Of a stretch of DNA of 64,000 nucleotides, positions 1-64,000 are shown in pieces. How positions within the stretch are numbered: position 1 is the stretch's first letter; every line of letters starts with the position of its first letter. The position numbers and the translations under genes are program-made. The stretch is from Cochliopodium minus (Eukaryota > Discosea > Himatismenida > Cochliopodiidae), in contig JAMYWO010000130.1 of assembly GCA_024220525.1 (NCBI GenBank), positions 57,755 through 121,754 of the forward strand, in the 5' to 3' direction. The notes beneath the pieces are model-generated. The model did not search any database. It saw only the letters and a program-made list of their open reading frames with translations, and was not told the origin of the DNA.

Positions 1-2
1 CA

Positions 3-269
3 GGCAGAAACGTAGAAGAAAATGGCACAAATAATCATAGCAATTTTTTCCCTAATAATCCTCTTCCCAACAAACAAGTTTTAAATAGAGGAAGTTCAAG
101 GGTGTTCGGGACCCAATATAATCCTGTTACTATTGGAACAAGCCAAGATCCTAATGTCAGAATCAAAGAATTAGAAGAAATGGTACAACATCTACAAAAC
201 CAGCTCCAACAAGAAAAATCAAAAAATATTCATCTTGAACAAGAGATTGAAAAATTGAAAAATAAATAA
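3..269 (+). CDS. 3' end of a coiled-coil protein gene (5' truncated by window edge)
   Basis: One open frame enters from the left edge and stops at TAA 267-269, giving 88 C-terminal residues. The first half is Asn-rich low complexity. The last ~37 residues (from VRIKELEEMVQHL to EIEKLKNK) are a heptad-patterned coiled coil. I see no catalytic motif and do not recognise a family. The gene converges on the acid phosphatase gene, whose stop lies about 90 nt downstream. The start and any upstream exons are outside the window, so function cannot be assigned. Confidence 0.7.
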   Translation, partial: GRNVEENGTNNHSNFFPNNPLPNKQVLNRGSSRVFGTQYNPVTIGTSQDPNVRIKELEEMVQHLQNQLQQEKSKNIHLEQEIEKLKNK

Positions 270-358
270 TATTTGAAATTTTAATTAATTTTAAAAAGAA
301 GCAAAAAATAAATAAAAATTTTTCCAAATAATGTTTTCTTTCTCTTTTATTTTGTACA

Positions 359-2279
359 TTAAATTTTAGATTTTCCAGATCTAGCAAAGAAGGAAAAGTT
401 CTTGAAGATAATGATAATAAATATTAAAAGAAAAGGGAAAATCCACATCAAAGAAATAGAGTCCTCTTCTTCAACTCTCAACTGCCCTTCGAACTCAATA
501 TCCTTCATGATAAAGAACTCATCACTAACAGTTTTGTCAGTTCTAACAAACTTGACGTTGATGACTTTTTTCTGAACAGAAACTTTAACAAAACCGTTAG
601 AAAGTTCTCTGAAAGCAGAGTAATTAGGAGGGACAGTACTAGTCCACCCATCCAAATCAATACCACCAGTACCAACGAGAAGATGGATAGGTTTTTTGAT
701 GTCCAAAAAGCAAGGTTTGTAGTCATAAGAAGAAGGGACGATGGTATCCGGAACATCGAAAGCAATAGGGTATGTTCTCTCATAAACGTGATCATCACCA
801 TAAATTCCCAAAGTTACCTTTAATAATGAAAATTTTAAAAATTAATTTAATTTTTTTTGATATTTTATTATTTTTCTTACACCATATTTGATCATGAGGG
901 GCTCCAAAACAACTTTGAGTTCTTTGTTACCTCCAGTGTGTCCGTCAGAGGAGGAGTAGAGAGGGGTGTGGACGAAGAGGATGATCCAGTTCAAGTTGCT
1001 GTTTTTGTCATCAATTTTCTTTTTTGCGTATTGCAACTCTTTTTCCAACCATATCATTTGTGTATCTTCCATGCTTTTGTAATCATCTAAAAAAATTAAT
1101 TAACAAAAAATAAAATTACTCAAGCAAAATAAAAAATGATAAAAAATGATAAATAAAATTTTTAAACAAAAAAATTAATAAATTAAAAAAAAAATTAACA
1201 ATAAACAAAAAATTAATAATTGAAAAAATTTTTGAAATTTTTTTTGAACCCAAAATGGAAAGGGAAATGACATAAGCAGTGCCTAACTCTTTGCTCCAAT
1301 AAGCAGTACGCTTGTCAATAGGGATGGACTCAGAGAGTTGGTTGTTTGGCATGGCAAATCTCTCCACCAAGAACTGCTTCTCGTCACGGTTGCCTGGGGA
1401 GATGACGTAAGGGATGTAAGGTGTCATGCACTCAATGTTTTCGAAGAACATGTTCCACTTTGTGAAGTTTCCGAAGGCATAAGCCATGTCACCTAATAGA
1501 AGAAAAAAAAGTTTTAAATAAAAAGTTTAAAAAAAAAAAGTTTAAAAAAAAAAAAGTTTAAATACATATCCATTTATAAACAAATGATTAATAAATTGAA
1601 AAATATATTAAGTCCTTTTCTGATATAAAAGAATAGATGTATTTACCAACATGGAAAACGAAATCTGCATCTTTTGCTTCGGCACATACTGTATCACAAT
1701 TAGGCTACAAAAATATATGAAGATGATTTGAATTCATTGTGAAAATTATTGTTAATAATCCAAATGATTTGTTTTTATTTTATTATTTTTTAACAAATTT
1801 TTCTTATAATTTTAAATTGATGACGTTTCCATATTTTTTTGACTATAAATTAAAAATTTTTTTACTCCAGATGCTTTATAGATGGAACCCATATCTCCAT
1901 ATGCCAAGAATTTGAATTCGTGATCACTTTGATAATCTTTGGTGTTGAAATAGAATTTCTTGCTTTTTTGGTTGTTTTGCCCCACTTTGTAGTAATATCT
2001 CTTTCCCATGCTGAGATTGGTTAATTCTACGTAATGGATATATCCTGATCCATATTTGAGACTGCTGGACATGCCCTTTTGATTTTTGGTTAATTTATCT
2101 TCTCCATAATATACATAGCTCTCTGCATATTCATCTGTTAACCACATGATTCTATAGTTGTTGGGTTTATCGCCGAATGAGATGTGTATATGTTTTGGTG
2201 CGATATTGGATGATGATTGTATCATATGGAGGCAAAATATGAGTATGAGAAAGATGGATATTGTTTGAAGTCCCCTCAT
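359..2279 (-). CDS. Purple acid phosphatase-like metallophosphoesterase with signal peptide and C-terminal membrane anchor
   Basis: Five exons: 1866-2279, 1647-1704, 1250-1492, 881-1086, 359-817 (complement). They splice in phase to 459 residues. An N-terminal signal peptide is followed by the fibronectin-like PAP N-domain and then the phosphoesterase domain with AYGDMGS, HVGDMAY, SPGNRDEK, LFVHTPLY and YGDDHVYER. PAPs hydrolyse phosphate monoesters with a di-metal centre, usually outside the cell or in vacuoles. Two normally strict positions differ here: GNH(E/D) reads GNRD and GHxH reads GDDH, so activity or metal preference may be altered. The last ~35 residues contain one hydrophobic helix and a basic tail, suggesting membrane anchoring. 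The exon 3 donor (GTTCAAAA) is weak but is the only one that keeps frame. The ATG at 2277-2279 follows an A-tract. Confidence 0.88.
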
Positions 2280-2579
2280 TTTTTTTTTAATTAATCTCGC
2301 TTCTTGAAGAGGAAATTTTTTTTATTTTTTATTTTTAAAGATAGTAACGCAATCATTCAAAAAAAAAAACTTTTTTAATTTGTATTACTCAGATCTCAAT
2401 CTTGGAAAGCTTTATTCAAACATTTTTTTAATGAAAAAAATAAAAGGTTAAAAAAATTAAAAATCCCTTTATCTTTTCAAATAGGTAAAAATTGATTTTC
2501 GAAGTATTTAGAATTTTTGTTTTAAATAAGTTTTTAATTTTTTCGTTGTTTGGAGTTTTTTTTTTTTTTTTTAAATAAA

Positions 2580-5303
2580 TTATTCGACAAAAGTGACAAA
2601 GATATATCTGGTACCATGAGTGGTCTCAAGACCCTCATGACGATGAGTGACACGACCAGGGTGAATGAGGGAGTAACCAGACTCAGGAGGGATGTAAGTG
2701 CAATTTTTTCTGACGAAACGAACACCACCACCTTGAAAATCTCTACCAGGTTTGTTCAAAGCGACAGCAACAGTATAAAGGGAAGAGTCGTGGTGAGGAC
2801 GTAAGAAAGATTGAGCACCTGGCTTGTAGCGGACGATGAAGGCGATGTTGATGCCCTTAGTCGCGGTGTTTGAGTACAACTCTGCGGCGAACTTGGCGAT
2901 GTCGGTTTTGATGATGTCCAGCCAAGTTTCGTGGAGCCCGAATTGGTTCAAGTGGATGTCTTGTGTGGGGTAGTGTTCAACGCCTGATAACAAAAAAAAA
3001 AAAAAACAAAAAAGATGAAGATGAAAACTTTAAAATACAAAAAATTAATTTAAAGAAGTTTTAAAGAAGTTTATTTTGATTAAGAAAAAAGATAAAATAA
3101 TAATCATCAAAACAAACAAAAAAATATAACAAAAATTTCTTATTTGATGATTAAAAATTATCCACTAAGAAAAAGAAGAATGAGAAACAGATACAAAGGG
3201 CTCTTCATTTCTCTTGAATTATTAATATTTTTTTTAATATTTTTTATATTTTTTATTTTTTTTATTTTTATTGTTAATTTAATTTTTTTTACCTCCAATT
3301 CTTGGATCGGTTTGTTCTTTGTGTCCACCACCAGACCACTCACCAAAATGCTCCGCTTCCTCATACAAATGTAGGCCAAAAATAGGTTTAAAAAACTGCC
3401 AAACAAAGACATCATCACAAGCTTCTGTGTAGTTGAGAGGTTGGTTCTTAAAGATGTAGTTGAAAAAATCCTCGCTGTAGTAGTATTGTTTCCACAAGTA
3501 CTTGTGGTCATCGTAAGCATAAAGCTCTTTGTGGAGTCTACCTTTGGATGTATCTGAAGAGATTCTCTCGATCAAATAACCAAAGTGTTCTCTGTTGGTG
3601 AGGTAAACGGGACGATCAATACTCATCTTTGCAGAGAAGTAAATGTCGAGCCACCAAGGGTTTATTTCGCTTCTCTTGTACATTGCACTGAGAGGCTTGT
3701 TGTTTCTTTCGGGTTCGTCGAGGTAGTACTTGGAGAATTGCTCGGCGTGAGAAGCCTTGACGAGGAAAGATCCCCATGCAACTGAAACACCGAAAATACC
3801 TTTGGCCTCAGAAGATGCGATTTGTTTGTACAAAGAGTGTCTTTTGTAATATCCGGTTTCAAAGTGGAAAGCCCCCCAAAAGTTGGAGTAGATGCTTTCG
3901 TAAGCAGTGATCATTGGAAAAACGATAGATTTGTCTTCTGCGACAAGATCAGAGAGGATATCTCTTTTGGTGAGCAAAGCATCGGTGGTAAAGTAAAAGT
4001 CACAGTTTTCAGAGACAGTGGCTTTCATCGCGGAGATTTTGGCAGCTCTGACGTTTTCTTCCGAGGTCTTGATGACTTTCTTGTAACCAAGTTTGTCTGT
4101 TTCCTTCAACCAGCCTTCGATGAGAGGATTAGAATCGTTCCCAGCAAAGTAGTTGAGATACAAAACGATGTCTTCTTTTTTGTGTTCGAGCGACAAGATG
4201 CCTTCGATGAACATCCCGAAGAAAGGTTGATCACTGTAGAGAAACAAAGCGATCAAAATCTTTTTCCCGTTGGATTCGGTGTGAGGGAGGGGAGGGAGTG
4301 TGAGGTATGGCGCCTTGTTGGCTTTGATGGATGGGAAAAAGTTTTGCAAGAGGCGGAGATTGTTCTTGGAGGGTCCTGCGATTGGACCGTGGCCGTGAAC
4401 CAAGACAGGGTAGGACCTGTAGAATTGCTTGCTTTTGCTGTCATAAACTTTGGAGATCAATCTGTATTCTCCGTTGCTGTTGGTCTCCACCTCGTAGATA
4501 TCTTCGAAATGGACGTAACCATGCAAAGATCCGAACATCTGTTTTTTGTAATCAATCACGATGTTATAATTGTTGGTGAACAAGGCCTTTGTGTAGTATA
4601 ATTGATCATCATAGTTGAAACTCTGGATTGGATAATCTTCGTAGAGATGCAAGATTCTGGATGCAGGTCCAAAAAAGACCCCAGAATTGAGATATTTGAA
4701 ATCAGAGGTTGTTTCTGGATAGGATGATATCAAATCTTCATCTGGCCAACATGTTGTTTCTCCCATGAACACTATGCTATTTTTATTGAATTGCGAGACA
4801 TACGTGGATTCCAACTTTTTGGGTTGATTCACAATCAATACATCCCAAGCATCAGAAAATTGTATATATATATCTTTGAATCTAGATGGGTCGAATCCTA
4901 ATTGTTTTGCTTCTCCTGATTTCATCAATCTCAACAAATCTCTCACTCTCAAGATTTTATCTCCCAATCCTCTCCATTCTTGGCCCAACCCAACCAAGAT
5001 ATAAGGAAGATTATATAGTTCAGATGATCTCATCAATATCTCTTGATCTTCGTTCAAATGGCTCGACATTATCACCTGTATTATGTTACCTGAGTCTTCC
5101 AATGATATCTTTTTGATTTTGTTGGCCATTTCTGTCAAATTTTGATAATCTGGGCAATTTTTAGGTATTCTTGATGCTCCAAAATTAGATATCCATGATA
5201 CTTCAGAAGATGGATTTAAATTTATCTCTTCATTCAACTTTTCTTCCAATAATACACCACCAAATAGCAGGATAATGAAAAATATTAACAAATTCTTAGT
5301 CAT
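2580..5303 (-). CDS. PLOD: Procollagen lysyl hydroxylase / glycosyltransferase (PLOD-type)
   Basis: Two exons, 3293-5303 and 2580-2983 (complement), give 804 residues; human LH3 has 738. A signal anchor (residues ~4-20) implies ER or Golgi lumen. The N-terminal glycosyltransferase domain contains LGQEWRG and FSDAWDVL, then an accessory GT-like domain, then the C-terminal Fe(II)/2OG domain. The latter reads GGVEHYPTQDIHLNQ, HHDSS (HxD), HPGRVTHRHEG (distal His) and GTRYIFVTFVE (2OG-binding Arg), ending as animal PLODs do. Family members hydroxylate collagen lysines and can add Gal and Glc to hydroxylysine. The in-frame ATG at 5303 is the first; the longer open frame upstream has no ATG. A prolyl 4-hydroxylase lies two genes away. 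The substrate in this organism is unknown. Confidence 0.93.
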
Positions 5304-5652
5304 CAATTTTTTTTTTGATTTTTTATATTGGAACAAAGGATTATACTCTTTTTTTTTTAAATTCTTTTTCTCTTCCAATGTTGAAACTTTCCCCTCATTC
5401 TGTAAGAAATTATACACATAAATTTATATTTAATTTAAATGGAAGCAGATAAATTATGGTTCAAGAAAAAAATCGTTAAAAAATGGATAAAAATAGACAT
5501 AAAAGAATAAACACTTAATTAATTAATTAATTAATGAAATTATCTAAAATAAAAAGTAAAAAAGAAAAAAAAAAAAAAGAAAAAAATGATAAATTATTAC
5601 TAAAGAAGATATCTTTATTTTTCAAAGAGGATTAAACTAAAGTAAACAGTTT
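5304..5652. other. Intergenic spacer between PLOD start and PPT1 stop
   Basis: This is the 5' region of the PLOD gene and the 3' region of PPT1, both on the minus strand. It is AT-rich, with a short run of TTAA units near 5516-5534 and poly-A tracts. I see no further coding exon or RNA gene. Confidence 0.5.
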
Positions 5653-7684
5653 TTAGATTGTTTGGTTAATAAAAGGGAGGACAAATTGATTGTAATAAAG
5701 AGGGATACAGTCATTTCTTGGCATGTCTGTTAAGGAAAATCAAAAGGTTATTAAAAGGTTAAAAGAAATTGTTAAAAATAAAATGAACCTTGATGACCAC
5801 TAAAGTTTTACAAAAAAATGAATTTATAACATTTTAGAAATTAAAGAATAATTTAAAAATACCAATCAGCAAAACCCATGACAAGTTTTTTTTGGTAGTA
5901 CATGGTTTTCAAGCCAAGAAAATCTTCAGTGAATTGATCTGTTTCGTTGAAAGGAGTGATCACTTTATCTTGACCATTAGCATAAAATTGGAACCACTGT
6001 TTTCACGAAAAGAGAAAGTAAAATTAAAAAAAAAAAAAAACAATTTTAAAAGAGTTGTGTATACGGGAGATGTTTTAGGAATGACAATTCTGTCTTTTTC
6101 CGCATACAGGAGAATATAGTTCTGGAGTGATGATCTTTAAAAAAATTTTAAAGAAGAAATTAAAAATGAATAAAATAATCACAAATTTTGTTTGTAGGTC
6201 GCATTTTTGGTTTGTTTTTCGTTATTAATATCAGCAAGAAAAATATTGTGCTCCAAATATTGATTATAGTGAATAGGATCTATAATAAAAATTATAAAAG
6301 CTTTCATTTCAGATTATATTTTTTTACCTTTCCAGTAGCTTTCATTATTGAAATTGATTAGAAATAAAAATTGAAATTAAAGTTTTTTACCTGGCAAAGG
6401 TGAGAAATTCTTGAAGGGCAGTATCTATGAAGGTGGAGTTCAACATTTGACTGAAAATTTCGGCTAACCATGGACCTTTGAAAAATTAAATTAATTATGA
6501 TCACGAAAAGAAATAAAAAAAACTTTTAATAAATAATTTTTTTAAAAAATGATTTAAATTACAAGTAGAATCAGGGCAGAGTTGACTTTATTAAAAATAA
6601 ATCTTTCAAATTTTAAATTCAGTTAGTTTTTTAATTTTACTTGAGGTCAGGCACCCCATATACACCATCTTGCGGTCTTTTCAAAGGATAAAATTAAATC
6701 AAAAACAAAAATTTAAAATAATAATTAACCCGGCTAGACTGATGAGATTATGAACAGGAAACTGGTTGTACTAATAAAAAAAAAATATTAAAATTAATAA
6801 CTAAATAAATTAATGAATGTTTACTCTTTCGACATAAGCCCTTGTCAATAAACCTCCCTTTTTTAAAAAAAATTTAAAAATAAAAAAATTAATTTTAAAT
6901 TAATTTAAAAGAAAATGAGGAATTCAAGTACTTGAGAGTGGCCGATACAGTTAAACCCATTTTTTAAATTTTGATCTTTGAGTATTTGAGATGCGAACAT
7001 GTCAACTTGGGTGTTCATATTAATCAACAAGCTTTTTGGAAATTAAGATTAAAATAATAACAAAAAATTAACATGAAACTTACCTGTCTGTTTACGAATA
7101 CATAGAGATTCATTTATTCAAAGTAATAAATTTGTTTTTTTTACCATCTCTTCCATTTCCTATTTCCACATTCTTGCTGCATTAATTTAATATGATTTTT
7201 GAAATTAAAAAAAAAGGGGGAGGTGGTATTACATGTAAACATCTGGGAAATCTTTTTTGATCTTTTCAAAGAAAATTAAATTTAATTCAAAATTGAAAAT
7301 TTGAATATAAAATATTTTTCGTTTCTATGATGGAAATTTAAATATTCCCAAGATTAAGAAAGGTTGTAAATGTTAAGACCAAAAATGGTTATGATATTTA
7401 ATATTTTTATTTGAATTTGTTTTATAAATGGATCAATTTACTACTGCTTCTATATGAGACATGGCCTCGCTTGATGCCAACAATCCTTTTGGACAATAAG
7501 AAAAAAAATTCATAGAAATGTTTGATTATAACATCTTTGTGGGTGACTTACCATGCATCAATACTACATCGGTGTTAGATAAAATTTGTTTGAATTATAA
7601 AAAAAAAATACCAATAGGTCTAATGGTGGCAGAAAGAGATGAAATGATATATAAAGAGAAAATGAGAAAAATTATTTTGTTCAT
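5653..7684 (-). CDS. PPT1: Palmitoyl-protein thioesterase 1, 18 exons including 4-, 11-, 11- and 12-nt microexons
   Basis: Complement exons: 7612-7684, 7552-7563, 7442-7485, 7233-7261, 7145-7176, 7084-7087, 6932-7031, 6825-6857, 6730-6770, 6641-6676, 6563-6585, 6391-6475, 6328-6338, 6183-6279, 6065-6134, 5863-5996, 5789-5799, 5653-5726. All 17 introns are GT..AG and the sum is 909 nt, or 302 residues (human PPT1 306). A signal peptide precedes RPIVLMHGLLASS. The catalytic triad is visible: Ser in GHSQGG, Asp in AEKDRIVIP, His in CGHQDMPRN. Other family landmarks are VEIGNG, LISLAGPQDGVYG, SYWKDPIHYNQYLEHNIFLADIN and WFQFYANGQDK. The enzyme removes S-acyl groups from proteins in lysosomes. No exon is longer than 134 nt, so simple ORF scans see nothing here. 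Confidence 0.93.
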
Positions 7685-7762
7685 TTTATTTTTTTTAAAT
7701 TCAAAATTTTTTATTAATAACAAATTAAATAGAAAGAAAGAAAGACTGATATCGTCCCAAAA

Positions 7763-9163
7763 TTAAGTAAAATATGGGTTTTGTCTCCAATTAGGAGTCT
7801 TGTTCCAAATCCACTTGTTGGCTGCGTACTTGACTCCCTTGATGACGTCGCAGCCGATGTGAGAGCTCCATGGGTCAATAATACCCGACATGTGTTCTGG
7901 AATTTTTAAATCGTAGAACATCAAAGCAGCACCTATTTAAATAATTTTTTTAAAAAAATTTTAAACAAAAATTAAATTAAATTATAATAAATAAAAGAAA
8001 GATTACTCAATGAAAAAAAAAAAGTAAAAAGGGATTAATGAAATGATACCTTTTATTGGACAAAATTTGAGACCCCTTTCACAATCAGTGTTGTCAACTG
8101 AATTATTGGGAATAGTATTATCTTCTAAATTGGTAGCATGTGGAAAAGCAGTGCACCCTCCTTCTTCCACGTTATTGAGATACAACAAAAAAGTGATGAA
8201 TCTGTTTCTGGTGTCATATCTAGTTGCAGGATGGGCATCAAAATGTCTGTAATAGTGTTGGTTAGGACCTTGAAGACAATTTATTATTTAAATCAAAAAA
8301 TATTAATCAAATTAAAAAAAATTAAATTAAAAAAAAATTTTAATTTAAATTAATCAAACTTTTTTTTATTTTTTACCGTATTTCAATAGTTGCAAACTTT
8401 CGGATTGTCCATAGATCTTGTTGATCAGTTCGATTCTATCATTGAAACGTTGCACAATTGGTCCGCAAGATTGTTCCAACCATCCTGACTCAGAATTTCT
8501 TGAAGTATCTATATACATTTTCCTGATTTTTGAAATAAAAAAGTAAAAAATAAATAATTTGTTTGAATATATATTATTTTATTTCTCTGAAAAAATATAA
8601 TAATTTTTTTTTTTCAAATACCCTTGATTATCAAATTGGGTAGAATTTTCCCAATTTGCACAATCTTTAACTTTCATCAAATTTTCGATATCTTCATCAC
8701 TGAACAACTTCTCAATCAAGAAGATTCTTGGCTTCTGAGATATGATCTTCAACTTTAATGAATTCCCATCAACATCCTTAATATGTTTCAAACTTATCTC
8801 ATCTCCCAATGTCCAACTAGGATATACAAATGGCTCACCTCTTTCCACAGTCATAAAATAATTTTGTCCACTTTTCAAATCTTCATATTTGGTGATCTCT
8901 GTTGAATCTTCTTTGAATAATTTGAGATCCATTTTCCTCTCAAATATGTCCAATTTTATACATGCCCTTCTGAACATCTCTCTGAATTTATCCACACTAT
9001 CTTTGTTGGAGGACAAAGATGAGAGGAGGAGGGTAAGATGTGGATCCTCTTTGAATGCCCCGTTTCTATAAATTTTGATGGAATGTTCTTGGTGGAGCTT
9101 TTCTACCAACTGGATCCATCCAAAACAAACCCCTAATAATAATAAGACAATCAGCAATTTCAT
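7763..9163 (-). CDS. Prolyl 4-hydroxylase-type Fe(II)/2-oxoglutarate dioxygenase (secretory)
   Basis: Four exons (complement): 8622-9163, 8377-8522, 8050-8268, 7763-7932; 358 residues in frame. A signal peptide (MKLLIVLLLLGVCFGW) sends it to the ER. The catalytic domain shows YYRHFDAHP (His and Asp iron ligands), FLLYLNNVEEGGCTAFP and SSHIGCDVIKGVKYAANKWI (distal His and 2OG-binding Lys), typical of the P4H alpha-subunit fold. The region before it (residues ~20-180) is not recognised. Such enzymes hydroxylate proline in collagen-like or cell-surface proteins. It lies upstream of PPT1 on the same strand, with 78 nt between the PPT1 start and this gene's stop. Confidence 0.9.
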
Positions 9164-9407
9164 TGAATATAATCTGCTTTTTTTTTAATTTATTTGTTAT
9201 TTGTATTAAAAAATCACTAAGAACTTAAAAAATATGAAAAGTCAGTAATAAAATACATATAAATTTTTTGAGAGAAAAACTAAATAAATGATTAAGATGA
9301 TTCAAAAATATCTCTCTAGATCATGAAAATAAGTGAGAAGAAAATTGGTAAGAAATAGTTAAAAATAAATATTTATTCAAGAAAAAGAAAAAGGTAATGA
9401 AAAAAAA

Positions 9408-12139
9408 TTAATTATTTTTGAGCTCATTATCCTTTTCAATCAACCTATCATAGGTGCTTTGCAAAGTGGAGAAATTATCGGTCTCCCCAAACAAGTTTTT
9501 GGTCTTAGCAAGGACGATTCTGACGAAAGATTTGGCACTGTAGATAGTCTTGGTGTTACCCAAAAGGATGTTGATCTCCATCATATCAACACAACCATCA
9601 ACCAACTCAATGAACTTTGGCTTTTCAGTATCCCAACCATCAACCTTTAAAGAACGACATTGTTTCATTCTTTCTTCGATAGCCTCATCGACTTTGCCAA
9701 CAGCAACAGAAAGACGAGAAGAAAAACCCCACAAAGCAGGATGGACGCCGTACATGGAAGTAGCTCTGTTAATAAGCTTGTTAATAGATTCGTAGATACG
9801 CAACATATAAGCTCTATCGTTTTCGATTTCCCTGACATCTTCCTTGTTCTCAATGTTGTTTTCATCATCACCAATAGAAACATTATCATTGAGCAAAACA
9901 TCCAATTTCTCATCAATGTCCTCTTCTCCTTTATGACGTCGTTATTGTTGTTACCATTGAAATCTTTAATTTTTCTTCAGATTTCAGACTCAGTGATAAA
10001 ATCAACAGCTATATCCGTCAACGCGCCAAATATGTTCACGTCAATGGAGTAACTTGCCCTTGATGTCAAACAACCTATTGATAGCGTAAATGGATTCTTG
10101 AGTTTTTGAGATCAAGAGCTATGTAGAGGTAGTTCTCCAAATCTTCCAGTTTTCTCTCATTTTTCTAGTAGCATGAGTAAATGCTCTGAAAGCTTTTTTC
10201 TAATTAAAAAAAGATAAATTTAAACATTTTTTTTTTGCGTAATAGATAAAGAAAAGTAAATTAAAATTTTTTAAAAAATAAAGAAATAAAATTGTCAATT
10301 TTACTTTTCTTTGAGTTGCAAAATACAGAAGGAGATTACTCCAAGATTGCCCGTCATCGTGTTCTTGATGGATGACCATAGTGAGCTTCTTAGCGAGTTT
10401 CCAGTTAGCCAATTGAATTGCGCAGCAAACTGAGAGAAACCAGCAGTCAAAGTTGGTTCATCTTCAAACCGATTTGAAAGTGTTCAATAGATTTTTCGTA
10501 CTGAGTTTTCAAGTAGAACTTTCCAAAGATCTTTGCGCTCTCCCGTATCTTTGTTCGATGCTTCCCAAGCTTCAAGATAGTGTTGGGATCTTGTTGATGT
10601 CCCCAAAACGCAAAGCAATTTTGGATCCCTTTGATTTTGAGTCTTCTTCGATCAACTGATCGCCTTTTTCTTACCACAGATTTGATGGCACCTTACACAC
10701 TCATTCCACATTTCAAGTTCTTGAAAGATTTGAGAGTGGCAGCAACACCCAAACTCAAAACTTCTTGGCAAGTTCTTTGAGCAAGTGTTTAGAGGGAAAG
10801 GAGTGGTAAAAAAGGAGAATCTTCAATAGGTTTGCTGTCTTGATCGTCAAATTGTTCAAATAACTTGTAATTGAAGGGCTGCACGTTCTACAGTCTTGGA
10901 ACTTCGGATTCCAATCTGGTCTTTAACAACAAACAAGTGCTGTGAACCATCCAATTGTTAGGATTTTCGTTGACACGTTGAACATAAGGGAACATTTCGT
11001 TAGTGGTCAATCCGTGTTGCGGATTGTTGTTCTTGATGTCCAAACATAAAGACAAAATGATACATTGATCGATGACCGACAAATTTGAAGATTCATTTTC
11101 TTCTTTGAAAGCGATTTTCTCGAGGAGAATACTCTCGGGATCATTAGGAACTTCTTTAGGAGTGACGGACTTTTCCTCATCTTCGATAGAAACCTCCTCC
11201 GACAAGATCTTTTTGAGATTACTCTTTGCTTTGAGCACAAGCATGGAGGTATCGAAAGTTTGGAACTTTGTTCTTCTTCCCAACATACCAGTCAGTTTGA
11301 TTTCGAGGCCAGTCTCTTGTCTAGCTTTGTCGAAACAAAAAGCTGCTTTGTTGGTGTAATAGAAGTGATGGAAGAACAGTCCAAACTCCAAGTAAATTTT
11401 TGCTTTCAATTCAGATGGAAGTTCAATATTCTTGTCCAAAAAGCTGTTGTAGCTGTTTTCTATTGTTTCCTTCAATGTATGAACAGTATTATCCAAGAAC
11501 ATTTGATGCATTAATGAACTTCTTGCTTTCCAGATGAATGCTGATGGAAGGATCTTCTCATCTATTTTAGATAAGATTTGTGTAGATATTTTGATGAAAG
11601 AGGGATATGATGTCTTTCCATAAAAGTTTTCTCCATTAATAGATAATTCCTTTATCAACTTTTCTGAATCTTCTTTTTTTGTTTCTTTTTCTTTTATCCA
11701 ATTTATTGTTGGCCCTGTGAAATTTGATTGTATGAACATATGGAGAAATGCTATTCCTATTGCCATTGCTATCAATTCTTTATCTTCTCCCTCTTTTCTC
11801 TCTGATTTCAAATATTTATCTATTTTGTCCAATATTTCTTGTATTCTTTCATTTGAAAATGATTCTATTTCTGACATATTAATTCCAGTACCGGTTTTTA
11901 TTATATCCATTGAAAATAATTCCTCATATTTGCATGATAAAAGATTATCATAAAGCTCACAATTGATATCTTTTATATCAAAAGATAAATAAATTGATTT
12001 TGCAAATTAGATATTCAACCAATTTATTTTTACCTGACGAGACTTTTGGAGTATTCAAAAATGGGGAACTGGTGGGCAATTGAAGCATGATAGCTTCAAG
12101 CTTGATATGTTTAAATTCATCTGATGTATTCTCTTTCAT
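9408..12139 (-). pseudogene. TTC27: TTC27-like tetratricopeptide gene with a disrupted 3' half
   Basis: The 5' part is intact: exons 12034-12139 and 10888-11969 (complement) join in phase to 395 residues ending at TAG 10888-10890. They include the TTC27 signature around TGLEIKLTGMLGRRTKFQ. Downstream, TTC27 homology continues, but only by hopping frames: TVERAALQLQ, LFEQFDDQDSKPIEDS, FYHSFPSKHLLKEL, KELEMWNECVRCHQ, KFYLKTQYEKSIEHF, CAIQLANWKLAKK, VNIFGALTDIAVDF. From about 9945 to 9408 one frame is open again and gives the C-terminal ~165 residues. Net small indels, roughly one per 40-100 nt, break the 9946-10890 block. This is either a decaying gene or a poorly polished stretch of assembly; flanking genes are clean. 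TTC27 has no enzymatic activity known to me. Confidence 0.6.
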
Positions 12140-12594
12140 TTTTTTTTTTATTTTTCTTTATGTTTTTCTTTATTTTTATTTTTTATTCCTCCATTTTTAT
12201 CAAATTTTAATTTGAAGCTCATACGATGATAGATCTACCAATTGGTAAATGAAGAGGAATTTATGGAGGGAATATATTGACTTTGATTTTAAGTTCCTAC
12301 TTTAAAATTTATTTGTGTGGATGTACCATATGGTATTTGTCATTTTCTTTAGTCATTTGCTTATAATTTTGATTTCTCTTTTTAATTTATATATTTGAAA
12401 TTGAGCAACTGAGTATTCAATAATAATTAACCGACAATTAATATAATTGAATTTTAGAAGCATATTAATAGATCTTCATAACACCTAATTTTTAGGATTC
12501 TATCAATCATTCAAATATTCTAAAAAGAGATGTAAAAATTCTAAAAATATTAAAAAAAAGAGAGGCTTATTGTATATTCGAAAAAAGCAAAGAA
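12140..12594. promoter_or_regulatory. Bidirectional 5' region between TTC27-like and ABC genes
   Basis: 455 nt separate the two divergent start codons. The sequence is AT-rich with T-tracts next to the minus-strand ATG. I see no coding exon and no recognisable promoter element, so the regulatory role is inferred from position only. Confidence 0.4.
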
Positions 12595-15223
12595 ATGGAT
12601 GAGAAAGAAAATTTATTAGATGAGGAGCATACCAATGGCAAAAAAGAAAAGAAAGATAAATACAAAAAATTACTCAATAACAAATCTCCCACTGCAAAAA
12701 TCAAACAAGACGATAATACGGTGGAATTCAATGATGATGAATTCTTTGGTGGTAATGGATTGAATGTAAGGCCTAAATTTTCTTTTTTTTTTTCCAAATA
12801 TTTTATAAGATTAAAAATTTTGTTTATTACAAAAGTAAAAATAATTCAATTATATCACTATTTGTTGTTTTATATTTATCTCGATTATAAAGTTAAAATA
12901 TTTTTTATTTTTCACTTAATTTTTAAAAAAAGATTATTATTTCTCTTTTTTCAATTTAGGCAAGCGTAGATGTGAAAGATCAATCTGATCTGATCATCAA
13001 ATGTAATAATATGCATAAAACATATTTGCTCGGAGTCGAGGGAGTACCTGCTTTGAGGTGAGAAATAAAAAGAATTTAATGTTTAAAAAAAAATTCAATT
13101 TAAATTTAATAATATTTTATATAGAGGAGTATCAATGACAATCAAGAGAGGAGAATTTGTATGCATATTCGGAACAAGTGGTGGAGGTAAATGAATATTT
13201 TTTATGCTAAATAAATAAATGATATATATAATGTATAAGATATCTTTTGCGAACCCATCCTTTGTTATATGGTATAATAAAATATCTCATAAAATTATCT
13301 TTTTTTTTTCCATTCAAAAAGGTAAAACCACCATGTTGAATCTTTTGGGGACGATTGATAAGCCCACCAAGGGATCTCTCAACATATGTGATTTGAAAAT
13401 AGGAAATAAAACATCAGATAAAGATTTGGCGAAATTGAGATTACATAAACTGTAAGAAAAAATTTTCATTTCATTTATCAATTGATTTACCCTAAAATTC
13501 GTTCAAATCAACCATAATGAAAATTTTTTGTAAGAATTTAATCTTCTCCATATAATTTGGATCAATTTTATATCTTAACATAAGGTACTATATAATTGAT
13601 CAATGAAATCCAAATTATCATATTATCATTTGTATATGTTGATTAATGATCCTTTATCGATCATTTATGCTATTTCAATTTATTTTGAATTTAATTTTCA
13701 CCATAAATTTGAGGATCAATTTATAATCTTAAGATAATGAAAATTTTTTTGTGAGAATTTAATCTGCGCCATATAATTTGGATCAATTTTAAATCTCAAC
13801 TTGAGATACTATATAATTGATGAATGAGATCCAAATAATCATATTATCATTTGTATATGTTGATCAATATTGATCCTTTATCGATCATTTTTACAAACAA
13901 ATTTTCAATTTAGATTAGCATTTTTGTTGCAAAAAAATTACTTTTACATTTATTTGTACTTTGAAAACATTTTGTTTCATTTTATTTATTTTTATTTAAA
14001 AAAAAGAGGATTTGTGTTTCAAACATTCAACCTTCTTTCTTCACTTACAGCCTTGGAAAACGTAGAAATGCCCATGATTTTGGCGGGAAATTTGAGCGCG
14101 ACAGAGAGGAAAAAAAGAGCTATTTCTTTGCTAAGAAAGGTCGGTTTGGCCGAGAGATTGAATCACTACCCTTCTCAATTGTCGGGTGGAGAACAACAAA
14201 GAGTGACCATTGCTAGGTAATTTTTTCTTTAAAAAAAAATTTCTTTGTTTATCCATTTAAAATTTTAAATGTCAAAAAGTCAAGTCATTCAATTATTATT
14301 TAAATTTTTATCATTTTTATTTATCATTATTGATTTTATTATTATTATCATTATTTATCATTATAAGAAAATAAAATTTTATTTTTATTTTCTTTGATAA
14401 CATAGTTTTGAATTTACCTCAAATTTCTTTTTTATTTTAGATTTTTAATTTTTAGTTTTTTTTCAAATTTTATTTACTATTTTTTTTTTTTTCATTTTTA
14501 ATTTAAAAATTTCTTTTTTTTTTCAAATCTAATAGAGCATTGTCCAACAAACCAGACATCCTTCTCTTGGATGAGCCTACAGGAGACTTGGACACAGTAA
14601 ACACAATATTGGTGATGAAGTTGCTGATAGACTTGAACAAAGAGGAGGGCATCACTTTGGTGATGGTCACTCACGATGTTAGCTTGAAGTTTTTCTCCGA
14701 CCGTATCATTTGGATGCGTGATGGTAAAATTCAACGTATTGAGACTGTCTCTGAAAACAAAAAGAAGCAAGTTTACGAAGATTTGAAGAAAGATGTCGAG
14801 GTATTTTTTTTTTTACTTTAACTCTTTTTATTTTTTTGAAGATAAAACATGATTTTTTTTTTAAATTTAAAAATATGTTGTTAAAAAGTTTTTCTTACTT
14901 TTTTTTTGAATAAATGATTATCTCATTGTTAATTTTTTTCTCTTTTGTAGGAATTAGAAAGAAAAAGAAATATCGTTACCAAACAACACAAAGAGGAAAA
15001 CACATGGACCAACACTAAAGTGAGACAGCCCAGAGACTACAAAATGTTTCAAAACAGCAAAAATAAGAATTACAAAAACCCTTTTATTGATAAAATTAAC
15101 AAAGATGAATTGCCCAAAGAAATGATTGAGGTGGATTTCACTTTCTCTGAAAAAAATGGTGAATTGAATTCATCTCAAATTGATAACAATTCTGACGATT
15201 TGAAAGAAATCATTATTAATTAA
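12595..15223 (+). CDS. Soluble ABC ATPase of the LolD/MacB (ABCH-like) type
   Basis: Seven exons: 12595-12765, 12960-13057, 13125-13186, 13322-13451, 14007-14216, 14536-14800, 14951-15223; 402 residues. All nucleotide-binding motifs are present: Walker A GTSGGGKTT, Q-loop FQTFN, signature LSGGEQQR, Walker [14 protein letters not shown] and H-loop THD. There are no transmembrane segments. A charged N-terminal tail (~60 residues) and a polar C-terminal tail flank the domain. The arrangement resembles bacterial LolD and the ABCH proteins of Dictyostelium, which pair with separate membrane subunits. No partner permease is in the window. Intron 4 (13452-14006) holds two copies of a MITE-like repeat. 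Confidence 0.92.
13517..13703 (+). mobile_element. MITE-like element, copy 1 (in ABC intron 4)
   Basis: It starts ATGAAAATTTTTTG just after a TA dinucleotide. It shares the core ATATAATTTGGATCAATTTT, ACTATATAATTGATCAATGA, TCCAAATTATCATATTATCA and TTATCGATCATTT with copies 2 and 3. The end carries a degenerate inverted terminus (AATTTTCACCA) followed by TA. It has no coding capacity. Confidence 0.72.
13737..13909 (+). mobile_element. MITE-like element, copy 2 (direct orientation, same intron)
   Basis: It starts TA|ATGAAAATTTTTTTGTG and runs parallel to copy 1, about 33 nt after it, to CAAATTTTCAATT near the splice-acceptor side of the intron. Internal identity to copy 1 is high (by eye ~85-90% over the central ~130 nt). 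The two copies may have arisen by tandem duplication. Confidence 0.72.
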
Positions 15224-15308
15224 TTATTAAATTTAATTCATATATTTCAAAAAATGCTCAAAAATTAACAAACATCCTTTACCAGAACTATTTTAACACA
15301 TTTTTTAA

Positions 15309-16675
15309 TCAAATCATTTTGTCCCAATCAAAAATGAGAGATTTCCTGGTCAAATTTAAATCTCTCCCAAAAATGACATAAATCAAAAACAAAACATCAA
15401 AGTCCACACATCTTTTGACTTGATCAACCATATTCAAAAGATCAGATTTCTCAGACTCTGAAAATTTTTCATCTTGGAGTGTGTGTTTGGAAGATTTATC
15501 GAAAAAATGAAAAAAAAAAGAAATTTTGTTCTCAAAAGCAGACTTGATGATACCAGGATAAGCATGATCCAAAGCCCTAAGACAAATATGAATGAGTTTA
15601 GGATGGTTTGAAAGCAAAAACTTGATGCGGCCGAAATTTTCGTCAAATTTCAGAAAATCGAAAAAGTTATCTCTGGAGAGGAAAGGGGAGTAGTTCTCGA
15701 TCAATTCCAAGTAATAAGAAGAAAGGATGGTAAACATTTTGAGAGAATCCTCAATGGGAAAAGTGTCCAAGTAAATATTCTTGGAGGGATTCTCATTGAT
15801 ATCAACAGAAATGTCCAGCTCCGATTCCTTGAATGCTTTGCTAAGATCCTTGCTGCTCTCTATAAGATTTCTCTTAATCTTCTTCTGTATCTTCATTTGT
15901 GTGTTGTTTTCGCTGAAACTTTCAGACAAGAAAGAAGTGTCCAATTTGGATGCTTTCTTTTTGACGAACCCTACAAAATCTTCTTGGTTCTCTGTGATAT
16001 AAAGCAGAAGATCGCTGTTTTTTTTCCCTATCGATTGGATGACAGAGTTAAGGAGTTTCATGTTCCTCTGCACTATCTTTACCAACAATTTCATTTCTTC
16101 ATTGTTTTCCAAAAAATCAAACTTCGTCGATCCTCTTTCCCTTTCTTCATCGTTCTCATCCAATTTGCTCAGGTTTATCCATTGTATCGGATTCTCGAGG
16201 CAGTTTTGACATTTTTCATTCGAGCATTCATTTTCGAATCCTTATGTTATTCACATCGTTTATTATTCACAAATTATGCCATAGAAAAAAACTTACCACA
16301 ATATGAACAATCATAACTATCTATTTCATTCAAATTCCTTGTCAATTTTTCAATATCTAATAAATCTTTCTCCTCTCCTTCATTTATTTCTTCATTTAGG
16401 AAATCGTCATTTATTTTTTTTTGGAGGTTAAATTCCTTCTTTGAGTTTGATGATTTTTCCTCATTTTTGATGATAGCAGGTTCTTTCTTTATATCTTTCT
16501 TTTCATTATTTGTCTTATTTTTTTTGTATCTTATATTGGGTTCTTTCTTTTCTGTGTTTGATGATTTTATTTTGGAGGGAATGTGATTATCATCCTTAGG
16601 ATGAAGAACCTCATTCATTAATTTTTCAAATTCCAATTTCCTTTTCCATAAAACAGTATCTGTTTTTCTTTTCAT
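15309..16675 (-). CDS. Unrecognised protein with Lys-rich N-terminus and a Cys cluster
   Basis: Two exons, 16297-16675 and 15309-16240 (complement), give 436 residues. The first ~100 residues are strongly basic and charged. A cysteine cluster spans the splice site: CSYCGFENECSNEKCQNC, which could bind zinc (CxxC followed by CxxxxCxxC). The rest is predicted by eye to be alpha-helical, with a Leu-rich segment near the C-terminus. I cannot name a family. The first in-frame ATG is at 16673-16675 after an A-tract. It converges on the ABC gene with 85 nt between stops. Location and function are unknown. Confidence 0.8.
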
Positions 16676-16861
16676 TTTTTTTTTTATATTTCTCAACGTT
16701 AATTAAAAATTTTTTTGAAAAGATTTTAAAAGATGAATAGTTGACAATCTTTGTTCTATGTTGATCAAAAAACAACAATTTTTTTTGAAAATAATAATTT
16801 ATTAAATTATAATTGAAAAAAAGCCCAAAGAGCAGAGGTTTCCAAGTTAACCAAAATAATA

Positions 16862-18110
16862 TTAAAAAATAGGCAATTTACTTGGCATCTCTTCAATTTG
16901 GGTGTTATAGAACTTTTCAATTTCATGGAGGGTATTTACATCTTTGTTGGTGACGAAATTGATAGCAAGACCCTTTCTACCAAAACGACCAGATCTACCA
17001 ATTCTGTGAAGGTAGTTTTCCTTGGATTTAGGGAGATCATAATTGATGACAATGGAGACATGTTGGACATCAATACCTCTAGCAAGAAGATCAGTGGTGA
17101 TGAGGACACGAGATTTACCTTCTCTGAAAGCCTTGATGATTTCTCTTCTTTCAGTTTCCTTGAGGGAACCATGGGTAGCAGATACAGTGAAATCCTTGCT
17201 TCTCATTTCTTCAGTGAGCCAATCGACTTTTCTTCTGGAGTTACAGAAGATGACACAGGAAGCAATAGCAATATCTTTGTAGAGATCGCAAAGGGTATCG
17301 AATTTCCATTCATCTTGTTCAACTGCGACGAAATATTGGCGAATACCTTCAAGGGTCAATTCTTCAGCCTTGACGATAACTCTTACTGGATCTTTCATGA
17401 ATTTTTCAGTGAGTTTGAGTACTTCCGGTGCCAAAGTAGCAGAGAAAAGACCAATTTGTACATCTTTTCTCATTTCAGTAAAGATATCATAAACGATATC
17501 TTGAAATCCTTCTTTATCCAACATCTCATCAGCTTCATCAAGAACGAATATATTAATTTTTTTTCCGTCGAGAATATCACTTCTCATCATATCAAATACT
17601 CTTCCTGGTGTTCCTACAACAACGTGTGCTCCTTTTTCCAAAATTTCTACATCTCTTCTTCTATCAGTTCCTCCAACACATGAAGTGACTATAATTCCAA
17701 GATGATATCCGAGTTCTTTAATTACATTTTCGATTTGTGTTGCCAATTCTCTAGTTGGTGTGAGAATCAATGCTTGGCATTCTTTCTTTTTAGGATCAAT
17801 TCCTATAATATTTAAATAAAATTAATATTGTGTGGAAAATTATAATTTTATAATGAGTAAATATATCAGAATTTTTTTTTATAATATAATCACTTTGCAA
17901 TGTTCCAATTGTGAATGCTCCAGTTTTTCCTGTTCCTGATTGAGCTTGTGCAATGACATCAAATCCATTAGTTAATGGAACGATTGCTTTTTGTTGAATT
18001 GAAGATGGTTTTTCAAACCCATAGGCATAAATACCTCTGAGTAAACTTTCTGATAGTTTCATATCATCAAAATTTTCGTACACTTGGACGTTTTTTTCAT
18101 TATCAGTCAT
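16862..18110 (-). CDS. EIF4A: Translation initiation factor eIF4A (DEAD-box RNA helicase)
   Basis: Two exons, 17894-18110 and 16862-17802 (complement), give 385 residues. Motifs in order: Q-motif [13 protein letters not shown], motif I AQSGTGKT, Ia [59 protein letters not shown]. The N-terminal stretch [22 protein letters not shown] matches eIF4A rather than eIF4A3. It unwinds 5' leader structure as part of eIF4F in the cytosol. It shares a 436-nt 5' spacer with the divergent DENN gene. Confidence 0.95.
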
Positions 18111-18546
18111 GGATTAAATACTATAAAAATAATTTTCCTATTTATTAAAAAAACTTTCTTTTGAATATGGAGAAAATTACAAGTAGGGTAGGTTTTGTTA
18201 ATTTTTTTTTTTTTATTTTATTTATTTATGTTATATTAATTTTTAAAGTTTTAAATCAACAAGAAAGAGATCTTTTTGTTTAAAAAAAAAGAAGATCATG
18301 ACTTTATCCAATTCCATCTTATTTCACTAATCTTAATGTTTTTAAAAATTCAATACAGAATTCTCAAATATTTCTCCACATTAAAAAAAAATTTTTAAAG
18401 AAAAAATAAGGAATAGTTTATATATTCGCTTTCCACAGTTTAAGGAAAGATATATTTGGATTAGAAGGGTAATTAGTTTGTTCATTAAGGATTTTTAATT
18501 CCTCATTCCTTTCATATTAATTTTTTTAAAAAGTACCCTCTTTTGG
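18111..18546. promoter_or_regulatory. Bidirectional 5' region between eIF4A and DENN-ankyrin genes
   Basis: 436 nt between divergent ATGs. It is AT-rich with homopolymer tracts. A short TTTTTTTAAAAAGTACCC stretch lies just before the plus-strand ATG. No exon or RNA gene is visible. Confidence 0.4.
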
Positions 18547-21413
18547 ATGGGTAATAATTTGAATCAATCGACAAAGAATGTTAAATATGAAAATCAAGAG
18601 TATGATGAAAAGGAAGATCAATTGAAGAGTATCCATTTCGAACAAATTAATTTTATGGTTGATCAAATAGAGAGTGATTATAAAATGATGAAGTATATAA
18701 TCTTTGAAATGAAAGATCCCAAATTGAAAATAATAAATGAGGCTGGAAATTTGATGGTAAATCTCGAAAATGAAGAAATTTTGAGCCAAATAAAAGATTA
18801 TTGTCAATTGCATCATTATGAAAAGAATGAGAGAACCAGGGACGAAAAGAATGATTATTTTTGCTTCACATTGAAGATAGAATCGAAAGAATACAAAATC
18901 AATGTTGTATACAAAGAAAATGGAGAAAGGAGAGGTATAGAAAGCAATTGGATGGTAGATACAAAAGAAGAAACAATAGATAGAAAAAGCGAATATTACT
19001 TATGCATGAGTGAAATGAAATCATTGAGCGAAACAATTGAAAATCTGCTCTCAGAATGTTCCAAGCAAAAATTTTATCAATATCCAAAAAAAATAGTGAA
19101 GAATCGCAAAAGTACATTGAGATCAAACCTCATCTCGAAAAGGTTTTCTCCCTTCTACTCTTTTTTGTCCCCTCACTTACCCATGCTCGACTTTTCTTTG
19201 CAGCAAGTGATACACAAGTATTTCAAGGAAGCATCAAAAATTTTTACGGTGTTATCCGCCATGTTGAGTGGCTTCAGCATTTTGATTCACTGTAAACAAA
19301 TTTTTTGGTAAAATCATATAAACTTTTTTTTTTATATCATATTTTTTTAATGATGTTTGTTTTTTATTGTTTTTTTATTAATATTTATTAATTTTTATTT
19401 TATACATATTTATTTTTTTTATTTTTTATTTTTTATTTAACATTTTATTTTTTTTATTTTCTTATGTTTTAGGTTGGAAAGGGTTTGTGAGACTTTGATT
19501 CACTTAATTTTCCCAATGAAATGGAATCAGAGGTACTCTCACCTCCTCTCCAAAGATGGGATAGTCAGGCTCCTCACTTCACTCAACAAAGAGAATTCTG
19601 TCAAAGGTAAAAATAAAATAAAAAAAAATAAAATAATTATCAACATAAAATAAAAAATAATTAAAATTTTGAAATGATTAAATTAAATTAGAGAAATTTA
19701 ATTTAATTTTCTTAAAAACAAAAAAAATAAAATACCAAAGATGAAACTCTGGAAGGATTCATGTACGGAGTCCACACAAACTCCATGGAAACACTAACAC
19801 AAGGAAAAACCAACATAACGATAAAGGTCGAAAAGCTCTTAATCATCAACCTAGATGAAGGAGGATCACTCATACCCAACAGTTTCATCTACCCTTTGCC
19901 TTTCAACGAATCGCACACTTTATTTTTTAATTCACTGGTGAATGAGAAGAAGACATGCAATGTTCTTTTTTCCCATTTTTTCAGCGAATCCATGCTCTTT
20001 TTCCTCCGCAAAAACTCTGTTCTCTTGCGTTTGTTCCGCTCTTCCACTTTTGAGCGTTCTGACGACGAGAACTCTTTTGGACTCCCTCTTTCTTATCATG
20101 AGTGGCGAAGGAACGATGTTTCTAGGACCCAGATCTTGAATACCGTAAAAAATTTATTCATTTATTTTTATTTTTTATTTAAATTATTTTTTATTCTTTA
20201 TTTTTTATTTTTATTTTTATTTTTTATTTTTTATTAATTTTTTATTAATTTTTAAATTATTTTTTTATTTTTTATTTTTTATTTTTTATTTTTTTAATTT
20301 TTTAATTATTTTTTTATTTTTTATTTTTTATTTTTTTTGATTTATTTTCTATTATTTATCTTCGTTTTATTTTCTTAGGTTAAAGACATTTCACTACGAC
20401 AATTCATTTTCAGCCCTCCCTTTTTTGAATACCTCTCCAAGAGTCACATCACCAATGAGTTTTTTCTCAAAGTTCAGAACTTTGATTTTTTTTCTGCCAA
20501 AGAAATTTTAATGTCCAACGAGTGGTTATTGGACATGAACTACCAAGGTAAATATTTTTTTCATTTAAGTTTTATTTTAATTTCCAAAAAAAAAAAAAAA
20601 TTTTCTTTTTTTCTGTAAAGGCGAAACATTAATTCACGCGGCTTGTTCTTCTAACAATGGAAATTATGACCAACTTTTAAATTTTATTTATTGCAGCTAC
20701 CAAGTGAGGGGATATGACCTCGACAAGATCATCAACCAAAAAGATCACTTTGTAAAAAAAAATTTCGTTTTTTTTTTTATCATAGATTTTTAAAAACAAA
20801 AAAAACTATAATGACAGGGGAGAACACCATTGTTGAGGTTTAATATTTTTGAAAAAAAACTCTTTGACTTTATTTATTAATATTTGTCTTAGATCTTGCT
20901 TATCATCTTCATCTGACACCGCTCTTTTCTTAATAAAGTCTAAAGCAGATGTCAATTTAATAGATAATGAGTAAAAGAATAAGGAAATAAAAAGTAAAAA
21001 TAGTTATTTTATCTTAAAAAAAAAGGTTATTCAGCCCTTTACTTTTGGTCACCAAACTTTTGTTTGTTTCACAATCAAATGAGAATTGGGCCTTGTTCAA
21101 AAAAGTTTTTGCGGATTCGGATCCTTATATTTTTAATCTTTCCAACACCCATAACAGAAATCCTTTCTACTATGCCCTGGATGCTTGTGAGACTGGTTTG
21201 AAAGAGTCTTCCAAGATTTTGCAGTTATTTTTAAAGGAGAAAAAGTTTGATTTGAAAAGTTTTTTGTTGAATGGTGATTCTTTTCAGCTTTTTTTGCGGC
21301 TCACTTATAACAAGGAAGTCCAGCAGATGCTCTTGGGATTTTTGGACAACCCCACAAGATTGTTCATCAACAAAAATTTCGACATAGAGTTCGATCAGAA
21401 TGATTTGATCTGA
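18547..21413 (+). CDS. DENN-domain protein with ankyrin-like C-terminus; exon 1 needs a -1 frame change at an A8 run
   Basis: Exons: 18547-19291, 19473-19606, 19741-20144, 20379-20547, 20621-20751, 20818-20837, 21026-21413; about 663 residues if one base is gained at the A8 run 19086-19093. Before the run, frame 1 encodes the N-terminal half. After it, frame 2 continues with NSEESQKYIEIKPHLEKVF and splices in phase into LERVCETLIHLIFPMKWNQRYSHLL, a cDENN-type core, then GVHTNSM...LIINLDEGGSLIP. The last part (GETLIHAACSSNNGNYDQLL; GRTPLL) is ankyrin-like. DENN proteins usually activate Rab GTPases on membranes. The break could be a sequencing indel, a true mutation, or -1 frameshifting at A AAA AAA. 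Confidence 0.75.
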
Positions 21414-21754
21414 AGAAAAAGTATTTTTATTTGTATTAAACCATTTTTCCAACACAATCATATTTTGTTGAGGAAATATCTTGATCCACTAAAAAATAAA
21501 ATTGAGAATAATATATGAAAAATAAATTTAATTAAAAAAAATTGAAATCATGAAAGTGATAGTTATCAATAACTGTTTCTTTTGATGGGTAATTTTCAAT
21601 AAAATTAAATAGGAGTCGAATTAGAATCATATTAATCATAATATGATGTCTTTACTAGGCTCCTTACATTTTAAATAAGGAATAAAAATTGATATTTTAA
21701 TTTTCCCCTTCTCATCAAGAATGACAAAGACATAATAAAAGTGTTTAATCTTTA
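21414..21754. other. Convergent 3' spacer with a small hairpin
   Basis: 341 nt between two convergent stop codons. It contains an 8-bp perfect inverted repeat, ATCATATT (21626-21633) and AATATGAT (21640-21647), with a 6-nt loop, followed by T/A-rich sequence. It may serve 3'-end formation for one or both genes; that is inferred from position. No coding exon is seen. Confidence 0.4.
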
Positions 21755-22581
21755 TCAAATTTGATTTTTAACATGAGAAGATCTCAAAATAAGATACTCA
21801 ATAGGATCTTGTTGATCTAAACTGTAATATTTCTTCCTTGATTTTGTTATCATCATTAGTACCTCAAGAAAGTGAAATTCATCAACAATGAGAGACAAAC
21901 CACAATCGGCACATTCAATTATCCTATCGAATCCCATCCTCCTCCATTGCTTGCACAAAACAATTTCTTTGTGATTGCATCCCTCAGAGATCGTTTTCAT
22001 CAAAGAAAATCTTCTTAAAGCCTTTTGTGCATAAGATTGGAAATTAATCAAGTTTTCGGGCAATGGATTATATAGTCTCTTTGCCTTGTTCTATATTTTG
22101 TTAATATATTTTCATTTCTCTTAAAAAAAAAAAATACAATTATCTCCCTATATGATTGCATATAGATGCTCTTATACTTTACATTCTTATTTCTCTTCTT
22201 GCTTCCTTTTCCTCTCTTTTTTTTCACTTCATTACCGAAATCCCTTGCTATCAAACTTTTCCATATCACTTGGCAATCATTGATGAACATCTATTAGTAT
22301 GTATGTGATTAATAAATTATATTTATTTAAAATATATTTACATGAATCAATTTGCATGATGAGATAAAATTGCCTATATCTTTTGGATTGAGATGTAAAA
22401 CAATGTAGATAAGGATATCTTTGTTCAACATTTGAAATATTAGGGATTCAGAGTTATATACAGAATTTTCTTGGGAGATCCTCTTCTCTTCTTTCTTTTT
22501 TTCTTGAAATTTGTCAAGATATACGTAAGGCGATTTCATCTTATTCAACAAGGATTGGCAATTCAATTTATTCAATTTCAT
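21755..22581 (-). CDS. F-box protein
   Basis: Three exons: 22342-22581, 22138-22290, 21755-22090 (complement); 242 residues. The F-box reads KDILIYIVLHLNPKDIGNFI, then across the splice SSCKLIHMFINDCQVIWKSL, with IARDFG downstream, as in many F-box proteins. The C-terminal half has CNHKEIVLCKQW and CADCGLSL, two Cys pairs that could bind zinc. F-box proteins bring substrates to SCF ubiquitin ligases through Skp1. The first ATG in frame is at 22579-22581. Confidence 0.78.
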
Positions 22582-22666
22582 TTTTAAAAAGGATTTCAAT
22601 TTTTTTATTTAAAATCTCAAAAAAAGTAAAATGTCATAAAGGGAAACTTTTTTTTTTAAAAAAAAA

Positions 22667-24381
22667 TCAATTTATTTGAACTAATTTGTTTGATGATGAT
22701 TGGAATTTTTCAGGAGTATTTTTAGATTTAGAAGACAAAGATGAAGGTTCACGAAAGTAAACAAATTGAGGAGTAAGGATAAATATGCTTGAAAATAAAT
22801 ACAAAGTCCAAACTCCAAAGGTTTCTGTTGGCTTTGTAACTCCAAAACTCTGAACTACCTCAATAATTGATCCAACGATGAAAATTAGTACACCCAAACC
22901 CACAGTAAGTACGAGGGGAATTAATCTTTTTAAAATGGGACTATCGTAAGATTTTAAACGAACCATAATCAATATTGCCACACTCATGAAATATAACCCC
23001 GCTAAACCAAAAAAGAGGACATTCATCATGTAAACTGTTTTAATGACTCCTGTATTTGATCTGTTACTTCCTATTTGAATGAAAATTCAATTATTTATTT
23101 TTTTTAAAAAAATTATTTACAAAATAAAGGTTTACCCAAATAATAAGCGTCTGCTATGTAAGCACCCCAACAAGACAAACAAATAGCAATAAAAGGGAAT
23201 TTTAAGGTAGTAAGTTGAGGCTTCATAAATCCCTTGGAAATCAAAACTTCGTTAAAAAAAAAAGAAATAAAAAGAACAGAAGTGAGAAGACCAGGGGAAA
23301 AGAGACAAAATAAAGTTTGCACGAACGTGATCGAAGCGACATATCTCGCATTGAAAGGGTCAAAAGCGTACATAGAAACCAAGAAAGTGGCTAACAAATT
23401 AATGATCAACGTGCATTGTGCAAAAGATGGTTTTAATCCTTCGTACTGTATATGTAAAATCATTGATCTTATTCCCAATATGTAGTTTGTGGCATATGAA
23501 ATAAATACCAGTACTTCCAAGAAGACCCAGAATCCTCCTTTAGTCAAGTTCTGCCACACATTTTCCTCTTTTATTAATTTTATGTATGTGGGAAATCCCT
23601 TAGCCCTGTTTTTCGCGAAAGTTTTGAGTACTAAAGCAGCATCAGGATATGAAATGAAAAAAACAGGGATATTCAATCTTTAATTAAAAAATTACAATTA
23701 TATTATTGATATTTTTTTTTTTAAAAAGGAGATTCTGATTGATTAATATTATTTTTACTTTTCTACCCCAAATTTGAACAACGATAATACAAATGGTACC
23801 CCGGCTGTCATCAATGCCACTGATGCACCTAATTCTTCAATTATTTGCCCGTGTTTGACATATGAGCTGGATTTTTTATTTTGGAGATCGAATTAAAATT
23901 TATATAATAATAATATTTAATATTATTTAAATTTTCATCAAATAAAATTTATGGGAGGATTAATCTTATATTCCCCTCAAATCATGATAGTTCGAATTAA
24001 TGCTATATCTTTTATTTTGATCGATCTTTAAATTAGATAATAATATATAAATAGGAATTATATAATTTAAAAGAGGAATTATTATATTTTGTAAGAAATT
24101 TCTTACCAACCATTTGCACCGAATGTCAAGACGCAAGTACCATTAAATGGATAATCATTTGGATTTAATTTATCGCAAGTGGCTAGTTTTGAAGTATTTC
24201 TTGAGCCTGGATACAATAAAAGGGTGGTGTTATTTATCATTGTTTTGCTCTTATAATGCATCAGTGTTGTGATTTTGACCGTTTTATTTTCAACCAAGTC
24301 ATAAATTTCAGATTTTAATCCCATTCCAAAATCAATTGAACAAATGGTTAATATAAGCAAAATCAAAGATTTGGTCATCAT
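22667..24381 (-). CDS. PA-domain protein with seven transmembrane helices
   Basis: Four exons: 24107-24381, 23759-23866, 23136-23677, 22667-23070 (complement); 442 residues. A signal peptide is followed by a lumenal or extracellular region ending in a protease-associated (PA) domain-like segment (YVKHGQIIEELGASVALMTA, NIPVFFISYPDA). Then come seven hydrophobic helices, starting near GGFWVFLEVLVFISYATNYI and ending WTLYLFSSIFILTPQFVYF, and a Ser-rich tail. It lacks the YD/GxGD aspartates of SPPL proteases. The layout resembles receptor-like 7TM proteins with an N-terminal PA domain. Ligand and role are unknown. Confidence 0.8.
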
Positions 24382-24809
24382 TCTTTTTAACTTTTTATTT
24401 ATTTTTATATTTATTTAATTGATATAAAAATTGAATCTTCAAAAAAAAAAAATCAATTTCTAATTTTTTAAAAAGAAACAATACAATGTTTCATAATCTT
24501 AAAACTTTTCTCAAGAACAATCATATTTTTTTTTAAAAGTTGGTCGGGATGGATAGAATTTCACAGAAAAAAATGATCCGATAAAGAAATTTGATTTAAA
24601 TCTATTTTAGATTATTTTATTCCTCACAAAACCAAAAAAAATAAGAAAGAAAATGGATTCAAAAAAATCAATCCAATGAATATCAATCTCATTGTTTATT
24701 TGGAGGATCAATTTCTAATTCTATAATATTAGGAAAATTAAGAAAAAAAATAATAAATTAAATTTTCAATTAAATAAATTAAATTGATCTATTTTCTTTT
24801 TTAATTAAA
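24382..24809. other. Spacer between PA-7TM start and AnmK stop
   Basis: 428 nt of AT-rich DNA upstream of the PA-7TM gene and downstream of AnmK. I see A-tracts near the ATG and no exon, RNA gene or repeat that I can name. Confidence 0.4.
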
Positions 24810-27198
24810 TTAATTTTGATGGAGGTTAGTAATAAAAGAAAAAAAATTTTTGGAAGGAGAAATCTTCCCAAGCAAATGAGAATCACCATTAGTGACAGAA
24901 GTGATGTTGGAAGGGATCCCGAGTAAAGTAGAAAGGCCTAGAATGGCAAAGCCAGCAGCCTCTTTGTTGTCAGAATTGATACCAAATAGTTTGTCATACT
25001 CCCCAATATTCTGTATTGTAATCTCCTTGTTATCTTGTTAAAAAAACAAAGATTATAAGTAGGCAGGAAAAAGTTTTGAAAGAAAAGAAATATTTGTAAA
25101 AAAATTTTTTTTTTTTTTTTAAAGTTACCTAGTAATTCACTCATTCTTTTCATCAGAAAAAGATTTTTGGCTCCACCCCCACTAACAAATATTTTTTTGG
25201 GAAGAGAAAAAGTCTTGTTGTTAAAAATAAAGTTTTGATAGCTTTCCACAATAGTCTGGGCAGTGAACTCCAAAGCAGTGCGGATGATGTCTTCGTCAGG
25301 AGAATTGTAGAGAGATTTGGCCTCTTTGTAAAAATTTTCGGAGAATTCCCGTCCATATCTTTCACGTCCTTTTTAAACGAAAAAAAAATAATTAAATTTT
25401 TATAATTTTTTTTTAATTTATAATTTTTTTTTAATTTATAATTTTTTTTTAATTTATAATTTTTTTTTAAAAAAAGTTTTATGTTTACCAGTAGATTTGG
25501 GAGGTTGTTTAGAGAAATAATCATCCTTTTTGATTTTTGTGAGAAGAGGTTCGATGATCTTTCCAGTTGAGGCAAGATGACCATTCTCGTCATAATTTTT
25601 GTCATAAATTTTTTTCACGAGCCAATCAATAACCTTTGTCAAAAATAAAAAAAGAAATTAAAAAAAAAGTAAAAAAAAGATTAATTTCAAAAAAAAAAAA
25701 ATATAATTAAAAAAAAAATAAAGTAAATAAAATAAAATGGAAATAAATGACAAAATAAAAAATAATAAAATCATTTATTTCGTATAAAAAAATAGATTAC
25801 CATGTTCCCCGGTCCATTGTCAAAAGCTAGAATGTTTTCTTTATTAGAATTAGAAGGAGGGAGATACGTACAATTAGAAATGCCTCCTATGTTTTGGAGA
25901 ATGATGGGTTCTTCTTGGCAAAATAAAAATGCGTCACTTTCGAGAATAAAAAAAAAAAATTTAAAAGAAGAAAAAAAAATTTTTTTACCAAAAAGGGATC
26001 AATGGAGCTCCTTGTCCACCTTTATATTGAAATGAATTTAAAAATATTTTTAATATTTTTATTTAATTTTTACATTTTTTTTTACTTTTTTATTTTTTAT
26101 TTTATTTTTTTATTTTTTTACTTTTTTATTTTTTATTTTATTTTTTTATTTTTTTATTTTTTTACCACTTGAAATGTCTTTCATTCTGAAATCAGAAACA
26201 GTGGTGATTCCTGTTCTTTCCGCTATGACACATCCATCTCCAATTTGCAATGTGGAAGCAACACTGTTGCCAGTATTTGGAGGAATATGATAAATGGTTT
26301 GTCCATCTTAAAAGATTATTAAAAATTGGTTCTGATTTATTTAAATATTTTTTTTTAATTTTTTAAATTATTTATTATTTTTTACATTTTTTTTAAAATT
26401 TTTTTTTTAAAGTTTTTTTTTTATATTTTTTATTGTTTTATTGTTTTATTTTTTTTTCAATATTTTTTTTTTATTTTTTTACGAGAAGCAATGAAAGAAA
26501 TTTGAGAGAAATCAATCTTGAATTTTTGAAGGAGATTCATCGTCGCTTTAGCAAAATGCACCCCTATTTCGACATTGAGCTGGCAAATCATGCTCACGTT
26601 GGATTGGGAGACGTTTATTGCTTCTTCTAATTTCTTTTTCAATTCTCCGTCTATTTGGGTTTCTTCATATCCCTTCACCTTCATTATCTTATCTGATGAA
26701 AATTCCACCAATACTGCATCTATCCCATCCATCTTTGTTATTACAATTTTTGAAACGAAATTTAAAAAACAAATATTGAATTTTTTATTTATTGTATTTC
26801 AATTGATGGAATGCTAATATCTATTTCATATCCGGAGAAAGTTTATTGAGCAAATTAATTTGATTATATAATTTTGAGATCCAAATTATAATTAATATTG
26901 ATATCTGACTTGTTTCTCTTTGATAAATCAAATTTATCAATTTTTATTAAACATAAGAGTATTTTTATGGAAAAATGATTTTTTTTTTTACCGATGTTCC
27001 TTGTTTATTTGGGATTGATTCAATTTGAATATATATTTTTCATTATTTTACCACTCTTGTTGAAGAAATATTCGATTATGAAGTAAATTTGAAAGAATAA
27101 AGGACAAATACCATCAATCCAATTGCTAAAATATTATTCTTGAGATTTTTGATCCTATTTCTCAGAAGGATATAGTTTGATTCTTGTATATTCTCCAT
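24810..27198 (-). CDS. anmK: Anhydro-N-acetylmuramic acid kinase (AnmK) family protein with 4-nt and 8-nt microexons
   Basis: Ten exons (complement): 27112-27198, 27052-27055, 26992-26999, 26483-26732, 26166-26306, 25989-26019, 25801-25936, 25489-25633, 25129-25368, 24810-25033; 421 residues. Landmarks: AIGLMSGTSMDGIDAV (phosphate-binding loop), SHGQTIYH, VSDFR, GGQGAPLIPF, LQNIGGISNCT, FDNGPGNM, FVSGGGAKN. Bacterial AnmK hydrolyses and phosphorylates 1,6-anhydro-MurNAc for peptidoglycan recycling; a eukaryote could use it on eaten bacteria. The SGTS codons exist only if AGTG (4 nt) and GAACATCG (8 nt) are spliced in. Intron 9-10 region (25400-25472) holds an 18-nt tandem repeat. Confidence 0.92.
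25400..25472. repeat. 18-nt tandem repeat in an AnmK intron
   Basis: About four copies of AATTTATAA followed by nine T, directly between exon 9 and exon 8 of the minus-strand gene. It is simple-sequence intron DNA. Confidence 0.8.
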
Positions 27199-27311
27199 TT
27201 TTTTTTTAATTTTTATTTAATATTTATTTTAAATTTATTATTATCAAAAAAATTAAATTGTTGTCCCAAGAAACAAATGTCTATACTTTAATTTGGAAGA
27301 AATTAGTTTAA

Positions 27312-28508
27312 TCAGTTTTTAGGATAAGATTGGATGTATTTAGATTTGAGGTATTGACCATAGTGAATAGGCTCAAACTTGTTGGAATTGTTAAAGATCT
27401 CCAAGGGTTTAATGATTGAGTTGAAATTGGGCTCGAAGAAAAAAGCAATGGAATATCTTGGTTTCTTGACTCTTATGACTCTATGCAATGTTGCTTTTAA
27501 GAGTTTGCCTGTCCTTTAAATAGAAAAAAATAAATTGAAAAATTAATGAAAAAAATTTAATTTTAAATGTTAATCAAAAATTTAATTACCAATGACCTAG
27601 CATGTCCCCTATGTTACATATCAAATAATCCTCAATGGGTGAGGCACTTACCCATCTGTCTTTGATATAAACTTCCAGACCATCTTCCATGGAGCTAACG
27701 AAAGTGAAAGATCCTGAAAAATTGGTAAAATCCATAAAGATAAATTGAATAATTTATGTTTACCATAGTCTAGATAAAAATAAAAAATAAAAACGATTTT
27801 TAAAAATAAAATGTTATTTAACAAAAAAATTTAAATGAGAAAAATAAAGACCTGTATGAGATCCAATCCCCATTCCCATATTTTCATCTCTTTGAGATAT
27901 TTTTAAAAATAAGTCAAATTCTCTTTTTTTTTTTTTTTTTTTTTTTGTAAAAGTTTTTACTTTTGATAAGTTGTTGGATCGATGTAAGGATAGAATAGAT
28001 ATCTTATTATCCAAAAAGGATCGTTGTAGTAATTATTGCATTCTTCGTTTTCTTGAAGACCAAGAGCCATGAACAAACATTCGATGATCGTTTTTCCCAA
28101 TCTCAAAGAATTATCGATATATTTCTCTGAAATATCTTTAAATTCTTCCCCAGGAAATCTATTGATTCCATAACTCAATTCATTTCCTTCTATCCTACCC
28201 ACTTCTTTGAGAATATCATAACATTCGTGCATATCTTTTAGTCCCTTTGTTATTTCACTTCCCAATTCAGAATAACCCCGATAATCTTTCATTTGAAATT
28301 CATTTTTCACATCAAAGGGCAAATCATAGAATTCCCTGATGATTCTGTTCATATTTTTGACATCACATTTATGGTTTTTGATATAAAAAAATCCCACTTT
28401 AGAAATGGCCTCTTTTAATTCATTTCCAACCCTCAATTTTTCTACATAATCTATATTAGTTCCCAAAATTGAAGATACATCAATGATGGGTATATTATCC
28501 TCTATCAT
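27312..28508 (-). CDS. Isopenicillin-N-synthase-like 2OG-Fe(II) oxygenase with a 6-nt microexon
   Basis: Five exons (complement): 27961-28508, 27852-27889, 27764-27769, 27590-27713, 27312-27513; 305 residues. An N-terminal DIOX_N-type region (IPIIDVSSI) precedes the jelly-roll: SHTDYGSFTF (His and Asp iron ligands), GLEVY, WVSASPIEDYLICNIGDML, LHRV (second His) and RYSIAFFFEPN (2OG Arg). The Asp-Tyr of HTDYG comes only from the 6-nt exon ACTATG; skipping it leaves the frame open but yields HTGS without the iron ligand. The substrate cannot be told from sequence. It sits 60 nt from the DNA-PKcs stop, on the same strand. Confidence 0.9.
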
Positions 28509-28568
28509 TCCAAATATTTTTTATAATTTATTTTATTTTCAAAAATTAAAAAGAAAGAAATTTCTTTC

Positions 28569-31500
28569 TTATAAGAAAGGAGACCAACCGATATAACTTC
28601 TTCCAAGAATGTTGGGGTCGATAGCTTGATCAATAAGACAGTCAACCTGTTCTTGAACAGTATCACAGATTTCCCTAGATTTGGCCCTGACGTTGTAGTC
28701 TTTGTTTCCGTAGACGATTTGTTCGAGGGACTTGAAGTAAGGTTGACTGGAGTGAACACCTTCTTTGAGTTCTTGAACGGTAATGTAAGAAGGATTGTAG
28801 CGATTGAGTTTCATGGTGGCAATCTTAATCTTCTTTTTGGGAAACCAGACAGAAGGATGATCCGAGGAGTTCTTTTGCTCATGAACCAAACGACGAGCAA
28901 GTTTTTCCCAATCCAAAAGAGGCTCCTTAACAAAGATCTCCATGGTGTTCAACAACAAACTTTGGTTGGCTTGGAGACAGCTGAGGGTATGAACCATGTT
29001 GTGTTTGAGAGATCCTTCGATGTCGAGAGGAAGAAAGACGTTGGTGATTTGAGGGGTGAGACGAAAAGGGATCAACTCGGGGATAGGAAGAAATTGGGTG
29101 GCAGTGCCGAAAGCGTGACCAAAATCAATTCCGATGATCCCTCCGTTTGTTTCGTCCAAAAGAAAGTTTTCCAAGTGACGATCTCCGATACCCAAGATGT
29201 AGGAACAAATGTTGAAGACGGAAAGAGAGGATCCAAAACGAGATCTGATGGAGAGGTATGCTTCGTAGGAAATGGCCATGGATTGGATACCCTTTCTGAG
29301 GTAGTCACCTTTGAGCGAGGAAAGTTGTTGGTTGACTTTAGAAACGACGTCGGTCCTAGTGGCATGATCGTACATAGCGTAATATGGGCCAGCTGCAGTG
29401 TTCACTCTCTTTCCTGCCTTGCTTGCGAAAGATTCGAGCCAGTTTTGGTGGATTTTGACGGCAGGAAGTTTCAACACGTTCTCTTTTGTTCCTCTTTCCT
29501 TGGAGATTTCTGCTTCTATGATTTGTTTGATAGGCTTGGTGTTGTTGACCCACTCGATCAAACCAACTTGAGTTGTCATTGGAATGACCTTGTAGGTTTT
29601 CAAGTACAATCTTCTTTTACGGCAAGCAGGATCGTTTTGGATGAGATTGTTCATGATGTTGAAAAGATATTGCACTCTTTGATCGAGACGCAGATCCTCT
29701 CCTCCTTTCACCAAAAACGCATAGTCTTTTTCATCACTGGCATGCATTTTTACTCTCTTTGGCTTTCTTAGAGATCCCATCACAAGTATATCCATGTCAA
29801 AGTTGGATACGATAACATGGCTGCTTGGATCTGGTTTGCATGAGTTTTTGTTATTTTGATATTGATCATACTGGCCAGGTATCTCAATTTTGTTTGAAGA
29901 ATGGTTGGTTTCATCAAAGTTGGAGAGCCACATCGAAAACTCGGACAATTTTCTTTTGTCTGTGCCGTGAGGTAGCATGTTTTCTTTCATTTTGGTGTTG
30001 AGTTTGACGAATATATTGTTGAATTCATTGACATCCATTTTGGTAAGCTTGGATCCATCTTTTCCGAAAGCACCCTCTACTTCTTTGTTCCATTTCTTTG
30101 CGAAATCTCTGTTATAAGAACCAATATCCTTCTGGTTTACATCAAACAAATCTTTCCACACTTCTTGATAAAGCACTTTGATCTTTTGTGCATCCTTAAC
30201 TTTAACGAGTTCTCTCATAGAATCCATGGAATCTTTGAATCTATGCTCTGGATGTGTGAGTTTTTGGAGTGAACTAACCATCTCCTCAATCACATCGTTC
30301 CTAAGAATAGTTTCCAACTTTTTGATTCTTTCAGCCGCAAACTTGTTGTCCTGTAAGCCTTCGCTACTGATCTTGAAAGAGTAGTAAATGGATTGTGGGT
30401 AAGTGAGTGCTATTTGTTCGAGAATACTCATGACAGATTCTCCTTCAGGTTGGGAAAGAAGAGACATCATTTGAGGGATGAATCTTACAAACATCCAACA
30501 AGAGATTTGGTTTGTGGAGGACTTGAATGTTTGCCAAATCTCTTCGTGTTTTCCCAACAACTCAAAAATTCTGGGAACTTTCTCGGCAGCACGGAAAGAA
30601 TCGAGTTTGATGGCTTCTAGGATTTGTTCTACTATTATTTTTGCATACTTTCCTTTCTTTTTGCTGGATTTCTGTTTGTAAAAGACACTGTCGCAAAACT
30701 CTGAGAACTTTAGGAAACTTTTGGATGCGGTGTTTGGATTGAAATCATCTTTTGAGATTTTCTTTTCGATGATGTTTTGATGTTGCTGTTGGTAGGATGT
30801 TACGGTGGATTGAAAGAGATGGTAAGATTGATTGAAGAAGTGGCCTGAGAGATCATTGGTTTGCATCTTGGATAAAAACTGGATTTTTTCGGTGACTGCT
30901 TTGAGATTCTCTTGTGAAAACCCTTTAAGTAAGCTCCCAATTTTAAGGGAGATATCAGCAATCAACATGTTGTATTTCTTTTGATTTTCAGGATAACTTT
31001 CGATGAATTCAAATTTTTCTTTGGATTTGACAAACTGGAAGGCTTTTACAAACTTTTCGAGACTATCTTCGCTTTTCTTCGAGAATTTAGCTTTGAGGCA
31101 ATAGAGTTTTACCAAAGATACAAAGAAAGAAAACTCAAACTCGTTTTGAGGAGAGCTGATATTCTTTTTTTCTTCGACAGTCTTTTTCATGTAGCTTTCG
31201 GAGACTTGGAAGTTGTGTTGTTTTCTGCAAGCATCCGCAATAATCTTGTAAATTTGGCACTTGTGGAGAGTAATCATTTGGCTGACTTGAGGGACAAGAG
31301 ACTTGTCTTTCTGGGTATTAAACTTTTCCACAATCTTTTCGAGTAATAGCGTTCTGTTGACGATCATATCATCCCATACATTCACGTCATCGAGGTAAGG
31401 AGACGGAAATCTACCGTGCCAAGTGTCCAGCAATTTTTTGAGAGGATCAGTGGTTTTGAAGTTGTTATCAAGTTTGATGAATCTGATGTATTCTTCAATC

Positions 31501-34500
31501 TCGGAAACAGGCTGCAAGTTTTGAAGTAAGATTTGCTTTCCTTCGACATCCAACTGATGCAAAGAGGACCATTTGTCCAGACTTTGCTCGTAACATTTGT
31601 TTATATAAAACTCTGCTTTGTCGTTATGATTGTAAGCGATAGACATGAAACACAATTGATTTCCGTAATCAGATAAAAGTTGCAAACGATTTTGGGGAAT
31701 CTTTTCATTGTTGTGGAAGAATTCATCGAGCTGTGGCCAGAGATTCTTGATCTTGACATGTGAACAAATGAAATGGGAGAGATAAGGCTCCTTGAACTGG
31801 GGATCCCACAACTTTTGAGGTTCATCTACTTCTACATTGGTGTTATCTGCGAGTTGTTTCCACAATAACAATTTCTTGAAACAGTTGAGTCTTCCGTTTT
31901 CCCATAAGTCGATTTCTTGTTTGGATTGAGATACATCATCATTTTCATCAATCTCTTGGAGTGCTTCCTGATAAATTCTGAGTGCATTAGCAAAATCACC
32001 TTTTAAGATTTTATTGATAAATTTAAATTTTAAAGATAAATAAAACTTTTTATACCTTCAATTTCAAACTCTATTGCATTTTTTGTGTGTTTCTCCTTTC
32101 CCAAGAATTGAGAATACAAACCCAAAATGATATCATCTTGATGGAGAGATTGATAGAGTTTGATTAAGTTGGCCCAAATCTCCTCCATTTTCTTGTTGGT
32201 GGTGTCGGAAGATGAAAAACTTTTCTTCTTCTTGGAGCTTCTTTCTTTTGTTTTGGATTTGAGTTCTTCAGATAAAATCATCATTTGTTTTTCGAGCAAC
32301 ATGATCCCACTGTGAAAGTTTTTGCTTTGATAGCTGAGCTTTCCCACGACAGAAGAAGGAATCAAAGCAATAGAATCATCTTCGTAGCAAATCTTTTGAA
32401 GGCATCCGACGAAAGGAGTGTTGAATTTGATGCTGCTGGATAACATCTCGCCGATTTGAGATTTCAATCTTTTCTTGATCATATCCACTGTCAAGTTTTT
32501 GTTCTCCTCTCTAAATGATCCACCAATAGATATGCTATCATTATCATTCTCTTCGTAATTCAATTGATATTCAGACAAGATCGATTTCACCAACATGGTC
32601 ATCACGATTCTGGAGAGCTCAGGATCTCTCTTGCAAAGCGCTTGAAGGGGCTCAATGATTTCTCTGGGTCTGATTTCCACATCTGGAAGAGCACCCAATC
32701 TGTAAGAACGAAAGATCTTTACTCTTTTGGTGTTTTTTATATCATAGGAGAGCTGTATCATATCTTTTTTTTGTTGAGCCCTTTCAATTTGCCAACGAGA
32801 GATCCTTGGATTCTTGAAAAATCTTTTCTGTAGAACTTGTTTGTTTTTCTGTCCTGTGTTCTCGAGAGTAGGATTAAAAACCAATGTAGTGGTAGAAGGC
32901 TTGGGGAGTTGGTTGTTGGTGTTGTTTTCGCTGATTTCGTTATCGTTTCTTTTTCTCTTTTTTTCTACTTTCCCAGTTACAACAGCAGACACAGAAGTCA
33001 AAGCTGGGTTGATGGCGTAACCAGAAGGTCTCATATTTTTGGTGTCAATACCAGAATGGATATCAAATGATCCAAATTCCAAACTGTTAAGCGTTGGAGA
33101 CAAAGAGATTTGATTGTCTTGTGATTGAGATGTGTTGGTTTGAGTGAAAGAAGGAACCTGGTAAGTTCCAGAAGTAAGAGCGCCAGTAAAAATAGGAGTG
33201 ATTGGAACTGATCTGTCATCAGAGATGTTGTACTCATTGAATTTACACTCTCTTAATGGAGTGAACATAACAGATTCATACTGAGATGTTTTAGTGGATG
33301 TGGCCAAGATCAAATTGGAACTGTAACTCAACCAGTACTCTTCTAATTCTGGACTGTACAATTTTCCAAAGAAGTTTTCGAGCCTTGTTATGGTTAGTAA
33401 AGGAAGATTGGATTCATCGTTCCAAAAAGAATAAAGCAAAGATTCAATCTGGGTGGATGAGTCAGCAAGACCAGACAACAAAAGAAGAAAGATCCTTTCG
33501 AACACGGTTTTGCTCAACAAGTGTTGATCAGAATCTTTTTCAAATTGGATATGTTGTTGATACATCCAAATCAAAAATTTATAGAGTTGCAATTTGCTTT
33601 GTTCATCGAGGACATCAACATTCATATCAATGATGATTGAAGACAAAAACTGAACATTTTCATCGGACAAGAATTCTCTGGTCTCGTAAACAATTTGAAG
33701 CACAACCAACTGGATTTCTGGCTCACTATTTGTCAACAACATTTGGAATTGGGGTTGTAATCTCTTGAATAAATTTTGTACAGTAGAAGCTCTCAAGAGA
33801 ATGAGTTTGAGTGCAATAGCTTTGAATTCAGTCAAAAGAGTAGGCAACACATCAAAGATTTGGAGAAAGAAGATGTCCAAGAAAGAAGGAGCATTGTTGC
33901 CGATCTCTTGGAGGCAATGCAATGCCCTGTTGAATTCTCTTCTTGAGAATTGTCCTCTGATTCTTTCAATGACGAGCTGAGAGAAAGAATCTTTGCTAAA
34001 AATAAGCTCGTTCGAACTGTTTTCTTCATCTCTCAAACTTAAACTGTTTGTGTTCTTTTGTTTTCTGTTTCTTTGGTTGTCTTTTACCACAGTCTTTTGG
34101 TTTGTAATGGTTGAAAAATAAATACCACAAAACTCAGCAGTGAGGCAGTAGACTTCTTTGTAGTTGTGATTGAGGCAAGTGACAATCGACTCGTACAACC
34201 TGATGGGAGAAATATCATTATCAACTCGATCATCGTACAATTTCAATCCACATTTTAGAATGACCGAGTAGAGCTTAAGGGCAGTGATTCTGGAGAGTTT
34301 GGAAGATTTAGTATTTGTATTCAAATTGAGATAATCAAACAAACTCTTTTTGGAGAATTCAAAATGTCCTTTCCATTTTTCGAACAAAAGTCTGAATATT
34401 TGGATGTTGTCCCTCAAAACTTCTCTGTTTGTATAAAGAGAATTGTGGGCCAAATGATCAAAAAACTTTGTGACAACACCCCTCTCTTCTCTATCGTTTT

Positions 34501-37500
34501 CTTTTGGCATACAGTTCCTCCAAGTCAAAAAGAGGATGCAGAGATCCCTTGTGAAATAGTGAATTCCTTTTCCGTATTGAGTGGAAAGAGACAGTAATAA
34601 CAAAGGCTTCAACCAATACTTTGAGTATTTCTCGAACAACTTTGGTCTCATCAAAACAACTTTAGAAATGAAGTACTTGATGTTGATGTGGGTGTCTGAT
34701 TGCATTATCTTGGTGTGTAACTCCTCCATCCATTTTGGCATCTTTTCTGTCCAAGTGTATCCAAACTTGTCGGCCAAAGTATCAATCAATTTCAAAATTG
34801 TTTGCATGCAAGGATTTCTGTTGATTGGATCCAATTCAAAGATTTTATCAGATTCTTTCTGAACGTTGGTATCGTTTGTTTTAGCGGGAGTTTTTGGACT
34901 TTCAGGTTCTTGGATGGATTCATTCTCCAAAGATATCTCGACATTGTTGTTTTGATCATCTGCAACATTCAAAAAGTTCTTTTTAGCTTTTGAGGGAGTC
35001 AATGGAACAAAAAAAGGGGACTCGGCAATGTTCTGGCTGAGAGAACTGTCCTCCAAAAACTGAGAAGAAGCAAATCTGGAGTCATACTTCTCATTTTTTT
35101 CTTTATCATTTTCATTTTCATAAATTTCCTTTCTGTTGAGTGTTGTGAACTGTGTTTCAACCTCGAAAGTGTATACTTTGTTAAGATCGACAATGTTTTC
35201 CCACAAAATTTCTCCCTTTTTGGGATTTTCTTTGAAAAAGAAGACAGTAAAAAAGTTTTCTTGTGATTGAGTACACATGACAATAGATGCGAGAGCGTTG
35301 TAAGCAGAGCTATGATATTTTTGGAGTAGCTCACTGAATTGGCCCAAAACAGTTGGATCGTTATTTTGAACAGGAATCTGGATACTTCTCGATTTGCAGT
35401 TATGTGCCGATTTCATTACTGCGGTGGTTAGTTCGGTACCTTTGTTAACAGAAAGGTTTGGAGAAAGATAAGCTTCATTGATTGGTCCTTTTATCACAGA
35501 TGGATCGATCTTTTTGTAAAAAACGCATAGCAAATCAAGATTACAGATCTTTTCAATCAAAATGCTTTTGAATTCGTTCAAGTTTAGATCACTCAAAGGT
35601 TGTTCGATGAATTCGGATATTTCTTTCACATTTTGTGAAAATATCTCAGCCAACTCTTTGGATGGCAAAAGTTCAGACAAGGGAATGCTGATTTTGGACA
35701 TTAAGGTGGATCTCAAATCATCAGGATTAGATTTGTTACAAAATTCATTCCAAATAGATTTCCACATCACTATAGCATTTGGAAGATCATGTGAAAGACT
35801 GACAACTAGCTTCTTGAGAGATAAATCAATTTCTTGAATATGTGCATGAGTAGTCTCATTCAGAATAGGAAACAAAACTTTCAATAAAGAAGGGCTTTTA
35901 CTTTTGACGAGGGAATACAACAATTTGTCGATACTGTTGATGTAGTCGTTAAATAAAGGGGTTCCTTTTGTGATGTGCCCAGAGTTAACAGGAAAGTCGT
36001 AAACAACAATCTCGTTCACTTTTTCTATCAGAAACTTTTTGTGTTTCTCTTGGATCGAAGAAGATAATAGAATAGGAAATATTTCCAATACTTCAACCTT
36101 GAAGTGAAGAGGGTTGGTCTTTTGAAGAAGATCATCACATGTTGTCATGATAAAATCTACACCTTGAAGTTTCTCGTGGAGCACATACTTTGTGTCCAAA
36201 GTGAGAAGCCTATGAATGAACTGGATGATCGGTTGCTTCTGTTCGAGAGATTTGACTTCTCTTGACCAAGTCTTTAGTTTTTGAATGTATTTCATGACAT
36301 TTTTGAGAAAAAATTTGAATTGATCTTCATCTTCGTAGTTAAAGTCATCAATGGAGAGGGTATTGGGCAATGTTTTGGGAATAGAAATAGTTTTTTCTCT
36401 TTGCTTCTTTCCCATGATCTGCCTATCAATCAAGCTGAACATGATCTTTAAGATGACGGGATTAGATTTCATTTGGAGGATGATGGAGCGAGAATAGTAC
36501 TCGAAATTTTTGGAGAAATGCTTTTCGAGCAACTGGCCAAAGATCTGATAAAAAATAGATCCTTTGGTGGATTTATCCTCGATCTTGTCTTTCTCATCTA
36601 TCTCATTGTTGCTTACTTTTTCAACTACAGTTTCGTCAGTCAAGAAATTAAAGATGATAGATCCTTCCAAGCCAAGAGAAAAAGAAAGATCCAAAATATC
36701 TGTCGCAAGAAGAACTTGTATCGGAGAGTAAGTATGTGCTTGGGTAAAAATATTGTTTGCGATGGTGTTTCTGATTTCTTCTTTTGAACTTCCAAGTGCT
36801 TCTTCAAGAAGACCCAAAGAGTGCAACTGTTTATAACCATTGATCAAGCTGGATCCTTTGTTTACACTAAACTTAAAACTCTTGAGATCCAAGTTCAAAA
36901 GATCGAAAGTCTTTTCTTTTCTGAGAAGATTAGATAATAATTTTTTAATCTTTGAATCCAATCTATCTTTATCTTTGGAATACTCTTTTATTGCAGAAAG
37001 AACAGATCTGGTGTGTTTTGGTAGAGCCACTTGTATGACACGATCGTTCAAGTTGAATCCAATTTGAGATGGATCGAGGATGGATTGATAGATTAAATTG
37101 ATGAGAGTTTCATCAATGTATTTCTCGAGATATTTCTGAAAGAATTTTGGATGTGTGTCAATCAACATCACAATAAATCTGAAAATTTTGAGAACTAAAA
37201 CAGATTTGAGAGAGAACAAAGATTCTTGTTCCAATGGTGTCAAAGAAGGGAACTGATCAATCTTTAAATGAGAAAACTCTTCCAAGAAATGGCCAATCAT
37301 CGAATAAATCTTTGTTGGATCTTTTTTGTTTAGAAAGACAGAAGGATCAAGCAACTTTCTCTTGAAGATCCAATAATAAGAATCCAATTTAGTAGTCAAA
37401 TCTTTGAAAAAATTAGTGATTTGAACAAAAGTATTCCCAAAGATGAGATTAGAAACTGGAGTGGAAGGAGGTTTGTACTTTTTTCTGTCGGGTTCAAAAA

Positions 37501-40500
37501 TGTCAAGAAAATATGTGAAAGAGAATTCATTATGTTTGCTTTCCACCCAATTGTTTCCATTTTGAAGATGCGAAGATAAATCATTAAAAAGTTTGATGCA
37601 TTCCTTTCTGTATCTTGTTTCATATCTTCCTGTTTCAGTAAAAATCCAGTCAACAAACTTGGAGAGATCAGAATGCAATCTTCTTCCAGTATGTTGTTTG
37701 AGAAAAGTGTTTTTATTTTTGATGACCATCTTTGATACTAACTTTACAGCCAAAACAGCTTTTTCGAGAGTTCCCAATGAAGGCTCATCTCTGTCACAAA
37801 GTTTCAAAGTGAACAAACAATTATGAAGCATTTCCAATCCAAAGATACTCACCAAAAGTTTGTGTTTCCTAAAAGTGTCAAACATTTCAATTATTGTCAA
37901 CGAAGATCCAAGTCTTTTATAAGGGCTTGGCTGATGAGAAAGGCTGTAAAGTCTTTTAAGTAGAGATTTGATGTTGAAAGGGTTTTCTGGGTTCTTTTGG
38001 TTGTCAGAGTGTTGTGTTTTTTGTTCGTAGTGATAGATTGAAGATCTCAAAAATTCCGACAAACATTTCGAGCTGAATTGACGAAGAGATCCAGACTCAT
38101 TACCAACTGCATCGACAATTGCATCCAAGAGCGACATTGTTTCAAGATTTTCCGATTTTTTGTTACTTGTAAACCAGTTTATGAGTTGGTAGATCAAAGG
38201 TTCGAAGAGTTGTCTGGTGATAGTTTCCACATCTGTGGCCAATCTCAACAAAACGGGAAAAACTTTTGTGTAGATGTTGTGGAAAGGAGTCTTAAAAAAA
38301 AAATTGAATAAATAATATAATCAAAAAATTTTTGATTGGAAAAAATTTTACTGCTTGTGTTTGGGTATCTCTTCTTGGGTTGTTTGCGTTGGTTCCAACC
38401 ATGAACAAGATCAAAGAGTGCAACAATTCACAAGCAGCCACTTTGGTTTGTCTATCGTTGGCTTTTTCTGCAAGAGTTATGATACGAGGCAAAACTTGAT
38501 CGAAATAGATAGAGGGTTTCATATCGTACAATGGAAGTTGGAATTTGATTCTTTCGATTGTATCCCAAGCAATATCTTGGTTGGTAGTTTCAACATCAGA
38601 TAATATGTCATTGTTCAAAGATCCTAATTTTCCTAAAAATCGAAGGATTTTGAATTGAAATTCTGTGGATTTGTTTTTTTGATTTGAGATTTGAAAGGTG
38701 ATCTTTTTGTTGGCTCCTACTTCAGCCCTCTTGAACTTTCTTTTGGATGAACTTTCAAAAGATTCTTCGCTTTCAATGTGTAATTTCAAAAAATCATTCA
38801 AGTTTGGTAGAATTTCATTCATATGAGGAGAGATAACATTAGGGATGGATTTCAACCATTTCTCTAAAGAGTACAAAGCTTTTTCTGCAATCGAAATGTA
38901 GAAACTAGATGAAAGACCGATCTTGAAAGCTATTTTGAAGCAAGGTACAATCTGGACAAATGATACAAGTTGTTTTGGCAAACTGAGAATCAACTCGATC
39001 GAAGAGCTCAAAAGTTCATCCTTTTGACTTTGCAACTTTAAGCACAACTCTCCAACAAACTTGGAAAATAGCACAAAGCAAATTTGAGAAGCACTTTCAT
39101 CTATATTCTCTTTTGGTAGAGTATCTTTGTTTAGATTGCCAATAGAAGCAAAGTAGTCGAGCTCCTCGGCCAAGTTCATCACCATTGTTAATAACTTGTA
39201 AAACCCAGTGACAAAAGGGAATTCGTTGGACTTTTGAATCAAAAGTTTACCAAAAATGTAGATCCATCTTGTGAAAAATGATTTCTGCGTTTTATTCAGA
39301 ATGTATGTGGAAAAGCCAACCAAGTTTGAAAAGATCTCAAAATCTTTGATAACGTTTGGAACCACCATGTCAGTATGGACTTCGTTTGAAGTGGATTGAT
39401 TCTTGGTAGACAAATTTAACTTTTCAACAATAGAAATGATGCTGGTCAATAAATGATCATACACAATGGAATTCATTGAAGATATTGATTCTTTGCTGAA
39501 CTGTTCTCCTTCGAGTAGATTTACAGGTGAATCAAGGATGTTTATCCAAAGAGGGGCGTAAAGCATGAACAAAGGAGCAGATTGACTGCTTTGAAAATTG
39601 AAAGATTTGTTTTGTATAGTTGGCGCCTCTGTTAATGTTAGCGTCAACGCTTGGAACATGAATCTCGATAAAAGAGGTTTGAGAGATCCTTTGTTGTACA
39701 AGCACATGAATAACTTTGATATTGATCTAAAGTGATGAAATTTTTGGTTGTCAAAAAGGAAAATGAAAACTCCAAATACAGAAGCAATCAACTTTTCGAA
39801 ATTGACGATATAGCTCTCGTCTATGGTATCCAACTCTGCGACAATGTTAGCGAAAGCATAAATAAAACTTGGAAGATGGTGAGCTGTATTGACCAAGTTA
39901 TCATCAGTTGAAGACAATTCAAAAGTGCTTAGTTGGGAATTACTGTAGAAAAATCTATCACTCAAGTCGAAGAGCTTGTTCAAAACCTTTTTTAGTTCGT
40001 TCGTGCCAATGAACACTTTCATGGAAGGAGCAAAATACCCAAACCCTCTTACACCTACAGAAATGTCGTTGATATTCTGTGACTGATCAGATTCAAGGAG
40101 CTCGAAGAATTTCTTGATAAAAAAGGTGAATGTTTTCTTGTTGGATTCGACATTTCTTTCTTCGGAACAAATTTCAGAGGCGACTACCTTGAAGAAGGAG
40201 TCCAATGCTTTAAAACCAAGGTTTCTCACTTCTTTGTTGTTATATTTACAAAGTGCAGAAACACGAAGAAACATTTTTTCACTGTCCTCGGTGAGATATT
40301 GTCTGAGCAAGAAAGAATGTTTGTTGATGAATTTCAATCCAGATCTAGGGATATCATATCTTGCCAAATCTTTTGGAGGGGTAATCGCAAGAACGATGAA
40401 ATTGTATACCATCTGAACATTGTTTGGATTTTGAATGAAATCTCCAGAAAAGTTTATCAAGAATGAGCAAAGACCTTCCAATCCTCCTGCTATCACTTGC

Positions 40501-41208
40501 ATTTGTGGTTCTTTTGATTTGAATTGCTTGGTTAATGCTTCTATATAGATTTGAAGGAGGGTCTTTGATTTATCATACATCACAACTGGATAATATTGAG
40601 CAAATAAACCCAATATCTTCAATATTTTTGCACTCAACGTTTGTGATATACGCGTCAAGTTGTATTGATTCAAGAATATGTTTGTCATATCATCCACATT
40701 CAATGATATCGCATCCAACGATGCTAGTTTCAAATCCAAAATTTTTATTATCGGATCAAATATTGCTTGTTTTACTGTATTTGATTGATCCACTTTGAAA
40801 ATGGAAATGCAAATGTTTTTAATCTCTATAGCATATTCAGATATCTTATCTTTGAAGAAATCTATGAATTCTGCAATCAAAATCAAAAGGGCTTCCCTAG
40901 GTTTCACAAGATCCTTATTATAACCAACAATAGGTGTTTTCTCAAGAAATTTCAGAATATTATTATTTGATTTGAACAATAGGAAGGTATATATCGCTTT
41001 TTATTTGGAAAATATATAAAAGTGAATGAAAAATTGCGCAAAAAAATAATATTTGGTTAAATTTACGTATATCTTCTTTGGTTGAATTCTCAAAACATAG
41101 AGTCTTAATTTCTTGAATTATGGATAAAGGATTTTCATTCTCTGGATCAATATTTGTTGTGGTGGTAAAATTGTTTAATTTCTCAAGAAGTTTTTCAAGA
41201 TTATCCAT
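28569..41208 (-). CDS. PRKDC: DNA-dependent protein kinase catalytic subunit (DNA-PKcs)
   Basis: Four exons (complement): 41067-41208, 38352-40996, 32056-38290, 28569-31999; 12,453 nt and 4,150 residues (human 4,128). Most of the length is helical-repeat solenoid, then the FAT region, the PI3K-like kinase domain (about residues 3,650-4,110) and a FATC tail. The kinase has an intact catalytic loop GIGDRHLENF (about residue 3,940) and IDFGHAFG, so it is not the inactive TRRAP. DNA-PKcs-specific matches are TATQFLPIPELIPFRLT, MEIFVKEPLLDW and the end AIDPNILGRSYIGWSPF. It joins DNA ends with Ku in non-homologous end joining. The coding region has no frameshift, which shows that local sequence quality is good. 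Confidence 0.96.
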
Positions 41209-41715
41209 TAAAATTTATCTCTTATTTTTTTTATATTTCTGCAAAAACTTTGATTTGAAAATATTTTTTTCTTTCATTAATTTTTTCCTTTAATTTTTTT
41301 AAATAACTTTATGATTTTAACTTTTTTAAAAATACCTTCTTTGGTATGAGAAATACTGGACAATTTTTCTTTATTGTGAAAGTTATTAGTTTAAATTTTG
41401 ATTCGAAATTTGAGATTGAATTTTAGAAAATTAAATCGAGTTCATCAATTAAATTTATATATTTAAAAATTCTCGAACACCTTCTCTCGATCCACTCGAA
41501 AACATGAATAAAAATACTTTTAAAGTGGATATTTAACTTTTTTAAAAATTCTTTTTTTTCTTTATCTTGTTAGATTATACGAAAGAAAAAAATTTGATTT
41601 GAAAAAAAGTCAGAACAAGATCAAAAAATTTTAATTGATTTGATCTCATTATCATAACAAATAAAATAAATAAAATATAATAAATAAAATTGTCTTTGAT
41701 TTATTCTCCCCAAAT
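41209..41715. promoter_or_regulatory. Bidirectional 5' region between DNA-PKcs and RGS-like genes
   Basis: 507 nt between divergent ATGs, AT-rich with several CTTTTTTAAAAA-like palindromic tracts (near 41320-41332 and 41528-41540). No exon or RNA gene is evident. Confidence 0.45.
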
Positions 41716-44700
41716 ATGAATGAAATTAATGAAAATAAAAGAAATTTGACTCTAAGTGGGAGAGACTTCATCTTTGCAGCTCGGGCAATTAAAGAAGTTT
41801 ATGTTTTAATTGATAAACAAGATATAAGTGTTTCGAAGAAGCTGACCTATCTTAATAAGCACAATATATCAAAAATTTTATTCATATTCTTCATGAAAAG
41901 AAATCAACTGGCAAATAACATTTTTTTATGGAATGAATTGCAATATTTGAAATCGAGTTTCCCAAAAACAGAAACAGAAAAATTGAAATCATTGGAATCA
42001 TTATATGCAACCTATTTTGGGGACGAATCAATATATAATTATTTCAAGAAAGCGAGAATAAATAGAGAAAATATTGAAATATTGGAAAATATAATCAAAA
42101 ACAAGGAGATTGAGGATACAGAAGTGATCAAAAAATTATTCAATTCTATGGAGAAGGAAATAGAAAAGGATATAGAGAAGATCATGCCAAAATTCAGTCT
42201 ATCAATTAAAGATGATTTGGAAATAGTGGAGAGTTTGTGTTCTTCATATAACAGAAAGATAGATAATATAAGGGTATCCAATCTTGATATTAACAAATCG
42301 GTCGATGAAAGATTGGAATATCTTGTAACTGATATGAAATTACTCACTATATGGAACGAAAATCTCATCATCAACGATTTGCTTTTTTATTTCCAAGTAT
42401 GGATGAAAATTCAAAGTTTCAGAAATACAAAGAATAGTCCAAGGACGATCAACAAATCATGCCACAATCTCCTTGTGGATATTCACAAAGATTTTGTCGC
42501 CCAGGATAAAATCAAACTCAGTTATACTCTATCCAAACATTTGGAGAACATTCAATCTATCGAAGACGATAAACTCAAATTACAATTTTTAAATGAAATA
42601 ACCGAACAAGTTAGGATTCTCTTTTTTTTCTATTTGAGCAAATTCACTACATTTGTAATTCAATTGGAACAAAGTATATCCATTTTTCCTTATATCTATA
42701 AATATAATATTCTATACCAACCCACATTAATTTATTTAAATGGGTTGTGATATTTTCTGAATTCTTTATTTATTGCATATTCAACATTTTTTCAAATTTA
42801 TTTCTCAAAATTCATAAAGATAAATGGATGCAAGAACTTTCATGCCCAGCTTTTAATCCATCCATGAAAATAAGCAATCTTGAAAGAGTAAATGTTTTTC
42901 ACATTAGATTTCTCTGAAACTAAAAAATTTATTATTAATTTTATCTTTATTTTTAGTTTTTGTTGGATGAAAAACAAACAGAATTTTTTATCTCTATATG
43001 TGATCAAGTCAAAAATTTGAGTATAGCATATTCAATGAATGGAGTCGATTTCTCACAATATTCTAAATTTTGGTAATATAAATTTTTATTATCTATATCA
43101 ACAATAAACTTCAATATACTCCAATAAATAAACATATGTAATCCATATCAAATATATTTTAGGTTTTCTGTACATTGGATGTTGATGGTGAATGATAAAT
43201 TTGGATTTTTCATTGAATTATTCCTCAAAAAAGCTCTAGAAAGAAATCTTCCAGGTAAATAATTCAATAATTAAATAATTTTCTTACCTTTATAAAAAAT
43301 TTAGATAAAAAAGAATGGCCGAATTTGATAAAGTATGATTTGCTTGTAGTTTTTGAACTGCTGAACACATTAGCAAAAGAAAGAATTAAAGACTCTAACG
43401 AAAAGGGATTCTTCTTGTCTATTCGCAAATTGGTGAAAAAGGTATTTGAACTAGATTCAACTGATCTAGAGACAGAAAATCAGTTTGAGCTTGGGAGAAA
43501 ATTGTGCAAATATGCCAAGTTTTTTATAGATAACTTAGAAAAAAATTTTGATTAGTAATTATTTTTAAGTTTAATATGTTTAATCTTTAATCTTTATTTT
43601 TTTTTTACAGCTACATGTTAGCTGTATTCAAAATGGCTTACAATATCCTACTCAAAAACAACGAAAAAAAGGCATGTGAGGAATTTTTGTCTCTCTTCTT
43701 GGTTGAAGTTGTTAAGCCAATAATATGTAAACCTTTATTGTCTAAGATTATCTCTTTTATTAAACTTTTTTTTTCCTAATAACAGGTAAACCTTCTACAT
43801 ACAAGCTTATCAAGTTTGAAACAAATATGAAAATATCTTTTTGTCTCGAACTAATTGCTACCACCATCCGCAACACTGTAACCCAGATTTTGTTCCCCGA
43901 GCAAAAGAAGAAGGAACATCATATCAAACAACTTAATTCTTTCATAAGTAAGAAAACATTGAAAATTTTTAAATCTATTTCTCCAATAATAATCTATTTT
44001 TGCTTAGCTTCTAATGATGGAAAAATTCAAGTCATTATGGATGGTTGGCTCTCCACAGAAAACAGTGTGATAGAGCAAAAGCTGGAAAAAACGTCGAAAT
44101 TCACCAATACAATCCAAAGAAAATCCTCTGAATTTGTGAAACTAAAGCTGTGCATTTACAACTATTGCGTCGCTTTTCGTTACGAAACAGAGATTCTGTA
44201 CAATACTTTGAATTTGGAGAAAGGGAGGGAAATGGGATCTTGGGACGAAGGTAAATAACAATTTATTTTTAAAAATTTAAAAACTTTTTTTTCTTCAGTT
44301 AATTTTTGGTTCTCAATTTTGCCCGATATGCAACTCGGAAAAAAGCTTCGTAGTATGGAGATGAAGGATTCTATATTCCATACTTTTTCAAGTTCAAACG
44401 CAAAAGACTTGAAAAGAACCCACAGTTTGCCTCCTTCAAAACTTCAACAACAAAATCCAAGTTTTAGAAACAAAAAAATAGAAAATTCTCCCATAATGAA
44501 CAAAGAACAAGTCAGGTATAATCAATTTCTTACTTTTGTCCAAATCTTCTTAACAATTTTTTTTTAGCCCGAAAAATTTTATTCATGAAAAAAAGTCTCC
44601 TTCCAGAGTTTCTCATTCCCCTCGCGACAAATCGAACAAACGAGCATCACAACGCGATCAACTCATGATCAAAGTTTTGAATGACGAAAAAGTTTCCAAT

Positions 44701-45112
44701 GCTGAAAAGTTGCTTCACATTTATCAAGTAAATAATAATTGCTTTATAACTTATTTTTGTTTAGTTAATTTCATCTTTTCTTTTGTTACAGCAACCCACT
44801 TGGACCAACGACTTTGTTTTGTGGATGCAGACTATGTCCAAGCACACTGGTGAGGAAGATCAAAGCCAACTTTTCTACATTTATTCAGAGTGTTTAAAGC
44901 TAAAGGAACATTACCTCCAGAGTACCAAGCACATCTATGAAACCATTGTAAATTCTAAAATCAATCTTAGTCAGAAAGTTATCTCTCCTCTTAAAATGGA
45001 TCCTAAACATATCACTGAGTTGTATGTGTTGCAGGGTCTCGAGAAGGAGTTAGAGGGAAAACTCATCCTCTTTGTCGAGAAATACATTAACAGTTTGAAA
45101 GAATCTATCTGA
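41716..45112 (+). CDS. RGS-like multi-exon signalling protein
   Basis: Eleven exons: 41716-42673, 42820-42887, 42957-43072, 43163-43254, 43305-43554, 43611-43726, 43786-43947, 44008-44250, 44299-44515, 44568-44727, 44792-45112; 900 residues. Near the N-terminus, KHNISKILFIFFMKRNQLAN NIFLWNELQYLKSSFP has the pattern of an RGS domain (conserved N, F/W, aromatic spacing), and the last ~100 residues (PTWTNDFVLWMQTMSKHTGE) have a similar look. The middle (EEFLSLFLVEVVKPIIC) is faintly RasGAP-like. RGS proteins speed GTP hydrolysis by G-alpha. A Ser/Pro/Lys-rich linker precedes the C-terminal part. Exon 1 could also be read to 42750, but only the GTATATCC donor at 42674 keeps phase. Confidence 0.75.
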
Positions 45113-45280
45113 TTTTTTCCTCTTTTGGTGTATTGTGTATGAAAAAAATCTTCTAATCTTTAGAAAAATTTATAATTTGACAATCTTAGTCATTGTTATG
45201 TGTTATTATTAAAATATTAATATTAATTCTTTAGTTTCTTTTCAAAAAAAAAAAAAAAAAATCGAAATTTTGATTTAAGA

Positions 45281-46909
45281 ATGCTTTTTTTCATTCTTAT
45301 TTTCTTCTCTCTTGCCATTTTTGCCCTTTATTTTCGAAATTGGTATAATAATAATCCAAAAAGAAATTCTAGAAGGAAAAAATGTCAAGCCATGATCCAA
45401 ATAGTCGAAGGTAAAATTTAAATTTAAAATGTAAAATTAATAAAATCACTGTACTTTGATTAGGGGATGGACAAATTGATTTGAAAGGTAATATAATAAA
45501 AATTAATTTTTAGGACTAAAAGAAATCGAAATATATTTTTTTCATTCTTAGGAGCTACTTTGTCAATTGGTCTGAAAGGAACAGAAGAGAATAAGTACCA
45601 TCATTCTAAAACACTTGATAAAAATAAAAATATAGATGAAAACTTTACAGTGGATCTCAAAAACGATAACTTTGTCATTGAAAGTAATTTTCTTTTGAAA
45701 TCATATTGTTTTTTTTTTTAAAAAAAAACAAGTTCTCGCTAAAAGAGGCAACAAGAGATTAGCAAGTGCAGAAATTAGGGGGAAAGACTTTGTTGAAGTT
45801 AATGAGACTTATGACAAATGGATAAATTGGAGTGGAAACAAAGGAAAATTAAATGTACCATGTTTTTTAAAATTTTATTTTGATTTAAATAGTTTTTCAA
45901 AAGATCAAAGCTGGAGTGTTTGAGGAAAGTTTGGCCAAGGAAGTTGGTTACAGCATTTTAAGTGAAACAAAATTTTTCAAAAGTTGCGTAAACTTGGAAG
46001 AAAGGGATTACGTAGTCATATTGGACCAAAGTGGCTCAATGGATTGTAAGATCAAATCAATCAATTGGTTTAATTTTTTGATCTTAAAAAAAATTTTCTT
46101 TGAATAGGCAAGGATGGTAAAACAACTAGGTGGAGAACAGCACAAAAAGCTTGCGGGTTTTTTTTTTTTGAATTAAATTTGTATTTATTGTTAAAAATGT
46201 TTTTAACTAGAACTTTGGCTCCTTTTGTCTGTAAAGCTGATACGTAAGAATTGTTTTTTTGAAAAAAAAAAAACTTGTTTTATTTTTTTTATTTTAGGGA
46301 TGGAATAACACTTTACCTTTTTAATGACTCTTTCAAAAAGTTTGAAAATGTGAAAAACGAAAATTCAGTAAAGAAAATATTTGAAAAAGAGAGTCCTGGT
46401 GGAAGTACTGACCTCGCACTAGTGCTAAAGGATGCTTTTTCCTCTCACTTTAAAGGATCAAAGCCGACTACCATCTTGGTCATCACTGGTAAAAAATCAA
46501 GTAAGAAAACTAAATTTTATTTAATCTTTGAAAGATGGAAGCCCTGATGAGTAAACATTTTCTCTTAAAACCTAATATTTCTTTTCATTCATACTATTTG
46601 TTTTTAAAAACAGTGCCGGGGCAGTACGTAATTGTATTGCAAACACATCCAATAAATTAGAGAAGGATTCTGATCTTTCCATAACTTTCATTCAAATAGG
46701 TAATCCACAAAAAAAAAAACAAACAATCCAACCAAAAAACAAAATTATAATTATTCTCTTTTAAAGGAAACGACGGTGGTGCTTCTCGTTTCTTACAAAA
46801 CTTGGATGATAACCTCAAATGTAAATTTGATATTGTTGATACTGTCACTTACGAAGAATTTAATGGGATGAGTTTTGATGCTCTCATTGAGAAATCCATC
46901 AATGATTAA
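45281..46909 (+). CDS. Membrane-anchored C2-like / vWA domain protein
   Basis: Eleven exons: 45281-45410, 45464-45487, 45552-45683, 45733-45854, 45904-46045, 46108-46156, 46211-46243, 46298-46488, 46535-46550, 46614-46699, 46767-46909; 355 residues. An N-terminal hydrophobic anchor (MLFFILIFFSLAIFALYF) is followed by a C2-like beta domain (FVIEILAKRGNKRLASAEIR) and a vWA domain with a complete MIDAS: DQSGSMD, GGSTDLALVL (Thr) and VITDGSPDE (Asp). The order C2-vWA recalls copines, but there is one C2-like unit and a membrane anchor instead of two C2 domains. vWA domains bind protein ligands through a metal ion. Several exons are very short (16, 24, 33 nt). Confidence 0.85.
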
Positions 46910-46957
46910 TTGCAAAATTCATTAAAACAATTATAATTATAAAAATTAAAAAAAAAA

Positions 46958-49116
46958 ATGAACAAAAAAATAGAAGAAATAAAGGTGAAATTCAAATTTC
47001 TTTAATTATTTCATTTTTGAATATTTCTTCAAGATTATCTTATTGGGTATTACAGTATTACATCATCTTTTTTCTTCAAAATTTTGAATAGAGTATTTTC
47101 TTAATTTAGGGAAGGTGGGATTGGAGCCAAATCTGCATGTGTAATTAGATTTATGCAGAATATATTTATCAATGGTGCTTATATTTTAAAAGAAATTTTA
47201 ATCAAAGCAATTTTTATTTTGATCACTCACATTAATAGAATATGATCCCACAATTGAAGACAACTATAGAAAACAGATAAAAATTGATGATGAGACAATA
47301 ATTCTCGACATAACCGATACAGCAGGGTAATTAAAAATAAATGATCAGATTTGATCTGTCAATAATCAAAATCTTTTTTCAACATTTTATATTATTTTGG
47401 AAAACTCAATAAAATTAAAAAAAGACAAGAAGAATATAGCGCAATGAGAGACCAGTGGGTGAGACAAGGAAATGCATTTCTGTTGGGATTCTCTGTTACT
47501 TCTGAAAATAGTTTCATTAACATGTGTCCCTTTTTTAATAGCATCAAGAATTTAAATAATTCAAGTTGCAATGAGTGTAAAAATGGAAAAAAAAAAAATT
47601 GATTAATACAAAGTAAAAAAAAAGGTATCATGGCTATAATGGGAAACAAGGGTAACAAAAAAAAAAAGAAAAAAAATTTACATTAAACATTCTTAAGATT
47701 TACCTTCATTTGACAATTCTTAAGATTTCATTGACAAAAATAACTTTTTAAAAAAAATTTTGATTAAAAAATTTGTTAATAGTCGACTTGGTGGAAGAAA
47801 GGAAGGTTTATGAATGTGAGGGAAAGGCGTTCGCAAGGATGTTGGGATGTGAATACTTTGAAACTTCCGCTAAAACGGGTCAGAACGTTTCGGAAAGCTA
47901 CTACAACGTGGTGAGGGAGTACAGAAAGTCGGTTAGAGAACCCAACTACCTCCTCAACAAAAAAAACAGAAAAAGAAACATTTCATTGATAATAGGGAGG
48001 GGTTGGTTGAGTTTTTTGTCCTCTATGTTTTCTCCTGATTTTGGGAGTTTTGAAGTCCCCGAAATCAATCAAAATTTGAAAAATGTTTGGACCTTAATTT
48101 TTTCTTATTTGGTAGATGAGAGATCTTTAAGAATTAAAACTAAATTGGTTTGTAAGTATTGGTGCCATTTGATCTCCACAAGTTTTCCTTTGGGATTAGG
48201 TCAGTCTAGGTTCAAGATGAAAGCATTCGAGACCAACAGAGGTTGTGCTTTGCTGGTAGATTGGTCGAGCCCTCTTTATTTCGATAATATCGTGGAATGT
48301 ATTGCTTTTGTTGATGTTTCCGAGTTTTCTCTTAAATTCGATTTGACACGAACTTATGTAGACCTGGCCAAAGAATGGCTTCACAACAAATCTTACAATC
48401 CTTTGCCAGTTACTGTTGTTCTCCACAATTTTTCACAACTCAAAAAAAATATCGAAAAGGGAGCCACAACACACAAGAATTTTAAATTGGGAAATTGGGT
48501 TCAAAATCGAAAATATATTTCAAAACAATTCGGTAGTTATCATACAATTGAGATTGATGATTTTTTGTCGAAAGAAAATTTGAGTTTGTTATTCAAAGAG
48601 TTTCCCTTGCTTCGTTCCAAATTCATTTCGAATTCTGGTGAGATTGTGTCGTCTGACTGTAAGAACTCCAATTTCGACATGATTCTTGTTTGCAATTCCC
48701 CCAAAAAAATCCCTTTTTACCTTCAACAAGCGACTTTATTTGTAAAAAATCTATCCATAAGGGATGTAAGGGAAGAAAACATGCAAATAAACAAAGTTAT
48801 CCAAAAAAATAAAGAAGAAATCAAACTTCCTGTTCAAGATTTCACCATTGATATGATTTTAAACAAACTAAAAAACGAATGGACAGGCAAAATCAATTTT
48901 ACTAACTCCAACAATTTTGATTTAAAAGTTAATATTGTTGGATCCATTCCTTTTCAAGCTGAAAAATCTTCTTTTAATTTGAAAAAGAATTATTCTTTTC
49001 CGCTCGAAATAAAGATTACAGGTCAGAAGATAGATGGTGCTTTTTTTGTAGCAAGAATGAAAAAGACTGCCTTCACTAAAACTAGAATATTTTTAAAGCT
49101 CATTTGGTGTGATTGA
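46958..49116 (+). CDS. Ras-family GTPase fused to an F-box region; one-base frame break at the P-loop
   Basis: Exons: 46958-46984, 47034-47046 (13 nt), 47110-47174, 47239-47326, 47425-47576, 47625-47651, 47783-49116. Encoded: [76 protein letters not shown]. The last exon carries Ras helix 5 and, without interruption, an F-box-like segment ([31 protein letters not shown]) plus ~330 further residues. There is no CAAX box (end KLIWCD). Exon 2 to exon 3 is one base short of frame in a GGG run, and the P-loop has an extra Ala (GEGGIGAKS). About 568 residues if repaired. Either an assembly indel or a recent mutation. Confidence 0.82.
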
Positions 49117-49167
49117 AAGACAGTTTGTCTTATAAATGGATAAAAATTTTTATTAAAAACTCGATTA

Positions 49168-51743
49168 TTAATTATTATTAATTTTTTTCAAAAGTATATT
49201 CTTGAATTCGTTAGCATTCTGAACCATATTCATCATGGTCTTAGCCTTGTCCTGCATGCTGATCAAAATGTTGGGTCTGTTCTCGTCCTCCTCTTCGAAA
49301 ATGTCATGAGAAGCAAGCATCTTTTGCAACATCTTCTCAGCTTCGAGCAACTTATTCTTTTCTTCTTCAATCAAGTGGAGTTGATTGTGAAGTTGAGTTT
49401 GAGCTTGAATGGAATTGGTTGGTTCGAGTTTCTTACGAGTGATTTCAGGAGTGTAGTGGACCTTGTAGGTCTTGGCGGAGCTGATGAGATCCTTGGAGGC
49501 CATATTAAGAAGGGTTTGAGTGTTTTCCAAATTTCTTCTGTTTTCGCTGGTAGGAGACAATTTTGCACGAGATGCAGTGACCAATTGAACACCTAGAAAA
49601 TAAACAATTATTAAAAAATTAAAATAAAAAAAATGAGATAGAAAATAAAAATAAAAATATATTTTTATTGTTGCTTACCAAACATTTGTACCTCCTCAGA
49701 TGCAGAAACGATGTACTCCCATGATTTCTCCCCAGAAACAACTTTGTTGGCTATATCGACCAAAGTGTTGATACGATCAGCAACAGAGTGAACACAAGAA
49801 ATCAAACCGTTGACCCAAATAGCACTTTTTCTGTAAACTTGAAACTAAACGAAAAAAAAAATATTAAAAAATTTTTAAGAACAAATTTTTCTTTGAAAAA
49901 ATTCATTTTTTACTTGTCCAGTGTTTTCGCTTTGAGTTCTTTCTTTTTGTGCAAGAGAAGCGTGGTGCACAAGTTGACCAGTAATGACTGCGATCTTTTC
50001 AGTGCTTCCTAACAATTGTTCGCACACCTCAATTTGGGTTTTGGTCATGCTGTTTTTGAAGGAGATGCTGACTTGGGTTTTTGCATTGGCAATAGACAAT
50101 GCAGCCTAATCATTTCATATTGTTGATTAATTATTACAAAATTTTATTTAAAGAAATTTCATATTCAATGAATTAAGATTTTGAGAATTTTTTTTAACAA
50201 GTATAATGAAAATTTTAAAGTAAAAATGATCGATAACGCATCAATATTAATCAACATATACAAATGATAAAATGATAATTTGGATCTCATTGATCGTAAT
50301 ATAGTATCATATGTTGAGATATAAAAATTATGTGGCTTTCAATAAAAATTTTCATTAGCGATATATGATTTTTTTGTTTAAATTAAAAAGATACTTCAAA
50401 ATAGATTTTTTTTTTACCTTTTTAATTCTTTCAGCTGCTGCGAGCAATTCTTTATCAGCAATCTCTTGCAATTCAAGACCCTTATCATTATCGCTCTTCT
50501 TGAGATCATTGAAGACGGAACGAAGGTCCTTGGACAAAATGGATCTCATGTTGCCGATGAGAAGCGATGATTTATTGGAATCGGTGGGATTCATCAACAA
50601 ATCTTTGAGCAAATCATAGGAAGCCAATTTGTTGGCGAGATTCAGCAAGGTACCAGATGATTGATTGTTGGTAGTTTTTGCGACACCCTTGGCACAATCC
50701 AAGAAAGAGGCAATCTCATCAACGAGATCATCGAGCTCAGATAAGATGATATCGTTGAGATTACTCTTGGAGGCTTCCTCTAATCTCAACAAAACTTTTT
50801 CGATCGAATTTGCTCTCTTCTCCAAATCCTCCACAGAGCTGACAGTGTTGCCTTCTCCATTTCCGTTGAATTTCTCGTATTCCTTCTCGAATTTCTGCAA
50901 GATCTCCTTCATCTGGATGTTGCACAAGAGATTCATCTCTGATTCGTTATTGGAGACCAACAAGCTGTACTCTTTTTTTAATCTTTCGTTTTCCAATTTT
51001 GCCTCTTGGATTCTTTGTTGCAATGATTGAGTATTTTCTTTCAATTGACTTAAATTGTTGGTCCATTTATTGATTTGATCTGATTTTTCTTGCAAAATTT
51101 GAGAGTTTTTCAATCTTTCTTGTCTTAAAATTTCTTTGAGCTCTACGAATGTATTTGGCAATGGTTGATTAGGATCTATAGTATAAATTGGAGGAGGATT
51201 GAAAGTAGGTTGACTATTTGGTTGAGAATTGTTTGTATTTTGTGTATTATTGTTGTATGTATTGTTATTTTCTTGAGGATTGAATGATGGATTACTATTA
51301 AAATTTTGTGGAGGATTAAAAGTCGGTTGGCTTGTTGGTTGGGAATTGTTTGTATTTTGGAAATTATTTGTTGTTAAATTATTTTGGAATGTTGGTTGAT
51401 TGTTGAAATTATTATTGGGTTGCATATTTATTCTTGGATTGAAATCATCGAATCCTCCCGAATTATTGTTAAATTGAGTATTATTGTTGAATTGGGTATT
51501 ATTTGTAAATTGTGGTGTGAATGTTGGTTGGTTTGTATTAAAATTATTAGGTTGCATATTGTTAATTTGTGGAGTAAATGTTGGTTGATTGTTTCTTGGA
51601 TTGAAATCATCGAAGCCTCCTGAATTATTGTTAAATTGAGTATTATTGTTGAACTGGGTGTTTGTAAATTGATTATTATTATTCGAAAATTGAGGATTTG
51701 GAACAAGATTTCCCCCAAATACAAAATTGTTGTTATTATTCAT
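49168..51743 (-). CDS. I/LWEQ (THATCH) actin-binding protein with Asn/Gln-rich N-terminus
   Basis: Four exons: 50418-51743, 49914-50105, 49679-49844, 49168-49592 (complement); 702 residues. The first ~200 residues are N/Q/P/F-rich low complexity with repeated SGGFDDFNPR and QPTFTPQ units. A coiled coil follows (~205-290), then the HIP1/Sla2/talin-type I/LWEQ region to the end (SIANAKTQVSISF, AIWVNGLISCVHSVADRIN, QLVTASRAKLSPTSENRRN). HIP1 and Sla2 link clathrin-coated pits to F-actin, but the lipid-binding ANTH domain they carry is absent; the N-terminal NPF-like and FNP repeats could bind endocytic partners instead. Intron 1 (50106-50417) contains MITE-like copy 3. Confidence 0.88.
50206..50355 (-). 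mobile_element. MITE-like element, copy 3, with intact TIRs and TA duplication
   Basis: About 150 nt, in reverse orientation to copies 1 and 2. Terminal inverted repeats ATGAAAATTTT and AAAATTTTCAT are exact over 11 nt and flanked by TA on both sides (50204-50205 and 50356-50357). The interior matches copies 1 and 2 (TTGATTAATATTGA, TGAGATCCAAATTATCAT, TTATCGATCATTTTTAC). It lies in intron 1 of the I/LWEQ gene. Confidence 0.8.
51433..51661. repeat. Direct repeats inside the I/LWEQ gene (low-complexity coding)
   Basis: Two ~67-nt near-identical segments (about 51433-51499 and 51595-51661) encode the repeated TQFNNNTQFNNNSGGFDDFN unit. They look like a recent intragenic duplication of coding DNA. 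Confidence 0.75.
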
Positions 51744-52222
51744 TATTTATTTTCTCTTTCTTCCTTTAATCTTGAAAGTAAATTTTTTATTAATTTGGTT
51801 GTTATTTTTTGAATATAAATTTTTTTTTATTTTAAATATTTTATTGGGTGAATTTTGTATTTTGAATAAGAAATAGGGATCTTAAATTCTGAGTTGAGTA
51901 TTTGAATGCAATAATCTAAAAATTCATTCATTTAAAATCCAAATTATTAATAAAAAGAACATTCAAATACTAACAAAAAAATGAAAGCCCAATGAAAAGG
52001 GATTTGGAGAATATATGATATACTCTTTTATCTCATTTAACCAATATTTATTAAAAATTTTTCTCTGATAAATTTTATTTAATTTCACTGATTATATGAA
52101 GTAACAAAGAATTGTCCTCTGGGGAATGAAGCTGTAAGATTGATCCATAGTATTAAATCAAAATAGATCTTGTATTTTATTCATTTTTAAAATATGAACA
52201 TGAATATATTTGTCTAATTTGA
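51744..52222. other. Spacer between I/LWEQ start and SOSS-B stop, with a 12-bp inverted repeat
   Basis: 479 nt, AT-rich. It holds a 12-bp inverted repeat AGTATTTGAATG (51897-51908) and CATTCAAATACT (51960-51971). No exon is visible. It includes the 5' region of the I/LWEQ gene and the 3' region of SOSS-B. Confidence 0.45.
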
Positions 52223-52624
52223 TTAATTTTTTGATTTATGTTTTGGGTTCTTGTTTTTGAATTCTTGATCACTCCAAATCTTTTCATTCCAATTTGGTTT
52301 TTCATTGAATAAGTAACAAAATTGCCCCAATCTTTCCAATTTCGATTTAGAACCACAAAATAGAGTCATAAAACCATTTCCATCCAAATTTGTATACCCA
52401 TTCGTCAATCTTAATATATCACCACTATTCAAATTATCACAGATTACATTAGAAAACCATATACATATGGTAATACTCCCTGAAATATCAGCAATTATTG
52501 TTTGGTACAATTGTGAATCCTTTTTTTTGATTGTCTGTCCTTTTTCCAGAATGATGAAAGTGATAGTTATTCCTTTCATGTTTGGCTTGAGATCTTCTAT
52601 CTTTCTTTCAACAAATTTCTTCAT
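52223..52624 (-). CDS. NABP2: SOSS complex subunit B-like single-stranded DNA-binding protein
   Basis: Single exon, 133 residues. The OB-fold reads IEDLKPNMKGITITFIILEK, KDSQLYQTIIADISGSITIC, then SGDILRLTNGYTNLDGNGFM and KLERLGQFCYLFNEKPNW, which matches hSSB1/NABP in order and length of the core. NABP proteins coat ssDNA at damage sites as part of the SOSS complex with INTS3. The acidic or Gly-rich tail of animal proteins is replaced by a short basic tail (KNKNPKHKSKN). The start codon is only 59 nt from that of the divergent ERI1-like gene. It is one of only two intronless genes here. Confidence 0.9.
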   Translation of the reverse strand: MKKFVERKIEDLKPNMKGITITFIILEKGQTIKKKDSQLYQTIIADISGSITICIWFSNVICDNLNSGDILRLTNGYTNLDGNGFMTLFCGSKSKLERLGQFCYLFNEKPNWNEKIWSDQEFKNKNPKHKSKN

Positions 52625-52683
52625 TTAAAGATTTATCAGGAGGATTTTAATTTTTATATTTCTCTCAACTTTTTAAAAAAAAA
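52625..52683. promoter_or_regulatory. Compact bidirectional promoter between SOSS-B and ERI1-like genes
   Basis: Only 59 nt separate the two divergent ATGs. The sequence contains an AGGAGGATTTTAATT stretch and a CTTTTTAAAAAAAAA tract before the plus-strand ATG. Both 5' leaders must be very short or overlap. Confidence 0.5.
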
Positions 52684-54433
52684 ATGGAAGAAAAATTGGA
52701 TTATTTATTGATTCTAGATTTTGAAGCCTCTTGTGATGATGATGAGAAATTTATGAATGAGATCATTGAATTTCCAACTTGTAATTTTTTTGTTATTTGA
52801 CGAATTAAATTATTATTGTAATCTAGTGGTTTATTCGATCGAAAAAAAAGAAGTGATGTAAAATGCTCATGAATTCAACAACATTACTTTTAAATAATAT
52901 TAAATTCAAGAAAAATATTCCACAAATACGTCCAACCAACAATAAACAAAGAATTAACAAAATTTTGCAAAGAATTGACTGCAATAAAACAAGAATGGGT
53001 GGATGAGGGAAAGGGATTGAAAGAAACATTGGATTCATTCCAAGAATTCTTGATAGAGAACAAATTAATCACGAATGATGGCCAAACATACGAAAAAGAA
53101 TCAAAATTTGCATTTTTAACTTGTGGAGGTAAATAAAAAAAAAAACTCATTTTTAATTTTATAAAATTTAAATTTAATTTAATAATAAATTTTATTAATA
53201 AATTTTATAGATTGGGACTTAAATATAATGCTCCAATCTCAGTGCAAAAGAGAAAAGATTACTGTTCCCTGGTACTTTAAGAGGTGGGTAAATATAAAAC
53301 ACGTGTTCGAAAACATTTTTAAGAAAGAATCATTCGGAATGAAAAACATGGTAGATCAATTAATTTTTTAAGCTTTTTTTTTATTTGATTAAATAGCTTG
53401 AGGTTCTTGAATTAAATTTGGATGGTATACTCTTATTTTTTCTTTAATCAAATTTTGTGATTTTTTTCTTACTAGGACATCACCACTCTGGGATAGACGA
53501 TTGCAAAAATATATCAAAAATAGGTTTTTTTATTTTTTATTTTATTTTATTTTATTATTATTTCATTTTATTTTTATTATTTTTTTTCATCATTTTTATA
53601 AGTCACAAAAATTTTGTCACTTGGTCACCAAATCAAGCCCACTCTAGACCTCAATCAAAGTCCTGTCGAGGTATATTTCAAAAACATGAGCTATGTAGAA
53701 GTGAACCCCGAGAAATATCCAAAAGCTACTTCTTCTTTCAAAATTTTTATTGGAGGAAAACCCTCGAAGCCTGTCACTGAAAAAATAAAATCTGAAAATT
53801 GTTTTGATTGCATAGTTACTTCACTGAAAAATGGTATTTTTTTTTTTTTTTTCATTTTTTTTATTATTTGTTATTTAATTTCTATTTTTGCTTTTATTTT
53901 TTTTATTATTTGTTATTTAATTTTTATTATTTGTTATTTAATACTTTTTTTATTCAAAGGAAAAGAAGAAGGAATCAACAAATTCTCTAATATGATTTCC
54001 AGCTTGAAAATAACTTGGGTGCACTTGCCTCTAGGCTTCAAAAGTCCATACGTTTTGGGTTAAATTTAAAAAAATAACAATAATAATTTCTAATTTATTT
54101 TTGATTTATTTTTGATTTATTTTTAGTTTATTTTTAGTTTATTATTAATTTATTTTAAATTATATTAAAGGGAATGAAGAAGAAAGTTTTTTTCAATCAC
54201 TAAACAAACTCCGTGATTTCAAATCTGGATCTAGAATTCTCTTCCATTGTAATGGCCATGACAGATCTTTCATTTCTGTGTACTTCTTCGCCCGATCAGC
54301 TTTGGGTTTTGACGAGGAGTCCTCTTGGGGTTTATGTGAGCAGCTAAATTGGAAAATCTTCAAAAAACTCGATCCTAATTTCAAATTATTTGCTGAATCT
54401 TTTGTCAAAAAGTTTTTTGAAAAAAAGTTTTGA
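52684..54433 (+). CDS. ERI1-type 3'-5' exoribonuclease fused to a dual-specificity-phosphatase-like domain
   Basis: Nine exons: 52684-52780, 52827-52857, 52911-53128, 53211-53350, 53397-53424, 53476-53523, 53603-53833, 53960-54058, 54171-54433; 384 residues. The DEDDh nuclease spans ~1-190: LILDFEASC (D, E), FHKYVQPTINKELTKFCKEL, LTCGDWDLN (D), HHHSGIDDCKNISKI (H, D). ERI1 trims histone mRNA, 5.8S rRNA and small RNAs. Exon 7 runs from the nuclease end (VTKILSLGHQIKPTL) straight into a second fold: IFIGGKPSKPVTEKI, CIVTSLKNG, WVHLPLGF, RILFHCNGHDRS. This looks like a DSP domain, but the loop is HCX4R, one residue shorter than HCX5R, so catalysis is doubtful. Confidence 0.85.
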
Positions 54434-54574
54434 ACTTTAATTTTTTCAAATTCAATTTTATATTAAATTAATTAAACTCTTCATTTGCTAGATCAATGAC
54501 AACATATAATGAATTTTCATTTCAATATGATCATTATTTGATTGGAGAAAATTGTTTTTAATGTATATAATTCT

Positions 54575-55004
54575 TTAATTTTTTTCATCATCTTCTTTGA
54601 TGATTGGGGAATAGAGTTGATATTGCTTTTCTTTCCATTGAACTTCCTTATTGGTGATATATTCCTAAAATATGAAATTATAAAGAAAATTTAGGCTCAA
54701 ATTGCATTGAGGTATATATGAGGCGTACCTTTTTGATTTTTTTACATTGCCAAAAATTTTTTATAAACTTATAGCAATAATTTGTGAGAGATACTTCAAA
54801 TGAGATGCATTTATCCAATCTTATTTCCTGCTCCAAACATTCACCACGGATAAATTCATCCATTTTGGATCTCTCTTCTCCCAAAATCAATTCCAATCTT
54901 TGTTGATATTGCTTCTTTGTCAATCTGATTTTTTCAAAATCCCATAGATTTCTGTTATAAATGTCAGAATCAAATACGAATTCATTATCTTCTCTATTCT
55001 CCAT
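54575..55004 (-). CDS. Twin CX9C (CHCH) protein, probably mitochondrial
   Basis: Two exons, 54729-55004 and 54575-54664 (complement), 121 residues. The motif pair is CLEQEIRLDKC (CX9C) and CYKFIKNFWQC (CX9C), separated by 11 residues, as in the small proteins oxidised by Mia40 in the mitochondrial intermembrane space. Both ends are charged. It could be a complex I accessory subunit such as NDUFB7, but length and spacing do not decide this. If so, the organism has an intermembrane-space import system. Confidence 0.75.
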
Positions 55005-55107
55005 TGATTAAGGATCCAATTTTTTTTATATTTTCTTATCAAGATGATTAAAATTTTGTTTTGAAAGAAATATTTAATTATTTAACAAACTAAAAAAGAG
55101 AAATCAA

Positions 55108-57539
55108 TTAATTGATTTTATTCAATGCTTTTTCTTGGGTGGTGGGTCTAAGTTTCTTTGTTGGACTAAAATTATAATCTTCTTGAAAGAACTGGAGTTT
55201 CCTCTTATGGTCGTAGATGCGAGACAACAAAGACTTCATATACAGGAACTCCTCTTTAAAAAGTCTAACCCTCTCTTTAAAATCACTGATACCAGAAGTA
55301 AAAAAGTTTTTCTTTGTTAAAATGAGAACAGCCTTGGAATTACTATTTCTGATAGAAAAGTTACAGTATGATGAAAATTTTCTACCCTCTTTTTGGGCCT
55401 GATCAATATTACCAAAACCTGCAAATGCAGCTTCTTTGAGATCACACTTGAAAAACTCAGAGTAATGAGGGTCATCAGTTTCGACATAAGGCATTCGGTA
55501 GTCGGGTAGTGGCTCTTTTTCTTGGAGAAACTTTATGAGACAGGTGATCCTATATTCTACTAGTTTTTGAAAATGAACTTCAAAATTTTGTTCTGGAGGC
55601 AAGAGGGACTCGATTTTGGGGATCAACCCTGAAATATTATCATTTGTGGCTTTTTCGTAGAACTTTAGCATAGCTTTGGTTTTGCAGTCTTCGGATCCAT
55701 GTTTGAGAATTAGAGGTATATAAATTGCTATTTCATCTTTGGAGCATTCTAGTGATAATCTCTCAATTAACTCGAATTTTTTCTAAAAGAAAATTGAAAT
55801 TGAATTAAATATTACTCTTTAATAAAAAAATGAAATTAAATTTACTTCTTTTAAGTTTTCAAAAAAAAAGTTTTGATATTCAGTATCGCTCCTCTTCAAC
55901 AAGTCACAAAAAATGTTGATGGAGAAATTCCAATCAAAATTTTGCACAATACTAAAGAAAAAATATTTTGCTACAACATGTCCAGAGCATTTTTGAATGA
56001 AAAGGGAGATGTGATTCGATTTTACACTGCATAATAATTCGAAATATTCAATAATGAGCTGAAAAGTTTGGTTGTTGATGGAACTTTTAAATTTTTTAAA
56101 AATTTTTGCAATTTAAAATTAAAATAAATAATTTACAAGTCGTGATCGATGTAGGGAATATTTTGAACAATAGAAAAACTCTCCTCTTCCAAGAAACATG
56201 AGTTTTCTTCTTTATTAACTTCTAAAAAAAGGTAGATTCCCAAAACGAACTGAGAATGAATTATTGAAATGATCGAGGGTTCTCGAGGACGAAACACCAA
56301 AAAGGGTTTTATCATAAATTTGTTTGTGTTATTTTCATCAAGGCTAACCTTAGTTCCCCACTCATTATTTTCTTTGTCTAAAATGATATTTTTTTTGAAA
56401 AGTTTGGTAAAAGGGAGATGCTTTCCCGAAAGGTCATACCACACAAAGTTTTTGGACTTTATAACTTGATCTTTTAGGTTTGATATTTCCTCCCTATATA
56501 CTATGAAGAGATCGAGAGGAGTGAAGGATTTCGCTCCAATTAGTATGTCAACGGCTCTAAGATCTTTTTTGTTAAAACACTTGATTCCCTCTCTTTCTAA
56601 TCTATTGGGATCATATCCTTCGGATAGTTGGTAGGCTAATAGCTCGGGAGTTTTATGCTTTTTCCAAAAATTGAACAATTTTTCTTTAATTTTGGGATCA
56701 AAACAATACAAAGCCGAATCTTTTTCTAAGTTATACAGCAAAGCTATTTTATATCCTTCTTTCAAGCTATTGTAATGAAATCCACTCAAGTTAGAGTAAT
56801 TATGTGCCACAAAGTAACATTCGTATTCGTTCTGGTGAATGTCTTTCCCAAACTTTATTGTTACATCTTTTTTGTAGTTTGATGATATTGTCAAATCTCC
56901 TCCCTCAAACACGCTCGGCAGTTGAATAATCAGAGTCCCATATTTTTCTTTGGAAAAAATTTCAATAAAATTTCATAAACTTTTAATTAAAAAAAAATTT
57001 GATTGGAAATATTTCGGTTCTTTGTTGGGAATTTTGTTTTAAAGCCCCAATATGTTTTAATAATATGTTTTCATTTTTAACTTTAATTAATTTAAGGCAA
57101 AAATATTACTTGATTCATCTTTTCTGTGCATCATAAATTGACCTTTCTCCAACAACAATAATTTTATCAATTTGGCTTTAATATTTCTTTTTTTTGCGGT
57201 AACTATTTCCTCAGCAATTTTTTCAATCAATTGAGGTAATCCAATTCCCCATCTATCATTTTGAAACGTGATAAATTCTGGATCTAATTCCCAAGAGCTA
57301 TTGGGACCATCCAATTGATTTTTCGTGCATTTCACTTTAATTTCATCAAAAGTCTTTTTGTTAATTGGGAGGTTAATCTTTCCTATTTCTTTGATATATA
57401 GGCCTGGATTAGATGGGAGGTAATCATATGCACATCCTTGAACCAGATTGAATTCCTCATAGTTTTCGAAAATCTCCAACATTCCCTTTTTCAAATCATC
57501 TAAATGTTCATCAACCAAATCTAAGGTTATTGGTTTCAT
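55108..57539 (-). CDS. Large 2OG-Fe(II) oxygenase-like protein of the fungal/protist P4H-like family
   Basis: Four exons: 57110-57539, 56137-56947, 55846-56083, 55108-55782 (complement); 717 residues. The double-stranded beta-helix core resembles a family common in fungi: LLLEKGQFMMHRKDESS, YGTLIIQLPSVFEGGDL, ECYFVAHNYSN, FHYNSLKEGYKIALLYNL. The usual HxD reads HRKD (spacing off by one), and the usual Arg after the distal His is Lys, so activity is uncertain. The ~350 C-terminal residues are helical and unrecognised. It diverges from the Sel1-repeat gene across a 458-nt spacer. Confidence 0.8.
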
Positions 57540-57997
57540 TTTAATTAAATAATTTTTTTTTCTTAATTTTTTTATTTAATTATTTTTTTATATTTAATTA
57601 TATTTGAAAATTCGATTTTTCAAAACTTTTTGGTAATTTTTTTGACATTGTTTTGATTCAAAACGTTCATTGTAAAATTATCAAAATTAAATCGGCTAAA
57701 ATTATTATTTAATTAATTTTTATTTTTTGATTAATTTCCTTCATTTTACTTTTAATTTTATATTTATTTGAGATGTAGTAATAATATAATTAATGAAAGT
57801 GGATTATTCCATCCTGGTTGTAATAAAGAAAATTCCTTTTAGAATTCAAGTTTTTTTTCCGCTAAAAACAAGGTAATAAATCACATTAATATTTGAACAA
57901 CTTCAATTATTTTTGATGGTAAGTTTGAACTTCTTGAAATTGTGTTTTTATTAAGATTGGATTCAAATTTATTTATTTTAATCATTAAAAAAAAAAA
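57540..57997. promoter_or_regulatory. Bidirectional 5' region between 2OG-like and Sel1 genes
   Basis: 458 nt between divergent ATGs, AT-rich, with an A-tract just before each ATG. I see no other feature. Confidence 0.4.
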
Positions 57998-59912
57998 ATG
58001 TCAAAGGTAAATATATTCTTTCATACCGATTGGGAAAAATTTATCTTTATCAAAGAATAATATTATCTCATCTTGAATTAAATTATTTATATAATCCAAT
58101 TTCAAAGTCCTATATTCCAATCCATCTCAAAATTTTTTATATATAAATTGAAAAGGAAGAGGGAGCGAAGAAATATTATTTGAAGAATAAATTTGGAAAA
58201 GATCAGTTTTTGATAATCCATCCGATCAATCAAAAGATGATCTGCAGATGCCAGAATATCATGATCGATTCCAAAGTATGTTGGATATGCCACACCTTTT
58301 TCTGCGAGAGATGTCACCAAGGAGAAAACAAATGTCCTGAATGCAGTGAAGAGTTAGAAGAGAACAAAAAATCGAAATTTTTGATCGGAATATTAAAAGT
58401 CGAGTGTGGAATATGCGGAGAAATAATAAATGCAAACGAAATCGAAAAACATCCCCATAATGAAGAAGGACACAATTTTGAATGTGGAGCATGTGGGTTG
58501 AAAGAAAAAAGAAAAAGTTTGATGTTGGCTCATCAAGAAGAGTGTTTTCGTTTTTTCTTCAAAAACTTGAAGTTTCATTGGGACAAATATATTTTGAGTA
58601 TGGAAAATGATAGTGTCAAAAAAATAATTCAAACAAAAAAATTGTTTGAAATAAAAATAGAGAGGTTTATTCAAACTTTCGAAAGTAAAAGAAATATGTT
58701 GGGTATTTCGGTAGATGGGGTGATAAATGAAAAGTATGAGGCTTTGTGGAATGAAAATTCTTTTTTGAAATATTTATTCGGAAAAAGAATATTGGGTAAA
58801 TTTTTTAAATTTTTTTTTGAATTTTTACAAATTTTTCAATCTTTTTTTTTTTTTTCTTAGAGAAGATTGTGTTGTGTTTTAATATCATATTTGAAATCCT
58901 GCCCAAAAATGTTGAAAAGGCAAAACAAATTTGCATTGAATGCTGCAGGGGAGAGAGCATACTAGGAAGAGGGATGTTACATTACTTTGGATGGGGAAAC
59001 GATAGAACTAAGAATCCCAAAAAGTCATTTGAAATATTTTCCCAACAAGTTGAGAGTGACAAAAATTTTCTTAGCGAAGAAACTGTTTTTTGTCTCTTTT
59101 TTATGGGGATACAATATCAAAGAGGAGATTATGTTCGAAAAAATGTTGAAAAAGCAATTGAAATTTACACTAAAGGTGCTGAATTGTATCATTCTCATTC
59201 TATATTTCTTTTGGGGAACATTTATGACAATGGTTCGAAACCAAATGTTGAAAAAGCAATCCAACTTTATGAGAAAGCAATTGAATTCGAGCATCCTCAT
59301 GCGATGTATAATCTTGCAATCATTTACAAAACTGGGAAGCATGGTGTCAAAAAAAGCATTGAAAAAGCGATAAAACTATATGAGAAAGCCGCTGATTTGA
59401 ACAACTCCTGGTCTATTTATTCGCTTGCTTTAATTTATGAGAATGGAGAACATAGTGTTAAACCAAATGTTGAAAAAGCAATTCAACTCTACGAAAAAGC
59501 AGTTGAATTGAAACATCCCAAGGCCATGTATAACCTTGCTTTAATTTACGAACAAGGCAAATACGGGGTGCGGAAAAACGTTGAAAAAGCAATTCAATTA
59601 CATCAAAAAGCTTATTTACTTAAACACACAGGTGCCATGAATAGTCTTGCTTTGATTTATGAAGAAGGCAAATATGGTGTCGAAAAAAATTTTGCAAAGG
59701 CAATACAATTGTATGGGGAGGCCGTTGAGTTGGGAGATTCTTACGGAATCCATAATCTTGCCTTAATTTTCGAAGAAGGCAAACATGGTGTCAAAAAAGA
59801 TCTCGAAAAGGCTATCCATCTTTATAAGAAATCTTCTGATTTGGGAAACAAAGAATCCTCAAAAAAATATGAACAACTCACCAGGATTAAATTTAAACCA
59901 AAAAGAAATTAA
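57998..59912 (+). CDS. RING/TRAF-type zinc-finger protein with Sel1 repeats
   Basis: Three exons: 57998-58006 (9 nt: Met-Ser-Lys), 58156-58795, 58861-59912; 566 residues. The N-terminal zinc region has ICRCQN, CWICHTFFCERCHQGENKCPEC and then CGICGEIINANEIEKH, CGACG, HQEEC, as in RING plus TRAF-type fingers. A helical linker is followed by about seven Sel1-like repeats with the pattern NVEKAIQLYEKA, AMYNLALIYE and GKYGV. RING-Sel1 proteins are likely ubiquitin ligases with a protein-binding solenoid. The first exon was chosen because ATG TCA AAG|GTAAAT joins in phase to GAAGAGGG at 58156; no other ATG precedes the zinc region in frame. Confidence 0.87.
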
Positions 59913-60340
59913 AATTATTAAATTATTTTTTTCAAAATTTCTTTTTTGAATTTTCTTTCATTTGCTTCAAAGATACTTTTTTTTTTGTCATTTCCAATGA
60001 GAGGAGACATTTAGTAATTTATCGTGATTGGTGATACATCTTTCTCACGAAAAACCTCAAAAATTGAAGTATTCAATTTCTTTTTGTTCAAATTCAACAA
60101 AGCATTAACACCTCAGTTGTTGAAACTGTTAAATAAGTTAACAAACTGTTCTCACTTTTTTTCAGCTTGAACATCACCTAAGTAAAACCTAAGAAAGATT
60201 TTTGTAACAGTCATAATCTGGAAGAGACCTTTCTAAAGAAATATTGTTCAAAAGAAAGTCCTGGAGTAATCTTCTTCTCTAACTTTTAAATATTACAAAT
60301 TGCAAATACAAAATATCGTTTTAAAAAAAAAATAAAAAAA
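59913..60340. other. Spacer between Sel1 and small zinc-ribbon genes
   Basis: 428 nt, somewhat less AT-rich than other spacers. It holds a short inverted repeat TCGTGA/TCACGA around 60020-60050. I looked for an RNA gene and could not support one. Confidence 0.35.
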
Positions 60341-60496
60341 ATGGGAAATTTATTGAATACGAATAACGATGATGATCTCAATCCGAAGAATTTTTGTGTA
60401 TTGTATAACAAAAGGATAGATAATGATAGCTTTTCTTTTTGTCCATATTGTGGTGGAAAGTTGAATGAAGGAACTCATCAGGCATGTGAAAAATAA
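60341..60496 (+). CDS. Small zinc-ribbon protein (51 residues)
   Basis: Intronless reading frame with an A-tract before the ATG. It starts MGNLL, a possible N-myristoylation signal, then NFCVLYNKRIDNDSFSFCPY and CGGKL. The final CPYCGGKL is a typical second half of a zinc ribbon, while the first half has only one clear Cys. I considered and rejected that it is exon 1 of the kinase downstream. Function unknown; expression needs RNA evidence. Confidence 0.6.
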   Translation: MGNLLNTNNDDDLNPKNFCVLYNKRIDNDSFSFCPYCGGKLNEGTHQACEK

Positions 60497-60632
60497 ACAA
60501 ATAAAAACCCAATTTATTTATAGATTCATGTATATAATACACCTAAATATACTTTTTTTTGAAAATATTCTCTTTCTTAATATATATTTCGAAATTTATA
60601 ATGCCTGAAAATAACATCAATTGTTTAAACAG

Positions 60633-63373
60633 GAAGTAAGATTTGAAGATATCAAATGTAATTTCGGTGGGGAAGATTTATTGGGCAAAGGAACATATGC
60701 CAAAGTATATAAGGGGGTGCTTTGGGGAGTTCCGATAGCGATCAAAGTGCCCAATCTGGAGATGATCTTGTCCTACAAGGAGATCTCCCTGCACAACAAT
60801 CTCAAGATGAGGCAATTGCAACCGATAGATGAAGGAGAAGAAGAAGAGGCAAAGGAAGATAATCAAGAAGAAGGGCAGGATGATAATTATAGTGGAGAAA
60901 AAAAGGGTAAAAAAAGAATAAATGATTTAAAAAAAAGAGATATTCAAAATATAAATTCTATGAATCCAATAGTTAGAGAAACTTTTTCATTTTAACTATT
61001 TTTACATAATTTCAAATTCATAACAATCGAAAGATATAGAAACAAAAGATTAAATATAAAATAAAACCCTTTAATTGAATGTTGGTTGAACTAAAAACAT
61101 TAATTTAGTTTTTTTTTTTTGTTTTTTAATAGCTCAAAAAGCAAATTTTGGAAGTTTTTTTTTTTTTTTTAAATTCATGAATCTTTAAATTTACTTTTTT
61201 AAAAAATAATTATTTATTAGACTTTAAAAGAATTCAAAATAATTAATTACCCTCAATTGATTTGTTTCCAAAAAAAAAAAAATTAATTTTTTATACCGAT
61301 TCACGAGAAATGTAAAAAAAATTTTAAAAAAACATTAACTTTTCAAGCAGAAAGCAGGGAAGAAGAAGAAGAAGAAGAAGGAGAAGAGGGAGAAGAGGGA
61401 GAAAACAGCAAGAGTGAGGAAGAGGGAGAAGGAGACAGCGAAGAGAGCGACATCGGAGAACAAGAGGAGAACATCAGGGAAGCCTACATGGAGAGATACC
61501 AGAACGCCCTCGACGAGCTCGTGATGCTCCGTGAGTTGAACCATCCGAGCATCTGTCTCCTCATCGGGACTTGCTTCGTCAAGCAAAATGAGAAGAAAAA
61601 ACTTTTGTTGATTTATGAATTGATGGATGGTGATTTGAACTGCTCCATCAAAAACTTGCAGGATGACCCTCCTCACATGGTTGACCGTATCAAAATTTGT
61701 TATCAGATTGGAAGTGCTTTGGCATATGTGGGTAACATGGTTTCTTTGTTATTTAATAATTTTTTTTTTTTTTTATTTTTTATTTTTTTTTAATTTTTCA
61801 TTTTTTATTTAAATATTTCATTTTTTTATTTCAAATTTTTTTATTTTATTTTATTATTTTTAATCTTTATTTTGTGATTTAAATTTAATGTTGTTTAATT
61901 TGATTGGTTAAATTTATTCATAATTTTTATTTTCACATTTTTTTAATATTTTTTTACTTTATCATTCCAATTTTAATTTATTTTTTCATCTTTTTTTTTT
62001 AAGCTAGCAGGGATCATCCATGGAGATCTCAAACCTACCAACATCCTTCAAACTAAAAACAAACACTTTAAAGTGACAGTTTTGGACTTGCCACTTGGGA
62101 GACCAGACAAGATTTTGAGGAGGTGCTCCGATCTGGTTATTATTTTATTATTTGTTTTATTTTATTTTATTATTTTAATTAATTTTATTTTTATTTTTAT
62201 TTAATTTTTTATTTTGTATTTTTAAAATTTTGATAAGGTCCGCTCCAGAAATGTTAGATTACAAAATGGCCCTATTGTAAGCTTGATATTTACTCCTATG
62301 GCTATTTGCTCTGGCATGTGCTTTATGGAAAGAAGAAGGTAAAATTATACAAAATTTTTATTATTTTTATCAGTTATTTCTTTTTTTTAATTTTTTTGTT
62401 TATCTAATTTTATTTCATTTTATAAGATTTTTATTTTTTTGTGATTTATTTAAAATATTTTAAATTACTTAATTTGTTAATTTTTTTCATCATCAATTTA
62501 AATTTGACTAATTTTTATTTTTATTTTTTACTTTTCAATTTATCCATTTTTTACATTATTTTTAATTTTCATTTTCATTCAAAAAAGATGAACTGTGGCC
62601 AGATGTTGAAACAACGATGCAGCTGAAAGAAAAGATTTGTGAACAAAAGAAATTCCTCCTATCAATGAAATAGAATACATCCTTCTCTTCACAAATTAAT
62701 CCGTGGTTGTTTGAAATATAGCCCAACGAGAGGCCTTCTTGGTAAAAATAATTTTAATTTTGACTAAAATACATAAAAAATATAAATAAATGAATAATAA
62801 AACTATTAATCAAAAATAAAAAATAAAAATGAAATATTAAAGAATAAAGTTAATAAAATTAATTGTTAAAAATCTAAAAATAAAAAATCAAAAATAAAAA
62901 ATCAAAAATCAAAAATAAAAATAAAAATAAAAATAAGAAAAAAAAAATGAAAAATAAAAAATAAAAACTTTAAAAATAAAAATAAATGAAAAAATAAAAA
63001 TAATTAATAAACAATTAAATAAAAATATAAAGTAAAAATAAAAAATACTAAAAATCAAAAAATAAAATAAAAAAAATAAAAAAATGAAAAAAAATATTAA
63101 TAATCTAATAACAAAAATAAAAATAAAAATAAACTATTAAAAGGAACAAAATAATGAAGACATTGAGAAAATCAGCTATCTCTTTCTGCATCCCTGACAA
63201 AATGGCAGCACATTTTTGGAACGGCTCTTTTTGCGAGGAGGGAAGACTGTTCAAGGACGAGGTTCCCTACTCCACTTTCATTTATCATTTTTACAACTAT
63301 TTCGACATCAAAACCGGTTCTGACAATAACATAAATAATAACAATGGTTAATTTTAATTTTATTTTTGTTTTT

Positions 63374-63408
<35 letters not shown>

Positions 63409-63832
63409 TTAAATTTATATTAATTTTACATTATTTTCTATTTTATTTTATTTTTTATATTAATTTAATATTATTTTTATTTTTATTTTCTATTTTATTT
63501 TATTCCTTATTTATTTATTTTTATTTAATTTTTATCTTGATTGTTATTTATTCATTTTTTAATTTACATTTTTTATTCATTCATTTTCTCAATATTTTTT
63601 TTTTTATTTTTTCAATAATTTTTAAAAGAATTTTTTCTTATCATTCAGATTATTTTAATTTTATTTTTTTTTTTGAAAAAATAGAAAAAACAGTAAACAA
63701 TAAAACAATTAATAACTTTGACAAAAACGAAGTGAGCAGTTCAGATTTACATCTCAGTTCAGAGTTTGCCAAAGAAGACTTTTCCATCACAGAAGAACAA
63801 CTCAAGTCTCCTGTCCTTCCTCGCAGTAGAAG
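60633..63832 (+). pseudogene. TKL-like protein kinase gene, 3' exons frameshifted; acidic insert; degenerate DFG
   Basis: Clean exons: 60633-60906 (LLGKGTYAKVYKGVLWGVPIAIKVP), 61351-61727 (ERYQNALDELVMLRELNHPS, IYELMDGDL) and 62004-62122 (GIIHGDLKPTNIL, VTVLDLPLGRPDK), joining in phase. A Glu-rich acidic stretch is inserted between beta-3 and helix C. HRD is HGD and DFG is DLP, so it may be a pseudokinase. The following exons (62238-62338, 62588-62741, 63144-63346, about 63690-63832) keep recognisable kinase text (SAPEMLDYK, KLDIYSYGYLLWHVLYGKK, HKLIRGCLKYSPTRG) and a Cbl EF-hand-like segment (FCIPDKMAAHFWNGSF), but only with frame hops near 62268, 62652, 62683 and 63190. The start exon was not found. 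Confidence 0.55.
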
Positions 63833-63859
63833 GTTTTTTATTTTTTATTTTAAATTTAT

Positions 63860-64000
63860 TTTAATTTATTTTAATTTATTTTAAAATTTTTTTAATTTAT
63901 TTTAATTATTATAATTTATTTATTTTATTTTAATTTATTTTAATTTATTTTAATTTATTTTAATTTATTTTAATTTATTTTAATTTATTTTAATTTATTT
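63860..64000. repeat. 10-nt tandem repeat at the window end
   Basis: Runs of TTTTAATTTA units, very regular from about 63917 to the last base and imperfect before that. It lies in an intron of the kinase gene or just beyond it and continues past the window. Confidence 0.85.

Follow-up and report, generated by a model that had tools for sequence, protein, structure and literature searches.

The window analysed here, a 64,000-nt stretch (G000:C130:57755-121754) of a 44.65-Mb draft genome in 598 contigs, appears to carry an intact eukaryotic gene for AnmK, probably of bacterial origin, in which the near-invariant SGTS motif is built from two consecutive and normally included microexons of 4 and 8 nt; we put the probability of this reading at roughly 0.92. 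AnmK is an ATP-dependent sugar kinase of peptidoglycan recycling, and the genome, which is AT-rich, was judged to be eukaryotic by its DNA-PKcs, Ras family, and eIF4A genes. Exons of 4 and 8 nt in a row put to the test how small spliced exons can be and how close together they can lie, and gene finders will tend to overlook a motif encoded in this way and call the gene broken. The gene is predicted to run along the minus strand from 27198 to 24810, with the following features.

27112..27198, minus strand: exon 1, 87 nt, MENIQ...AIGLM, donor gtattt; its N-terminal extension resembles those of P0001, P0002, P0003, and P0006 in a loose alignment.
27056..27111, minus strand: intron 1, 56 nt, GTATTT...CAACAAG.
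27052..27055, minus strand: exon 2, predicted 4-nt microexon AGTG (the serine codon and base 1 of the glycine codon), from the spliced aligner and the chain count.
27000..27051, minus strand: intron 2, 52 nt, GTAAAA...AAACAAG.
26992..26999, minus strand: exon 3, predicted 8-nt microexon GAACATCG (bases 2 and 3 of the glycine codon, then T and S), from the spliced aligner and the chain count.
26733..26991, minus strand: intron 3, 259 nt, GTAAAA...ACAAAG.
26483..26732, minus strand: exon 4, 250 nt, MDGIDAVL..., from the spliced aligner.
26307-26482, minus strand: intron 4, 176 nt.
26166..26306, minus strand: exon 5, 141 nt, from the spliced aligner.
25989..26019, minus strand: exon 6, 31 nt, GGQGAPLIPF, from the spliced aligner.
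25801..25936, minus strand: exon 7, 136 nt, from the spliced aligner.
25489..25633, minus strand: exon 8, 145 nt, from the spliced aligner.
25129..25368, minus strand: exon 9, 240 nt, from the spliced aligner.
24810..25033, minus strand: exon 10, 224 nt including the stop codon; the profile alignment ends at 24849.

The model thus comprises 10 exons (87, 4, 8, 250, 141, 31, 136, 145, 240, and 224 nt) and 9 introns (56, 52, 259, 176, 146, 52, 167, 120, and 95 nt), and its spliced protein is predicted to be 421 aa long. All nine introns begin with GTA and end with AAG. With splice borders marked by a slash, exon 1 ends in phase 0 at GGATTGATG/gtattt, the two microexons lie in the contexts caacaag/AGTG/gtaaaa and aacaag/GAACATCG/gtaaaa, and exon 4 begins at 26732 as acaaag/ATGGATGGG. 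Joined under the predicted splicing, exons 1 to 4 read ATG AGT GGA ACA TCG ATG GAT, that is, M S G T S M D. By their length and GT-AG borders, exons 2 and 3 are predicted microexons (no longer than 15 nt, internal, and spliceosomal). Introns 1 and 2 fall on the short side for a genome whose 190 predicted introns have a median of 68 nt and 5th and 25th percentiles of 49 and 59 nt; the intron lengths of the gene are compatible with that predicted distribution. Counting against the main reading is the donor of intron 1, gtattt, which is less usual, the fourth intron base being T in only 13 of 92 Ras family introns and A in 73.

The predicted spliced product is a full-length AnmK. It matches PF03702 (AnmK) with an E value of 5.4e-96 and 322.3 bits (curated cut-off, 24) over positions 3-365 of the 367 in the profile, and its PDB matches (3cqy, E 2e-65; 4zxz, E 1.1e-60; 3qbw, E 9e-43) are solved AnmK and levoglucosan kinases. 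Because the match to levoglucosan kinases is nearly as good (E 1e-60), anhydro-MurNAc is a putative substrate, and the product presumably functions as an enzyme. Among the matches listed, the closest homologue is P0001, at 49% identity. SGTS was found in 119 of the best 120 homologues (of 8000 scored), with TGTS in the remaining one; in the present protein, it occurs near the N terminus only when both microexons are spliced in. The listed invariant columns of a 16-row alignment (15 close homologues plus this protein) are all kept, a check made at the level of alignment columns. In this regard, the protein shares with the PF03702 family almost the entire domain, the SGTS motif, and the remaining invariant columns of the alignment; the gene differs in being eukaryotic and containing nine introns, whereas the matches in 80 prokaryote loci are single stretches. 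Moreover, the 24 residues ahead of AIGLM align, if loosely, with the extensions of the four homologues named above, which supports exon 1. The original prediction had called the gene AnmK, ended exon 1 at GLM, started exon 4 at MDGID, placed AG and GT around both microexons, and held that LMSGTSMDG needs AGTG (27052-27055) and 26992-26999 in series. The family assignment, the borders and phase, and the splice sites seen on both sides of each microexon all agree with it, and the motif does emerge from the phase-correct spliced reading.

Could the motif have arisen by chance, with short pieces that merely resemble exons and some other, unseen exon supplying SGTS? Short AG..GT intervals do occur anyway: in the 379-nt gap between exons 1 and 4, there are six of no more than 30 nt, which, with introns of at least 35 nt, can be joined into 23 chains, 8 of them in frame. 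However, one of these eight adds exactly SGTS and another adds SGTS plus a third piece (SGTSKQ), so that the motif comes only from these two exons, with or without the piece adding KQ. When the gap is modelled as a first-order Markov chain, 5.7e-7 two-exon arrangements are expected for SGTS and 3.3e-6 for [ST]G[TS]S, and a solution with one or two exons appeared in none of 20000 dinucleotide shuffles. The original prediction had considered a chance fit very unlikely; these figures bear that out, and we regard such a coincidence as highly improbable. We give still less credence to an assembly or sequencing artefact that split a normal exon. The genome is a 598-contig draft, and no sign of such an artefact was found; against it, the inserted stretches have splice sites and intron lengths typical of the genome, and similar structures occur at other loci. 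A spliced profile aligner, trained on 117 homologues and bound only by GT..AG and a minimum intron of 35 nt, recovered identical splice borders when an intron cost 6 bits and when it cost 9 (the profile trimmed the outer ends). Once simple splice-site scores were included, the local score was 86.3, falling to 79.4, with the loss of exon 1, when either microexon was forbidden. That score was reached by 2 of 400 shuffles, none of the five best shuffles contained a small exon, and an internal exon of no more than 12 nt was present in 19 of the 400. As a general test of the microexons, the profile is weak; it does not use the motif to the full, so the case rests on the exact motif.

The same aligner bears on whether the N-terminal part is used at all, since translation might instead start at the ATG at 26732 (MDGIDAVL) and yield a shortened and probably inactive protein, or the gene might be decaying. 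Exon 4 indeed opens with ATG, and no stop interrupts its frame upstream as far as 26798. When each intron cost 9 bits, the model lacking exons 1 to 3 was equal within 0.2 bits, and at 12 bits, these exons were lost and the downstream start preferred; from this break-even point, exons 1 to 3 earn about 27 bits. A start bypassing the 12 nt would, however, cost GLMSGTS along with exon 1, and the family is matched in order and phase by exon 1, by the two microexons and, loosely, by the N-terminal extension. The remaining exons are intact as well, with all invariant columns of the 16-row alignment kept, and we consider this reading very unlikely. A further, unlikely, possibility is that exons 2 and 3 are cassette microexons, whose joint skipping (as one 379-nt intron) would join GLM to MDGID in frame without SGTS and might serve as an on/off switch for the enzyme. 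In its favor, the two exons sum to 12 nt, both flanks are in phase 0, and skipping either one singly breaks the frame. However, any pair that spells four whole residues keeps the frame, and frame-keeping is therefore no evidence of regulation.

How might two such exons be spliced when normally included? Introns 1 and 2, at 56 and 52 nt, would most likely be recognized across the intron (intron definition). Short introns recognized as units need no minimum exon, and exon size would then not be limiting. On steric grounds, splice-site factors flanking an exon of 4 nt would get in each other's way; because of this, we expect the introns to be removed one by one. Removal of intron 1 first or of intron 2 first would fit the sequence equally, and the splicing of both microexons in vivo is likewise inferred. 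As to their birth, the microexons probably arose by intron insertion at neighbouring sites of an intron-free transferred gene.

AnmK matches were found at a single genomic location. A tree was built from 117 sequences selected from the nearest ones, its named records being prokaryotic by choice of collection; in it, the window AnmK falls with bacterial and unnamed proteins (SH-aLRT, 97), grouping with P0001, P0002, P0003, P0005, and P0006 and an Omnitrophota genome record that carries the same gene as P0005. No eukaryotic relative of this AnmK was found in the sets searched, which are mostly prokaryotic. The gene was probably transferred from a bacterium and then gained nine introns; it is the single genomic place, together with the grouping with bacterial and unnamed proteins, that makes gain after the transfer the probable order of events. 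If the gene did come from a bacterium, a eukaryotic lineage would have gained its introns, and the microexons would then stem more naturally from intron insertion than from the shrinking of exons. A genome-wide search for introners took in intron 3, which matched only itself, with no second copy; such a search calls for sequences longer than introns 1 and 2. The other introns may have a repeated origin. Among 194 introns compared, there were 71 matches at E 1e-3 or better, the best of them pairing AnmK intron 4 with intron 4 of a Ras family gene (L081) at 78% identity over 107 nt, which could reflect simple sequence rich in AT or a common origin of the two introns.

A second gene of the window touches on expression. 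The spliced protein of an eIF4A-like helicase (18110-16862, minus strand) is 100% identical over 385 residues to P0125, a transcript-derived EukProt entry, and a transcriptome of the source species, or of a very close one, thus seems to be on record in EukProt. No AnmK of that eIF4A-matching species was among the matches listed in the AnmK homologue search (best, 49% identical). This is neutral to mildly unfavorable for the main reading; the gene may not be expressed there, or its transcript may not have been assembled.

Tiny exons seem to be abundant in the genome, as judged from its Ras family, the sole family sampled for their frequency. The family is large, with 164 matches in the genome. 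Our sample of 60 loci (L036-L095), nearly all with a six-frame match starting mid-domain, is biased to interrupted genes, and the loci were aligned to a profile built from uninterrupted paralogues of the same genome. Exons were counted in the 51 loci scoring at least 100, with nine lower-scoring loci dropped (L054, L061, L070, L073, L077, L083, L086, L089, and L090). These 51 have 139 predicted internal exons, of which 3 are no longer than 4 nt, 14 no longer than 15 nt, 41 no longer than 24 nt, and 68 no longer than 51 nt. Microexons of up to 24 nt form 32 runs; 4 runs spanning at least 700 nt (L048, L058, L072, and L076) were left out of shuffling, and of the 28 tested, 24 were unmatched by any of 24 shuffles. 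The four that were matched are one of two runs in each of L045, L066, and L071 and one of three in L078. Exons of up to 15 nt (n = 14) lie mostly in passing runs (10), with 3 in failing runs (one in L045 and two in L066) and 1 in the unshuffled run of L058. Also counting against the main reading, these Ras microexon calls are partly noise, in that up to 12 of 24 shuffles held some small exon.

Passing runs include 18- plus 20-nt exons in LWDT/AGQERF of L044, with counterparts in L056 and L081, as well as the 14- and 13-nt exons of L084, an 11-nt exon in L037, and a 4-nt exon in L094. Short exons also occur in series as 7 plus 16 plus 23 nt in L058 (left out of shuffling) and 10 plus 15 nt in L066 (which did not pass). 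Candidate 2-nt exons lie in passing runs of L062 and L078; the one in L062 would complete the conserved tryptophan ahead of DTAG, and its removal lowers the score from 126.0 to 89.2, although the substitute model also has small exons. Calls of 4-nt exons are weak or unsupported in L086 (76.7 versus 73.0 when forbidden) and L089 (87.5 versus 87.5) and modest in L090 (86.2 versus 81.9).

The best parallel to AnmK is L094 (contig C375), where two tandem Ras-like paralogues (L094:320-1065 and L094:1548-2512) with 64.3% coding-DNA identity and 41.9% protein identity each have a predicted 4-nt exon, matching in phase and position, in the motif WD[ST]/[AS]G/QE. These read aaag/TCTG/gtaaaa in WDS-SG-QE and aaag/GCGG/gtaaaa in WDT-AG-QE. 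Among 57 loci, 16 have the first of the two introns bounding this exon and 5 have the second; the second occurs without the first in L084, L074, and L051, and both occur in L090 and L094. Both positions are thus found singly in paralogues, and the 4-nt exon appears where the two meet. It is likely, in our view, that the AnmK microexons arose in the same way. The expanded Ras family provides a test bed for this insertion idea, with neighbouring intron sites in different paralogues and both sites in some. More broadly, we lean slightly towards the view that ultra-short exons are routine in this lineage: intron definition would have lifted the lower size limit, and motifs (SGTS of AnmK and the P-loop and DTAGQE of the Ras family) would be pieced together out of exons 2 to 24 nt long, often serial, at any spot where introns gained independently fall near one another, transferred bacterial genes included.

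Adjacent microexons are already known as a kind. Pairs of 5 plus 12 nt were reported in rice Os08t0562700, where they were validated by RT-PCR, and in a Zygnema peptidase M1 gene, for which gradual intronization was proposed (PMC8831610, PMC11096116). Like the AnmK pair, these are two consecutive microexons overlooked by annotation, those of Zygnema in a conserved coding region (PMC8831610, PMC11096116). The AnmK pair differs in its size of 4 plus 8 nt, in lying in a non-plant gene of probable bacterial origin, and in being known here from sequence alone. Single-nucleotide exons have been described in APC11 and VPS55 of plants and CYP621A of Fusarium (PMC12940212, PMC8831610); there too, an ultra-short exon is required for the frame and for a conserved stretch (PMC12940212), although theirs are single and RNA backed as presented in these sources, whereas those of AnmK are serial and read from the DNA. 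In Phanerochaete chrysosporium, an 8-nt microexon lies in the I-helix motif of a P450 and so, as in AnmK, within a highly conserved motif, albeit in another gene and lineage and with one microexon described in the part of the report drawn on here (PMC12940212). Schistosoma micro-exon genes have many short exons (3-81 bp) per gene, but they encode secreted proteins and have long introns, whereas the AnmK pair lies in a conserved enzyme core (PMC10526429). In Creolimax, microexons of 3-15 nt have been searched for (PMC4739763). Our search of the literature on microexons in protists and other unicellular eukaryotes, a question partly too broad to test and with subscription journals outside its reach, found no report of such a genome, and searches on AnmK with gene transfer to eukaryotes and on AnmK structure returned nothing relevant. 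As far as we have seen, the AnmK pair is unusually small and lies outside plants, animals, and fungi. Judged by these searches, the new elements are the size of the pair, its lineage, the gene's probable origin in bacteria, and a hint of frequent tiny exons across the genome.

Several other genes were noted in passing. The DNA-PKcs gene of the window (28569-41207, minus strand) has N-terminal, CC, FAT, kinase, and FATC domains; with three introns modelled over 12.6 kb, it contrasts with the intron-dense small genes. When its first 2316 residues were used as a query, four matches were returned, three from animals and one from a fungus, at 21-26% identity. A universal pattern for small-subunit rRNA found no exact match. 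Anaeramoeba came under consideration as the source for its abundance of Rab genes and its gene transfers (PMC11550330), but no result ties it to this genome, and the assignment was not adopted. A Ras-like gene of the window (L093; 46960-47964, plus strand) has an unusual P-loop, and the aligner picks another, doubtful start for it; a 13-nt exon considered at 47036-47048 did not fit the frame and was dropped. Elsewhere in the genome, a Ras-like match (G000:C1:633782-634150) lies inside an extraordinarily long open frame of 14711 residues.
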